Both the position numbers and the translations under genes were made by a program. 53,114 nt of DNA from an uncultured Erysipelotrichaceae bacterium (GTDB lineage: Bacteria > Bacillota_I > Bacilli_A > RF39 > UBA660): the NCBI GenBank assembly GCA_902780395.1, contig CACZFH010000019.1, forward strand, positions 1-53,114. The letters run 5' to 3'. Of this stretch, positions 1 through 53,114 are shown one piece after another. Position 1 is the stretch's first letter; each line of letters begins with the position of its first letter. Under the pieces are notes generated by a model that searched no databases, was not told where the DNA came from, and worked only from the letters and a program-made list of their open reading frames with translations.

Positions 1-1
1 A

Positions 2-484
2 CATAAAACTAAAAATCGTTCAGAAGTTTCTGGTGGAGGAAGAAAACCATGGAGACAAAAAGGAACTGGACGTGCACGTCAAGGTTCAATTAGAGCTGTA
101 CAATGGGTAGGTGGAGGAAGATATGGAACTCCAGTACCTAGAGACTATAGTAAAAAACAAAATAGAAAAGAAAGACAAATTGCAATTAGAAGTGCATTAT
201 CAGAAAAAGTAGCAGCTAAAGAACTAATTGTATTAGATAATTTAACAGTAAAAACTCCTAAGACAAAAGAAATTTTAGGAATTTTAGAAACATTAAAAGT
301 AGCAGATAAGAAAGTATTACTTGTTGTTAAAGAATTTGATGATAATATCATCTTAGCTTCTAGAAATATTCAAAATGTAGTATTAATCTTAGCTGATGAA
401 ATTAATGTTTTAGATATTGTTGGTACTGATGTTATGGTAACAACAGAAGATGCATTAAAATACATTGAGGAGGTGCTTAAATAA
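2..484 (+). CDS. rplD: Large ribosomal subunit protein L4, 3' part (5' end outside window)
   Basis: Open reading frame in frame 2 from the left edge to a TAA at 482-484. It lacks its start because the window begins inside the gene. The visible residues include the glycine/arginine-rich loop of L4 ([19 protein letters not shown] near the left edge), which lines the exit tunnel in the ribosome, and the following [13 protein letters not shown] segment. The stop overlaps the ATG of rplW by one base (TAATG), the usual coupling in the S10 operon. Identity is secure from both sequence and order. Confidence 0.96.
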
Positions 485-768
485 TGAAAGATACAAAGTA
501 TTTAGAAATCTTAAAAGCACCAGTTATTACAGAAAAATCAGAAAACGCTCGTAATGAAGGAAAATATACTTTTAAAGTTGATTCTAGAGCAAATAAAATA
601 GAAATTAAAGAAGCTATTGAAAAAATATTTAATGTAAAGGTAACATCTATTAGAACAATGAATGTTAAACCTAAGAAAAGAAGAGTTGGTCGTTATACTG
701 GATTAACTAATCGTACAAAGAAAGCAATTGTAACCTTAGCTGAAGGACAAACAATTGATCTTGGTTAG
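484..768 (+). CDS. rplW: Large ribosomal subunit protein L23
   Basis: 94 aa, normal length for L23, which binds 23S rRNA at the tunnel exit and docks trigger factor and SRP. The signature is the N-terminal [10 protein letters not shown] and the central [24 protein letters not shown]. Its ATG overlaps the rplD stop; a GAGGAGG Shine-Dalgarno lies inside the end of rplD. Order rplD-rplW-rplB is the standard S10 operon. Confidence 0.97.
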
Positions 769-784
769 AAGGAGGAAATAAGTT

Positions 785-1615
785 ATGGCAATCAAAAATT
801 TTAAACCTACTACACCAGGACGTAGAAAAATGAGTGCATTAGTAAATGAAGAAATAACTACTAGCACTCCTGAGAAATCTTTAACAGTTACCATGAAGAA
901 AAATGGTGGCCGTAATAATCAAGGTAAAATCACAGTTCGTCACCATGGCGGTGGAGAAAAAAGAAAATACCGTATCATTGATTTCAAAAGAAATAAAGCA
1001 AACGTTCCTGGAAAAGTAGTCAGTATTGAATATGATCCAAATAGAACTGCAAACATTGCTTTAATAAATTATGCAGATGGAGAAAAAAGATACATTATTG
1101 CTCCTAAGACATTAGAAGTTGGAACAACAATAGAAGCTGGAGAAAATGTAGATATAAAAGTTGGTAATGCTTTACCAATTATGAACATTCCAGTTGGTAC
1201 AATGATTCATAATATTGAATTACGTCCTGGAAAAGGTGGAGAATTAGCAAGAAGTGCTGGTGCTTCAGCTCAAATATTAGGTCGTGAAGATAATTATGTA
1301 ATGATTCGTTTATCAAGCGGAGAACAAAGAAAAGTATTAGGAACCTGTATGGCAACAGTGGGAGAAGTTGGAAACGAAGATTCATCCCTTGTTAAAGTAG
1401 GAAAAGCTGGACGTACTCGTCACATGGGTATAAGACCAACAGTTCGTGGTTCTGTTATGAATCCAAATGACCATCCACATGGTGGTGGTGAAGGACGTGC
1501 TCCAGTAGGACGTAAAGCACCAATGACTCCATGGGGTAAACCAGCACTTGGATTAAAGACACGTAAGAAAAAACAATCTGACAAGTTCATAGTACGTCGT
1601 CGTGGTAGTAAATAG
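785..1615 (+). CDS. rplB: Large ribosomal subunit protein L2
   Basis: 276 aa, full length for L2, the peptidyl-transferase-associated protein. The conserved C-terminal loop is visible ([22 protein letters not shown]), with the histidine region near residue 229 associated with peptidyl-transferase function in other bacteria. The start is preceded by GAAGGAGG at the usual distance. It lies 16 bp after rplW. Confidence 0.97.
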
Positions 1616-1632
1616 GAAAGGATGATTAAAAA

Positions 1633-1899
1633 ATGGCAAGAAGTTTAAAAAAAGGACCTTATGTATTTAGCAGATTACTAAAAAAGGTTCAAGAATTAAA
1701 TAAGTCTGGAAAAAAAGAAGTCATTAAAACTTGGTCACGCCGTTCCACTATTTTTCCTGATTTTATTGGACACACTTTTGCAGTACATAATGGAAAAGAA
1801 TTTATTCCAGTTTATGTAACTGAAGATATGGTTGGACATAAATTAGGAGAATTTGCATTAACACGTAAATTTGGTGGACATGGTTCAGATAAGAAATAA
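1633..1899 (+). CDS. rpsS: Small ribosomal subunit protein S19
   Basis: 88 aa; the start [11 protein letters not shown] and the [24 protein letters not shown] core are diagnostic of S19, which binds 16S rRNA in the 30S head beside S13. Standard position between rplB and rplV. Shine-Dalgarno GGAAAGGATG upstream. Confidence 0.97.
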
Positions 1900-1924
1900 T
1901 AATAATGACTAGGAGGGTAAATAT

Positions 1925-2260
1925 ATGGAAGCAAGAGCAATTGCTAAAGGTTTAAGAGTATCTCCAATCAGAGCTAGATTAGTATCTGATATGATACGTG
2001 GAAAAAGTTGCACAGAAGCATTAACCATATTAAGCAATGTTAATAATAAGTCTGCAAGACTTACTAAAAAAGTATTAGATTCTGCTATTGCCAATGCTGT
2101 TAATAATAATGGTGCAGATGTTGCAACACTTTATATTAAAGAAGCAAGAGTAGATGCCGGTCCTGTTATGAAACGTCACTTTTTTGACTCACGTTCACAT
2201 ATAGGACATAGAAATCATAGAACTAGTCACATTCATATAGTAGTGGCTACAAGAAACTAA
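1925..2260 (+). CDS. rplV: Large ribosomal subunit protein L22
   Basis: 111 aa, with the extended beta-hairpin that reaches the tunnel (ARVDAGPVMKRHFFDSRSHIGH region) and the KGLRVSPIRARLVSDMIRGK start. The hairpin tip looks somewhat different from the common RGSARRI form, but length and order make the call secure. Preceded by TAGGAGG. Confidence 0.96.
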   Translation: MEARAIAKGLRVSPIRARLVSDMIRGKSCTEALTILSNVNNKSARLTKKVLDSAIANAVNNNGADVATLYIKEARVDAGPVMKRHFFDSRSHIGHRNHRTSHIHIVVATRN

Positions 2261-2275
2261 TAAGGAGGTTACAAA

Positions 2276-2971
2276 ATGGGACAAAAGGTAAATCCTAATG
2301 GACTAAGACTTGGTATCAATAAAGACTGGGAAGCAAAATGGTACAGTAACAAAAAAGATTTTGCTAAGTATTTAGATAAAGATGTAAAAATTCGTGAATA
2401 TTTAGAAAAAAACTTAAAAAATGCTGGAATTGCTAAAGTTGAAATTGAAAGAAATGCTAAGAAAACAGAAGTTGTTATTCATACTTCAAAACCAGGTGTT
2501 ATGATTGGTCATGGTGGAGAAGAAATAGAAAAATTAAAGAAACAACTTTCAAATATTGTCGATGAGAATGTACAAATTTCTATCGTTGATATTAAAAAAG
2601 CAGATTTAAATGCTCAATTAGTAGCTGAATCAATTGCTAATCAAATAACTAATAGAGCATCATTCCGTATGGCTCAAAAACGTGCTATAAGAAATGCCAT
2701 GAAAGCTGGAGCTAAAGGAATTAAAACAAGTGTATCTGGACGTTTAGGTGGAGCTGATATGGCTCGTAGCGAAGGATATACAGAAGGTACTATTCCTCTA
2801 CATACATTAAGAGCTGATGTAGACTATGCAATTGCAGAAGCAGATACTACATTTGGAAAAATTGGTGTAAAGGTATGGATTTATAAAGGAGAAATCCTTA
2901 ATAAGAAAAACAACAATCAAGCTAAAGAAGCTAAAGAAAATAAGGAAACGAAAGCTAAAGGAGGTAATTAA
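2276..2971 (+). CDS. rpsC: Small ribosomal subunit protein S3
   Basis: 231 aa; the start [14 protein letters not shown], the KH domain ([17 protein letters not shown], about residues 76-92) and the C-terminal [15 protein letters not shown] region are typical of S3, which forms part of the mRNA entry site. The C-terminal tail is a low-complexity Lys/Glu/Asn extension (about 25 residues). AAGGAGG precedes the start. Confidence 0.97.
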
Positions 2972-2973
2972 TT

Positions 2974-3405
2974 ATGTTAATACCGTCAAGAACTAAATAT
3001 CGTCGTGTTCATAGATTACCTCATGAAGGTAGATCACGTGGTAATAGAGAGCTAACATTTGGAGAATATGGTCTACAAGCAAAAGAAGGAGCATGGATTA
3101 CAGCAAATCAAATCGAAGCTGCTCGTATTGCTATGACTCGTTACATGAAACGTGGTGGAAAAGTATGGATTAATATCTTTCCACATATGCCTTTAACAAA
3201 AAAGCCAATCGGTACCAGACAAGGTAAAGGTAAAGGAAATGTTGAAGGTTGGGTTGCAGTAGTTAAAGAAGGAAAAATTATGTTTGAAATAGCAGGCGTT
3301 GATGAAGCAACTGCTCGTGAAGCATTAAGATTAGCTTCTCATAAACTACCTATTGCAACAAAATTTGTAACAAAAGAAAATGGTGGTGAATCAAATGAAG
3401 GTTAA
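2974..3405 (+). CDS. rplP: Large ribosomal subunit protein L16
   Basis: 143 aa; [14 protein letters not shown], the [16 protein letters not shown] motif and the [14 protein letters not shown] segment identify L16, which sits near the A-site tRNA. It starts 2 bp after rpsC, with its AAAGGAGG inside the end of rpsC. Its end overlaps the start of rpmC by 11 bp. Confidence 0.97.
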
Positions 3406-3589
3406 AGAAATAAGAGAATTATCAACTGAAGAAATTAATAAAAAATTAGTTGAAACAAAAGAAGAATTATTTAATCTACGTTTTCAACAAGCAACTGGAA
3501 CCTTAGAAAAGCCTTCTAGAATTAGAGATTTAAGACACACTGTTGCCAGACTAAAAACCGTTCTAAAAGAACGTGAAGGAAACGAGTAG
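3395..3589 (+). CDS. rpmC: Large ribosomal subunit protein L29
   Basis: 64 aa, normal for L29: [15 protein letters not shown] followed by the [23 protein letters not shown] core. I chose the ATG at 3395 rather than an earlier in-frame codon at 3380 because L29 proteins start exactly here. The gene overlaps the end of rplP, which suggests translational coupling. Confidence 0.95.
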
Positions 3590-3601
3590 GAGGGAAAGTA
3601 A

Positions 3602-3805
3602 GTGGAAAAGAAAAATAATAAAGAATTAGTTGGAAAAGTAGTAAGCGCAACTAATGATAAAACAATCACTGTTTTAGTTGAAACTTATAAAAACCATCCG
3701 TTATATCACAATGGAGATACTGTTAGAATCGTTGAAACGAGACCATTATCTAAAACTAAGCATTTCTATTTAAAAGAAATTGTAAAAGAAGCAGTTATTA
3801 TTTAA
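3602..3805 (+). CDS. rpsQ: Small ribosomal subunit protein S17
   Basis: 67 aa, short but in the bacterial range. The OB-fold core [26 protein letters not shown] and the [13 protein letters not shown] end identify S17. The start codon is GTG, supported by a strong AGGAGG 7-8 bp upstream. Standard position between rpmC and rplN. Confidence 0.95.
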
Positions 3806-3832
3806 CGCTTAGATGAGAAGGAGGAATAATCT

Positions 3833-4201
3833 ATGTTACAACAAGAAAGCCGTATGAAGGTTGCAGATAATTCTGGTGCACGTGAATTATTAGTAATTCG
3901 TGTATTAGGAGGAAGCAAAGTTAAAACAGGTAACATTGGTGATGTAGTAGTTGGAACAGTAAAAAGTGCTATTCCTAACTCACCAATTCCAAAAGGAAAA
4001 GTTGTAAAAGCAGTTATCGTTCGTAGTCGTCAAGGCGTTCGTCGTGAAGATGGAAGTTATATTAAGTTCGATGACAATGCTTGTGTTATCATTCGTGATG
4101 ACAAGAGTCCAATAGGAACTCGTATTTTTGGACCAGTCGCAAGAGAACTTCGTGATAAAGATTACATGAAAATTGTATCTTTAGCAAACGAAGTACTATA
4201 A
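3833..4201 (+). CDS. rplN: Large ribosomal subunit protein L14
   Basis: 122 aa, exact family length. [28 protein letters not shown] and the C-terminal [24 protein letters not shown] are characteristic. L14 makes an intersubunit bridge. First gene of the classical spc block here; AAGGAGG 6-8 bp before the ATG. Confidence 0.98.
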
Positions 4202-4214
4202 GAGGAGGATAAAT

Positions 4215-4526
4215 ATGAACTTTAAAGTAGGAGATGAAGTTGTAGTTATCACTGGTTCTGATAAAGGAAAAAAAGGAAAAATATTAAAAACACTTAAAGC
4301 AGAAAATAAAGTAATAGTTGAAGGTGTTCACATTGTGAAAAAGCATCAAAAACCAACTGGACAAGAAACAGGTGGAATCTTAGATGTCGAAGCACCAATT
4401 TCTGCATCAAATGTTATGATAGTTGATCCTAAAACAAAGAAAAGAACTAGAATAGGACATACAACAGATACTAAAACAGGTAAAAAAATAAGAATTACAA
4501 AAAAATCAAACGAGAAGATTGATTAA
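4215..4526 (+). CDS. rplX: Large ribosomal subunit protein L24
   Basis: 103 aa, normal length. The KOW motif ([23 protein letters not shown], residues 3-25) and the [12 protein letters not shown] segment identify L24, an assembly initiator of the 50S subunit. Its stop lies just upstream of the damaged rplE start region. Confidence 0.97.
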
Positions 4527-4543
4527 TTGGAAGGAGGGTATTT

Positions 4544-4582
4544 ATGAACCGCCTAAAAGAGAAATACTTAATAAGTCAGTAA
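4544..4582 (+). pseudogene. Severed original start of rplE (12-codon mini-ORF)
   Basis: An ideal ribosome binding site (AAGGAGGG, 4531-4538) is followed by ATG at 4544 and codons for MNRLKEKY, which is exactly how firmicute L5 begins. After four more codons (LISQ) the frame hits TAA at 4580-4582. The usual next 15-20 residues, up to the KSVMEVPK core, are missing, and the frame has shifted. The TAA overlaps an ATG (TAATG) that opens the rest of L5. I read this as a small out-of-frame deletion in rplE, or an assembly error. Confidence 0.75.
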
Positions 4583-5046
4583 TGGAAGTTCCTAAATTAG
4601 AAAAAATTGTAATTAACATGGGAGTTGGAGATGCTACAGGAAATTCTAAATTATTAGAAGCTGCAGTAAATGATTTAACTAAGATATCAGGACAAAAACC
4701 AGTTATTACAAAAGCAAAAAAATCAATTGCTGGATTTAAAGTAAGAGAAGGACAAGCAATTGGATGTAAAGTTACTCTAAGAGGAGATAATATGTATAAC
4801 TTTATGGATAAGTTAATATCAATCGCTCTTCCAGGAGTAAGAGATTTCCGTGGTGTTAGTACAAGAGCTTTTGATGGTAGAGGAAATTACACAATGGGAA
4901 TTAAAGAACAATTAATCTTCCAAGAGATTGATTATGATGATGTTGTAAAAGTACGTGGAATGGATATCGTTTTCGTAACAACAGCAAAAACAAATAAAGA
5001 ATCATTTGACTTATTAAATGGACTTGGAATTCCTTTTAGAAAGTAA
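4582..5046 (+). CDS. rplE: Large ribosomal subunit protein L5, lacking its first helix
   Basis: From the ATG at 4582 the protein is 154 aa against about 179 in relatives. It contains the L5 core: [40 protein letters not shown] and [18 protein letters not shown], ending GIPFRK. L5 binds 5S rRNA and contacts P-site tRNA. The N-terminal helix that normally precedes the EVPKLEKI strand is absent because of the upstream frameshift (see 4544-4582). The in-frame TTG at 4519 would read through the Shine-Dalgarno and gives no L5-like residues, so I reject it. The restart is probably coupled to the mini-ORF through the TAATG overlap. Family identity is certain; whether the shortened form is real is not. 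Confidence 0.85.
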
Positions 5047-5059
5047 ATGGAGGAATATT

Positions 5060-5245
5060 ATGGCAAAGAAAAGTATGATAGTTAAAGCTAATAGACCACA
5101 AAAATATAAAGTACGTGAATATACAAGATGTTCTCGTTGTGGCCGACCACACGCAGTTATGAGTAAATTCGGAATCTGCCGTATTTGCTTCCGTGAATTA
5201 GCTTATAAAGGACAAATACCAGGTGTAAAAAAATCAAGTTGGTAA
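5060..5245 (+). CDS. rpsN: Small ribosomal subunit protein S14, zinc-binding type
   Basis: 61 aa, the length of the zinc-containing S14. Two CxxC pairs are visible (CSRCGRPH and CRIC, 12-residue linker), as in rpsN type Z of firmicutes. I chose ATG at 5060 after TGGAGG; the longer frame begins inside rplE. Standard place between rplE and rpsH. Confidence 0.97.
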
Positions 5246-5265
5246 TTGGAAAGGAGAAATAAAAC

Positions 5266-5667
5266 ATGGCAGTAGTAACAGATGGAATTGCAGATATGTT
5301 AACAAGAATTCGTAATGCTGTACAAATGCGTTATGAAGAAGTAAAAGTTCCAGCTTCTAACATCAAGAAAGAAATTGCTAGAATTTTAAAAGAAGAAGGA
5401 TTTATTAATGATTATAAAATTGATAGTGATAATGCTCAAGGAACAATTATCTTAACTTTAAAATATACAGATAAAAAAGTGAGTGTAATCACTGGTTTAA
5501 AAAGAATTTCTAAACCAGGACTACGTGTTTATGCAAAAAGTGATGAAATTCCTAAAGTATTAAATGGTTTAGGAATAGCAATCATTTCAACTTCAAAAGG
5601 AATTATGACAGATAAAGAAGCTCGTAAAGAAAATCTAGGTGGAGAAGTTCTAGCTTATATATGGTAA
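5266..5667 (+). CDS. rpsH: Small ribosomal subunit protein S8
   Basis: 133 aa, normal length. [14 protein letters not shown] at the start and the [26 protein letters not shown] end are diagnostic. S8 binds the central domain of 16S rRNA and represses spc operons in some bacteria. GGAAAGGAG upstream. The 69 bp to rplF hold nothing obvious besides the rplF ribosome binding site. Confidence 0.97.
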
Positions 5668-5736
5668 TATAAGGGCAAAGATAATTTGAAACCCATGAAT
5701 ATGGTAAATTTAAAATGAGATATAGGAGGTGTCATT

Positions 5737-6267
5737 ATGAGCCGTATAGGAAATCGTTTAATCAAAATTCCAGCCGGAGTAACGATAGAAGAAAATGAAG
5801 GAATTGTTACTGTAAAAGGACCTAAAGGAGAACTTAAACAACCTTTATTAAAAGATATCACTATGAAGGTAGATGAAAATGGAATTACCTTAGAACGTAA
5901 AAATGAAAGTGCCAAAGCAATGCACGGTACTATGAATGCATTAATTAATAATATGATCATTGGAGTAACTAAAGGTTATGAAAAAGGATTAGAAATCATT
6001 GGTGTAGGTTATCGTTTTAATGTTCAAGGAAAGAAATTAGTAATTAATGCTGGATACTCACATCCAGTAACTATGGAAATTCCTGAAGGAATAACAGTAG
6101 AATCAACAAGTAATACTGAAATTACTGTAAAAGGAATTGACAAAGTATTAGTAGGAGAATTTGCTGCTAATATCAGAAAAGTAAGAAAGCCTGAACCATA
6201 CAAAGGAAAAGGTATTCGTTACAAAGATGAACATGTTCGTCGTAAAGAAGGAAAGAAAGCTGCTTAA
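5737..6267 (+). CDS. rplF: Large ribosomal subunit protein L6
   Basis: 176 aa, normal. [15 protein letters not shown], the [19 protein letters not shown] hinge and the [15 protein letters not shown] end identify L6, which lies near the GTPase-associated centre. TAGGAGGTG precedes the ATG. Confidence 0.97.
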
Positions 6268-6290
6268 TAGTAGGAAGGGAGAAATAAAGT

Positions 6291-6653
6291 ATGATAAAAA
6301 AAGAATCTCGTAATAGTATGCGTGTTGCTCGTCATGAAAGAATTCGTAAAACATTAGTAGGAACAAGCGCAACACCAAGATTATGTGTATTCCGTTCCAA
6401 TACTGGAATATATGCACAAATCATCGATGATGAAAATAGAACTACACTTGTATCTGCTTCCTCATTAGACAAAGATCTTAAGATCAAAAACGGAAGTAAT
6501 GTAGAAGCAGCTAAAGTAGTTGGAAAAAGTATTGCTGAAAAAGCAAAACAAGCCAAAATAACAAAAGTTGTATTTGATAGAGGTGGATACCTATATCATG
6601 GACGTGTAAAAGCATTAGCAGAAGCTGCACGTGAAAATGGATTAGAATTCTAA
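6291..6653 (+). CDS. rplR: Large ribosomal subunit protein L18
   Basis: 120 aa. [31 protein letters not shown] and the [26 protein letters not shown] end are typical of L18, a 5S rRNA-binding protein that works beside L5. GGAAGGGAG upstream. Confidence 0.97.
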
Positions 6654-6665
6654 TAGGAGGGTAAT

Positions 6666-7175
6666 ATGCAAAAAAGAACTCAAGACTCTAAAGAAAAACA
6701 ATTTGAAGAATTAGTTATTGACGTAAAAAGTGTTGTTAAAGTTAACAAAGGTGGACGTCAAAGAAGATATTCTGCTACCGTTGTTGTTGGAGATCGTAAA
6801 GGAAAAGTTGGATTAGGTATTGGAAAAGCAAATGAAGTACCTGATGCAATCAAAAAAGCACTTCAAGATGCAAACAAAAATATTATCACAATCCCTCTAA
6901 CAGATGGAAGAACAGTTGCTCATGAAGCAATCGGACATGCGGGAGCTGCTAGAGTTATTATTAAACCTGCTGCTGCTGGTACTGGTGTTATTGCTGGTGG
7001 ATCTGTTCGTGCTATCTTAGAATTAGCAGGAATTCGTGATGTTGTTTCTAAATCACTAGGAGCAAGAACTAAATTAAATATGGCAAGAGCTGCAATGGAA
7101 GCATTAAAGTCTATTAAGACACCTGAAGAAGTTGCTGCACTTCGCGGAAAAACAGTAGAGGAGATATTAGGATAA
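6666..7175 (+). CDS. rpsE: Small ribosomal subunit protein S5
   Basis: 169 aa, normal. The double-stranded RNA-binding N domain ([21 protein letters not shown]) and the [19 protein letters not shown] motif identify S5. Its TAA overlaps the rplO ATG by one base, so there is no room for rpmD, which normally lies between these two genes. Confidence 0.97.
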
Positions 7176-7618
7176 TGAAATTACATGAATTAGAAAAAAA
7201 TATCGGTGCTACTCATGCTAAAAAACGTAAAGGACGTGGGCCAGGTAGTGGTCTTGGTAAAACATGTGGCCGCGGACAAAAAGGACAAAAAGCACGTAGT
7301 GGTGCAAGTATTAATCCAGTATTTGAAGGTGGACAATTACCATTATATAGACGAATCCCAAAAAGAGGATTTACTAATGCCAAATTTAAGACTACATATG
7401 CAACAATTAATGTAGAGGACTTAAATAAATTTGAAAATGGAACAGTTGTTACTCCTGCATTATTAAAGGATACAGGATTAGTAAAACAACAATATAATGG
7501 AATAAAAGTACTAGGAACTGGAAAACTTGAAAAGAAAATAACAATTCAAGCAAATAAATTTTCAGCTAGTGCATTAGAAAAGATTAAAGAGGCAGGAAGT
7601 AAAGCTGAGGTGATCTAA
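7175..7618 (+). CDS. rplO: Large ribosomal subunit protein L15
   Basis: 147 aa. The start [20 protein letters not shown] and the glycine-rich [22 protein letters not shown] stretch are diagnostic. It follows rpsE directly with a one-base overlap and precedes secY by one base. Confidence 0.97.
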
Positions 7619-7619
7619 G

Positions 7620-8891
7620 ATGTTTAAAGCTATGAAGGAATTATTTACTTCAGGTAATAAAGATTTACGTCAGAGAATCTACTTTACATTAGCTTGTTTA
7701 ACAGTTTTCATTTTAGGAATTTCAATTAGAGTTCCTGGAACAGAAAATTTAACAAAAAGCTTAGGATTCTTAGAATTAATTAATACAATTGGTGGTGGAG
7801 CTCTTAAGAATTTCTCAATATTTGCTCTAGGAGTTATGCCATATATTACTGCATCAATTATTACACAATTATTACAAATGGATATATTTCCATATTTTAC
7901 AGAACTAAGTAAGCAAGGTCATACAGGAAGACAAAAGATTAATCAAATTACTCGCTATATGGGAATTGCTTTTGCCTTTATAGAAGGTTATGCCTTTGCC
8001 TTTGCCTTCTTAGGAAAAACCGGTAATCCTATGCAATACATGTATATTGCAACAGTGTTAACTGCTGGAACCTCTCTTCTTTTATGGATGGGAGATCAAA
8101 TGACTCAAAAAGGAATTGGGAATGGTACTAGCCTTATCATTATGGCAGGTATCATAGCAACCTTACCACAAATGTTTATCACAGCCTTTACAAGCTTAAT
8201 ATCATTTGAAGGAACAACCCAAGTAATTGCTTTAGGAGTTATTAAATTTATCTTATTTGTAATTGTCTATTTTGCTATTGTCATAGGAATGATATTCGTT
8301 CAAGAATCAGAAAGAAGAATTCCAATACAATATGCAAATAAATCAACCAGTGCATATGGCAATGCCCAAAGTTTTATGCCAATTAAAATTAATTCAGCAG
8401 GAGTTATACCAGTCATCTTTGCATCAAGCTTATTATCAATTCCTGGTATCATTGCTCAAGTAGTAAAGAATGATGGATTTACATTATTCGTACAGAAGTA
8501 TTTAACATATACAACTCCAGTAGGATTTGTATTGTATATAGTCTTCATATTCTTATTCGCTTACTTCTATACATTTATTCAATTAAAACCAGAAGAATTT
8601 GCGAAGAATTTGCAAGATAATGGGGGATATATTCCAGGTATTAGGCCAGGAGAAGAAACAAAACAATATGTTAGTAAGATACTTACTCGATTAACAGTTT
8701 TGGGAGCAACATTCTTGTCAATAATTGCTGGACTTCCAATTGCTTTTTCAAAATTAACTAGCTTACCAACATCTGTATCTATTGGAGGAACAGGTTTATT
8801 AATCGTAGTTGGTGTAGCTTTAGAGACTTATAAGCAACTAGAAGGTAGTATACTAACTAGAAGTTATAAGAGAGGATATAGTAGAAGATAA
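7620..8891 (+). CDS. secY: Protein translocase subunit SecY
   Basis: 423 aa, full length, with the ten membrane helices expected of the SecYEG channel. Recognisable segments are RIYFTLACLTVFILGISIRVPG (TM1), the plug/TM2 region near FSIFALGVMPYITASIITQLLQMD, and the cytoplasmic loop ESERRIPIQYANKS that contacts SecA and the ribosome. It is the spc-operon copy, followed by adk after two bases. Confidence 0.97.
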   Translation: MFKAMKELFTSGNKDLRQRIYFTLACLTVFILGISIRVPGTENLTKSLGFLELINTIGGGALKNFSIFALGVMPYITASIITQLLQMDIFPYFTELSKQGHTGRQKINQITRYMGIAFAFIEGYAFAFAFLGKTGNPMQYMYIATVLTAGTSLLLWMGDQMTQKGIGNGTSLIIMAGIIATLPQMFITAFTSLISFEGTTQVIALGVIKFILFVIVYFAIVIGMIFVQESERRIPIQYANKSTSAYGNAQSFMPIKINSAGVIPVIFASSLLSIPGIIAQVVKNDGFTLFVQKYLTYTTPVGFVLYIVFIFLFAYFYTFIQLKPEEFAKNLQDNGGYIPGIRPGEETKQYVSKILTRLTVLGATFLSIIAGLPIAFSKLTSLPTSVSIGGTGLLIVVGVALETYKQLEGSILTRSYKRGYSRR

Positions 8892-8893
8892 TT

Positions 8894-9547
8894 ATGAAAA
8901 ATATTATGTTTATTGCACCACCTGCTGCCGGTAAAGGAACTCAAGCCGAACTAGTAGTTGAAAAGTATGGTATTCCTCATATATCAACAGGAGATATCCT
9001 AAGAGAAATATCAAAAGAAGATAGTGAAATAGGAAAGTATGTTCAAGAAACGTTAGCAAGTGGAAAATTAGTAAAAGATGACATTACTTATCAATTAGTA
9101 GAAGATCGTTTAGGAAAAAAAGATTGCAAAAATGGTTTCATCATAGATGGATTTCCTAGAAATATTGATCAAGCCTATGAATATGATAAGATATTGAAAA
9201 ATTTAGGTTATGATATAGGACATGTTATCTATATTAATGTCGATAAAAAAGTATTAGAAAAAAGAATTACTGGAAGAAGAATATGTGAAGATTGTAATAC
9301 CATTTATAATATAAATGATAAAGATAATTCACCAGAAATTGAATCTGTATGTGATAATTGTGGTGGAAAATTATACCAAAGAAGTGATGACAATCTAGAA
9401 GCATTTGATACTAGATATCAAATGTATATGGAAAAGACTGAACCAATTATTAAACATTACAGAGAACAGAATGTATTAGTAGAAATAGATGGAAATGATA
9501 CCGTTGAAAATATATTCAAAAAAATAGATAAGATTATCAATGAATAA
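8894..9547 (+). CDS. adk: Adenylate kinase, zinc-lid type
   Basis: 217 aa. It converts ATP + AMP to 2 ADP. The AMP-binding DGFPRN segment, the GRRICEDC...CDNCGG lid with four cysteines (structural zinc) and the RSDDN region are present. The P-loop reads APPAAGKGT instead of the usual GxPGxGKGT: two glycines are alanines, though the GKGT core is kept. It sits between secY and infA; map, which follows adk in many firmicutes, is absent. Confidence 0.96.
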
Positions 9548-9570
9548 TGTATCAAAGTATCTTGGATCAA

Positions 9571-9592
9571 GGGAGGTAGCCGATACCTTCCC
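9571..9592 (+). promoter_or_regulatory. Hairpin in the infA leader
   Basis: GGGAGGTA-gccga-TACCTTCCC forms an 8-bp stem with a single bulge and a 5-base loop, just after adk and 41 bases before the infA ATG. It contains a GGGAGG that looks like a ribosome binding site but has no start codon after it. It is not followed by a T run, so it is not a classical terminator. It may be a leader structure or processing site; the role is unknown. Confidence 0.45.
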
Positions 9593-9632
9593 TGGAGGAT
9601 ACAAAAATAATCTTCGACAGGAGAGTGAAGAG

Positions 9633-9848
9633 ATGGCTAAGGAAGATACAATAGAAATGAAAGGGAAAGTTCTAGAAATCATTCCAGGAGGAAAATTTAA
9701 AGTACAATTGGAAAATGGTCACATTGTGGAAGCTCACGTTTCTGGTAAAATACGAATGAATTATATCCGTATTTTAGCAGGAGATACCGTAATGATAGAA
9801 CTTTCACCATACGACTTAACACGTGGGCGTATCACCTATAGAATATAG
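9633..9848 (+). CDS. infA: Translation initiation factor IF-1
   Basis: 71 aa, the standard length: [30 protein letters not shown]...[14 protein letters not shown], an OB-fold protein that blocks the A site during initiation. I start at ATG 9633; the open frame extends upstream into adk but those residues are not IF-1-like. Ribosome binding site GGAGAG. Usual place before rpmJ. Confidence 0.96.
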
Positions 9849-9890
9849 GGATAAAATTAAACCTATCGTAAATAATAGGAGGGAAAAAGA

Positions 9891-10004
9891 ATGAAAGTAA
9901 AAGCATCTGTAAAACCAATTTGCGAAAAGTGCAAAGTGGTAAAAAGAAAAGGAAAAATTAGAATTATTTGTGAAAATCCAAAACACAAACAAGTTCAAGG
10001 ATAA
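9891..10004 (+). CDS. rpmJ: Large ribosomal subunit protein L36, zinc-binding type
   Basis: 37 aa, ATG at 9891 and TAA at 10002-10004. [11 protein letters not shown]...C and the later C...KHKQ give the C-C-C-H zinc site of bacterial L36. TAGGAGGG upstream and the standard infA-rpmJ-rpsM order support it. It is easily missed because of its size. Confidence 0.96.
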
Positions 10005-10021
10005 TTATAGGAGGTGTATCT

Positions 10022-10390
10022 ATGGCACGTATTAAAGGTGTGGATATTCCAAATGACAAACATATTTGTATTTCATTAACATATATCTATGGAATTGGAA
10101 GAAGTTTAGGAAAACAAATCTGTGAAACAGTAGGAATTGATCCAACAACAAAAACAAAAGATTTATCACAAGATGATTTAGTAAAACTTCGTGATGAAAT
10201 TAACAAGCATTTAACAGAAGGAGACTTACGTCGTGAAGTTAGTATGAACATCAAAACTAAGATGGAAATTAACTCATATGAAGGAAGTCGTCACAAAAAA
10301 GGATTACCTGTAAGAGGACAAAGAACTAATCGTAATGCTCGTACTCGTAAGGGTAAAGGAAAGACAGTAGCAAATAAGAAAAAGGTTTAG
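10022..10390 (+). CDS. rpsM: Small ribosomal subunit protein S13
   Basis: 122 aa. [26 protein letters not shown] and the C-terminal [23 protein letters not shown] tail, which reaches the P site, identify S13. ATAGGAGGTG upstream. Confidence 0.97.
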
Positions 10391-10419
10391 TTAGATAATG
10401 AAAAAAGGAGGTAAGACTT

Positions 10420-10803
10420 ATGGCTTATAAAACAAGAAAGAAAAAAGTGAAGAAAAATGTACCAGAAGGTATGGCTCATATTCATTCAACATTTAATAAT
10501 ACAATTACAACAATAACAGATAAAGATGGAAACGTAATTAGCTGGGCATCATCTGGTGCTATTGGTTTCAAAGGTAGTAAAAAATCAACTCCATTCGCTG
10601 CTGGAATGGCTGCAGAAGCTGCTGGAAAAGCTGCTTACGACATGGGAATGCGTAAAGTTGAAGTTCATGTTAAAGGATTAGGACCAGGACGTGAAACAGC
10701 AATCCGCTCATTACAAACTGCAGGACTAGAAGTAACATCAATCGTTGATGTTACACCTATCCCACATAATGGATGTCGTCCACCAAAACGTCCTAGAGGA
10801 TAA
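10420..10803 (+). CDS. rpsK: Small ribosomal subunit protein S11
   Basis: 127 aa. [35 protein letters not shown] and the [17 protein letters not shown] end are diagnostic of S11, on the 30S platform. AAAGGAGG upstream. Followed by 68 bp and rpoA, as usual in the alpha operon. Confidence 0.97.
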
Positions 10804-10871
10804 TGGTGGAAACACATTGTGGAAATATAATAAGAATAGTTCGTGAAAAAAAGTAAAGGGAGGTTAGTTTC

Positions 10872-11822
10872 ATGTTACAATTTGAAAAACCAATTTATAA
10901 AATAACGGATTCAATAGAAAATAATTTCTATGGAAGATTTGAATTAGAACCACTTGAAAGAGGCTTTGGTACTACAATAGGAAATGCTTTAAGAAGAGTA
11001 ATGTTATCATCTCTTCCAGGAAGTGCAATAAGTAGTATTAAAATAGATGGAGTACTTCATGAATTCCAAACAATTGATGGAGTATATGAAGATGTAACTA
11101 CTATTATTTTAAATTTAAAAGGAATAGTATTTAAAAATCATTCAAACGAAGAAAAAATCGTACGTATTAATACAAATAAAGAAGGCGAAGTAACTGCAGC
11201 AGACATTGAACATGATGCAGATATTGAAGTAATAAATCAAGATAAAGTAATCTGTACTTTATCAAAAGGAGCTTCTCTTAACATGGAAATGACTGTAACA
11301 AATGGTCGTGGATATGTCAGAAGTGAAGATAATAAGAAGATTCATGATATCAAAAAAATAGGAGAAATTGCTATTGACTCATTATATTCTCCTATTGAAA
11401 GAGTATCTTACGAAGTAGGAAATGCTCGTGTAGGACAAGATGAAAGCTATGATAAATTAATCATGGATGTTTGGACTAATGGTTCTATTAAACCAGAAGA
11501 AGCAATTGCCTTAGCTGCTCGTATTTTAATGGAACACCTACAGATTGTAACAGATCTATCAGCAATTGCTGATGTAAGTGGTATGATGATTGAAAAAACA
11601 GAAGATCCTAAAGTAAAAGCATTAGAAACTTCTATTGAAGATTTAGATTTCTCTGTAAGAGCATATAACTGCTTAAAGAGAGCTGGAATTCATACTATTC
11701 AAGATCTTGTTAACAAAAGTGAATCAGACATGATGAAAATACGTAATTTAGGTAAAAAATCTCTAAAAGAAGTATTAGATAAAATAAGAGATATGGGCCT
11801 AGTATTACGTGACGATGATTAA
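10872..11822 (+). CDS. rpoA: RNA polymerase subunit alpha
   Basis: 316 aa, full length. The N-terminal assembly domain has LERGFGTTIGNALRRVMLSSLPG; the C-terminal domain (about residues 245-316) has the helix-hairpin-helix LKRAGIHTIQDLVNKSESDMMKIRNLGKKSL that contacts UP elements and activators. Preceded by GGGAGG. Confidence 0.98.
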   Translation: MLQFEKPIYKITDSIENNFYGRFELEPLERGFGTTIGNALRRVMLSSLPGSAISSIKIDGVLHEFQTIDGVYEDVTTIILNLKGIVFKNHSNEEKIVRINTNKEGEVTAADIEHDADIEVINQDKVICTLSKGASLNMEMTVTNGRGYVRSEDNKKIHDIKKIGEIAIDSLYSPIERVSYEVGNARVGQDESYDKLIMDVWTNGSIKPEEAIALAARILMEHLQIVTDLSAIADVSGMMIEKTEDPKVKALETSIEDLDFSVRAYNCLKRAGIHTIQDLVNKSESDMMKIRNLGKKSLKEVLDKIRDMGLVLRDDD

Positions 11823-11837
11823 TAAGGAGGAATTACT

Positions 11838-12254
11838 ATGGCATATAGAAAATTAGGTAGAGATAATAAACATAGAAGAAGTATGTTAGCAACTTTAACT
11901 AAACAAGTAATCAACAACGAAAGTATTACTACTACAGATACAAGAGCAAAAGAATTACGTAAGTTTGTTGATAAAATGATTACATACGGAAAAAAAGGAG
12001 ACTTAATATCTCGTCGTAAAGCTTTAGCATTTCTTCATAACGATACTAAAACAGTTGATATTATCTTCAATGATTTAGCAAAACGTTATGAGAATCGTAA
12101 TGGTGGATATACTCAGATTTTAAAAGTAGGAGAAAGACGAGGAGATAATTCCTTAATGTCTATTATTAGATTAGTAGCAGAAGAAAAAGAAGAAGCAAAA
12201 GAAGAAAAAAAGCCAGCTAAAAAAGCTACTAAAAAAGAAAAAGAAGATAAATAA
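11838..12254 (+). CDS. rplQ: Large ribosomal subunit protein L17
   Basis: 138 aa. The L17 core MAYRKLGRDNKHRRSMLATLTKQVI... to RRGDNSLMSIIRLV is followed by a Lys/Glu/Ala-rich tail of about 25 residues, a common low-complexity extension. Last gene of the operon; a terminator follows. Confidence 0.97.
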   Translation: MAYRKLGRDNKHRRSMLATLTKQVINNESITTTDTRAKELRKFVDKMITYGKKGDLISRRKALAFLHNDTKTVDIIFNDLAKRYENRNGGYTQILKVGERRGDNSLMSIIRLVAEEKEEAKEEKKPAKKATKKEKEDK

Positions 12255-12262
12255 TAAAGAAG

Positions 12263-12288
12263 CAAGTATTTAAAATACTTGTTTTTTT
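12263..12288 (+). terminator. Terminator of the ribosomal operon
   Basis: A perfect 20-nt palindrome (CAAGTATTTT/AAAATACTTG) followed by seven T, 9 bp after the rplQ stop. A clear intrinsic terminator. Confidence 0.92.
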
Positions 12289-12309
12289 GTAGATTATATA
12301 AAAATAGTT

Positions 12310-12318
12310 TGATATAAT
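12310..12318 (+). promoter_or_regulatory. Extended -10 promoter of the SDR gene
   Basis: TG-A-TATAAT directly after the rplQ terminator and 24 bp before the SDR start. The TGATATAAT form recurs before many genes of this window (20423, 31884, 41057, 51036, 51493). No good -35 is needed for this class. Confidence 0.7.
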
Positions 12319-12341
12319 AATTTTAGAAGTAGGTGATGAAT

Positions 12342-13100
12342 GTGAAAGCACTTATTACAGGAGCATCTTCGGGAATTGGACTAGATATGGCCAGATATCT
12401 TGCTACCAAAAAATGTGAGTTAATTCTAGTATCACGTAACAAAGAAAAATTGGAAGAAATCCAAGAGCAATTACCTACCAAAGTAACAATTATAGTTGCT
12501 GATTTATCAAACGAACAAAAAGTAAAAGAACTATACGTTTTAGCCAAAAAAGAGAATATTGATATATTAATCAATAACGCTGGTTTAGGGGACTTCGGAT
12601 ACTTAACAGATACGGATATCAATAAAGATCTAGAATTAATTAATACAAATATTAAAGCCGTCCATATCTTAACAAAATACTTAGCAAGAGATATGGAAAG
12701 TAGAGATACAGATAGCTACATATTGAATGTTGCTTCTTCAGCAGCATTTCAACCAGGACCATTAATGAGTACCTATTATGCTACAAAATCATATGTTTAT
12801 CAATTATCAGAAGCATTATATTATGAAGAAAAAAAGAAAAAGACAAAAGTCCATGTTTCTGTATTATGTCCAGGCCCAGTTGAAACAAACTTTAACAATG
12901 TAGCAGGAGTAAAATTCTCTGTAAAACCATTAAAAAGTACATATGTTGCTAGATATGCAATTGATCAAATGTTTAAAAATAAAATGTTAATTATACCAGG
13001 CTTTAAAATGAAATGTGCCAAGTTCTTTAGCAGGTTTGTATCAGATAAATTCTTATTAGGAATGATTTATCGAATTCAAAAGAAAAAAACCACTAGTTAA
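12342..13100 (+). CDS. Short-chain dehydrogenase/reductase
   Basis: About 252 aa, classical SDR. The N-terminal nucleotide-binding TGASSGIG, the NNAGLGDFG segment, the catalytic Ser and the Y-x-x-x-K (YYATKSYVY) are present, followed by CPGPVETNF. Such proteins use NAD(P)H to reduce carbonyls, often of fatty or keto acids; the substrate cannot be told. I prefer GTG at 12342 because AGGTGAT lies 5 bp upstream, the spacing used across this genome; ATG at 12336 is the alternative. It stands where ecfA1 would follow rplQ. Confidence 0.88.
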   Translation: MKALITGASSGIGLDMARYLATKKCELILVSRNKEKLEEIQEQLPTKVTIIVADLSNEQKVKELYVLAKKENIDILINNAGLGDFGYLTDTDINKDLELINTNIKAVHILTKYLARDMESRDTDSYILNVASSAAFQPGPLMSTYYATKSYVYQLSEALYYEEKKKKTKVHVSVLCPGPVETNFNNVAGVKFSVKPLKSTYVARYAIDQMFKNKMLIIPGFKMKCAKFFSRFVSDKFLLGMIYRIQKKKTTS

Positions 13101-13111
13101 CTAGTGGTTTT
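13086..13111. terminator. Shared bidirectional terminator with both stop codons inside
   Basis: A 26-bp perfect palindrome with AAAACC...GGTTTT ends and ACTAGTTAACTAGT centre. The TAA of the SDR gene (plus) and the TAA of the converging gene (minus) both lie in its centre, so the two coding regions overlap by 8 bp. Confidence 0.88.
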
Positions 13112-13596
13112 GCATTTTCGTTTTCGTTTTCGTTTTCACGTCTTTTTCTACGAAGCTCCTCAAGACGGAATATTAAATCCATTTCATATTCTTCAGAAAA
13201 CATTGGTATTTTACATTCTGACTTAAAAGCTTTATTGAACCCAGATACTATTTCATCTACAAAAAAATTTTCAGTATTATAAGCAGCAAGAAGATGTTCA
13301 CCAAATTCTTTAGATAAATTCCACATTTCATTAAAATCTGCAGTTCCTTTAATAATTTCATCTTTATTGCGCTCAATCCACGCAGCCATATTATAAGTAG
13401 TTTGCATTCCTTCCCTAAAGTACTGAATATTGTTTTCATCAAAACATCCAATTGGATACTCACCACCATTATGTGATAACGTAGTAACAGCACCAACTAA
13501 AAATGAGCCATCACTATTTTGTTTCTTCAATAAATCTAAATAACCTTGAATTCCACTATCAACATCAGTACAACCAATAGATTTATAATATATCAT
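13093..13596 (-). CDS. Uncharacterised protein, 167 aa
   Basis: No family recognised. Soluble; no signal peptide or membrane segment. It has a charged C-terminal tail ending in four Glu-Asn pairs, encoded by a GTTTTC repeat at 13114-13135, and a hydrophobic-aromatic core (MQTTYNMAAWIERNKDEI). AGGAGGTAATG precedes the start on the minus strand, supporting it as a real gene. It converges on the SDR gene. Function unknown. Confidence 0.7.
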   Translation of the reverse strand: MIYYKSIGCTDVDSGIQGYLDLLKKQNSDGSFLVGAVTTLSHNGGEYPIGCFDENNIQYFREGMQTTYNMAAWIERNKDEIIKGTADFNEMWNLSKEFGEHLLAAYNTENFFVDEIVSGFNKAFKSECKIPMFSEEYEMDLIFRLEELRRKRRENENENENAKPLVN

Positions 13597-13634
13597 TACA
13601 TTACCTCCTATCTAAATAATATAATATATATCAT

Positions 13635-13681
13635 TATTTGTAAAATATAAGAAAACATATTTTACAGGCATTTTACAAATA
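13635..13681. repeat. 12-bp inverted repeat in the divergent intergenic region
   Basis: TATTTGTAAAAT (13635-13646) and ATTTTACAAATA (13670-13681) are perfect inverted copies, with a third half-site ATATTTTACA between them. The site lies between the divergent start regions of the 13093 gene and the ATPase-like gene at 13807. It could be an operator; AT-rich sequence makes chance copies more likely. Confidence 0.35.
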
Positions 13682-13761
13682 TAGTTACAACTAATAATTA
13701 CAATAAAATGATAGAATACTAGAAAGAAATAAGAAATCATAAATATATTTAAGAAAAGTGA

Positions 13762-13767
13762 TATAAT
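13762..13767 (+). promoter_or_regulatory. Extended -10 element upstream of the ATPase-like pair
   Basis: TGATATAAT (TG at 13759-13760) lies 40 bp before the ATG at 13807. Confidence 0.6.
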
Positions 13768-13806
13768 AAAAATATTAATACAACTAAATGGGGCGGAGGT
13801 TGAATA

Positions 13807-14577
13807 ATGAAAGAATCCATTATTATTCAAGATTTATTATATTGGGATTTATTTGATAATTTATCAATAGAGATAAAAGAAAATGATTTTGTAACGGTAT
13901 CAGGTCCAAATAATTGTGGAAAGACAACACTTTTGAGAATATTAAATAGAGAAATAATTACCGATAATGATATTTTAGTTTTTAATAATGATATAAATAT
14001 GTATAGAATTAAAGACTATTCAGAAATAGTTCAATGTATCATTCCAGAGGAGGAATCATTTCAAGAAGAAACTCTAGAAGAAGAATTATTATTATATAGC
14101 TTAGATAAAAAAGAAATAGAAGAAGTTTTAAAAGGATTAAAATGCAAGAAACTTCACAAAAAGAAATTTGCTTCTATGAACAAAAAAGAAATACTGCTTT
14201 CTCAACTAATAATAACACTAGTTCAAAAACCCCAAATATTATTAATAGATCAATTAAGCACCATACTAGAAGAAAAAGAAACAATAGAAGTGTTAAAATA
14301 CTTAAATTCTTATAGAGAAAAACATAATACTACGATTCTATATACAACCCTAAATCTCTTAGAAAGTCTAGAAACAGATCAATTATATATCATTAATAAT
14401 GGAAAAATAGACCTATCAGGTAAACCAATAGATGTACTTCAACAAGATAATAAAATTAACAAAATTGGATTAAAAATACCTTTTATGATAGATTTATCAG
14501 TAAAATTAAAAGATTATGAATTAATTGATGAAGTAGAACTAGATAAGCATAGGATGGTGGATTTGTTATGGAAATAA
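13807..14577 (+). CDS. Degenerate EcfA1-like ABC ATPase
   Basis: 256 aa, length of EcfA1 (energy-coupling factor ATPase). The Walker A GPNNCGKTT (residues 33-41) is intact and the C-terminal IGLKIPFMIDLSVKLK matches the EcfA-specific tail. However, the signature LSGGQ is replaced by MNKKEILLSQ (about 124-133), the Walker B is ILLIDQ (Gln149 instead of the catalytic Glu) and the H-loop histidine is missing in TTILYTTLNLL. A true ECF ATPase needs these, so it may bind but probably not normally hydrolyse ATP. Position between rplQ and truA is the canonical ecfA1 site. It overlaps the next gene by 10 bp. The family call comes from position plus the tail; a diverged ABC protein of another role is possible. 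Confidence 0.75.
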   Translation: MKESIIIQDLLYWDLFDNLSIEIKENDFVTVSGPNNCGKTTLLRILNREIITDNDILVFNNDINMYRIKDYSEIVQCIIPEEESFQEETLEEELLLYSLDKKEIEEVLKGLKCKKLHKKKFASMNKKEILLSQLIITLVQKPQILLIDQLSTILEEKETIEVLKYLNSYREKHNTTILYTTLNLLESLETDQLYIINNGKIDLSGKPIDVLQQDNKINKIGLKIPFMIDLSVKLKDYELIDEVELDKHRMVDLLWK

Positions 14578-15359
14578 AAGTAACTGATTATCATCAAAAC
14601 AGTGGTATATATAGTTTTACTATTCAAGATAAAACAATCAATGGAATAACAGGAATCAACCAATTTGATATAGAAGAAATAGTATTATTGAAACATAAAT
14701 ATAAAGGATTAATAGCAATCAACAACCAAGAACTAAAAAAAGAAGATATTAATCAATATAAACAATTAATTAGTGTAATTAAAGAACAAATAGATAAAAA
14801 ATACTACAGTTATAAAGTATATGAATGTATGTATGAGGAATTAAAAAGAAAAAAGATAGATATAAAAGATCCCAAGAAAAAAATAATTGATTCCTTAACA
14901 GCAGTCGATTTAGATATCTCTTATTTAAATAGAAATATACGAGATTTATCATCATCAGAAAAGAAATTAATTCAATTAAGTTTAGCATTTCTATCTAATC
15001 CAGAACTAATTATTATAGAGGAGTTTATCAATAAATTTGATTTAAAAACAGAAAAATACATCATGTTATTATTAGAAAGACTAATAGAAAATTATGGAAA
15101 AACAATAATAGTAATCAGTAATAATACAGATTTCTTATACCAATACACATCTCATATAATAATAACAAAGAACCAAGAAGTATTAGTCGAAGGAAAGACT
15201 CCAGAAGTTTTACAGAGAGTAGATTTCTTAAAAAGAAATGGAATAAAGATTCCTGAAAAAGTAGAATTGACTTATATCGCCAAAAAAGAGAAACAAGTAA
15301 AGATAGATTATCATAAAGACGTAAGAGATATGATTAAAGATATCTACAAACACGTGTAA
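14568..15359 (+). CDS. Degenerate EcfA2-like ABC ATPase without Walker A
   Basis: 263 aa. It has the opposite losses to its partner: the Walker A region reads NGITGINQFD (about 25-34) with no GK[ST], while a signature-like LSSSEKK (127-133) and Walker B-like ELIIIEEF (146-153) remain. The H-loop reads VISNNTD (Asn for His). The C-terminus RVDFLKRNGIKIPEKVELTYIAKK matches EcfA2 tails. Together with the upstream gene it could form a heterodimer with at most one composite site (Walker A from the first, LSSSE from the second). The transmembrane partner ecfT, normally next, is missing; truA follows after 9 bp. Confidence 0.72.
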   Translation: MEIKVTDYHQNSGIYSFTIQDKTINGITGINQFDIEEIVLLKHKYKGLIAINNQELKKEDINQYKQLISVIKEQIDKKYYSYKVYECMYEELKRKKIDIKDPKKKIIDSLTAVDLDISYLNRNIRDLSSSEKKLIQLSLAFLSNPELIIIEEFINKFDLKTEKYIMLLLERLIENYGKTIIVISNNTDFLYQYTSHIIITKNQEVLVEGKTPEVLQRVDFLKRNGIKIPEKVELTYIAKKEKQVKIDYHKDVRDMIKDIYKHV

Positions 15360-15368
15360 GGAGGAATT

Positions 15369-16103
15369 ATGAGATATTTAATAAAATTTTCATATGATGG
15401 TTCCAATTATGCTGGTTTTCAAACGCAAAAAGGTTTAAATACGATTCAAGAGAAATTGGAAGAAGCTGCTAGCATCGTCAATAATCATCAAAAGACTCCA
15501 ATAGTCGCAACCGGAAGAACCGATAAAGGAGTTCATGCCCTATGTCAATATGCTCATGTGGATATAGGTGTAAACATAACTGAAAAGAAATTGAAAAGAG
15601 CCCTAAATAGTAATCTACCAGAAGATATCCATGTGATAGAGACAAAAATAGTGGATGATTCTTTTCATGCTAGATATCAAGTTAAGGAAAAAGAATATCA
15701 ATATAAATTAAATATGGGAGAATATAATCCATTAGAAAGAAATTATGTATTTCAATATAACTATAAATTGAATGTAGAAAAGATGAAAGAAGCCATAACA
15801 TATTTTATAGGAGAACATGATTTTAGAGCTTTTGTTACAGATAATAAAGAAAAAGATAATTGTATTCGAAAAATTACTAAAGCTAATATAGAACAAAAAG
15901 ATAATCAACTTATCATATCATTTAAAGGGAATGGTTTCCTAAGATATCAAGTAAGAAATATGGTTGGAGTACTTATTAAAGTAGGAGAAGAAAAAATATC
16001 CCCAGAAACTGTGGAAAAAATAATTGAAAGTAAAGATCGTACTAAAGCCGGAAAAACTGCTCCACCAGAAGGATTATATCTTGTTAATATAAAGTATAAA
16101 TGA
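15369..16103 (+). CDS. truA: tRNA pseudouridine(38-40) synthase
   Basis: 244 aa, normal for TruA. The catalytic Asp lies in ATGRTDKGVHA; the YSYDGSNYAGFQ-type start (FSYDGSNYAGFQTQ) and the GNGFLRYQVRNMVG region are also typical. It modifies uridines in the anticodon stem-loop. AAGGAGG 5-6 bp before the ATG. It ends with TGA, evidence that TGA is a stop here. Confidence 0.96.
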   Translation: MRYLIKFSYDGSNYAGFQTQKGLNTIQEKLEEAASIVNNHQKTPIVATGRTDKGVHALCQYAHVDIGVNITEKKLKRALNSNLPEDIHVIETKIVDDSFHARYQVKEKEYQYKLNMGEYNPLERNYVFQYNYKLNVEKMKEAITYFIGEHDFRAFVTDNKEKDNCIRKITKANIEQKDNQLIISFKGNGFLRYQVRNMVGVLIKVGEEKISPETVEKIIESKDRTKAGKTAPPEGLYLVNIKYK

Positions 16104-16104
16104 A

Positions 16105-16136
16105 AAAAAAGGACTATAATAATAGTTCTTTTCTTT
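16105..16136 (+). terminator. Terminator after truA
   Basis: AAAGGACTAT-aata-ATAGTTCTTTTCTTT: 7-bp stem with one G-U pair, followed by a T-rich run. The remaining 160 bases up to the next promoter hold no convincing gene. Confidence 0.75.
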
Positions 16137-16297
16137 ATTGATCAAGTAATCTTTTTTAGAAATCATAAGCACCAATACAAACATTCAAGCTCACATAAAA
16201 GCAATAGAAAGTATTTTTTGATAATAATATAATTGAGGAATTGAATCATATTTCACAGGATAGAGCCAAGCAAAAAATGCTTAAAAAAGGGTTAGAC

Positions 16298-16326
16298 TAG
16301 ACAAAATAACAATTTTATGGTATAAT
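16298..16326 (+). promoter_or_regulatory. Promoter of the membrane-protein pair
   Basis: TAGACA (16298-16303), 17-bp spacer, TATAAT (16321-16326) with a TG one base before it. It drives 16362 and the overlapping 17098 gene. Confidence 0.72.
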
Positions 16327-16361
16327 ATAGCCACATTTGATGAAATGTAGGGGTTGGTTAA

Positions 16362-17138
16362 ATGGATATAGTAGAAAAAGAAAAACTGAAAAAGAAGATG
16401 GCGTTTCATGAAAAACTAGGTGCTTTAGAAATGCAAAAAATAGTTATGAAAGTTGAGAGATTAAGATATAAAATCATAAAGACATTCTTTCCAAACTATA
16501 TTGACTATTATGACAGACAATGTAACAAAGCCCAGAAACAAGAGCTAAAAAAAGCTAAAACCAAAGAAGAACGAGAAGAAATTATTAGAAAGTACAATTT
16601 AGCTAAGATGTACATGAGAAAAGAGTTAATTAGAGAGCAAAATAGAAACTATCACATGGATTTTGAAAAGCCAACAAAAGTAATATCAGAATTAAAATGG
16701 AATAAGTCTGTCCATGAGGAAGGACTCAAATTTAATATAATAACAATTGCTGTATTTACAGGATTAGGATTGCTAGGATTCTCCTGGTCAATACCAATTA
16801 TCATCGGAGAAATAGGTTGTGCTTTAATAAATTTTGAATGTATCAATCTTCAAGAATACAACTTGTGTAGATATAAAATCATGGAAGAGCCACTCCAAAA
16901 AAGAGGACAAAGAAATTTTGAAAGACATGTTGAAGAATATGGTGAAATAGATGAAAAAGTTAATCAGGTCGCGAAAACAACAGATATGTCAGATTTTAAG
17001 GAATCAACAGACATAATGATTGATAAACTAACTAAGAAAGAATTAATAAAATTGAGAGATATGCTTGGAAGTTTAACAAAAAAGGAGGAAATAGATAATG
17101 CTAAACGAAATATTAAGACAATTACTCATAATATGTAG
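16362..17138 (+). CDS. Uncharacterised two-helix membrane protein, 258 aa
   Basis: Not recognised. A long charged N-terminal region rich in Lys/Glu (residues 1-118, probably helical) is followed by two hydrophobic segments (about 122-140 FNIITIAVFTGLGLLGFSW and 143-157) and a charged C-terminal domain. Preceded by GGGGTTGG and a good promoter. Its 3' end overlaps the next gene by 41 bp. It sits between truA and rplM, a slot that varies between lineages. Confidence 0.65.
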   Translation: MDIVEKEKLKKKMAFHEKLGALEMQKIVMKVERLRYKIIKTFFPNYIDYYDRQCNKAQKQELKKAKTKEEREEIIRKYNLAKMYMRKELIREQNRNYHMDFEKPTKVISELKWNKSVHEEGLKFNIITIAVFTGLGLLGFSWSIPIIIGEIGCALINFECINLQEYNLCRYKIMEEPLQKRGQRNFERHVEEYGEIDEKVNQVAKTTDMSDFKESTDIMIDKLTKKELIKLRDMLGSLTKKEEIDNAKRNIKTITHNM

Positions 17139-17553
17139 AGGCGCAATCGTATTTTTACAATGTAATCCACTTATAGCAATAGGAGCATCAGCTGCTATAA
17201 CGCTTTATACAACTAAAATACAAATAAATCAAAAAAGAGCTAAAACTACAGTAGGAGCTACATTAGCAACTGGAACAGTCACAGTTGCAACAGTAGCACT
17301 TAAGGAATATCATGATGATATGATAGAAAAGAGATTAAGAGAAAAAAAAGAAGCTTATGAAGCTACCACAAGTTGGCTAGATTCATTGACAGATGACCAA
17401 TTAGCAATGATGGTTGAACTAGTTGATAAAAAAATTGAAGAAGAAGAAATGAAACAAAATTATACACCTATAACAGCTGAGCAATCAATTATTGAAGCTC
17501 CACAACCAAAAGTATTAGCAAAAACAAATAATGATGACAGAAAAATGATGTAA
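17098..17553 (+). CDS. Uncharacterised small membrane protein, 151 aa
   Basis: Not recognised. Hydrophobic segments at about residues 7-36 and 48-68 (with an Ala/Thr/Val-rich stretch) are followed by a charged cytoplasmic-looking tail. The ATG at 17098 has AAAAAGGAGG at good spacing, inside the end of the upstream gene, so the two genes are translationally coupled and likely work together. Confidence 0.65.
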   Translation: MLNEILRQLLIICRGAIVFLQCNPLIAIGASAAITLYTTKIQINQKRAKTTVGATLATGTVTVATVALKEYHDDMIEKRLREKKEAYEATTSWLDSLTDDQLAMMVELVDKKIEEEEMKQNYTPITAEQSIIEAPQPKVLAKTNNDDRKMM

Positions 17554-17561
17554 AATAAGGA

Positions 17562-17588
17562 AAAAGTATTGATTTTTAATACTTTTTT
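17562..17588 (+). terminator. Terminator overlapping the rplM promoter
   Basis: AAAAGTATT-gattttt-AATACTTTTTTT: 9-bp stem and T run. Its loop and right arm are also the -35 and spacer of the rplM promoter. Confidence 0.75.
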
Positions 17589-17597
17589 TAGTATAAT
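17569..17597 (+). promoter_or_regulatory. rplM-rpsI promoter
   Basis: TTGATT (17569-17574), 17-bp spacer, TATAAT (17592-17597). It lies on top of the preceding terminator, so read-through RNA and new initiation compete for the same DNA. Confidence 0.75.
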
Positions 17598-17604
17598 TAC
17601 AATC

Positions 17605-17660
17605 GGTACATTCAAATATCCCACTTGATTGGATCCTGGGAAAATCCAATTTAAGTAAAA
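17605..17660 (+). ncRNA. Structured rplM leader, possibly an L13 leader
   Basis: Between the promoter and rplM the transcript holds ATTGGAT (17628-17634) and ATCCAAT (17644-17650), a 7-bp stem with a 9-base loop, about 20 bases before the ribosome binding site. L13 autoregulatory leaders are known in firmicutes; I cannot match the consensus by eye, so this is a candidate only. Confidence 0.35.
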
Positions 17661-17672
17661 GGAGAAAAAAAT

Positions 17673-18104
17673 ATGACAAGTTATATGCAAAAAAAAGAAA
17701 CAGTTGAACGTAAATGGTACGTTATCGACGCAGAAGGCAAATCATTAGGTAGAGTAGCTTCTTTAGCTGCAACCTACTTACGTGGTAAAAATAAGCCTAC
17801 TTACACTCCACACATTGATTGTGGTGATTACATTATTATTATCAATGCTCAAAAAGTAAATTTAACAGGAAATAAATTAGAAAAGAAAATGTATTATAAT
17901 CACTCAATGTATACTGGTGGTTTGAGAGAAAGAAATGCTAAAACAATGCGTGAAGAATATCCAGAAGAAATGGTTGAAAGAGCAGTAAAAGGAATGCTTC
18001 CTCATAATAGATTAGGAAGACAAATGTACAAGAAACTATTCGTATACGCAGGAAGCGAGCACAAACAAGAGGCTCAAAAGCCAGAAGTGCTTGAAGTTAA
18101 GTAG
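17673..18104 (+). CDS. rplM: Large ribosomal subunit protein L13
   Basis: 143 aa, normal. [25 protein letters not shown] and the [31 protein letters not shown] end are diagnostic. Ribosome binding site AAAGGAG. Followed by rpsI after 12 bp. Confidence 0.97.
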
Positions 18105-18116
18105 GAGGGTTAAGTT

Positions 18117-18539
18117 ATGGCAAAAGAAAAAAATGTTTATACTGGAACTGGTCACAGAAAGACTAGTGTAGCAAGAGTTACATTAACTTCAGGAAAAGGA
18201 AAAATCACAGTTAACGGAAGAGATGTAAGAGAATATTTCCCTTATGAAATCTGTGTAATGGATTTATGTCAACCACTTGAATTAACAAATACAAAAGACA
18301 TGTTTGATGTTGATTGTAAAGTTAGAGGAGGAGGTTTTGAAGGTCAAACAGGAGCAATCCGTTTAGGAATTACTAGAGCTTTACTTGACTATGATAAAAC
18401 AACTCCAGCTGGCTCAGAAAATAGTTTTAGAAAAATACTAAAAACAGCAGGATTTATTACTAGAGATTCACGTAAGAAAGAGCGTAAAAAACCAGGATTG
18501 AAAAAAGCACGTCGTGCTCCACAATTCTCAAAACGTTAA
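18117..18539 (+). CDS. rpsI: Small ribosomal subunit protein S9
   Basis: 140 aa with a short N-terminal extension. [21 protein letters not shown] and the basic tail [17 protein letters not shown] (its last residues contact P-site tRNA) identify S9. TAGGAGGG upstream. Confidence 0.97.
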
Positions 18540-18547
18540 TATGTTTC

Positions 18548-18573
18548 AAAAAGTCCATATTTATGGGCTTTTT
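18548..18573 (+). terminator. Terminator after rpsI
   Basis: AAAAGTCCATA-ttta-TGGGCTTTTTCT: 8-bp stem (one G-U) with a T run, 8 bp after the stop. Confidence 0.82.
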
Positions 18574-18576
18574 CTA

Positions 18577-18652
18577 TGCCTAAATATAGATAATATGAGC
18601 TTTTTAGAGACCATAATCTACATCTTCGTAATCTATATACTTATCTTAGGCA
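18577..18652. repeat. Imperfect 76-nt stem-loop between rpsI and the hydrolase gene
   Basis: TGCCTAA-ATATAGAT (18577-18591) faces ATCTATAT (18631-18638) and TTAGGCA (18646-18652), giving a 15-bp stem broken by a 7-base bulge. It lies just after a terminator and before the next promoter and codes for nothing visible. It could be a small RNA or an old insertion footprint. Confidence 0.35.
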
Positions 18653-18692
18653 AGTAAAACCATCTAAGAAAACAAATTAAAAACATATATGA

Positions 18693-18698
18693 TATAAT
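18693..18698 (+). promoter_or_regulatory. Extended -10 of the hydrolase gene
   Basis: TGATATAAT (TG at 18690-18691), 18 bp before the ATG. Confidence 0.6.
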
Positions 18699-18716
18699 TA
18701 TATTGGAGGAGATATA

Positions 18717-19580
18717 ATGAAACAAGAGTTAGTTAGAATCAATTCAATTGATAATATAGAACAGCCGGGTATATTATATAGTCCTAATAATGACACTAAT
18801 AAGATAGTTATTCATGTTCATGGGCTGAATGGTAATTTTTATGAAAACAGGTTTATAGATATACTTGCAAAATCATATACAGACAATAATTATGCATTTT
18901 TAACATTTAACAATAGAGGTAGAGATTTTATAACAGAATTGCTTAAAGGCAATGATTTTACTATTATTGGCGGAAGTTTAGAAAGATTTAAAGATTGTAT
19001 ACTAGATATAGATGGAATAGTAAATTGGATAAAAAATAAAGGATACAATGAGATAATTCTAGAAGGTCATAGTTATGGTTGCAATAAAGTTTTATATTAC
19101 TATAATCATAAAAAAAGTGATAGTATTAAAAAAATAGTTTTACTGTCACCATGCGATATCCCATCGGAAGGAAAAAAGTTTTTAAGTAAAGAAGAATATG
19201 AAAAGACAAAAAGTGATTCGACAAGGTTAGTACAAGAAGGCAAAGAGAGTGTTTTAATAGATTTTCCTGTTATGGCAAATGGAAAAATTGCAGCCGGAAC
19301 ATATTATTATGACTTTTTACCTGGTGGTGAAAATGATTTTATTAGATATGATGATGGTGTAAATGGAAAAAGTGAAATTCTAAATAGTATAGATATCCCT
19401 ACATTAGTAATATTTGGAGATGTAGATGAATGTGTTTTAACGCAGCCAATTGATATAGTTAAAGAGTATTTAACTAATAATATAAATGATTGTAATATTC
19501 AAATTATTGAAGGTGCTGATCATTTATATTCTGGAAGATATGAAGATTTAGGTAAAGTAATTAAGAAACATATGAAGTAA
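18717..19580 (+). CDS. Alpha/beta hydrolase
   Basis: 287 aa. The nucleophile elbow GHSYG (about residue 117), the acid in FGDVDEC and the histidine in GADHLYSGR form the expected catalytic triad; HVHGLNGNF near the N-terminus fits the oxyanion loop. No signal peptide, so cytosolic. Substrate unknown; DUF1749-like or acyl-ester hydrolases are possible. GGAGG upstream of ATG. A single-gene unit. Confidence 0.85.
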   Translation: MKQELVRINSIDNIEQPGILYSPNNDTNKIVIHVHGLNGNFYENRFIDILAKSYTDNNYAFLTFNNRGRDFITELLKGNDFTIIGGSLERFKDCILDIDGIVNWIKNKGYNEIILEGHSYGCNKVLYYYNHKKSDSIKKIVLLSPCDIPSEGKKFLSKEEYEKTKSDSTRLVQEGKESVLIDFPVMANGKIAAGTYYYDFLPGGENDFIRYDDGVNGKSEILNSIDIPTLVIFGDVDECVLTQPIDIVKEYLTNNINDCNIQIIEGADHLYSGRYEDLGKVIKKHMK

Positions 19581-19721
19581 TATAACGTAGTAAGATAATT
19601 ATTTATTACTACTAAGTGCATGAAAGGCTTGTTATATAGGCTAAAGATTGCCCATAAACCACCATAAATAAAGGAAAGTTTACAAAGAAAAATGTGATAT
19701 AAATACCTTAGGAGGAGCAAT

Positions 19722-20405
19722 ATGAGTGAACACAATATAAAAACAATCAATATGTATAATAATGGAGGCGCTATTGAATATATAAAACACAGTGAAATAG
19801 ATCCAGAAACTGATAAATGGGATAGACTATTTAAATATGTAGAAAATAGTCTCAAAAAAGATAAAACAAAGATAATAATTGAATTTGGTAGTGGCAAAGG
19901 AGAAATAGCTATAAAGCTTCAAAACGCAGGTTATGATGTTATATCCTCAGATACCGTTGATGTTTTTCTAGATGAAGAAGAAAAGCAAGGGATTAAGCAA
20001 ATAAAAAAATACAATTTTTTAGTAGATAATTTTAATGAAGTTTTTGATTTAAAGGCAGATTTAATAATATCTTGGCGTAATCCTCATCTCGATATGGATG
20101 ATATGAAAAAACTCTTTAATGTTGTCTATGATGCATTAACAGATAATGGTTTGTTTATTATAAACTTTCAAAATGCTGAAGTTCATCCAGATGCTAAAAT
20201 ACTACCAAACGGAACAAAGTATGAGTATAAAATACTACCTGATAAAAAAACCAAAGAAGAAAGATTTTATGCTTATTATAGTAAAGAAGACATTGAACAA
20301 TTAAGAAAAGATTTGTTTGACATAGAAGAATATCATAATGAAGGTGGAAAAGAAGCAAAAAACTGGCATGTTTTAACATTGAAAAAAAATAGAATTCTAC
20401 ACTAG
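19722..20405 (+). CDS. SAM-dependent class I methyltransferase
   Basis: 227 aa. Motif I IIEFGSGKGEIAIKLQNAGYDVISSD (about residues 50-75) and later ADLIISWRNPHLDM and ALTDNGLFIINFQNAE strands match a Rossmann methyltransferase of the UbiE/Methyltransf_11 type. Substrate unknown. AGGAGG precedes the ATG. Its stop lies inside its own terminator hairpin. Confidence 0.82.
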   Translation: MSEHNIKTINMYNNGGAIEYIKHSEIDPETDKWDRLFKYVENSLKKDKTKIIIEFGSGKGEIAIKLQNAGYDVISSDTVDVFLDEEEKQGIKQIKKYNFLVDNFNEVFDLKADLIISWRNPHLDMDDMKKLFNVVYDALTDNGLFIINFQNAEVHPDAKILPNGTKYEYKILPDKKTKEERFYAYYSKEDIEQLRKDLFDIEEYHNEGGKEAKNWHVLTLKKNRILH

Positions 20406-20417
20406 TAGAATTCTTTT
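20390..20417 (+). terminator. Terminator overlapping the methyltransferase stop
   Basis: AGAATTCTAC-acta-GTAGAATTCT followed by TTTA. The stop codon is within the loop and right arm. Confidence 0.75.
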
Positions 20418-20424
20418 ACTATGA

Positions 20425-20430
20425 TATAAT
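20425..20430 (+). promoter_or_regulatory. Extended -10 of the HIT gene
   Basis: TGATATAAT (TG at 20422-20423), directly behind the terminator and about 20 bp before the ATG. Confidence 0.6.
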
Positions 20431-20451
20431 TTTTAATAGGAAGTGAAAAAT

Positions 20452-20889
20452 ATGGAGCTATATGAGAGTAATAACTGGAAAGTTGTATTTGTAGATTGGT
20501 GTCAAGAGTTTGTAGGAAATTGTATTATTTCAAGTAAAAAAGAATCATTAAGTGATTTAACAGAAGACGAATGGCAAGAACTAGGAAGATTAGAAAAAGA
20601 ATTAGAAAGAGTTTCAAAAAAACTATTTAATGCCACTATGTTTAATTTTGCCTGTCTAATGAATAACGCTTATAGAGATAACGAAAAACCTCATGTTCAT
20701 TTTCACTTTATTCCTAGGTACAAAAATGAATTAAAAATATTCAATAAGATATATAAAGACAGACACTTTGGCTACAATTTTTGGAAATGGTCATTAAGTA
20801 AAATAAAATGTCAAAAAGATATTTTTAGTCAAGAAGAAAAAGCCAAAATATTTGAACTGATGAAAAATGAATTTACAATATTAGTATAA
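20452..20889 (+). CDS. HIT-family protein
   Basis: 145 aa. The histidine triad HVHFHFIPRY (KPHVHFHF) lies near residue 83, as in HIT nucleotide hydrolases and transferases, which act on nucleotide-phosphate linkages. I use ATG 20452 after AGGAAGTG rather than the in-frame GTG at 20443. First of several small enzyme genes in a row on this strand; nothing in the sequence ties them into one pathway. Confidence 0.78.
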   Translation: MELYESNNWKVVFVDWCQEFVGNCIISSKKESLSDLTEDEWQELGRLEKELERVSKKLFNATMFNFACLMNNAYRDNEKPHVHFHFIPRYKNELKIFNKIYKDRHFGYNFWKWSLSKIKCQKDIFSQEEKAKIFELMKNEFTILV

Positions 20890-20930
20890 TAATACTAAAA
20901 AAGTAGAATAATCATATAAAAGGAGTTAAT

Positions 20931-21503
20931 ATGGATAATGTTATAATTAGAAAAGCTCACCCAGAAGAAGCTGAAACTATTATTGATATAAATATCGAAG
21001 TATGGAATAGTACCTATAAAGGATTAATTCCTCAAGAGATAATTGATAAACTTCAGTCAAAAGATAATAATAGAATAGAGAGTATGAAGCAAAGAATTCA
21101 GAATAGGCAAAATATAATAGTTGCAGAAATTAATGGCAAAATAATAGGATATAATTCTTTCGGACCATCGAATGATGAAAAATATCATGATTCAGGCCAA
21201 ATATATGCTGGTTATATTTTAAAAGAATATCAAGGACTAGGAATTGGCCGAAAAATAGCATTAGCATGCATGACAGAACTCCAAGAAAAAGGATACCACA
21301 CCCTAATAACAAAATGTTTAGAAAATAATCCTTTTAATTCATTCCATAAATCTTTAGGCGGAATATATATGGGGAAAGATTCTTTTGACCCAATGGGTCT
21401 ACACGTTGGAATGGAAAATGTCTATTACCATGATAACCTCGAAAAAAGTATTGAATTAAATAAAAAGAAATTAGAAATCAAGAGTGAACAAAAAACTCTC
21501 TAA
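20931..21503 (+). CDS. GNAT-family N-acetyltransferase
   Basis: 190 aa. The acetyl-CoA-binding motif A is YILKEYQGLGIGRKIALACM (about residues 97-116, Q/RxxGxG/A form). The N-terminus IIRKAHPEEAETIIDINIEVWNSTYKGLIP is the usual GNAT start. Substrate unknown. AAGGAG before the ATG. Confidence 0.87.
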   Translation: MDNVIIRKAHPEEAETIIDINIEVWNSTYKGLIPQEIIDKLQSKDNNRIESMKQRIQNRQNIIVAEINGKIIGYNSFGPSNDEKYHDSGQIYAGYILKEYQGLGIGRKIALACMTELQEKGYHTLITKCLENNPFNSFHKSLGGIYMGKDSFDPMGLHVGMENVYYHDNLEKSIELNKKKLEIKSEQKTL

Positions 21504-21519
21504 ATAATAGGAGACTTAT

Positions 21520-22002
21520 ATGAAGATTTATATAATAGGTCCCCCAGGATCTGGTAAAACAACATTATCAAAAATACTGGAAAACAAGTATCATACAAAA
21601 GCCTATGAATTAGACTGCATAGTACATGATGATTTTGATCATCATCAAAAAAGATCAAGCCAAGATATTACAAACAGATTTAATCAAATAATAAAACAAA
21701 ATAATTGGATTATTGAAGACGTTGGAAGAGATATTTTTAATGAAGGTTTAAAAGAAGCCGACAAAATATATTACTTAAAAATATCAAAAAAAGTAATAAT
21801 GATAAGAGTAATAAAAAGATGGATTAAGCAAAGACTTGGAAAAGAGCCTTATAATTATCATCCTACTTTTTATCAATTATATGACATGATAAAAGTGGTC
21901 AACAAATATTATAAAAAAGAGAAAGAAAAAATCAAAAAAATAGAAGAATATCCTGATAAAGTAATATACTTAACAAATAAAGAAATAAAATCCCTAGAAT
22001 AG
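21520..22002 (+). CDS. P-loop kinase of the topology-modulation/adenylate kinase-like group
   Basis: 160 aa. Walker A GPPGSGKTTLSK is at the N-terminus (residues 7-18); a short lid-like basic region follows (VIKRWIKQRLGKEPYNY). Resembles FlaR-type or gluconate-kinase-like proteins that phosphorylate small molecules. Substrate unknown. It ends in its own terminator. Confidence 0.78.
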   Translation: MKIYIIGPPGSGKTTLSKILENKYHTKAYELDCIVHDDFDHHQKRSSQDITNRFNQIIKQNNWIIEDVGRDIFNEGLKEADKIYYLKISKKVIMIRVIKRWIKQRLGKEPYNYHPTFYQLYDMIKVVNKYYKKEKEKIKKIEEYPDKVIYLTNKEIKSLE

Positions 22003-22012
22003 GGATTTTTAT
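21988..22012 (+). terminator. Terminator overlapping the kinase stop
   Basis: AAATCCCT-agaat-AGGGATTTTTAT; the TAG stop is in the loop. Confidence 0.72.
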
Positions 22013-22046
22013 ATAGTAAAAGCATATTATTAATAAGGAGGAAAAA

Positions 22047-22352
22047 ATGATTTATTTTGAATTATTAAGAAACTTATTAGGAATATCCATTGTAGTAGGT
22101 TCTATTACTTGCACATTTGTTCAAAAAACCAAGATATTATTTAATAGTAGTAAATATTTAATGGTTTATTCCTTTATCATCAACAGTATTGCTGGAGTAT
22201 TCTTCTGTATTAGCTTTACCAATATTAGTTTTCCACAAAGTCTGTGGATAGGATTATTTTCTTTTATTGGAGCAGATTCACTATATAAATCTTTAGAAGG
22301 CCGGATAGCTTCTTATTCAAAACTAAAAGGAAATGATAATTCATCAACCTAA
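22047..22352 (+). CDS. Small three-helix membrane protein
   Basis: 101 aa with about three hydrophobic helices (residues 8-27, 37-59, 65-82). Not recognised with certainty; the general layout resembles small holins or small accessory membrane proteins. AAGGAGG upstream. Its end overlaps the converging ZIP gene by 9 bp. Confidence 0.6.
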   Translation: MIYFELLRNLLGISIVVGSITCTFVQKTKILFNSSKYLMVYSFIINSIAGVFFCISFTNISFPQSLWIGLFSFIGADSLYKSLEGRIASYSKLKGNDNSST

Positions 22353-23153
22353 GACAATTTCCAATACCATCATAATAGCAAAACCAATCATTACCATAAA
22401 TGAGAATAAATTTCTCTTTTTTTGTTGGAGTAGTTCAGGTAATAATTCCATTAATACAACAAATATCATAGCTCCTGCAGTAAAAGACATTATAAAAGGA
22501 AGCAATACTTGGACACTAGTAACTAACATAGCTCCCAATACCGCAAAAATAGGTTCAACAATTGCACTTAAGCTACCTAGCAGAAAAGATTTTCTTAAAG
22601 TAAATCCATCTTTATAAAGGGGTAAACTAATAGCACTTCCTTCTGGAAAATTTTGAATAGCAATTCCTATAGTTAAACAAATAGCAGATAATAAAGCCAC
22701 CATACCATTTCTAGCAAAAAGAATAGAGCCATAAGCAACTCCTAATACTAAACCTTCAGGTATATTATGAAGAGTAATAGAAGAAAAAAGTAAAATAGCC
22801 CTCTTCAAATGAGTGGGAAAAGAATAATGACAAGATAAAAAATCAATAAAAGAATCTCCACCATATAAAAATAGCCCACCTATTATAAAACCAGAAGAGA
22901 CAATAAACCAAGTATGAAATAAATAATCATTAGCAATCTCAATAGCAGGATTTAATAATGAAAAGAAAGAAGCCGAAATCATAATACCCGCAGATAATGC
23001 TAACATAATATTTAAAATACTAGAATTCATTTTTTTAAATAAAAGCACTAAAGCAGAACCTATCAAAGTAATCAAAAAAGTAAAGCATCCAGCCAAAAAG
23101 GCTAAAAAGACTGGATGAACAGATAATAAAAAAGAAAGCATATTTCTCACCAA
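22344..23153 (-). CDS. ZIP-family metal (zinc) transporter
   Basis: 269 aa, about eight membrane helices. The two metal-binding helices are visible as HNIPEGLVLGVAYG and QNFPEGSAISLPLY, the HNxPEG-type motifs of bacterial ZIP/GufA transporters that take up zinc or other divalent metals. The second motif has Gln-Asn in place of His-Asn or Glu-Asn. Minus strand; ends inside the converging small membrane gene. Confidence 0.9.
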   Translation of the reverse strand: MVRNMLSFLLSVHPVFLAFLAGCFTFLITLIGSALVLLFKKMNSSILNIMLALSAGIMISASFFSLLNPAIEIANDYLFHTWFIVSSGFIIGGLFLYGGDSFIDFLSCHYSFPTHLKRAILLFSSITLHNIPEGLVLGVAYGSILFARNGMVALLSAICLTIGIAIQNFPEGSAISLPLYKDGFTLRKSFLLGSLSAIVEPIFAVLGAMLVTSVQVLLPFIMSFTAGAMIFVVLMELLPELLQQKKRNLFSFMVMIGFAIMMVLEIVLG

Positions 23154-23196
23154 TATATCCTATGTTAATAATAAAAAAAAGTTAAAAAAAAAAGAT

Positions 23197-23637
23197 TTAT
23201 TTTTGAAAATCTTTTTTCTTAAGATATTGCTTTTTAATAGAATTTTTCTTTTCTAGTTCTTTTATATCTTCTCTTATGAATTGATTATCAATAGCAAAGT
23301 CACGTCTATTTAAGCATTCCATTAGTGATTCAAAATTTCCTAAGAAATAAGAATCTTCTGATAGTTGAAGCCCAATAACACAGTCACTACCAATAGAATA
23401 ACTATCATCTAATTCTCCTATAATACATTCCTTTCCTTCAATACAATTATTATCATCAAATACTAGAATTAATGGATAATGCTCTTCATCAATTAATACA
23501 AAGTTATCAATAATAGTTGAATTATTGTAGTCTTGTAAGAATAATTGATTTCCTTTCTCAAAAACTGGATAAATATCATTAGGGTAAGTTGGATATAAAA
23601 ACATTGCCCCAAATAAATTATATTTTTCTTTTGCCAT
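23197..23637 (-). CDS. Uncharacterised acidic protein, 146 aa
   Basis: No family recognised. Soluble, mostly beta-strand-like at the N-terminus, with a basic helical C-terminal tail. TGGGAGGTCGAG lies before the ATG. It is divergent from essC with about 150 bp between the starts, so it might share regulation with the secretion locus, but nothing more supports that. Confidence 0.6.
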   Translation of the reverse strand: MAKEKYNLFGAMFLYPTYPNDIYPVFEKGNQLFLQDYNNSTIIDNFVLIDEEHYPLILVFDDNNCIEGKECIIGELDDSYSIGSDCVIGLQLSEDSYFLGNFESLMECLNRRDFAIDNQFIREDIKELEKKNSIKKQYLKKKDFQK

Positions 23638-23721
23638 CGGCTCGACCTCCCAAGTTCATTATATCATCGATATAATAATTGAACAATAGTATAAAAACAT
23701 AATAAAAACAAAGAAAGATTA

Positions 23722-23750
23722 TTGTAAAATACTATAAAAAAAGCTATAAT
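23722..23750 (+). promoter_or_regulatory. Promoter of the EssC operon
   Basis: TTGTAA (23722-23727), 17-bp spacer, TATAAT (23745-23750), 37 bp before the GTG start. Confidence 0.65.
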
Positions 23751-23786
23751 TATGTATATAATTAGAAGAATACGGGGTGATATCTA

Positions 23787-26700
23787 GTGATTGTAAGATT
23801 AATCAAAAAGAGAAATATCTATAGCTTTACTTTGCCTTCTGAAATATCTGGAAATTACTGGATAACCGATACGGATTATTTTGGAAATGAACGAAACCTA
23901 ATCAACGTAGAAGAATATCAAGGTGAATGGAAAATAAAAAGTGACTTTGAAACAAAGATAATGTCAGGGGATAAAATAGTAGAGTCTGCTATTTTAAGAA
24001 ACCATAGTGTGTTCTTTTTAAAAATTAATACAGATAATGAATATGTCATTTTATATTGTTCGCCATCTAAAGAAAATGAGTGGTTAAAACTAAAAGTTGA
24101 AAATCAAAAAGAATTATTAATTGGTACAGATAATAGAGCAGGAATCTATTATAATTATCCATTAGTATCAAGACAACAAGCAAGATTATTATATAATAAT
24201 GGTATTTGGATAATTCAAGATTTAAATAGTAAATATGGAACATATGTAAATAATGAAGCAGTCTCAACAAAACAATTAGAATATGGAGATATTATTTTCA
24301 TAATGGGATTAAGAATAATAGTAATGAAAGATTCTTTAATTATGAATACTGTTCCTAACTTTTTAAAGATTAATTGGGAAAACTTTAAAAAATTAGAACC
24401 TATTATTCAGAAACAAACAGAATTTGATAATCCAGATGAAGAAGGAATAGAATTTTTTAAAGAGGATGATTACTTTTATAGAGCTCCTAGATTTAAAACA
24501 GGTATAGAAGATTGTGATATTACTATTGATCCTCCACCAGGAATAGAAGAAGAGGACAAGACACCATTAATTTATACAATTGGACCAATGTTAACAATGG
24601 GTATGATGTCTATGATGACAGGTTATACCGCCTTAATAGGAGTGCTTAATGGAACAACAGATTTAGGACCAGCACTACCAACATTAATAATGTCTGGAGC
24701 TATGTTAACAACAATGATACTATGGCCAACTCTCCAAAGAGGATTTCAGAGAAAACAAAAAAAGAAAAAAGCTGCTGAAAGGCTAACAAAATATACAGCT
24801 TATTTAGAATCTAAAAAAGATAGTATTCAAACAGAAATGAGAATTCAAAGACAAATATTAATTGATAACTATCTACCACTTCCTCAAATAAAAGATATTA
24901 TATATCAAAAGAAACGAAACTTGTGGGAAAGAGAATTAGATCAAGAAGATTTTTTAGATTTAAGATTAGGAGTAGGATCAACCGAATTAAGAGGACAGAT
25001 TAATGCTCCAGAACAACATTTTTCCTTAGTAGATGATGAATTGTTACAAGAAGTATATAACGTTGGAGCAACTTCCAGAATATTAGAAAATGTTCCAATT
25101 TCCTTAAACTTTATTCAGCATAACATAGTTGCAATCATTGGTAACGCTGTAAACAAAAAGCAATTCATTGATGGTTTACTATTACAAACATTGGCTTATC
25201 ACAGTTATGAAGACTTAAAAATAATCATCTTAACCAATGAACAAAATAAGAGTAATTGGGAATACTTAAAAATATCTCCCCATAACTGGAGTAATAACCG
25301 CGCAATAAGATATTTTGCCACAAACATAGATGAAGCAAAAGAAATATCTCTAGAACTAGAAAAAGAAATGCAACAAAGAAAGTTCAAAGATAATAATGGA
25401 AAAATGGAGTATAGTACCATAGATTATCATAAATATAAACCATACTTTTTAATCATAACAGATGACTATAAACTAGTAAGAGATATTGAATTAGTAAAAG
25501 ATGTCTGTGAAATGCCAATAAATTATGGATTCAGTTTAATAGTAGTTAGCCCTAGATTAGTAAATATTCCAAATGAATGTAAAACATTTATTAGTGTTGG
25601 AGATCAAAAATCAGGAATATTTGAAACAGAATTAGTATCTAACAAACAAAAAGAGTTTGTAGCAGATTTTAATCCAACTCTTAATATGCAAGAATGTTGT
25701 AAAATATTAGCAAATATACCAATTGATATTGCCAAAGAAAATAGAACATTACCAAATAGCTTATCTTTCCTAGAAATGTATAATGTTGGTATGGTAGAAC
25801 AATTAAATATATTAAATCGTTGGAAAAATAATGATCCAACCAAGACGTTACAAGTACCAGTAGGAATAGATAAATCAAGAGAATTATTCAAATTAGATTT
25901 ACATGAAAAAGCTCATGGTCCCCATGGCTTAATAGCAGGTATGACTGGTTCTGGTAAATCAGAATTTATTATTACTTATATTTTATCAATGGCCTTAAAT
26001 TATCATCCATATGAAGTATCATTTGTATTGATTGATTATAAAGGTGGAGGTCTAACTGGAGCTTTTGAAAACAAAGAGACTGGTATAAAATTACCTCACT
26101 TAGCAGGAACTATTACAAACTTAGATACTGTAGAAATGAATCGTTCCTTAGCATCTATTCAATCAGAATTAAGAAAAAGACAAAGAATCTTTAATGAAGC
26201 TAGAGATAAATTAGATGAGAGTACAATTGATATATATAAATATCAAAGCCTATTTCGTAGAGGCTTAGTAGATAAACCGGTATCACATCTATTCATAATA
26301 TCTGATGAGTTTGCTGAATTAAAAGACCAAAGACCAGAATTTATGGAACAATTAATTTCTACTGCTCGTATTGGACGTTCTCTAGGAGTTCACCTAATCT
26401 TAGCAACTCAAAAACCTAGTGGAGTAGTAAATGATCAAATATGGTCAAACTCAAAGTTTAGAGTATGTTTGAAGGTACAAGATAAATCAGATAGTATGGA
26501 TATGATTAAATGTCCAGATGCTGCTGAAATCAAAACAACCGGTCGTTTCTTCTTACAAGTTGGATATAATGAATTATTTGCAATGGGTCAAGCAGCTTGG
26601 ACAGGAGCACAATATTATCCAACAGAAAAAAGGAAAAAGAAAGTTGATCAATCAATTAATATTGTTGATAATGTTGGAAATATTATTAAATCGTTGGATA

Positions 26701-28355
26701 CTAAACAAAATGAAGTAGTTTTAGAATCCAAAGGAGAAGAGATAACCAATATTATCAAGTATATAGTAGACCAAGCTCAAAAAGAAAATGTTAAAATTGA
26801 ACAACTATGGTTAGACAGAATTCCAGATGTTATTTATATTGATAAATTAAAAGAAAAATATCATTATAAGGCAGAAAAGAATATTATTAATCCAATTATT
26901 GGTGAATATGACGATCCTGATAATCAAGCTCAGAATTTATTAACACTACCTTTATCCCAAGATGGAAATACTATTATATATGGATCAGCAGGTTGTGGAA
27001 AAGAATTAATGTTATCAAGTATCATCTATTCATGCATATCTACTCATGACTCAAAAGAAGTTAATTTCTATATCTTAGACTTTGGTGCCGAAACCCTAAC
27101 CATGTTTAAAGATGCTCCTCATGTTGGAGAAGTAATGTTATCAACAGATAGTGAAAAGATTAATAATGTATTTAAAATGGTATCTGGTATTATGGAAGAA
27201 AGGAAAAAAATATTTGTAGATTACAATGGTTCTTATGATTTTTACATAAATCATGGAGGTAAACAAATTCCATTAATTTGTATTATTATAAACAATGTAG
27301 AAGCCTTCATGGAAACCTATCCTGACTATGAGGATTTGATAGGGCAAATGACAAGAGATTGTTTAAGATATGGAATACTATTTATTTTATCTACTAATGG
27401 ACCAAATACTATAAGATATCGTTTAAGACAAAACTTTAAACAAAATGTCGTACTACAATTTAATGATCCTATGGATTATTCTTCAGTATTACCAGGAGTA
27501 AGAAAGAAAGAGCCATCTAAAGTATATGGTCGAGGAATGATTCAATTAGATGGAATATATGAATTCCAAACAGCTTACCCATATGTAGAAGAAAAAATAT
27601 CAGATTATATTAAAACAATTTCTACTAAACTAAATGATATATGTACTTATAAAGCTCAAAGAATTCCTATTCTTCCAGATATAGTAAATAGAGATTTTGT
27701 AAAAGATTATTTATCTCACTTAAATACAATACCTGTAGGAGTTGAAAAAGAAACTTTAGAGATAGCAACAATCAATTTAAAAGATAAGCCTATTTATACT
27801 ATAACAGGAGAAGATATTTCAACTGAAACAGAGTTTATTAAATCTATTATCCATAATTCACTAAAAGTAGATAATACAGAATGCATTATAATGGATGTTA
27901 ATGGTATATTAGGAAAAATGTCAGAAGAAAAAATTACTTATGATCAAGATACATGTGAAAAAGCTATTGATAAATTAAGAAATGAGGTATTTGATAATAA
28001 TCAAGAAAAAACAATATTGTGTTTCATTACAAATGTCAATGCTTTATTTGGAAAAATTGGTTCTTCAGAAAAATTAAAACTTACGGATTTAATCGGAACT
28101 GGTATTAAAAACGGTAATATTAGATTTATTCTAGTAGATAGCATCGATGGTATTAAAGCTATCAATTTTGAAACATGGTTTAAAACTGGAGCTGATTTAT
28201 CAGAAGGTATTTGGTTAGGAAATGGTATATCTAATCAATTTACACTAAAAGTAACAACAAATTCAAGGTTATTAAGAGCCGAAGTATCTCCAGGATTTGG
28301 CTATATAATCAAAAAAGGTAAGGCATCTCTTATGAAATTAACATCAGATGAATAG
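23787..28355 (+). CDS. essC: Type VIIb secretion ATPase EssC (FHA-FHA-TM-FtsK/SpoIIIE)
   Basis: 1522 aa, full EssC length. Two FHA-like domains come first; the second (about 112-178) has the phosphopeptide-site pattern with VSRQQARL and NSKYGTYVN. Two membrane segments follow (about 259-315). Then come FtsK-type ATPase domains: D1 with an intact Walker A GMTGSGKS (718-725) and FVLIDYKGGG, D2 with GSAGCGKE (1066-1073; the S/T is Glu, so degenerate) and D3 with no P-loop (TITGEDISTETEF). EssC is the motor and substrate receptor of the Firmicutes T7SS at the membrane. GTG start after GGGGTGAT. Next come a YukD-like gene and two short helical genes; essA, essB and esaA are not nearby. Confidence 0.93.
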   Translation: MIVRLIKKRNIYSFTLPSEISGNYWITDTDYFGNERNLINVEEYQGEWKIKSDFETKIMSGDKIVESAILRNHSVFFLKINTDNEYVILYCSPSKENEWLKLKVENQKELLIGTDNRAGIYYNYPLVSRQQARLLYNNGIWIIQDLNSKYGTYVNNEAVSTKQLEYGDIIFIMGLRIIVMKDSLIMNTVPNFLKINWENFKKLEPIIQKQTEFDNPDEEGIEFFKEDDYFYRAPRFKTGIEDCDITIDPPPGIEEEDKTPLIYTIGPMLTMGMMSMMTGYTALIGVLNGTTDLGPALPTLIMSGAMLTTMILWPTLQRGFQRKQKKKKAAERLTKYTAYLESKKDSIQTEMRIQRQILIDNYLPLPQIKDIIYQKKRNLWERELDQEDFLDLRLGVGSTELRGQINAPEQHFSLVDDELLQEVYNVGATSRILENVPISLNFIQHNIVAIIGNAVNKKQFIDGLLLQTLAYHSYEDLKIIILTNEQNKSNWEYLKISPHNWSNNRAIRYFATNIDEAKEISLELEKEMQQRKFKDNNGKMEYSTIDYHKYKPYFLIITDDYKLVRDIELVKDVCEMPINYGFSLIVVSPRLVNIPNECKTFISVGDQKSGIFETELVSNKQKEFVADFNPTLNMQECCKILANIPIDIAKENRTLPNSLSFLEMYNVGMVEQLNILNRWKNNDPTKTLQVPVGIDKSRELFKLDLHEKAHGPHGLIAGMTGSGKSEFIITYILSMALNYHPYEVSFVLIDYKGGGLTGAFENKETGIKLPHLAGTITNLDTVEMNRSLASIQSELRKRQRIFNEARDKLDESTIDIYKYQSLFRRGLVDKPVSHLFIISDEFAELKDQRPEFMEQLISTARIGRSLGVHLILATQKPSGVVNDQIWSNSKFRVCLKVQDKSDSMDMIKCPDAAEIKTTGRFFLQVGYNELFAMGQAAWTGAQYYPTEKRKKKVDQSINIVDNVGNIIKSLDTKQNEVVLESKGEEITNIIKYIVDQAQKENVKIEQLWLDRIPDVIYIDKLKEKYHYKAEKNIINPIIGEYDDPDNQAQNLLTLPLSQDGNTIIYGSAGCGKELMLSSIIYSCISTHDSKEVNFYILDFGAETLTMFKDAPHVGEVMLSTDSEKINNVFKMVSGIMEERKKIFVDYNGSYDFYINHGGKQIPLICIIINNVEAFMETYPDYEDLIGQMTRDCLRYGILFILSTNGPNTIRYRLRQNFKQNVVLQFNDPMDYSSVLPGVRKKEPSKVYGRGMIQLDGIYEFQTAYPYVEEKISDYIKTISTKLNDICTYKAQRIPILPDIVNRDFVKDYLSHLNTIPVGVEKETLEIATINLKDKPIYTITGEDISTETEFIKSIIHNSLKVDNTECIIMDVNGILGKMSEEKITYDQDTCEKAIDKLRNEVFDNNQEKTILCFITNVNALFGKIGSSEKLKLTDLIGTGIKNGNIRFILVDSIDGIKAINFETWFKTGADLSEGIWLGNGISNQFTLKVTTNSRLLRAEVSPGFGYIIKKGKASLMKLTSDE

Positions 28356-28367
28356 GAGGAAATCATA

Positions 28368-28625
28368 ATGAATAAAAACAAGATACTAATAGAATTAGAA
28401 GTACCCTTACAAGAGAAAAAATATGATTTATTTATTCCTATTAATAAAAAGATTGGAACAGTTAAACACCTAATAGAAGAAGCTCTATTAGAGTTAACAG
28501 ACAATTCTTATGAAATTAGAGAAGACACTAATTTATATAGTAAAGATACTGGCATGATTTACGATGTAAATGAAACAGTGAGAGATACTGATTTACAAAA
28601 TGGTTCAAGAATAATTCTATTATAA
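28368..28625 (+). CDS. YukD/EsaB-like ubiquitin-fold protein
   Basis: 85 aa, normal for YukD/EsaB. The ILIELEVPLQEKKYDLFIPINKKIGTVKHLIEEAL start and the ending DTDLQNGSRIILL match the beta-grasp family that accompanies EssC and regulates the T7SS. 12 bp after essC with TAGGAGG. The family call rests on fold-like pattern and position. Confidence 0.82.
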   Translation: MNKNKILIELEVPLQEKKYDLFIPINKKIGTVKHLIEEALLELTDNSYEIREDTNLYSKDTGMIYDVNETVRDTDLQNGSRIILL

Positions 28626-28634
28626 GGAGGTAAC

Positions 28635-28835
28635 ATGGAAGAATATAATCAATATGTAACAGCAATTAATACAATTTTTGATCTCATAGACAAAATGAAA
28701 ACTGGCTGGAATAATATAGATAATAATAACTATATAGAGAAAATTGAAGAGTATAAAAGTGTAGTAATTGATAATGCTCCTAAGTTTAAAGAAAAAGCTC
28801 CTGAACCAGAAACGGAGGCTTTAAGAAATGATTGA
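28635..28835 (+). CDS. Small helical protein of the T7SS operon, 66 aa
   Basis: Mostly alpha-helical, with a GW pair in MKTGWNNIDNNNY and an acidic Pro-Glu tail. Not a clear WXG100 protein (too short, no W-x-G), but size, helicity and place suggest a substrate or chaperone partner of EssC. AAGGAGG before the ATG; overlaps the next ORF by 8 bp. Confidence 0.65.
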   Translation: MEEYNQYVTAINTIFDLIDKMKTGWNNIDNNNYIEKIEEYKSVVIDNAPKFKEKAPEPETEALRND

Positions 28836-29043
28836 TAAGTTAACATATGAAGAAGTCCTAACTAATTCCAAAGAGCTAAGAAAACAAGCTGAAATTGTAT
28901 CTATATTAGCAAGAAATAGAAATATTCAAGAGTTAATAGATTTTGCCGCAACAGTAGAGGGATATTCTAAATTCTTAGAAAATACCATAGAAATAAATAA
29001 AGATGCAGATGCTGCATTAAATGAATTAAAAGAATCATTATAA
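28828..29043 (+). CDS. Small helical protein of the T7SS operon, 71 aa
   Basis: Helical heptad-like sequence (LTYEEVLTNSKELRKQAEIVSILARNRNIQELIDFAATVEGY). No WXG motif. Overlaps the upstream gene; coupled translation likely. Probably pairs with the 66-aa protein in the way WXG100 partners do; that is inference. A terminator follows. Confidence 0.65.
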   Translation: MIDKLTYEEVLTNSKELRKQAEIVSILARNRNIQELIDFAATVEGYSKFLENTIEINKDADAALNELKESL

Positions 29044-29075
29044 AAAGGGTATTATTATCATAATACTCTTTTCTT
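29043..29075 (+). terminator. Terminator of the EssC operon
   Basis: AAAAGGGTATTAT-tatc-ATAATACTCTTTTCTTT; 11-12-bp stem, one G-U, T-rich tail, directly after the stop. Confidence 0.85.
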
Positions 29076-29130
29076 TATAGTATTTTTTCTGTATTAATGA
29101 TACAATATTATTAACAAAATAGGTGGTTAT

Positions 29131-29718
29131 ATGTCTAAATTAGTAATTAATATTAATAATAAAGAAGATCTTAATTCTTTTTATTCAAAGTTGAGGTATT
29201 ATCTTTTATTTCATAATGAAGAAGTAATGGTAATTAATATAGATAATATAGATGAAAAAAATAAAGAAGATTTACTCATGATAGAAGAAGCCTTTAATAT
29301 TAAAAATAAGTATCAAAGACTAGAATATGTCTATCAAACACTATGTGATATCTTAGATAAAGATATTGAGAAAAATGTTTGTGAATTTGATAAAAACGGT
29401 TTATGTATAGCTCAAAGGAAAGGAAAATGTCCAAGTAAAAAAAATGGTTGCTGTGGAACCTGCCAATTTATAGGAAAAAAAGGCTGTACTATTACCTCTT
29501 TATCATGTAAGACTTTTTATTGTAGTTATCTAAAGAAGACAAAAAACTTTACAAATTATAAAGATATTAAGTTATATCAATATTTCTTGTCAATCCCCCA
29601 AAAACTAATCATAGAAGCAAATTTTTGGAATACTAAAGAAGATAATTTAAGACTATTATATAAGGCCAATATCTTTACTTGGTTACTTCATAAAAATAAA
29701 AAAATGAAACGATTTTAA
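29131..29718 (+). CDS. Cysteine-rich protein of unknown function, 195 aa
   Basis: Nine to ten cysteines cluster between about residues 87 and 130 in the pattern C-x8-C-x7-C-x6-CC-x2-C-x7-C-x6-C-x5-C, which suggests a metal or iron-sulphur site (YkgJ-like cysteine clusters look similar, but I cannot confirm). The N-terminal half is charged and helical, the C-terminal part hydrophobic-aromatic (FTWLLHKNKKMKRF). AGGTGGTT precedes the ATG. It stands just after the T7SS operon with its own terminator. Confidence 0.6.
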   Translation: MSKLVININNKEDLNSFYSKLRYYLLFHNEEVMVINIDNIDEKNKEDLLMIEEAFNIKNKYQRLEYVYQTLCDILDKDIEKNVCEFDKNGLCIAQRKGKCPSKKNGCCGTCQFIGKKGCTITSLSCKTFYCSYLKKTKNFTNYKDIKLYQYFLSIPQKLIIEANFWNTKEDNLRLLYKANIFTWLLHKNKKMKRF

Positions 29719-29730
29719 ATCGTTTCTTTT
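29706..29730. terminator. Bidirectional terminator with both stops
   Basis: AAACGATTT-T-AAATCGTTTCTTTT; TAA of the plus gene and of the minus gene fall in the centre, the same arrangement as at 13086-13111. Confidence 0.82.
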
Positions 29731-30761
29731 ATATGTTTAAATATCTTTGTTTTTGGAAAATAATAAGATAATATTTGAATATAATTAGCTCCATTTTTAG
29801 CAATTTCATTAGCTCCAAAAATACTTAGTCCATAAGAATTGCCTAACCCTTTTGTAATAATACGTATATAGTCTTTATAAATAATGAAGTAAAAAGTAGA
29901 TGAATTCAAATGAAATAACTCTTGAAATTCAGAAAAAGTATATGGATGACTATCTACTAAGATATTTGAGGTATTATGATTCTGAACGATAATTTTACTA
30001 TTAGAAGTAATAGAAAAACCTAATATTTTTTGCATATCAGAATATGAATAATCTCGAATAGTAAGATAATAAGGTGAGGCTAAATCCCAAATGCTTTTTA
30101 CACTTGATAAATATGGATATTCTTTATTAGAAAATGTTTTTCCATCATTAGAATAATGAAGAAAAGGAAGAATAGGTTGTTCTTGATATCTTAGAAATAT
30201 ACCTTGTACAGAATTAATAATTTGAGAAAACTTATTCAAAATAATTGGATAATTACTATAAAGAGCTTGATAATATGAAAGTGGTTGAAAAGAGCCAAAG
30301 GAAAACTTACTATCAATAACTTTATTTTCTTGAATTAATTGATAAAGGTAACCGTGAAATAATACGCAAATAGCTTTATAAACCTCTTCATTAATACTTT
30401 CATCATAATAAGAAAATAATAATGAAAGAAGATATTCTTTTAAGGTTATTTCACAAAGAGCCTGATCTTCTAATTGAATAGAAATCATTAATCGATCAGG
30501 ATTATATTCTTCATTAGAAATAGTAGAATTATAATCAAGTTCTGTATCTTTTAATACTTTAACAACAATCCCATCAACAATTAAGAATATTTTATTTCCT
30601 TTAAATGGAATCTTATTAGAAACAATAAAATTATGAGCCCTCTTAGTCATTTCCATATCATTAGAATAATTAAGTTCCTTAGAAAACTCATATTTCATAT
30701 CCAAGTATAAATATAAAACTTCTTCCCCATTATAATTCTGTATTTCATATCGATAAAACAT
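29715..30761 (-). CDS. SpoIID/LytB-like protein without the catalytic glutamate
   Basis: About 348 aa. The SpoIID pattern is recognisable: ITLKEYLLSLLFSYYDES followed by helix NEEVYKAICVLFHGYLYQ (family: LEEYL..VxxxEMP, ALKAQAVAARTY), then SVQGIFLRYQEQPILPFLHYSNDGKTFS, then the C-terminal GLGNSYGLSIFGANEIAKNGANYIQILSYYFPKTKI (family: GxGHGVGMSQ.GA..A..G..Y..IL..YY). The family's Glu in VxxEMP is not present (FSYYDES). SpoIID is a peptidoglycan lytic transglycosylase, so this protein may be inactive or repurposed. No signal peptide seen from ATG 30761, whose upstream GGTGATATT matches local ribosome binding sites (an in-frame ATG at 30806 is less likely). It lies downstream of the phospholipase-like gene. 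Confidence 0.7.
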   Translation of the reverse strand: MFYRYEIQNYNGEEVLYLYLDMKYEFSKELNYSNDMEMTKRAHNFIVSNKIPFKGNKIFLIVDGIVVKVLKDTELDYNSTISNEEYNPDRLMISIQLEDQALCEITLKEYLLSLLFSYYDESINEEVYKAICVLFHGYLYQLIQENKVIDSKFSFGSFQPLSYYQALYSNYPIILNKFSQIINSVQGIFLRYQEQPILPFLHYSNDGKTFSNKEYPYLSSVKSIWDLASPYYLTIRDYSYSDMQKILGFSITSNSKIIVQNHNTSNILVDSHPYTFSEFQELFHLNSSTFYFIIYKDYIRIITKGLGNSYGLSIFGANEIAKNGANYIQILSYYFPKTKIFKHIKETI

Positions 30762-30803
30762 AATATCACCAATAATAGTATGAGAATAATAAAAGAAATC
30801 ATA

Positions 30804-30842
30804 CAAAAAAAGAATTAAAAATCAAAATATTTTAATTCTTTT
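30804..30842 (-). terminator. Terminator at the end of the phospholipase-like gene
   Basis: On the minus strand AAAGAATTAAAA (30841-30830) pairs with TTTTAATTCTTT (30820-30809), followed by more T. The last codons and stop are within it. The 5' end of the SpoIID-like gene lies just beyond. Confidence 0.72.
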
Positions 30843-31783
30843 GAAATATTACAGTCAAGACCAGTAACATAGCTTACATTAGGAATAACTTGTTCTAAAT
30901 CAATTTCTTTTCCATCTAAATAATCAAAACAAGCACAAATAAGTACTTTAGCTTGTTTAAGAGCTTTTAAATATAAATCTATGAATGATTCATTACTAGT
31001 CATACTATAAGTAGTAGGATTTCTCCATAAAGAATGATTACTATTTAAATAATTATGTCTATCATTCAAAGGATAATGATAACTAATAGCTTCAAAACGA
31101 AAAACACCACGAGGAGTAACACTATCAACTAATTTATAAATAGTTTTCTTAATTCCATAAGGATCTTTTCTAAATAAACGCAAAGCCGTTTTCATTTGCT
31201 TTAAAGACTTATAATAAATAACATCCATATCACGTATTTTAAAAGTATTATAAAAACTATATCGAATAGCACCCTTCAAAGAATCAGAAAAAGGACGAGT
31301 ATCAAAGCAATATGATATAAAATCAAAAGTATAAGGATTAACTCTTTCTCTTCTTCGAATCATATCATTATCTAGAAATATTTCCATAAAAGTATGAGCA
31401 TTATTATATTTATAAGTATTAGGATAACCTTTCTTCATAACCCCAGTTTTATAAAAAATATAAGGATGAACATTACTATCTAAACAGAAATGACAAAGAA
31501 AGCCTACTAGAAAAGCATAAGTATCTTTATCATGAATTTGATTATCTTTCATGTACTGAAGATATTTGATAAAAAATTCTTGGCTCTTATGAGTATGAAA
31601 ATATTTTTGAAACTTACGAATATCTTTTCCTGGTAATATTGAAAAAAGATTATAAAACATTGTACTATCTACTCCTTGAGCAAACATCTTTAAACGACTA
31701 AATTCAAATTGTTCACTAATGGATGAAGGTAATATTTCATAAACATCTTTCGCAAAGTAAGCATGAGTAACAGTAGCTGGCAT
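30815..31783 (-). CDS. Zinc-dependent phospholipase C-family protein
   Basis: 322 aa. MPATVTHAYFAKDVYE, GFLCHFCLDSNVHPYIFYK and NAHTFMEIFLDNDM supply the His/Asp metal ligands expected of the Zn_dep_PLPC family. No signal peptide, so intracellular or a non-secreted relative; enzymatic activity is unproven. AGGAGGTTCTTAATATG-like region (GGGGAGG) upstream on the minus strand. Confidence 0.8.
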   Translation of the reverse strand: MPATVTHAYFAKDVYEILPSSISEQFEFSRLKMFAQGVDSTMFYNLFSILPGKDIRKFQKYFHTHKSQEFFIKYLQYMKDNQIHDKDTYAFLVGFLCHFCLDSNVHPYIFYKTGVMKKGYPNTYKYNNAHTFMEIFLDNDMIRRRERVNPYTFDFISYCFDTRPFSDSLKGAIRYSFYNTFKIRDMDVIYYKSLKQMKTALRLFRKDPYGIKKTIYKLVDSVTPRGVFRFEAISYHYPLNDRHNYLNSNHSLWRNPTTYSMTSNESFIDLYLKALKQAKVLICACFDYLDGKEIDLEQVIPNVSYVTGLDCNISKELKYFDF

Positions 31784-31886
31784 ATTAAGAACCTCCCCAA
31801 ATTACATATAAACTATTATATCATAAAAGAATTGTAAATAACAAAAACAATATAAAATAACAATATCTTAATACTTAATAATATGA

Positions 31887-31892
31887 TATAAT
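31887..31892 (+). promoter_or_regulatory. Extended -10 upstream of the Abi_2 gene
   Basis: TGATATAAT (TG at 31884-31885), 18 bp before the ATG. Confidence 0.6.
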
Positions 31893-31909
31893 TAATAATA
31901 GGTGATACC

Positions 31910-32863
31910 ATGATAGATAAACAATTTAAAAATTTAGATGAACAAGTAGAAATACTTAAGCATAAAGGAATGCTTATACAAGATGAAAAATATGCTAAAA
32001 AAGTATTACTAAGAGAAAACTATTTCTTCCTATGTGGATATCGCCACTTATTTATCAAATCAGAAGAAAACAAAAATTTTAAGGAAGGAACTACTTTCGA
32101 AGAATTATATAGTTTATTTTTATTTGATAGATCATTTAGAAATGTTTTATTTAAATATCTATTAGTAATAGAAAATAACTTAAAATCAATTATTTCATAT
32201 CAGTTATCTAAAAAATATGGATATCGCGAAAGAGACTATTTAAAAGAAAAAAACTTTACTAATATACCAGATAAACAAGCTCAATTAAATGATCTGTTAA
32301 AGAAAATGAAAAGACAAATAAGGGTAAATGGCTCACAACATAGTGCAACTCTACATTATGTTTCAAATTATGGATATATTCCTTTGTGGATATTAGTAAA
32401 AGTATTATCATTTGGTATTGTAAGTGAAATGTATCAAATATTAAAAATAGAAGATCAAAAGGATATTGCTAAGATATATGAACTAGATTCAGATACATTT
32501 ACTGTCTATTTACCAATTTTAGCAAATTATCGTAATCTCTGTGCTCATGAAGATATTTTATATGAAAACAAAACTCAAAAAACAATAGATGATACCGTAT
32601 ATCATCAATTATTAAAGATTCCAAAAGAAGATGATGAATATATTCAAGGAAAAAATGATTTATTCTCTCTAATTATTATCATGAAACAATTACTACAATA
32701 TGATGAATTTAAAAATATGACAATAGAATTAGATAATATCATAGGAACATTAAATTATAATATTCATACGATTAAGATAGAAGATGTTCTAAATAAAATG
32801 GGATTCCCTATGAATTGGAAAGATCTTGCTAATATTGAAAGGAGTAGTAATGAAATCGAATAA
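31910..32863 (+). CDS. Abi_2 (AbiF/AbiD-like) abortive-infection protein, HEPN type
   Basis: 317 aa. The N-terminal LDEQVEILKHKGMLIQDEKYAKKVLLRENYFFLCGYRHLF and FRNVLFKYLLVIENNLKS are typical of Abi_2. The HEPN RNase-like R-x4-H (YRNLCAHEDI) is present near residue 209. Abi_2 proteins can abort phage infection, probably by RNA cleavage. GGTGATACC before the ATG. Its end overlaps the HtrA gene by 14 bp, so the two are probably co-transcribed. It is chromosomal, left of the element boundary. Confidence 0.85.
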   Translation: MIDKQFKNLDEQVEILKHKGMLIQDEKYAKKVLLRENYFFLCGYRHLFIKSEENKNFKEGTTFEELYSLFLFDRSFRNVLFKYLLVIENNLKSIISYQLSKKYGYRERDYLKEKNFTNIPDKQAQLNDLLKKMKRQIRVNGSQHSATLHYVSNYGYIPLWILVKVLSFGIVSEMYQILKIEDQKDIAKIYELDSDTFTVYLPILANYRNLCAHEDILYENKTQKTIDDTVYHQLLKIPKEDDEYIQGKNDLFSLIIIMKQLLQYDEFKNMTIELDNIIGTLNYNIHTIKIEDVLNKMGFPMNWKDLANIERSSNEIE

Positions 32864-33950
32864 AAAAGAGATACTATTAATTATTTCTTCTTTTTTAGTT
32901 GGTGGAATAGTCATGCTAATTCTTATAAGTTTTACTCCTTTAGTAGAATCTATAATTGGAAGTAGAAATGATTATGTAATAACCAAGAATAGAACTCAAA
33001 TTTATGAAAAGAGTTCTCTTTCATCTGCTGTGGAAAAAGTATATGATGCTGTTGTAGTAGTACAAAGTATAAAGGATGGAGATATAGTTTATTCTGGAAC
33101 CGGGTTTATATATAAAGTTGATGAAAAAAATGGCTATATCATAACTAATGAGCATGTTATTTCATCGGGAGAAAAAATAAATATTATTTACACGAGTGAT
33201 GTAGAAGAAGAAGCTAGTGTTTTAGGAAAAGATGAATACCTAGATTTAGCTATTTTAAAAGTAACCAAAAAGAATATTAAAACTGTAGCAGAAATTGGTA
33301 GTAGTGAAGATATGAAAATAGGTGATACTGTCTTTACAGTAGGTTCCCCTATAGGTTATGAATATCGAGGAAGTGTAACCTCTGGAGTATTATCAGGAAA
33401 AGATAGAATGGTGTCAACCATAGTGGGAAACTCTGTAAGTAGTGATTGGGTAATGAGAGTATTGCAGATAGATGCTTCCATTAACCCCGGAAATAGTGGA
33501 GGACCACTATTAAATGTCAATGGAAAGGTAGTAGGTATTTGTTCCTTAAAATTAGTTGATGATAATATTGAAGGAATGGGTTTTGCCATTCCAATAGAAT
33601 ATGCTATGAGTCATGTAGAAACACTCGAAAAAGGGAAAAAAATAACTTGGCCAGTACTAGGAATAGGAATAGCCAATTTAAATGAGACAAGTAAAATACT
33701 AAAGCATGATTTAAGTATTAATACTAAACAAAAAGAAGGAATAGTAGTATTAAATATAAAGGATAATACAGGAGCTTCTAAATCAGATTTAAAACCAGGA
33801 GATATTATTATCGAAGTAGAAGGACATAAAGTAAAGGATACTGCTCATTTAAGATATGAATTATTTCAGCATCAAGCAGGAGATACGATCGAGATAAAAT
33901 ATTTAAGGGATGAAAAAGAACATAAAACAAGAATAAAGCTAAGTAGTTAA
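32850..33950 (+). CDS. Membrane-anchored HtrA/DegP-like serine protease with PDZ domain
   Basis: 366 aa from ATG 32850 (GAAAGGAG upstream). One N-terminal membrane anchor (about residues 8-29), then a trypsin-like domain with His102 (TNEHVIS), Asp132 (LDLAIL) and Ser216 (NPGNSGGPL), then one PDZ domain (KEGIVVLNIKDNTGASKSDLKPGDIIIEVEG). It degrades or refolds damaged envelope proteins outside the membrane. It overlaps the Abi_2 gene and precedes the amidase gene. Confidence 0.92.
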   Translation: MKSNKKEILLIISSFLVGGIVMLILISFTPLVESIIGSRNDYVITKNRTQIYEKSSLSSAVEKVYDAVVVVQSIKDGDIVYSGTGFIYKVDEKNGYIITNEHVISSGEKINIIYTSDVEEEASVLGKDEYLDLAILKVTKKNIKTVAEIGSSEDMKIGDTVFTVGSPIGYEYRGSVTSGVLSGKDRMVSTIVGNSVSSDWVMRVLQIDASINPGNSGGPLLNVNGKVVGICSLKLVDDNIEGMGFAIPIEYAMSHVETLEKGKKITWPVLGIGIANLNETSKILKHDLSINTKQKEGIVVLNIKDNTGASKSDLKPGDIIIEVEGHKVKDTAHLRYELFQHQAGDTIEIKYLRDEKEHKTRIKLSS

Positions 33951-33973
33951 AAAGCACACTAAGTGCTTTTTTT
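33951..33973 (+). terminator. Terminator after the protease gene
   Basis: AAAAGCAC-actaa-GTGCTTTTTTTC: 8-bp stem and seven T, directly at the stop. Confidence 0.85.
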
Positions 33974-33997
33974 CATATATTAAAATAGGTGAAAAAA

Positions 33998-34315
33998 ATG
34001 AATCAAAAATTTGACGGTGTTATTATCGATGCTGGTCATGGAGGAATTGATAGTGGAGCAATAGGAAATAATTTACAAGAAAAAGACTTAAACCTAAGAG
34101 CTTCTAAATATATGAAAAAAAGATTAGATGAATTAGGAATTCCAAGTAAAATGACTAGAGAGGAAGATGAATATCTACCTAAAGAAGAAAGAATAAGAAA
34201 AGTTTTATCTCTATACAACAATAGTCCCAATACTATCTTAATATCCAATCATATAAATGCTGGTGGTGGCGATGGTCAAAGTGTAACAAATATTAGTATA
34301 ACAATAAAAGCCTAA
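33998..34315 (+). pseudogene. N-acetylmuramoyl-L-alanine amidase, 5' part cut by the mobile element
   Basis: MNQKFDGVIIDAGHGGIDSGAIGNNLQEKDLNLRAS... is the start of an Amidase_3 domain: the zinc ligands His in DAGHGG, Glu in LQEKDLN and His in ISNHINA are visible. After the INAGGG loop (about 34268) the frame enters the element and stops after about 15 foreign codons at 34315. The missing catalytic Glu and the LysM tail lie at 48616-49548. I start at ATG 33998 after AGGTGA, not the GTG at 33989. Confidence 0.93.
34255..34290. other. attL: left junction of the integrated element
   Basis: Host amidase sequence runs to GGTGGTG (34262-34268), also found at 48622-48628. To its right lies an element arm GGTCAAAGTGTAAC (34274-34287), which is inverted relative to GTTACATTTTGACC at the other end (13 of 14 match). 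See attR. Confidence 0.85.
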
Positions 34316-34340
34316 AAATAATGAGAAAAGAGGAAATGTT

Positions 34341-34691
34341 ATGAATATTAGTTACACTAAGAAAGGTGATTATTTATTACCTAATTTAATACTTAAAGAT
34401 AAGGAACAATATAATATAGGAAAATATGGATTATTAAGACTACAATATATTAAGAGATATAAACTTGGATTATATTTTGATTTACTTGTTAATGATACTT
34501 TAAATGAATATCTACATGATATAGATGTTACTGTTATGGAGAAGGTGCAGAGTTTAATTAAAGAACTTGCTGAAAAAGAAAATATAAATGAAAAATTAAA
34601 ACAGGATAATCAAATACTTTGGGTAAGTAAAATGAATAATATTAAAAATATAGCAGAAGAAATAATTCTAAAGGAGTATATCTATGTGTGA
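34341..34691 (+). CDS. TnpV-like transposon-encoded protein
   Basis: 116 aa. MNISYTKKGDYLLPNLIL, IGKYGLLRLQYIK, LNEYLHDID and the QDNQILWVSKMNNIKNIAEEIIL end match the TnpV family found in serine-recombinase elements of clostridia. Function is not established; it travels with these elements. First gene inside the left end. Confidence 0.85.
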   Translation: MNISYTKKGDYLLPNLILKDKEQYNIGKYGLLRLQYIKRYKLGLYFDLLVNDTLNEYLHDIDVTVMEKVQSLIKELAEKENINEKLKQDNQILWVSKMNNIKNIAEEIILKEYIYV

Positions 34692-34983
34692 TATTACTGA
34701 TGAAGAATTTGAAAGAATATACTTACCAGTATGTATTAATTATGATAACTATCTAAAAGAATTTGTAATACCTGATGCAGTGGCATTTTATATAGCAGAT
34801 AATTTTTATAAAAAAGTACTTTCTAAAGCACCACTATATAATCATATTAATTCAGCAATAGATATATTTAATGTAAGTTGTGATGTAGATAAACTTATAC
34901 CATCTATAAAGAAGATATTAAGAATAAAATATAATTTAAGAATAGTAAAAGATAATCCATTGATATTAAAGAAATTTTATTAA
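34684..34983 (+). CDS. Uncharacterised element protein, 99 aa
   Basis: Not recognised. Helical, with hydrophobic and charged residues alternating. AAGGAG precedes the ATG inside the end of tnpV (8-bp overlap), so the two genes are coupled. A terminator follows. Confidence 0.6.
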   Translation: MCDITDEEFERIYLPVCINYDNYLKEFVIPDAVAFYIADNFYKKVLSKAPLYNHINSAIDIFNVSCDVDKLIPSIKKILRIKYNLRIVKDNPLILKKFY

Positions 34984-34988
34984 AAATA

Positions 34989-35024
34989 AAACACTATCTA
35001 ACATTCATTTGTTAAATAGTGTTT
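34989..35024 (+). terminator. Terminator after the tnpV pair
   Basis: AACACTAT-c-TAAC with GTTA-a-ATAGTGTT: 12-bp broken stem, T run following. Confidence 0.78.
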
Positions 35025-35052
35025 TTATGTTATTACAAACATATTTACCTTC

Positions 35053-35190
35053 CTATCTAATATTAAATACTTGTTTCACGTAGTTTTTAGCTAGCTCATT
35101 ACGAATTGTATCATACAATACTTGATTAGGGTTTACTCTTCTTTGAGATATTAGAATCATGTTGTTATATAATTTGCATCTATCGATCAT
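35053..35190 (-). CDS. Tiny basic protein, 45 aa
   Basis: ATG at 35190-35188 with AAGGAG six bases upstream on the minus strand, ending TAG at 35053. The sequence is MIDRCKLYNNMILISQRRVN... and ends YVKQVFNIR; net basic. A TATAAT-like box lies upstream on the same strand (complement of 35243-35248). The spacing of these signals is the evidence; no family is recognised. It could be a small DNA-binding protein or control ORF of the element. Confidence 0.55.
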   Translation of the reverse strand: MIDRCKLYNNMILISQRRVNPNQVLYDTIRNELAKNYVKQVFNIR

Positions 35191-35210
35191 ATTGTTCTCC
35201 TTCCATATAA

Positions 35211-35356
35211 ATTTTGTACAAATATCCTTGTACTTAAATGGATTATATCACTAACTACTAATAGTGTCAAAATGCTATTTGGGAGTTATGTTATTGTCTA
35301 GCCAGCACTGAATTTGTACTCCCGTACGAAATTCTTTTGTGGGATTACTCCCAAAC
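35211..35356. promoter_or_regulatory. Cluster of inverted repeats between divergent element genes (operator or oriT-like)
   Basis: Four nested or adjacent symmetrical sites: GTACAA-N6-TTGTAC (35215-35232); CACTA...TAGTG (35249-35266); a bulged hairpin GAATTTGTAC/GTACGAAATTC (35310-35334); and TTTGGGAGT (35278-35286) facing ACTCCCAAA (35347-35355). TACTCC recurs three times. The stretch codes for nothing on the plus strand. Either a regulatory hub for the two divergent units or an origin of transfer; the second is speculation since no relaxase is present. Confidence 0.45.
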
Positions 35357-35379
35357 CCTGCTAAAAATGTTGAAATATG

Positions 35380-35388
35380 TGCTATAAT
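35380..35388 (+). promoter_or_regulatory. Extended -10 of the HEPN/restriction operon
   Basis: TG-C-TATAAT, 28 bp before the ATG at 35416. Confidence 0.65.
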
Positions 35389-35415
35389 AATTGTATAGAT
35401 TTAAGAGGTGATATA

Positions 35416-36111
35416 ATGGAATCTAGTTTAGATATATGTATTAATATTATAAAAGATATGCTTATTGAAAACAAACCAGTTACTTTTGTTTCACCTAATT
35501 ATGTAAGATTTAAGGATATAATAACCAGATATGTATATGATAGAAACTTGGATAATACTCTTGAGTGGAATGTGATATCAGAATTAATGATATACACTTC
35601 CAATCAAACTTTAAGTGGGGCAGCAGCAAATAACATACTAATAAATTTGGAAAAACTCAAAAGATTAGATTTAAAACAAAAACAAGAAGAGGTAATTTTT
35701 GATAATCAAATTCATGGCATGATTTCAAATGTTTGTAAGAAAAAGTATTTTGATGGACATTATGCTGATGCAGTTGAAAGTGCTTTTAAAGAAGTAAATT
35801 CCAGATGTAAAAAAATATATAAAACGAAAGTTGGAGAAGAAAAAGATGGTTCTGATTTGATGAATAAATTATTTTCTCCTAATAATCCAATGTTAGCATT
35901 TGAAGACAATAGTACAGATTCTGGTAAGAATGTACAGCAAGGATATATGCAAATATTTTCTGGTTCAATGACAGGAATAAGAAATCCAAAAGCACATGAG
36001 AATCAAGTATTAACTAAAGAAAGTGCATATAAGAGATTAATGTTAGCAAGTTTGTTGATGGAAAAAATAGATGAAGCAGAAAACTATGAAAATAGTTTAA
36101 TAACTAATTAA
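35416..36111 (+). CDS. HEPN-type TIGR02391/Ymh-like protein
   Basis: 231 aa. The C-terminal block FSGSMTGIRNPKAHENQVLTKESAYKRLMLASLLMEKIDEAE matches the TIGR02391 (Ymh) family and holds the R-x4-H of HEPN RNases (RNPKAH). ATG 35416 follows AGAGGTGATAT; an earlier ATG at 35377 lies on the promoter and is rejected. It is the first gene of a unit with mod and res (14-bp gaps), so it probably adds an RNase-based or abortive function to the restriction system, or senses its failure. Confidence 0.82.
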   Translation: MESSLDICINIIKDMLIENKPVTFVSPNYVRFKDIITRYVYDRNLDNTLEWNVISELMIYTSNQTLSGAAANNILINLEKLKRLDLKQKQEEVIFDNQIHGMISNVCKKKYFDGHYADAVESAFKEVNSRCKKIYKTKVGEEKDGSDLMNKLFSPNNPMLAFEDNSTDSGKNVQQGYMQIFSGSMTGIRNPKAHENQVLTKESAYKRLMLASLLMEKIDEAENYENSLITN

Positions 36112-36125
36112 TATTGGAGGTAGAC

Positions 36126-38090
36126 ATGATTAAAAATGTAGTAGAGAAAAATAAAAATATAGATGTTAATGCAGATAAAATGGATAAATTAAAAGAAATG
36201 TTTCCTAATTGTTTTAATGTCAATGGTGAGTTTGATATATCTGTATTTGAAGAAGAGTTAAAAGAAAATACTTCTATCATAAAAGAAGGTTATGGTTTAA
36301 ATTTTTTAGGGAAAAATTATGCTAAATATGTAGCATCTTTGGATACTGAAACTATACTTGTTCCAGATGAAAAAAATAACAATAAAGATGAAAATAAAAA
36401 TAGTGAAAATATTTATATATCTGGTGATAACATTGATGCTTTAAAACATCTTGTAAAATCATATTCTGGAGAAATTAAATGTATTTATATAGATCCACCA
36501 TATAATACAGGAAGTGATGGTTTTGTTTATAATGATAAATTTAATTTGGGTATTGATAAATTAGTTGAGGTTTTAGATATAAATGAAGAAGAAGCTAAGA
36601 GAATTTACAATATGACAAATGCAAAATCTAATTCTCATTCTGCATGGTTAACATTTATGTATCCAAGATTGTATTTGGCAAGACAATTGTTAAAAAAAGA
36701 TGGTGTAATATTTATTTCAATAGATGATAACGAACAATCTAATTTAAAATTATTATGCGATAATATTTATGGCGAAGAGAATTTTATTAATCAGTTTAGC
36801 TGGGTTTCAAATATTACTGGTAGACAAATATCTGGTAAAGGAGCTGCAAAAACATTTGAAACAGTTTTAGCATATGCTAGGAATATAGATGATTGTGAAA
36901 ATTTTAGTATTGATATAGATTTTGCTAAGAAAAAAATGCCTGATACTTATAAAGGTTTTGAAAAAGACATTAGAGAAGATGAATTTGGTAAATATTCTGT
37001 TGGCGATACATTATACAATCATAATAGAAAATTTAATGAAGAAACTCGTCCAACTCTAGTTTTTTCAATATATTATAATCCTTCTACAAATGATATAATA
37101 ACTGATGATATAAATAAACACCATAATGGATATATTGAAATAAAACCTCATACAAATGGTGATGGAATACATAAGTATCATGCTTGGAGATGGTCAAGAC
37201 AGAAAATTGAAAATGAAAAGTATAATTTGATTGTATTAACAATGAGTAATGGTGATTATGAAATTCATACAAAAATTAGAGATTTTAAATCAACAACATT
37301 AAAAGATTTAATAACGAATATTTCTAATGGCGATGATGAATTAATAAAACTATTTGATGGAAAAAAATGTTTTAATTATCCTAAATCCGTTGATTTAGTT
37401 AGAGTATTAATTAATTCGATTACAACAAGAAATGAATTGATTCTAGATTTCTTTTCTGGTTCTGCAACAACTGCACATACAGTGTTAGAATTAAATGCTA
37501 AAGATAAAGGTAATAGAAAATACATATTGGTTCAATTACCAGAATTATGTGATACTAAATCAGAAGCATATAAAAATGGTTATAAAACAATTGATGAAAT
37601 AGGCCAAGAAAGAATAAGAAGAGCTGCTAAAAAGATTAAGGAAGAAACTAATGCTGATATAGATTATGGCTTTAAGCATTATACTATTAAAGAAGTAAAT
37701 ACAAACACATTAGATAAATTAGAAAAATTTGAACCTAATTATGTAATTTCAGATGGTAGTATTTTAGATGAATTTGGAATTAATGCAGTATTGACTACAT
37801 GGATGAATGAAGATGGATACGGATTAACTGATAAATATGAAAAATTAGAATTAGAAGATTATACTGCATATAAATGTCAAAATACAATTTATTTATTAAA
37901 TTGGAATATATCAGATTTGTTTATTAAAGCTTTAATAGAAAAATATGAAAAGGAAGAAAATTTTGATTGTAATCGAATTGTAATGTTTGGTTATTCATTT
38001 ACACTAAATGAGATTCAAACTTTAAAAGATAACTTACAACAAGTAAAAAATATTAAAGGTATTAATGTTGAGGTAATAACAAGATACTAG
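36126..38090 (+). CDS. mod: Type III restriction-modification methyltransferase subunit (Mod)
   Basis: 654 aa. The catalytic DPPYNTGS motif (about residue 127) precedes the SAM-binding FFSGSATTAHTV (about residue 444), the beta-class order of N6-adenine methylases. The region between them is the target recognition domain, which sets the DNA sequence methylated. It modifies and thereby protects host DNA and is needed by Res for recognition. TTGGAGG before the ATG at 36126. Full length, no frameshift seen. Confidence 0.93.
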   Translation: MIKNVVEKNKNIDVNADKMDKLKEMFPNCFNVNGEFDISVFEEELKENTSIIKEGYGLNFLGKNYAKYVASLDTETILVPDEKNNNKDENKNSENIYISGDNIDALKHLVKSYSGEIKCIYIDPPYNTGSDGFVYNDKFNLGIDKLVEVLDINEEEAKRIYNMTNAKSNSHSAWLTFMYPRLYLARQLLKKDGVIFISIDDNEQSNLKLLCDNIYGEENFINQFSWVSNITGRQISGKGAAKTFETVLAYARNIDDCENFSIDIDFAKKKMPDTYKGFEKDIREDEFGKYSVGDTLYNHNRKFNEETRPTLVFSIYYNPSTNDIITDDINKHHNGYIEIKPHTNGDGIHKYHAWRWSRQKIENEKYNLIVLTMSNGDYEIHTKIRDFKSTTLKDLITNISNGDDELIKLFDGKKCFNYPKSVDLVRVLINSITTRNELILDFFSGSATTAHTVLELNAKDKGNRKYILVQLPELCDTKSEAYKNGYKTIDEIGQERIRRAAKKIKEETNADIDYGFKHYTIKEVNTNTLDKLEKFEPNYVISDGSILDEFGINAVLTTWMNEDGYGLTDKYEKLELEDYTAYKCQNTIYLLNWNISDLFIKALIEKYEKEENFDCNRIVMFGYSFTLNEIQTLKDNLQQVKNIKGINVEVITRY

Positions 38091-38103
38091 AAAGGAGTAT
38101 ATT

Positions 38104-41031
38104 ATGGGATTAAAACTTGAAAAAGGATTAAAGCATCAAACAGAAGCAGTTGATAGGATAAATAAAGTCTTTGAAAATGTTCCTATTTTAAACAATACTT
38201 TGAAATATGCTAATCCTATTGTAAATTTGAATTCTAGTAAATTGTTAAATAATATAAAAGGGCTAAATGATGAATTACCTTCTTCATTGAAAGGAAATGT
38301 TGATATTGGTGACTATTTGAATATAGATATTAAAATGGAAACTGGTACTGGAAAAACTTATGTTTATACAAAGACTATATTTGAATTAAATAAAAATTAT
38401 GGTATTCATAAGTTTATAATTTTAGTACCTTCATTGCCTATTAAATTAGGAACAACTAATTTTATTAATTCATATGAATCAATTAGTCACTTTAAAGATC
38501 AATATGGTAAAAGTATAGATTTATATGTATTAAATGCTAAAAAGGGAAATAAAAAAGGAAAAGATACTTTTCCAAGTAGTATAAGAGGATTTGTAGAAAC
38601 ATCCGAATTAATAAGAAATAGAATTAGTGTTTTAATAGTTAATATGCAATTATTTAAAGATAATTCTATGCTTACTAAAGATTATTCATCTACCGTTGAA
38701 GATTTTTCTGTACCTAGTGAAGCAATCAATGCTACAAGACCTTTTATTATAATAGATGAACCACATAGATTTTCAAAAAATAATAAGACTTTTGAATTTA
38801 TTGAAAATAAAATTAAGCCACAATGTATTATAAGGTTTGGTGCCACTTTCCCTGATATAAAAAATGGAAGAAATGTTGAAAAGGATTATCATAATTTAAT
38901 TTATAACTTAGGAAGTTGTGATGCATTTAATCAAAATTTAGTAAAAGGCGTAAGTGTTAAATATTTAGAATCTCCTAATGGTAATAACAAGAAAATCAAA
39001 GTATTAGAATTGTGTAATAAGAAAACCGTTAAACTAGAATTAATTTCAGAGAATAATAAGAAAACATTTGAATTAGAAAAAGGTGATTCTTTAAAACAAA
39101 TAGATAACTCATTTGAAAATATATATGTTGATGGAATTGGAAAAACACTACTTTTATCAAACGGTCAAGAATTAAACAGAGGTTCCGAAATATATGCAGA
39201 TATTTATTCAACATCATATCAAACTGTAATGATTGAAAATGCTTTAGATGCACATTTTGAAACAGAGAAGCAAAATTTTAAAAGAAGAGACAAAATTAAA
39301 ACATTAGCACTTTTCTTTATTGATGATATAGACTCTTATAGAGAAAACAAACAAAATCCACAGCCAACATATTTAAAAGATATTTTTGAAAAAATATTAA
39401 AGAAGAAAATTGAAAGAGAATTAAGTAAAATAAATGTTGATGATTCTAATGAATTACTATATAAAGAATATTTAGATGAAACACTAAAGGATATTTCTAA
39501 ATGCCATGGTGGATATTTTTCGAAAGATAATAATGACTCAGATGAAAATATTGCAGAAGAGATTAATAATATTTTAATTAATAAAGAGGAAACACTTTCG
39601 ATTTATAAGAAAAATGGAAAATTTAATACATTTAGATTTATATTTTCAAAGTGGACATTAAAAGAAGGATGGGATAATCCAAATGTATTTACTATTGCTA
39701 AATTAAGAAGTAGTGGAAGTGATAATAGTAAAATACAGGAAGTTGGTAGAGGGTTACGTTTACCTGTAAACGAAAGTCTATCGCGTATTTCAGATGAACA
39801 ATTTTATTTAAATTATATAGTTGATTTTACTGAAAAAAATTTTGCAGAGAAGTTAATAAATGAAATTAATGGAGATATAAGTGAAAATAAAGTAATTACT
39901 GATGAACAATTAAATGCATTAGCATGTTCATTAGGAAAGACTTCAAAGGAAATATTTATTGAATTATTACAAAAAGATTATATTGATATGGATAAAAATA
40001 TTGTTACCATCAATAGAGACAGATTATTTAGTGAATATCCTGATTTAAATATTGGTTTAAAATCTGGCAAAGTTATTAATAAAAACAATAATGTTATTCA
40101 TAAAGCAAAAATCAGAAAAAATAGATTTGATGAAATTAAAGAATTATGGTCAATATTAAATAGAAAATATTTTATTTCTTATTCTAAAATGAGCGATGAT
40201 GAAATAACAAGACAACTCGTAAATATATTAAAAACTGGGATTGAGGGAACCGCTGAACTTGTAAGTTATGAAAATAAAATTATGACTGATGAAAATGGTG
40301 CATTTATGGTAAGAGAAGCAGGAACTGAATATGGTGTATATGAAGACTCTATTCCATATAATGTATTTTTGAATAAAATATATAATAGTACAAATATTCC
40401 AATAAAAGTAATACACAATGCATTTGTTGAATTTAGTAAAAACAGGATGTTAGAAGATTCTTTCTTCAATAATAATACTTTAATAAATTTTATAAATAGA
40501 ATAAATAGTTGGAAACATGAAATGCTATTTGGAAAATTTAAATATTCTTCAACTGCTTTGGAAAACGAAGAAACAGCATTAACTGATAAAGAAGGAAATC
40601 CTAAAGAATATGTTGCTGATGGTAGTCTTGGAGTAGGTTATAGTGAGGAAGACAAGCCAAGTGATAAGTATTTATATGATATTTGTTTATATGACTCTGA
40701 ACTTGAAAAGAAAAATATAATGCTTGATAATGATGAGGTAATTGTTTTTGGTAAAATACCTTCAAGAAGTATTAGAATACCTCTTATTGATGGTACTAGT
40801 TATAGTCCTGACTTTATGTATGTTATTAAAAGAGATAATGATATTAAAGAAATTAATTTAGTTATAGAAACGAAGGATTATAAAACAGAAGAAGATATTC
40901 CATCTGATCAAAAATATAAAATTAAATGTGCTGAAAGATTTTTTGAGCAATTAAAAGAAGATGGTTATGATGTTAAGTTCAGAGTACAAATAAATAATAC
41001 TCAAATATCTAATTTAATAAAAAAATTATAA
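38104..41031 (+). CDS. res: Type III restriction endonuclease subunit (Res)
   Basis: 975 aa. Superfamily 2 helicase motifs: Walker A METGTGKTYV (about residues 78-87), DExx box IIIDEPHRF, and motif VI region QEVGRGLRLPV. The C-terminal nuclease domain shows SPDFMYVI...NLVIETKDYK, a PD-(D/E)xK site. It translocates along DNA and cuts between two unmodified sites in head-to-head orientation. 13 bp after mod with AAAGGAG. Length and motifs suggest the gene is intact. Confidence 0.94.
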   Translation: MGLKLEKGLKHQTEAVDRINKVFENVPILNNTLKYANPIVNLNSSKLLNNIKGLNDELPSSLKGNVDIGDYLNIDIKMETGTGKTYVYTKTIFELNKNYGIHKFIILVPSLPIKLGTTNFINSYESISHFKDQYGKSIDLYVLNAKKGNKKGKDTFPSSIRGFVETSELIRNRISVLIVNMQLFKDNSMLTKDYSSTVEDFSVPSEAINATRPFIIIDEPHRFSKNNKTFEFIENKIKPQCIIRFGATFPDIKNGRNVEKDYHNLIYNLGSCDAFNQNLVKGVSVKYLESPNGNNKKIKVLELCNKKTVKLELISENNKKTFELEKGDSLKQIDNSFENIYVDGIGKTLLLSNGQELNRGSEIYADIYSTSYQTVMIENALDAHFETEKQNFKRRDKIKTLALFFIDDIDSYRENKQNPQPTYLKDIFEKILKKKIERELSKINVDDSNELLYKEYLDETLKDISKCHGGYFSKDNNDSDENIAEEINNILINKEETLSIYKKNGKFNTFRFIFSKWTLKEGWDNPNVFTIAKLRSSGSDNSKIQEVGRGLRLPVNESLSRISDEQFYLNYIVDFTEKNFAEKLINEINGDISENKVITDEQLNALACSLGKTSKEIFIELLQKDYIDMDKNIVTINRDRLFSEYPDLNIGLKSGKVINKNNNVIHKAKIRKNRFDEIKELWSILNRKYFISYSKMSDDEITRQLVNILKTGIEGTAELVSYENKIMTDENGAFMVREAGTEYGVYEDSIPYNVFLNKIYNSTNIPIKVIHNAFVEFSKNRMLEDSFFNNNTLINFINRINSWKHEMLFGKFKYSSTALENEETALTDKEGNPKEYVADGSLGVGYSEEDKPSDKYLYDICLYDSELEKKNIMLDNDEVIVFGKIPSRSIRIPLIDGTSYSPDFMYVIKRDNDIKEINLVIETKDYKTEEDIPSDQKYKIKCAERFFEQLKEDGYDVKFRVQINNTQISNLIKKL

Positions 41032-41056
41032 ATTTATTTATTTAACCGAGGAAGTA

Positions 41057-41065
41057 TGATATAAT
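41057..41065 (+). promoter_or_regulatory. Extended -10 promoter of the retron RNA
   Basis: TG-A-TATAAT (41057-41065) is 25 bp past the res stop and would start transcription near 41072. If the a1/a2 pairing noted in the findings is right, transcription must begin further upstream instead. Confidence 0.55.
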
Positions 41066-41071
41066 ACCTAT

Positions 41072-41290
41072 TGTAATTTGAAAGCAGGCAATAACTGGAT
41101 AATTACAACTAATAATGGCAGTTGAAATAATACTGTGTGCTCAAATTTATGGGACGTTGGGAGATTTGCAAGCAAATAAATGCTATGCTGGATGTTTGTG
41201 GTGCTGAGCCAGTCAAGCTGTCTCAGCACCTACAAACATTATTCCATCATACCACTGGAAAGCTAAATGCGAAGAGGTTAATTAAAACAT
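41072..41290 (+). ncRNA. Retron non-coding RNA (msr-msd), approximate ends
   Basis: A non-coding, heavily structured stretch between res and the reverse transcriptase operon. 5' hairpin: TTGTAATT (41071-41078) with AATTACAA (41101-41108). Middle: ATTTGC-aa-GCAAAT (41164-41177). Main msd-like hairpin: ATGTTTGTGGTGCTGAG (41192-41208) with CTCAGCACC-T-ACAAACAT (41222-41239), a 17-bp stem with one bulged T and a 13-base loop, extended outward by TGG/CCA and TATG/CATA pairs. Position just before a retron-type reverse transcriptase fits the msr-msd. Exact ends and the branching guanosine are not assignable by eye. Confidence 0.72.
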
Positions 41291-41342
41291 CGGTCGTGTC
41301 ACCTTTTATTTATTTTTAAAAATTAAATAGGAGGTGAAAAAA

Positions 41343-41558
41343 GTGAGAAAAAATATGAGCAAAAAAGTAAATGAGATTATTATCTCTTTACGAAATAAAT
41401 CAAAAATGATAAAGCCATTTGATTCTATAATAGTATTTATACTTATTATGGGTTATTATGATTTTGGAGTATTTCAAAGTCTAGCAATTATTATGTATAT
41501 TGTTTATAAGATTCGTTCAAATAAATCAAATTTTAATAATAAGGTGGCATTCTCATAA
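41343..41558 (+). CDS. Small membrane protein between retron RNA and RT (candidate effector)
   Basis: About 71 aa from GTG 41343 (AGGAGGTG six bases upstream). A basic N-terminus (RKNMSKKVNEIIISLRNKSK) precedes a hydrophobic region of about 31 residues that could form one long or two short membrane helices (SIIVFILIMGYYDFG, VFQSLAIIMYIVYKI), then a basic tail. Known retrons pair RT and RNA with a toxic effector, including two-helix membrane proteins. Its place between RNA and RT makes it the likely effector; this is inference. Confidence 0.65.
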   Translation: MRKNMSKKVNEIIISLRNKSKMIKPFDSIIVFILIMGYYDFGVFQSLAIIMYIVYKIRSNKSNFNNKVAFS

Positions 41559-41590
41559 CGAGCGAAGTATTGTCTTTTAATTAACCGTTG

Positions 41591-41613
41591 AAGCGCATTT
41601 AGCGCTTTTTCCT
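41591..41613 (+). terminator. Hairpin between the small membrane gene and the RT gene
   Basis: AAGCGC-attta-GCGCTT followed by TTTCC and a second T run. It could partly terminate the upstream RNA and limit RT production. Confidence 0.6.
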
Positions 41614-41630
41614 TTTTTAGAGGTGACAAT

Positions 41631-42866
41631 ATGAGAACAAATACAGTTTATAAAAATAGTTTATATGCATGTTATAGTAAAAGAAAATTAGCTAAATTAT
41701 TATCAAATAAAGATTTAAAAGTACATACAAAAGAGATAAGAAATCCTGATCATCATTTTCTAAATAAAAAAAGAACATTCTATCAATCTAAGGTAACTAA
41801 AGAGATATTTGATAAAAAACCAACTGATTATTCACCAAGCAAGTATAGAGAATTTAGTGATAGTTGTGATAAGCATAAAAAAGTATTAAGGCAAATATGT
41901 TTTTATTTATCACAAATAAAAATGCCAGAGTATTTATTTTCGAAAAAAGAAAGCGATTATAAAAGAAATGCTTTATATCATATAGGTAACACAAAATTTA
42001 TTTTATTAGATATAAATAGCTTTTTTCCAAATTGTAAATTTAAACAAATTAAGAATTTTTTTGCTAAAGAGTCTGGATTACATATGGTAAAAGAGAAAAA
42101 AGATAAAGATGGCAATATAATTGTTTATGAAAGTGATGTTGCAGATAGGATGGCAAAAATTGTTACTGTGCCTATTGATTCTTCATCTACTGGAGCGAGG
42201 ATTATTCCACAGGGATATCCAACTAGTCCTATAGTCAGCTTTCTATCTTATAAGGAAATGTTTGATAAAATAAATAATGTGGCTATAAAATATAATTGTA
42301 GATTTAGTACATATGTTGATGATTTATCATTTTCTTATAAGGATAGTACTTTTGATCCTAATGATTTAGTTGCTGAAGTTAGTAGTATCTTAAAAGATTA
42401 TAATCATTCAATTAGCGAGAAAAAAATTAAGATAATTGACATTGAAAAAGAATTAGGGCCAAATGAGCAATTAATATTACCGTTAATTACAGGATTAACA
42501 GTTAAAAGATATTGCGTAAGAGCTTCAAAAAAGATGCATTCAAAAATGAATAAACTGTTTAATAAGTTTATTTCAATGGGTGAACCTAAAAATGAATTTG
42601 AATACATTAAAAAGTGGAAATGTTTTATTTCTTTGAATGGGATGTTTAATACAATAGAATATGTAGAACCATCATCAACAAAAAAGAACAGGGAACATAT
42701 AAAGGAAGTAATAGATAAGAATAAAAAGAATTATGCTTTTCACGTAAAAATTCAAAGAGTTGAACAACTAAAATATGAAAGAAAAATATTTGATGCATAT
42801 AAAAATGGTACATTAATGGAATTTATAAATAAAAACAAAGATAAGTTGATAAATTATAAAAAGTAA
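41631..42866 (+). CDS. Retron-type reverse transcriptase
   Basis: 411 aa. Retron marks: NAxxH as NALYH (residues 113-117) just before the first catalytic Asp (LLD127INSFFPN); PQGYPTSP (193-200); YVDD (228-231) with Val in place of the usual Ala; and the ITGLTV (286-291) matching the VTG motif of the retron Y region. Comparison from memory with the Eco1 RT gives HIGANFIL/HIGNTKFIL alignment around the same point. There is no endonuclease or maturase domain, so not a group II intron. GAGGTGACA before the ATG. It should reverse transcribe the RNA upstream into msDNA. Confidence 0.9.
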   Translation: MRTNTVYKNSLYACYSKRKLAKLLSNKDLKVHTKEIRNPDHHFLNKKRTFYQSKVTKEIFDKKPTDYSPSKYREFSDSCDKHKKVLRQICFYLSQIKMPEYLFSKKESDYKRNALYHIGNTKFILLDINSFFPNCKFKQIKNFFAKESGLHMVKEKKDKDGNIIVYESDVADRMAKIVTVPIDSSSTGARIIPQGYPTSPIVSFLSYKEMFDKINNVAIKYNCRFSTYVDDLSFSYKDSTFDPNDLVAEVSSILKDYNHSISEKKIKIIDIEKELGPNEQLILPLITGLTVKRYCVRASKKMHSKMNKLFNKFISMGEPKNEFEYIKKWKCFISLNGMFNTIEYVEPSSTKKNREHIKEVIDKNKKNYAFHVKIQRVEQLKYERKIFDAYKNGTLMEFINKNKDKLINYKK

Positions 42867-42871
42867 TATTC

Positions 42872-42902
42872 TTATGGGAGTACAGTTTGTACTCCTTTTT
42901 TC
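42872..42902 (+). terminator. Terminator of the retron operon
   Basis: GGGAGTACA-gttt-TGTACTCC followed by TTTTTTC. The GGAGTAC/GTACTCC sequence also occurs in the 35310-35356 repeat cluster. Confidence 0.85.
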
Positions 42903-42968
42903 TTTTTTGTACAATATCTTTTAATTTTTATTTAATGTAAGATGAAAACACCTAGGAGAAGTATTATG

Positions 42969-42984
42969 TAAAAGTGCACTTTTA
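42969..42984. promoter_or_regulatory. Perfect 16-bp palindrome, likely operator
   Basis: TAAAAGTGCACTTTTA, about 40 bp upstream of the helix-turn-helix gene at 43025. A self-regulated operator is the simplest reading. Confidence 0.55.
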
Positions 42985-43024
42985 TAAAGATATATTTTAT
43001 GTATGATTCTATAGAACGGATACT

Positions 43025-43519
43025 ATGGAAGAATTTATAAATCCAATTATACCAATATCGGTATTAAGTGATAGTAGAATATCATCTTTAGAAAAGTTAT
43101 TATTACTGCACATAATTTCTTTGTGTAAGAATAAAGGATATTGTTGGGCTACAAATAGTTATTTTATGAATATTCATGGATATAGTAAACAAACAATATC
43201 TAAAAGTATTAATCATCTTGCCTCTTTAAATTATATTAATTTGAATTATGAAAAAGATAGTACTAATAATTCTAAACGTACAATTACACTTGACCATGTA
43301 TTAAAGAATAAGATACAGGGGATTAAAGAAAACTTTAATTCTAGTATTCAACCAAACTTTAAACAATATAATAAAAGTAATATAAATAAAATATATTACA
43401 AAGATGAGTGTGGTAATGAATATTGGAATGGACAACTAATTAAAAGTGAAACACCAACTGATGAAGAACTTAAAGAAATGAATAAATTATTAATGGAATT
43501 TAAAAAAGAGGAGGAATAA
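43025..43519 (+). CDS. Helix-turn-helix protein of the mobile element
   Basis: 164 aa. Residues 1-80 look like the winged-helix HTH_36 fold common in replication-initiator-like proteins of mobile elements (SLEKLLLLHIISLCKNKGYCWATNSYFMNIHGYSKQTISKSINHLASLNYINL). The C-terminal half is Asn/Lys/Glu-rich. Likely control or replication of the element. No strong ribosome binding site (GAACGGATACT). Confidence 0.72.
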   Translation: MEEFINPIIPISVLSDSRISSLEKLLLLHIISLCKNKGYCWATNSYFMNIHGYSKQTISKSINHLASLNYINLNYEKDSTNNSKRTITLDHVLKNKIQGIKENFNSSIQPNFKQYNKSNINKIYYKDECGNEYWNGQLIKSETPTDEELKEMNKLLMEFKKEEE

Positions 43520-43565
43520 AAATATTATGGGAAAAATTATCATAGAATTTTTTAAGAGGTGAAAT

Positions 43566-43661
43566 ATGTTTAATATTAAAGAAACCTTTGAAAAAGATGA
43601 TAATTCTACTATTAATGATTTGATAATTGGATATATAAAATGTGTTTTAATAAAATCGTAG
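43566..43661 (+). CDS. Mini-ORF upstream of the recombinase, 31 aa
   Basis: AAGAGGTGAAAT-ATG gives a strong ribosome binding site; the ORF codes MFNIKETFEKDD... and ends CVLIKS, stopping at TAG 43659-43661, 9 bp before the recombinase start. It may be a leader that tunes recombinase translation. No family. Confidence 0.45.
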   Translation: MFNIKETFEKDDNSTINDLIIGYIKCVLIKS

Positions 43662-43670
43662 ATTTGTTAT

Positions 43671-45323
43671 ATGTCTATTTTAATGGTAGACTCAAATCAG
43701 GCTTTAAATGTTATACAAAAGAAAGGAGTAGAAGCCGTGTATAACACTATATTACAACACCCTAGTTACTATAGAGTAGGATTATATATAAGATTATCTG
43801 AAGCAGATTCTGATAAAAGTTATGAATCAGAAAGTGAAAGTATTATTAATCAAAGAAATTTATTAATGAGTTTTGTAAAACAAAATGAATTTACCTTTGT
43901 CGATGAATATATTGATGATGGATTTACTGGTACTAATTTTGATAGACCTGGATTTAAAAGGTTACTTGAAGATATTGAAAATGGTAGAATAAACTGTGTT
44001 ATAACAAAAGATTTATCTAGACTTGGTAGAAATTATGTTACTTGTGGTTATTATGTAGATGAGTATTTTCTTTTAAAAAAAGTTAGATATATTGCTGTAC
44101 TTGATCAAGTAGATACTTTTTTAAATAATGTTGGTAATGAAATGATACCTTTTAAATCAGTATTTAATGATATGACAAGTAGAGATAATTCTAAAAAGAT
44201 ACGTTCTATTTTAAGAAATAAGAAAGAAGATGGAAAATTTATTGGAAGTGAGCCTAGCTTTGGTTATATGAGAGACCCAGATGATAAAGGGCATTTATTA
44301 CCTAATCCTGATACTGCCTTTATTGTTAAAAAGATATTTGAAATGGCAAATGATGGTGTAAGTGTAAGTGATATTGCAAGTTATCTTAATGATTGTAAAT
44401 ATCCTACACCAAGTTTATACAAAAAGAAAGAAGGTTCAAAACAAAAATTCAATCCTATATGGACTGTTTCATCAGTAAAGAAAATACTAAAAAATCAAAT
44501 GTATACAGGTGATATGGTACAAAATGTCCAAACTAAATTATCATATAAATCTCAAAAGAAAGTTGCTCTTAATAAAGAATCATGGATAATTGTAGAGAAT
44601 ACTCATGAACCATTAGTTAGTAAAGAAGTTTTTAATAAAGTTCAAAGTAATGTTAAAAGAAAGCAGAAAACACAAACTGATAGAGAAAAAAGATTATTTG
44701 AAAATCTTATTTATTGTCAGGAATGTGGTAATACTTTAACGGTTACTTACCGAAAAAATCATGATTATTGGACTGTTAATTGTAATAAATATTCAAGAGA
44801 TCCTAGAAGACATTTATGTTATCCACATTTTATGCCTTATGATAAATTAGAAGAAGCATTACTAAGTACTATTAAAAGTACTTGTAAGAAATATTTAGAT
44901 GAGATTGACGTTAAATCATTAGCACAACTTATAAATGATAAAAATACTTCTAAAGAAAGTACAACGGAAGAAATTAATTTTTTGAATAAAAAAATTAAAG
45001 AATACAATGCTAAAATTGATATGCTATATGATGATAAATTTAAAGGTAATATTTCAGAGGATACTTATAAAAGATTATCAAGAGAAACAGAAATATTATT
45101 AAATCAATCTAAATCTAGAATAGAAGAATTACAAGCAGTAGATATAAAGAAAAAAGAGTCTACAAAAGAAATGAAAAACTATGAAGATAAAATTAAGAAC
45201 TTAGTAAATCTAGATAATCCAAGTAGAGAATTATTACAATCTATCATTGATAAGATAGTAATTGATAAAGATAGAAATGTTGAAATATTTTATAAATTCA
45301 GTTTATTAAATGATATTGATTAA
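43671..45323 (+). CDS. Large serine recombinase (integrase), TnpX-like
   Basis: 550 aa, typical for large serine recombinases. Resolvase domain: RVGLYIRLSEAD with the nucleophile Ser43, DEYIDDGFTGTNFDRPGFKRLLEDI and ITKDLSRLGRNYVTCGYYVDEYF. Recombinase domain from about residue 190 (FGYMRDPDDKGHLLPNPDTAFIVKKIFEMA), zinc ribbon (CQECGNTLTV...CNKY..RRHLC) and coiled-coil near the C-terminus. It should cut and rejoin attP/attB at the amidase gene. ATG 43671 lacks a good ribosome binding site; a GTG at 43738 after AAAGGAG gives YNTILQHPSYYRVGLYIRLS and may be the true start. Confidence 0.92.
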   Translation: MSILMVDSNQALNVIQKKGVEAVYNTILQHPSYYRVGLYIRLSEADSDKSYESESESIINQRNLLMSFVKQNEFTFVDEYIDDGFTGTNFDRPGFKRLLEDIENGRINCVITKDLSRLGRNYVTCGYYVDEYFLLKKVRYIAVLDQVDTFLNNVGNEMIPFKSVFNDMTSRDNSKKIRSILRNKKEDGKFIGSEPSFGYMRDPDDKGHLLPNPDTAFIVKKIFEMANDGVSVSDIASYLNDCKYPTPSLYKKKEGSKQKFNPIWTVSSVKKILKNQMYTGDMVQNVQTKLSYKSQKKVALNKESWIIVENTHEPLVSKEVFNKVQSNVKRKQKTQTDREKRLFENLIYCQECGNTLTVTYRKNHDYWTVNCNKYSRDPRRHLCYPHFMPYDKLEEALLSTIKSTCKKYLDEIDVKSLAQLINDKNTSKESTTEEINFLNKKIKEYNAKIDMLYDDKFKGNISEDTYKRLSRETEILLNQSKSRIEELQAVDIKKKESTKEMKNYEDKIKNLVNLDNPSRELLQSIIDKIVIDKDRNVEIFYKFSLLNDID

Positions 45324-45325
45324 TT

Positions 45326-45348
45326 GAAGTTAGTTTATTACTAACTTC
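45326..45348 (+). terminator. Hairpin after the recombinase
   Basis: GAAGTTAGT-ttatt-ACTAACTTC: 9-bp perfect stem 3 bp after the stop. No T run, so termination is uncertain. Its AGTT/AACT content resembles the palindrome family that follows. Confidence 0.45.
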
Positions 45349-45413
45349 GTACATATAGAGGCGAAAATACAAAGAAATTATGTGTAAAATTATTGAATAT
45401 AAATGTTATAACA

Positions 45414-45687
45414 AACTTGTGACCAGATTGGGTACAAGTTACTAATATGAATGATTAATTAACTTTGGCCCAAGTTGGGCCAAAGTTAGTGCAATATTTC
45501 CTAACTTCCCACCAACTTGAATGGAAGTGGGATAATTAAACTTTCTGACTAATGGTTCAAAAGATATGAAAGGTTTCTAACCAATTTGGAAAGAAGTTGC
45601 AATGTTAAATTTGAAGGAATAATAATTATTGCTTTGATTCTATTAATATTTAAAAAAACTAACTTTGTCGCAAGTGGCGACAAAGTT
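45414..45687. repeat. Array of six 27-nt palindromes with covarying arms
   Basis: Units at 45414-45440, 45461-45487, 45503-45529, 45539-45565, 45572-45598 and 45661-45687, each 27 nt with an odd centre. Consensus: AACTT-N5-CAA-N-TTG-N5-AAGTT, where the right N5 is mostly the reverse complement of the left N5. Left/right N5 pairs: GTGAC/GGTAC, TGGCC/GGCCA, CCCAC/AATGG, TCTGA/TTCAA, CTAAC/GAAAG, TGTCG/CGACA. Two copies (45461, 45661) are perfect or nearly so. Centre spacing is 47, 42, 36, 33 and 89 bp. Ends and centre are conserved, the middle varies but stays self-complementary. Function unknown. Confidence 0.82.
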
Positions 45688-45758
45688 AAAAAAATTTTAA
45701 ATAATATATTTTAATTTTAAGCAAATTATAATATTGACGTAATAATTTTAAAAAATAA

Positions 45759-45788
45759 AAAGTTATTACGATTGAGCGTAATAACTTT
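45759..45788. repeat. 12-bp inverted repeat overlapping the AAA gene promoter
   Basis: AAAGTTATTACG (45759-45770), 6-base gap, CGTAATAACTTT (45777-45788). A third CGTAATAA half-site is at 45738-45745. The right arm covers the -35 of the AAA gene, so an operator or attenuator is plausible. Shares AAGTT/AACTT ends with the array but has an even centre. Confidence 0.65.
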
Positions 45789-45814
45789 ACAAAAATATCA
45801 AAATGATATATAAT
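45786..45814 (+). promoter_or_regulatory. Promoter of the AAA/UPF0158/TPR-like unit
   Basis: TTTACA (45786-45791), 17-bp spacer, TATAAT (45809-45814), 19 bp before the ATG at 45834. Confidence 0.7.
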
Positions 45815-45833
45815 GTATAGAGAGGTGATTTAT

Positions 45834-47039
45834 ATGCTTTTAAGAGAAGATTATTTATCTAAAATTAGAGGATTCTATGATTCAGATTTAATTAAAATAT
45901 TGGTTGGTATAAGAAGATGTGGAAAATCAGTTATTTTAAATCAAATAATAGATGAATTAAAAGATAAAAGAAAAATAGATGAAGAACATATTATATTTAT
46001 TAATTTTGAATTTATAGAATTTGAAGATTTATTAGATTATAAAAAACTAAATAAATATATAAAAGATAAAATTAAAGATAATAAAATATATTATTTATTT
46101 TTAGACGAAATTCAGAACGTGGATAATTTTGAAAAAGTTGTTAATTCACTACGTGCTTCAATAAAAAATATAAGTATATTTTTAACTGGTTCTAATAGTA
46201 AAATGTTATCTGATGAGTTATCATCAGTTTTATCAGGTAGATATGTTTTATTTAATATTAATCCTTTATCTTATAAGGAATATGTTTCTTTAACAAAAAA
46301 AGATGGAAATGACTTAAATACTTTTTGGGACTATGCTAAATGGGGAGGACTTCCTAATAGATGTGAATTTACAAATGAGATAGATATAAAAAATTATCTT
46401 CATAGTGTATATGATTCTATTATTTTAAGAGATGTTGTAAAAAGATTAAATTTAAAGGATACAGTTTTATTTGATATGATATTACAATATTTAATTGAAA
46501 CTGCTGGTCGTGAATTCTCTGCCGATAATATTATAAAATATTTGGATAAAGAAAATAAGAAAATATCTAATGAAACACTTTATAATTATATAGATGCGTT
46601 ATGTAAAGCATTAATACTTAAAAAGGTATATAGATATGATATTGCTGGTAAAGGTGTATTAAAAACATTAAATAAGTATTATGCTACTGATTTAGGAATT
46701 GCTCAAATAAAAAATAATAATCCAGAATTTAAAAGTTATGTTGTTTTAGAAAATATTGTTTATAATGAGTTAATAAACAGAAACTACGAAGTATATATTG
46801 GTAAAACTAAAAATGGTGAAGTTGACTTTTTAGCAAAGAAAGATGGAAATATTAAATATATCCAAGTAACTTATGAAATGGAAGGCAACGATAATACCAT
46901 AGAAAGAGAATTTGGAGCATATAAGTCTATAGAAGATAATTATCCAAAATATGTTATTTCTCTTGATAAAATAGATTTATCTCGTGATGGAATCATTCAT
47001 CTAAATTTAATTGATTTTCTATTAAGTAAAGAGTTTTAA
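45834..47039 (+). CDS. AAA_14/DUF4143 ATPase
   Basis: 401 aa. N-terminal ATPase: Walker A GIRRCGKS (about residue 25) and Walker B YYLFLDEIQNVDNFE. C-terminal DUF4143 with YIGKTKNGEVDFLAKKDGNIKYIQVTYEME, a PD-(D/E)xK-like nuclease fold (Glu-Val-Asp then Gln-Val). Widespread accessory family of unknown role, often near defence or mobile genes. ATG 45834 after AGAGGTGATT; the longer frame from 45813 lies over the promoter. First gene after the palindrome array. Confidence 0.85.
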   Translation: MLLREDYLSKIRGFYDSDLIKILVGIRRCGKSVILNQIIDELKDKRKIDEEHIIFINFEFIEFEDLLDYKKLNKYIKDKIKDNKIYYLFLDEIQNVDNFEKVVNSLRASIKNISIFLTGSNSKMLSDELSSVLSGRYVLFNINPLSYKEYVSLTKKDGNDLNTFWDYAKWGGLPNRCEFTNEIDIKNYLHSVYDSIILRDVVKRLNLKDTVLFDMILQYLIETAGREFSADNIIKYLDKENKKISNETLYNYIDALCKALILKKVYRYDIAGKGVLKTLNKYYATDLGIAQIKNNNPEFKSYVVLENIVYNELINRNYEVYIGKTKNGEVDFLAKKDGNIKYIQVTYEMEGNDNTIEREFGAYKSIEDNYPKYVISLDKIDLSRDGIIHLNLIDFLLSKEF

Positions 47040-47121
47040 AATGATGTATTTAAACCGTTACAAAGTGTAACACTTATGGAAAATTATATATTATAGAAAT
47101 AAAGTAGTAGGTGATGTAAAA

Positions 47122-47532
47122 ATGATTAAATTATCTCAAGTAAGAGATGCATTATATGATGTTAGTATGGAAACAAGTTGTTATTTTAATATCAAAACAA
47201 ATGAAATATTGTGGCATTTTGATTTCAATGAAGAAGGATCAACATATACTGAAGAAGATGAATTTAATGATGATATTATTAGTATGTTTAATTTTTATAC
47301 TAAAAATGACTATGATATTATGCAAGACTTTATTAGTAATATAAGTAATAATTCATTAAGAAACGAATTATTTAATGCAACTAGAGGAAAAGGTGCCTTT
47401 TATAGATTTAGAGAAATAACTGATTATAATAGCATAACGGATGATTGGTATATATTTCGAGATAATGAATATAAGAAAATTGCTGAAGAATGGTGCAACG
47501 ATAATAAAATAGAATATGAAAAAGATTGTTAA
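47122..47532 (+). CDS. UPF0158-family protein
   Basis: 136 aa. The family ending is clear: DFISNISNNSLRNELFNATRGKGAFYRFREI and DDWYIFRDNEYKKIAEEWCNDNKIEYE. Function unknown; often beside uncharacterised accessory genes. AGTAGGTGATG upstream. Followed after 25 bp by the TPR-like gene. Confidence 0.78.
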   Translation: MIKLSQVRDALYDVSMETSCYFNIKTNEILWHFDFNEEGSTYTEEDEFNDDIISMFNFYTKNDYDIMQDFISNISNNSLRNELFNATRGKGAFYRFREITDYNSITDDWYIFRDNEYKKIAEEWCNDNKIEYEKDC

Positions 47533-47557
47533 AAAAAGAAAGTAGTAGGTGGAGTAA

Positions 47558-48445
47558 ATGGATAATAAATTTAATAATATGTTACAAGAATTTTTAAAGA
47601 ATAATAATGTTGAAAATATTGATGAAGCAAATGAAAAATTACAAGAGTTTATAAAAATGTATAATAATGGAGAAATAGAATATGAAAATACACCTCTAGA
47701 TGATGCATATGAAATATTAGAAGAGGCACAAAATGCAAAAACTGAAAAAGAAGCTATAAAGTTAGCTAAAAAAGCATATGAAAAATCAAAGGAATGTTTT
47801 GACGCAATTTTATTTCAATGTGATTTAGAAGAAAATGGAATAAGAAGAATGAAACTTTTAGATGATGGTTTAGAATTTGAAAAAAACAGATTAATAAAAG
47901 AAAAATATTTTGATAAAGAAAATATTGGACATTTTTATGGAATATTTGAAACAAGACCATACATTAGAGGATTGGTTATTAAAGCAGAGTATTTACTAGA
48001 AGAAGGAAAAATAAGTCAAGCAGAAAATGTATGTAGAGAAGTTTTAAGATTAAATGAGAATGATAATATGGGTGCTAGATATTTATTAATGGCAATATAT
48101 GCAACATTAGAAAAGGAAAACGATATGTTGAAATTATATAAAAAATATCCAGAAGAAGATTTAGAAATGATATTCCCTTTATTTGCTCTATATTATAAGC
48201 TTGGAAATGATAAGAAAGCAAAAGAATATTTAAATAGAATTGATAAATGCAATTCAAATTTTGTTAAATTTTTTAATGGCACTATAAAAGAAAGTAAAAA
48301 AGTTGAACCTGGATATTATAGTAGAGGTGACTCTTCTGAAATTTTTATGTATTTAGATCGTTATGATTATTTACTAATTACAATGCCAAAACTTCATGAA
48401 TATGTTATAGAAAATTTAATGAAGAATAAAAAGAGTAAAAAATAA
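47558..48445 (+). CDS. Tetratricopeptide-like protein, 295 aa
   Basis: Repeated helical pairs (for example AIKLAKKAYEKSKECFDAILFQC, YLLEEGKISQAENVCREVLRLNENDNMGARYLLMAIYATL, PLFALYYKLGNDKKAKEYLNRI) fit TPR-type scaffold proteins. The ETRPYIRGLVIKAEYL segment resembles a region shared with other accessory TPR/passenger proteins. Not a known enzyme. Likely works with the UPF0158 protein, given the spacing and the similar GTAGGTG-type ribosome binding sites. Confidence 0.65.
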   Translation: MDNKFNNMLQEFLKNNNVENIDEANEKLQEFIKMYNNGEIEYENTPLDDAYEILEEAQNAKTEKEAIKLAKKAYEKSKECFDAILFQCDLEENGIRRMKLLDDGLEFEKNRLIKEKYFDKENIGHFYGIFETRPYIRGLVIKAEYLLEEGKISQAENVCREVLRLNENDNMGARYLLMAIYATLEKENDMLKLYKKYPEEDLEMIFPLFALYYKLGNDKKAKEYLNRIDKCNSNFVKFFNGTIKESKKVEPGYYSRGDSSEIFMYLDRYDYLLITMPKLHEYVIENLMKNKKSKK

Positions 48446-48466
48446 TGGAATGATATAAAAAAGAGT

Positions 48467-48614
48467 CAGTTGGTTACAATTTGTCACCAACTGAAAAATA
48501 TAAGATGAATTAACTGGAGACAATTTGTCACCAATTGAGTTTGAAATATAAAGTCGGAACCGTGACAATTTTTCACACTTTCAAGACTGAAAATAAAATA
48601 GTTACATTTTGACC
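48467..48614. repeat. Right-end repeats: three 27-nt palindromes plus an attP arm
   Basis: Units at 48467-48493, 48511-48537 and 48556-48582 follow the same 27-nt plan with a CAA-T-TTG (or CAA-T-TTT) centre; left/right N5 are GGTTA/TCACC, GGAGA/TCACC and CGTGA/TCACA. Centres are 44 and 45 bp apart. About 38 bp further lies the attP arm GTTACATTTTGACC (48601-48614), which resembles the units' own GTTACAATTTGTCACC. The row could be extra recombinase or directionality-factor sites. Confidence 0.72.
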
Positions 48615-48640
48615 TATGCGAGGTGGTGAAGGAGCAGAAG
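48601..48640. other. attR: right junction of the integrated element
   Basis: The element arm GTTACATTTTGACC (48601-48614) is followed by GGTGGTG (48622-48628), after which host amidase codons resume (GAA GGA GCA GAA GTA). Joining this arm to that at 34274-34287 around the core gives a symmetrical attP. Confidence 0.85.
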
Positions 48641-49548
48641 TAGTTTATGCACTGAAGAATAATTCTATTTTAGCCGAAAAAATACTAAATAATATTGAAG
48701 AAAAGGGGCAAATTCCTAGAAAAATCTATCAAAGGAGATTACCAGAAAATCCTAATTTAGATTATTATTATATCTTAAGAGAAACCGGTAATACAACACC
48801 TCTGCTAGTAGAATATGGTTTTATAGATAATAAAGCTGATTCAATAAAATTAGACAAAAATATAGAAGAATATGTAGAAGGAGTAGTTCAAGCTATTGCA
48901 GAATACTTAAATTATCCTTATAAGCCTCCTAAAGAGGAACAAGCTAAAGACTCATATATTGTTCAAAAAGGAGATACTCTCTACTCTATATCAAAAAAAA
49001 TGAATATTCCAATAGAAACAATAAAAAAGATAAATAAACTAGATAATAATAACTTATCTATTGGACAAATACTTTACTTAAATGAAAAAGATAATCCAGA
49101 AGAAGAATATTACGTTGTTCAAAAAGGAGACACACTTTACTCTATTAGTAAAAAATTTCAAATGAAAATAGAAGAATTAAAAGAATTAAATGATATTTCA
49201 AGTGATATTCTTCAAGTAGGACAAGTACTAATTATAGATGACAATAAATCACCAGATAATAATCAAACCTACATAGTAGCAAAGGGGGATAGTCTATGGG
49301 GAATATCAAAGAAATATAATATCCCAATAAAAGAATTAATAGAGATTAATCAATTAGATAATTTGACATTGCAAATAGGACAAGAATTAATTATTCCTTC
49401 CTCAGAAAAAGATATTTATATTGTTCAAAAAGGAGATACTCTATGGTCTGTTGCTAAAAAAAATGGATTATCTGTAGAAGAATTAAAGAAATTAAATAAT
49501 CTGACAACTAATCTTTTATCTGTAGGCCAAAAACTAATAACACAATAA
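48616..49548 (+). pseudogene. Amidase 3' part with four LysM domains
   Basis: Rest of the gene begun at 33998. MRGGEGAEVVYALKNNS continues the INAGG of the 5' part, and TPLLVEYGFIDN carries the catalytic Glu of Amidase_3. Four LysM repeats (about residues 112-160, 168-208, 219-258, 267-310) with the YIVxKGDTLxSIxKK pattern bind peptidoglycan. An ATG made by the element sequence at 48616 opens the frame, but no ribosome binding site is seen, so expression is doubtful. The ancestral protein would have been about 400 aa. Confidence 0.92.
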
Positions 49549-49571
49549 AAAAGCATTAAATGCTTTTTTAT
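49549..49571 (+). terminator. Terminator of the amidase gene
   Basis: AAAAAGCATT-aa-ATGCTTTTTTA: 8-bp stem and T run just past the stop. Confidence 0.82.
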
Positions 49572-50980
49572 TTATAATATTTGTCATTTATAATAGTATT
49601 ATCATTTCTCTCAAAATCACTGAGCATATTATATAACTCATCAGTATTATTTGTTTGAATTAATTCAGTATATTCATTAATAATAGATTTAATTTCATAA
49701 TAAGTATTTTTATCAATTGATTTAAGATATTCTTCATACACTTTCAATCTACTTAATCGAATTTCACGTATTTCAGATAAGATATGATTAATAATAGTTT
49801 CTCTATCTCCCCTAATAATTAGTAAAGGATTGCTTTCTATTCTTTTAATAGACTCTATAAAACCCTTTTCTTTTTCTAATTCATAATTGATAAATTCAAT
49901 CTTTGCAGAGCTAAAATTGTTAATCATATGATTATTATTAGTAGTATATAAATATCGTAAAACAAGAGCAAATACTTCTTTTTGTTCTTCTCCAGCTTCC
50001 ATATATTTTTTTAATAGTTCTTCTTCTGGTAATAAAGAGAGTTTATTATCAGAAGTTTTTAAAAAAATATTTGGTATGATTCCGTATGATATTAATTCAT
50101 CAATAAATAAATAAGCCATTGATCTTACATCTTGATCATTATTTAAATAATCAATATAACCCATTAACTTTATAAAGTCATAATCATCGGTAATAAATAG
50201 TTTCATATCTGAACTATAAGCATAAGCAATGGCTTTATTTTCTTTAATAGAAACAGCTTTTTTAGATAATATATCAATCTCCGACTTTTTTTTAGGTGCA
50301 TATTTTTTATAAATTTCTAATGTTTCTTCATAGCTAAATTCATCAGCATCCATCTCAATAGGAGAAAACCAATAATTACATCTAGCGTGTTTTTCTCTAT
50401 TATTATCATAATCTGGAGTAATCGTTTCTAAAAAGTATGAAAAGGCCCGTGCTGTTAATAATCCATTACTTAGTTCATAATCTTGTTGATAATGTCTCAT
50501 TTCATGACATATGACATTAATAAAAGTCATTATTTCAAAAGAAGAATTACAAGTTAATTTCTCTCCATTCAATAATACTTTACCAAGCATACCATAAGAT
50601 CCTAATTCATCATCATCCAAATAATTACAAATAATTAAAGGAGGAATATCCATATCCTTATAGCCATCTTTGATATTTCCATTTTCATCATACTTCATTT
50701 TTTCAGTACATAAAAACATAGTAAAATGAGCTATGAATATCATTTCATCAGCACTTATATTATTTTTATTTATTATGTAACTATATATTAAATCAGTATA
50801 ATTTCTAACACTCTCTATTTTTACATTAGCTAATAAATAATTTAAAAAGTATCTTGTTTCCTCTTCTGACAGCTTATTACTTAAGTAGTATTCATAATAC
50901 TCTTTTAAATTAATATCTTCATTCATATTATTTGGAAAAGGACATCTTATAGAATCTTCTTGAAATACAAATTTACTCAC
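49568..50980 (-). CDS. Zincin-type metalloprotease-like protein
   Basis: 470 aa. HExxH as HEMRH (residues 159-163) within FINVICHEMRHYQQDYEL, then EMDADEFSYEE about 45 residues on, which could supply the third zinc ligand. No signal peptide or membrane segment from this start. The rest is helical, unknown. Not assigned to a family. ATG at 50980 with GAGGTGATTAGGTG upstream on the minus strand. It is divergent from the small gene at 51067. Confidence 0.7.
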   Translation of the reverse strand: MSKFVFQEDSIRCPFPNNMNEDINLKEYYEYYLSNKLSEEETRYFLNYLLANVKIESVRNYTDLIYSYIINKNNISADEMIFIAHFTMFLCTEKMKYDENGNIKDGYKDMDIPPLIICNYLDDDELGSYGMLGKVLLNGEKLTCNSSFEIMTFINVICHEMRHYQQDYELSNGLLTARAFSYFLETITPDYDNNREKHARCNYWFSPIEMDADEFSYEETLEIYKKYAPKKKSEIDILSKKAVSIKENKAIAYAYSSDMKLFITDDYDFIKLMGYIDYLNNDQDVRSMAYLFIDELISYGIIPNIFLKTSDNKLSLLPEEELLKKYMEAGEEQKEVFALVLRYLYTTNNNHMINNFSSAKIEFINYELEKEKGFIESIKRIESNPLLIIRGDRETIINHILSEIREIRLSRLKVYEEYLKSIDKNTYYEIKSIINEYTELIQTNNTDELYNMLSDFERNDNTIINDKYYK

Positions 50981-51038
50981 CTAATCACCTCTTATGTTAA
51001 TTATATCATCAAAAAAGTATAACGATTAATAATAATGA

Positions 51039-51044
51039 TATAAT
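51039..51044 (+). promoter_or_regulatory. Extended -10 of the 95-aa gene
   Basis: TGATATAAT (TG at 51036-51037), 23 bp before the ATG. Confidence 0.6.
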
Positions 51045-51066
51045 AAAAAAAGATAAGGTGAGTAGT

Positions 51067-51354
51067 ATGAATAACAATAATGAAGTAGTAATGAAGAATC
51101 TTACTATAACCCTAGAAAATGACAAAGAATCTTATGACATTACTATTTCTTCTTTTTTAAAAAAAACTATCATTCAAGATTTAAAATGTTTACTATATTT
51201 TGACTTAGATATGATAAATCAAGAAAAAAAGTTTAATATCAACAATATTCTAAGAGATAAAATAGTCTTAAATCAGGATTTACCAAATAATACACCTCCA
51301 ATAATTTCCTTGACAGTAGTAGATCAAAGTAAAAAATATCATAAAACCCCATAA
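51067..51354 (+). CDS. Uncharacterised protein, 95 aa
   Basis: MNNNNEVVMKNLTITLENDKESYDI..., with a C-terminal proline/threonine tail (NNTPPIISLTVVDQSKKYHKTP). Not recognised. Start at ATG 51067 after AAGGTGAG; GTG 51058 is possible. The end may be shortened: a coding-looking fragment follows. Confidence 0.5.
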   Translation: MNNNNEVVMKNLTITLENDKESYDITISSFLKKTIIQDLKCLLYFDLDMINQEKKFNINNILRDKIVLNQDLPNNTPPIISLTVVDQSKKYHKTP

Positions 51355-51475
51355 ATTTGAAAAAATTGATGATTGCTTATTTGAAATGATAAAAGAGCAT
51401 AGTGTTGATAATTACTCTGGAATATGGGATAACTTTAATAAGAACATCCTTTTGTTTACGATTATTCTTTTCTAA
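51353..51475 (+). pseudogene. Gene relic (about 40 codons without start)
   Basis: Reads KFEKIDDCLFEMIKEHSVDNYSG... with no start codon or ribosome binding site, to a TAA at 51473-51475. It overlaps the stop of the preceding gene in another frame. This may be the rest of that gene after a frameshift, or a decayed neighbour. Weak evidence. Confidence 0.35.
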
Positions 51476-51495
51476 GAAGAATAATATGTATATGA

Positions 51496-51501
51496 TATAA
51501 T
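51496..51501 (+). promoter_or_regulatory. Extended -10 of the DUF2779 gene
   Basis: TGATATAAT (TG at 51493-51494), 17 bp before the ATG. Confidence 0.6.
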
Positions 51502-51517
51502 TGAGATAGGTGATATT

Positions 51518-52996
51518 ATGAATTTATCGAAGTCAAGATATTGTGTAGGAATTAGATGTCAAAAAGAATTATGGCTTTCTTGCTACAAAGAAGAAGTAGC
51601 CAAAGAGCTAGATAATGATGTCATAATAGAGAATGGAAATAAAGTAGGAGAATTTGCTAGAGGACTCTTTGGTAATTATATTTTAATAGAGAATAATGAT
51701 AATAAAGAAAAAATGATTCAAGAAACAAAAAAATATCTGGCTAAAAAACCAAATATTATATGTGAAGCTTCCTTTAGTTATCTTAATAATTTTTGTTCAG
51801 TAGACATATTAAAAAACGATGAAGATGGAGTAGAAATCTATGAAGTAAAATCTTCCACTCAAAAAAATGAAATATATATAGATGATCTATCATATCAAAC
51901 ATGGATATTAAAAAAATTGGGGTTAAATGTCAAAAAAAGTTATTTAGTATATGTTAATAACAAATATATAAAAAAAGGAGAAGTAGATAGAGATTCTTTT
52001 TTTAAAATAGAAGAAATAACACCTCGACCAATGGAAGAAATAGAAGAAAATATAAAAAAATTAGAAATGACTATAAACAATAGTCAAGAACCAGATATTG
52101 ATTTATCAGTTAATTGCAAAAATAATAAGAAAGTATCATATGATTGTCCATATTTTCAATATTGTACAAGAAATCTTCCAACCCCTAATATTTTCGATGT
52201 TGGTTGGAAAACAACATTTACCAAAAAATTAGAATTTTACTATCAAAATAAAATATCTTATAGTGATATTCTATCAGAGGGAGGAATTAATCCTAAAGCC
52301 AATCTCCAAATGAGTTCAGAATTAAATAATTTAGGTCCTAAAATAGATAAAGATAGTATAAAATCATTCTTAAGCACCCTTACTTATCCTTTATATTTTT
52401 TAGATTTTGAATCATATCAAGTAGCTATCCCAGAAATAGATGGAACTCATCCATATCAGCAAATTTGCTTTCAATATAGCTTACATTACTATTTAGAAGA
52501 AAATAAAGAATTATATCATAAAGAATTTTTAAGTGACGATTATAATGGAAATCCTATGCGTGGACTATGTAAAAAATTATGTGAAGACATCCCTATGAAC
52601 TCCTGTGTAATCGTCTACAATCAATCATTTGAAATCACTAGACTAAAAGAGATGGCTGCTTTATTTCCAGAATATAGGACTCATCTATTAAATATCGCAA
52701 GTAATATAAAAGATTTATATCCAATTTTTAGGGATCAAGAGTATTATGTCAAAGAAATGGGTGGTAGCTCATCTATTAAAGAAGTACTACCAGCCTTATT
52801 CCCCAATGACCCATCATTAGATTATCATAACTTAAATCAAGTTCATAAAGGAGATGAGGCTAGTGAAGCTTTTCTATCACTTAGGACAAAGTCTAGAGAA
52901 GAACAAGAAGAATTAAGACACAATATGCTAAAATATTGTGAGCTAGATACATACGCAACTGTTAAGATCCTACAGAAATTAAATACTATAAAATAG
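51518..52996 (+). CDS. DUF2779-family protein, probable nuclease
   Basis: 492 aa. N-terminal NLSKSRYCVGIRCQKELWLSCYKEEV and VDILKNDEDGVEIYEVKSSTQ resemble a RecB/Cas4-like PD-(D/E)xK domain; CPYFQYCTRN has the cysteines often bound to an iron-sulphur cluster. The C-terminal half has LDFES, YNQSFE and YCELDTYA, the acidic positions of a DnaQ-like 3'-5' exonuclease fold. Role is unproven, likely nucleic acid processing or defence. AGGTGATATT before ATG. Confidence 0.82.
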   Translation: MNLSKSRYCVGIRCQKELWLSCYKEEVAKELDNDVIIENGNKVGEFARGLFGNYILIENNDNKEKMIQETKKYLAKKPNIICEASFSYLNNFCSVDILKNDEDGVEIYEVKSSTQKNEIYIDDLSYQTWILKKLGLNVKKSYLVYVNNKYIKKGEVDRDSFFKIEEITPRPMEEIEENIKKLEMTINNSQEPDIDLSVNCKNNKKVSYDCPYFQYCTRNLPTPNIFDVGWKTTFTKKLEFYYQNKISYSDILSEGGINPKANLQMSSELNNLGPKIDKDSIKSFLSTLTYPLYFLDFESYQVAIPEIDGTHPYQQICFQYSLHYYLEENKELYHKEFLSDDYNGNPMRGLCKKLCEDIPMNSCVIVYNQSFEITRLKEMAALFPEYRTHLLNIASNIKDLYPIFRDQEYYVKEMGGSSSIKEVLPALFPNDPSLDYHNLNQVHKGDEASEAFLSLRTKSREEQEELRHNMLKYCELDTYATVKILQKLNTIK

Positions 52997-53063
52997 AAAG
53001 CCAAAAAAAAAGCATTAAGAACTGGTTTGATAAATTTCTACATTAAATAAAAAGTTCTAAACA

Positions 53064-53097
53064 TGACTACATCGATAATTTATCGGTGTAGTTTTTA
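53064..53097 (+). terminator. Terminator near the right edge
   Basis: ACTACATCGATA-attt-ATCGGTGTAGTTTTTAG: 11-bp stem with one wobble pair and a T run. The 70 bases between the DUF2779 stop and this hairpin hold nothing else clear. Confidence 0.75.
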
Positions 53098-53114
53098 GTT
53101 TATTTTTGATTTTT

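Follow-up and report, generated by a model that had tools for sequence, protein, structure and literature searches.

Six clustered palindromes in the 53,114-nucleotide stretch of DNA analysed here (the window; contig C19 of genome G000, a low-GC genome of 1.8 Mb in 73 contigs) were found to share their form with a palindrome that resides within the parB genes of ICEs and whose arms follow the recognition helix of the encoded ParB. On these grounds we consider, with a probability of roughly 0.7, that the six palindromes represent parS-like sites, namely putative operators for the ParBs of several different ICE-type conjugative elements, situated beside the recombinase of a defence-carrying island.

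A pattern search of the window for the form AACTT-n5-CAANTTG-n5-AAGTT located six 27-bp odd palindromes at 45414–45687 (Table 1), in which the units starting at 45414, 45461, 45503, 45539, 45572, and 45661 displayed 1, 0, 1, 3, 3, and 1 mismatches, respectively. These six matches within 274 bp compared with 1.02 expected over the whole 53-kb window, and none of 100 shuffles reached six. The six-unit family described in the original prediction was thus present, but its supposedly fixed ends and centre were strictly so in unit 2 only. Likewise, the 5-nt arms, described as mostly matched, were fully paired in units 2 and 6 and partially in units 1 and 5, whereas two to three of the six units, including units 3 and 4, were degenerate. 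The tally of nine units given there probably counted the hairpins at 45327–45349, at the 3' end of the recombinase gene, and at 45759–45788, in the promoter of the DUF4143 gene. Outside the array, the 1.8-Mb genome contained no match to the pattern with ≤1 mismatch; the scattered matches with two to three mismatches were consistent with chance and were discarded, one of them, in contig C47, being a parB unit itself. BLAST searches of the array gave no match among phages and three short weak matches among plasmids.

Table 1. Positions of the palindromes, element borders, and genes in the window
Feature	Position	Strand	Remarks
Interrupted N-acetylmuramoyl-L-alanine amidase, 5' fragment	33989..34315	+	Amidase_3 profile positions 1-80
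Element left end: amidase core GGTGGTG (34262-34268), then recombinase half-site GGTCAAAGTGTAAC (34274-34287)	34262..34287	+	
TnpV	34341..34691	+	PF14198, 1.7e-36
Cargo: type III restriction-modification mod and res	36114..41031	+	
Cargo: retron-type reverse transcriptase	41631..42866	+	PADLOC RT_VI best
HTH_36 protein	43025..43519	+	Conserved directly upstream of recombinase
Large serine recombinase	43671..45323	+	Resolvase, Recombinase, and Zn ribbon domains; 47 orthologous loci
Hairpin directly behind recombinase stop, then GTACATA	45327..45349	+	
Putative parS-like site 1, AACTTGTGACCAGATTGGGTACAAGTT, arm class AC/CC	45414..45440		24/27 like AACTTGTGACCAAGTTGGGGACAAGTT in ICE parB L379, helix SKSQ
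Putative parS-like site 2, AACTTTGGCCCAAGTTGGGCCAAAGTT, perfect palindrome, class CC	45461..45487		25/27 like parB L302 site, helix SVNQ
Putative parS-like site 3, AACTTCCCACCAACTTGAATGGAAGTG, right arm degenerate	45503..45529		
Putative parS-like site 4, degenerate in window	45539..45565		G153 copy ACGACCAATTTGGTCG near-perfect over arms
Putative parS-like site 5, GGTTTCTAACCAATTTGGAAAGAAGTT	45572..45598		
Putative parS-like site 6, AACTTTGTCGCAAGTGGCGACAAAGTT, class CG	45661..45687		25/27 like parB L105 site, helix SRDQ
Cargo: AAA_14/DUF4143 (PADLOC candidate PDC-S01), UPF0158, and TPR genes	45813..48445	+	
Element right end: inverted half-site GTTACATTTTGACC (48601-48614), then core GGTGGTG (48622-48628)	48601..48628	+	
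Amidase gene, 3' part	48616..49548	+	Amidase_3 positions 85-173, then LysM

Homologous arrays, on whose existence in other genomes the original prediction had been staked, were found upon scanning 84,980 species genomes, which yielded 47 orthologous recombinase loci in relatives recorded as uncultured Bacilli/Erysipelotrichaceae metagenome assemblies. Behind the recombinase stop, 0 to about 10 units were present per locus, and arrays of 1–10 units occurred in 30-odd of the 47 loci; at many loci, the first unit lay 2–5 bp past the stop codon. Where the window has the hairpin 45327–45349, many relatives had a complete parS-like unit, after which came TACATA. The loop of this hairpin (TTTATTA/TAATAAA) was inverted between strains. 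Meanwhile, the wider serine-recombinase relatives (L177–L286) had hardly any units, with eight matches in 829 kb, one of which had paired arms.

The original prediction had placed the array between the recombinase and an AAA/DUF4143 operon and had missed to which of the two it belongs. Both G066 and G153 kept the array behind a 97% identical recombinase, and since G153 does so without the DUF4143 gene, the array belongs to the recombinase element and not to the AAA/DUF4143 gene. A link between the array and that operon was rejected in that the part they shared was the promoter palindrome at 45759–45788, which is common in the family without an array. This palindrome (AAAGTTATTACG-CGTAATAACTTT), conserved in many family genomes, is a probable operator or attenuator of the AAA/DUF4143 gene.

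To judge arm pairing, 54 distinct units from 48 recombinase loci were picked by their ends and centre only, blind to the arms. Their arms paired at 2.98 of 4 positions versus 1.23 after shuffling (maximum 1.74 in 5000 shuffles), a comparison in which loci of closely related genomes were not independent and distinct units and identity thresholds served to reduce this effect. The same arm-blind selection gave 0.015 matches per kb elsewhere in the loci, the density behind the recombinase being about 180-fold higher. Among strains with 97–98% identical recombinases, the arms varied more than the spacers (0.38 versus 0.21 of columns, p = 0.025), and part of this variation was compensated, as in the change of unit 2 from C9-G19 to T9-A19. 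The arms of relatives thus change with compensation, and the claim that dyad symmetry rather than the letters themselves is under selection was well supported.

The same palindrome was also found to lie inside ICE parB genes, which the original prediction had missed. A pattern scan of 386 family genomes with the arms left free revealed many further palindromes, and those not behind the recombinase were mostly inside parB genes following parA. Across some 50 diverse ParBs from the window's family and other Bacilli, Clostridia, viral contigs, and one Streptococcus phage record, the unit was positioned between the ParB N-terminal domain (ParB_N) and the HTH. The encoded proteins belong to the ParB family (PF02195 ParB_N, TIGR00180) and match the structures of Spo0J, Noc, and ParB. 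The peptide encoded by the palindrome varied (TSDQVGEKL, TSRPMVGKL, LSPVATKL, FGQVVQKF), while the DNA was often a perfect 13-pair palindrome. Around each of 12 ICEs, for which 19–40 kb were fetched, a single unit copy was present, inside parB, and no further copy of the cognate site was found elsewhere in the fetched stretches. The dyad-symmetric DNA is thus carried on the very element encoding the ParB; in Bacillus subtilis, the parB gene is known to contain a parS. In addition, an arm-blind scan of 2.9 million viral contigs returned 21 stretches, 17 with arms paired at least 3/4 and 12 inside ParB-like genes. One viral contig (L412 5283, L424 1465) bore two intergenic perfect units having the same GTCT arms and no ParB match at the sites, a possible further parS mimic.

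The recognition helices of these ParBs were aligned as S-x1-x2-(Q/T/K), corresponding to Caulobacter residues 172–175, by HMMER alignment to Spo0J and reference to PMC7383237, in which residue 173 is a proven specificity residue of ParB/Noc. Residue x2 (Caulobacter ParB position 174) was shown to predict bases 9–10 of the left half-site: N accompanied CC (12/12), D accompanied CG (4/4), E accompanied CA (7/7), and K accompanied GA (2/2). With R at x2, base 9 was G in 14 of 15 cases, and base 10 was C when x1 was mostly A/E/Q and A when it was mostly G; S or T went mostly with AC or CC. The mutual information between x2 and the bases was reached in 0/5000 permutations at <70% identity (n = 30) and in 5/5000 at <60% (n = 17), the test being without power below 50%, where six sequences were available. 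Among 11 helix-region positions, x2 followed by x1 was the most informative, as were 9 and 10 among 13 site positions. Furthermore, in pairs at 40–50% identity, equal x2 was accompanied by equal bases in 50/91 cases and unequal x2 in 37/588. One and the same set served to detect the rule and to test it initially; the small out-of-sample support consists of two new ParB types from the viral contig scan that obeyed it, SKDT with CG (L416) and SSRQ with GC (L417, L422, L425).

The site sequence therefore covaries with the DNA-reading residues of ParB, and this rule, together with the location of the unit inside parB, makes the units look like ParB-binding (parS-like) sites. This agrees with one of the three roles offered by the original prediction, a set of protein binding sites, as judged from sequence. 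The second role, an RNA, would imply transcribed hairpins with covarying stems, acting as a regulatory RNA, an antiterminator, or a frameshift signal in parB. Covarying arms and an array following the recombinase gene on the same strand are as such a reading would have them, and one parB clade has an A-AAA-AAG/C slippery heptamer with a −1 frame change just before the unit. However, the conserved centre is palindromic right up to its middle base, and no RNA hairpin could form pairs that far into its loop; A·C mismatches outnumbered G·U (24 versus 11) in the sense strand of the parB sites, the reverse of the tolerance expected of an RNA family. Moreover, the array had no match in Rfam, and an RNA stem would not track a residue of the ParB recognition helix. 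We accordingly give the RNA interpretation very little credence, and the arm covariation looks like a reflection of dimeric recognition of symmetric DNA instead of an RNA stem. The −1 frame change (L005 3466–4409 in C47, L090, L124, L125, L126) is possibly a programmed frameshift, or else gene decay or an assembly error at the A-run.

The symmetry could also have arisen without selection, if the units were sites for the element's own protein (HTH_36 or the recombinase) reading only the ends and centre, with replication keeping the arms symmetric through quasi-palindrome correction. Symmetric mutations are known to arise from template switching, a loop inversion between strains is seen at the recombinase-end hairpin, and HTH_36 is always adjacent. 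These features notwithstanding, such an explanation leaves unaccounted for the same unit in the parB of unrelated elements, the helix–arm rule, and the resemblance between the arms of the array and those of ICE sites, and it is hence improbable. As to this resemblance, 25 of 55 array units shared at least 24 of 27 positions with a known ICE parB site, versus 5.4 for random symmetric arms (maximum 12 in 1000 trials).

The borders of the recombinase element were identified in an amidase gene, within which it extends over about 34269–48621 (about 14.35 kb). Its ends are inverted GGTCAAANTGTAAC half-sites adjoining a shared core, GGTGGTG, and the amidase was intact across the break in ten same-genus genomes, G013 among them. 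The element therefore has its own integrase and a precise insertion, as expected of an integrative mobilisable element; no relaxase domain was recognised among the element ORFs scanned. The succession HTH_36–recombinase–array–amidase was constant across loci, while the cargo varied between them. A retron-type reverse transcriptase (PADLOC RT_VI) was also cargo in L094. No match to an ICE-type ParB was present in the window, so that the sites lie on an element without parAB of its own, as in SGI1 mimicry.

These borders bear on the third role offered, a recombination substrate, in which the units would be att/core sites of the neighbouring serine recombinase or integron-like cassette-insertion sites. 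The fixed place of the first unit behind the recombinase stop would fit, as would cargo that differs beside the last unit and the one gene lying inside an array, a minus-strand gene for a 327-aa membrane protein flanked by two units (L174 6953–7936), which implies that cargo can sit inside the array. Nevertheless, the element ends are other half-sites in the amidase gene, and because they differ from the units, the units are not att sites. Array deletions ended in spacers and not at unit centres, and the unit also occurs in ICE parB genes into which nothing has been inserted. This role was thus regarded as very improbable. For the same reasons, two specific versions were dismissed: insertion of the recombinase at the parB unit as attB, given that the ends lie in the amidase gene and differ, and site-specific recombination between units, given that deletion ends lie in spacers.

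Under the ParB-site reading, each ICE would carry one site inside its own parB, with conserved ends (AACTTY) and centre, and the 4–5-bp arms would be read by the ParB recognition helix and hence differ between ICEs, staying symmetric because a ParB dimer would read both halves. The window array would then be a collection of ParB sites with several specificities, adjoining the serine recombinase of the approximately 14-kb integrative element. Upon entry of an ICE, its ParB may load on the array, whereby the excised element would be partitioned and stabilised via the ICE machinery, and/or ParB would be titrated, destabilising the ICE; multiple specificities in one array would be fitting for an element exposed to many ICEs. 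The integrative mobilisable element SGI1 employs two parS mimics that bind the ParB of its helper IncC plasmid, stabilise SGI1, and expel the helper (PMC10954446). By analogy to SGI1 with its single helper plasmid, hijacking or blocking of rival mobile elements by the island is suggested. Neither is favoured, since element-bearing genomes showed neither an excess nor a deficit of ICE-type ParB (9/47 versus about 31/193 family genomes), a comparison in which MAG assemblies may miss ICEs. Counting against the ParB-site reading, besides the degenerate units of the window, no ICE-type ParB was found in the array-bearing G066, G153, and G020 genomes, and the ICE-type parB of the window genome itself (C47) contains a site of the CA class, matched by none of the six window units. 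In G184/G667, the element's unit and the parB site of the resident ICE share a GTCG arm on one side.

Alternatively, the array may serve as an ICE sensor, on which the ParB of an incoming ICE would load and from which it would spread, thereby activating or silencing recombinase or cargo genes. ParB spreading and silencing are known for the ParB family, and the array directly adjoins the recombinase and the cargo promoters; however, the sites lie downstream of the recombinase and not at its promoter, and we regard the sensor as rather unlikely. A bolder form of the ParB-site reading, which we put forward tentatively and at somewhat less than even odds, is that the mobile defence island maintains a rapidly changing set of parS mimics, every one of them matched to the ParB of another ICE. 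This library would act, without coding for anything, as a weapon against conjugative elements of many kinds or as a docking station for them. The faster change of arms than of spacers would then be due to an arms race over ParB specificity.

The likeness to SGI1 DR1/DR2 (PMC10954446) is that an integrated element without partition genes of its own bears symmetric parS copies of a conjugative element. In SGI1, on the other hand, the two sites share a single specificity, for one family of plasmids in Gammaproteobacteria, as demonstrated by EMSA and stability assays, whereas up to ten sites of several specificities, putatively for Bacillota ICEs, were deduced here from sequence. Similarly, parS/NBS of the ParB/Noc family (PMC7383237) are palindromes read by an HTH recognition helix in which residue 173 sets specificity, but they are 16-bp even palindromes, unlike the 27-bp odd palindrome with a 7-bp centre described here, in which a single residue (174) corresponds to two bases of the site across many natural variants. 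Integron attC arrays, CRISPR, and ToxIN-type repeats also form clustered, partly palindromic units; in the present array there are no cassettes, equal spacers, or unique spacers between units, no tyrosine integrase, and no identical units. Tn4451/TnpX-type islands have in common with this element a large serine recombinase, TnpV, insertion into a gene, and inverted half-sites at both ends, and differ from it in the parS-like array, the defence cargo, and the absence of a recognised relaxase here.

So far, the documented case of decoy centromeres has been that of SGI1 and IncC plasmids, where a single specificity is involved, and we propose that Bacillota islands may use them in several specificities against or with ICEs. 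The array would be a readable record of the conjugative elements that a lineage may have met, and the rule of one helix residue for two site bases constitutes a natural ParB recognition code that is directly testable. Apart from this array, a second palindrome cluster, with the centre ACAATTTGT (CAGTTGGTTACAATTTGTCACCAACTG and two relatives), was observed at 48467–48600 of the window, adjoining the element right end, and related elements (L005, L087, L094) had the ACAATTTGT core within the coding part of their BRO/antirepressor genes (VTNCHQLKL).
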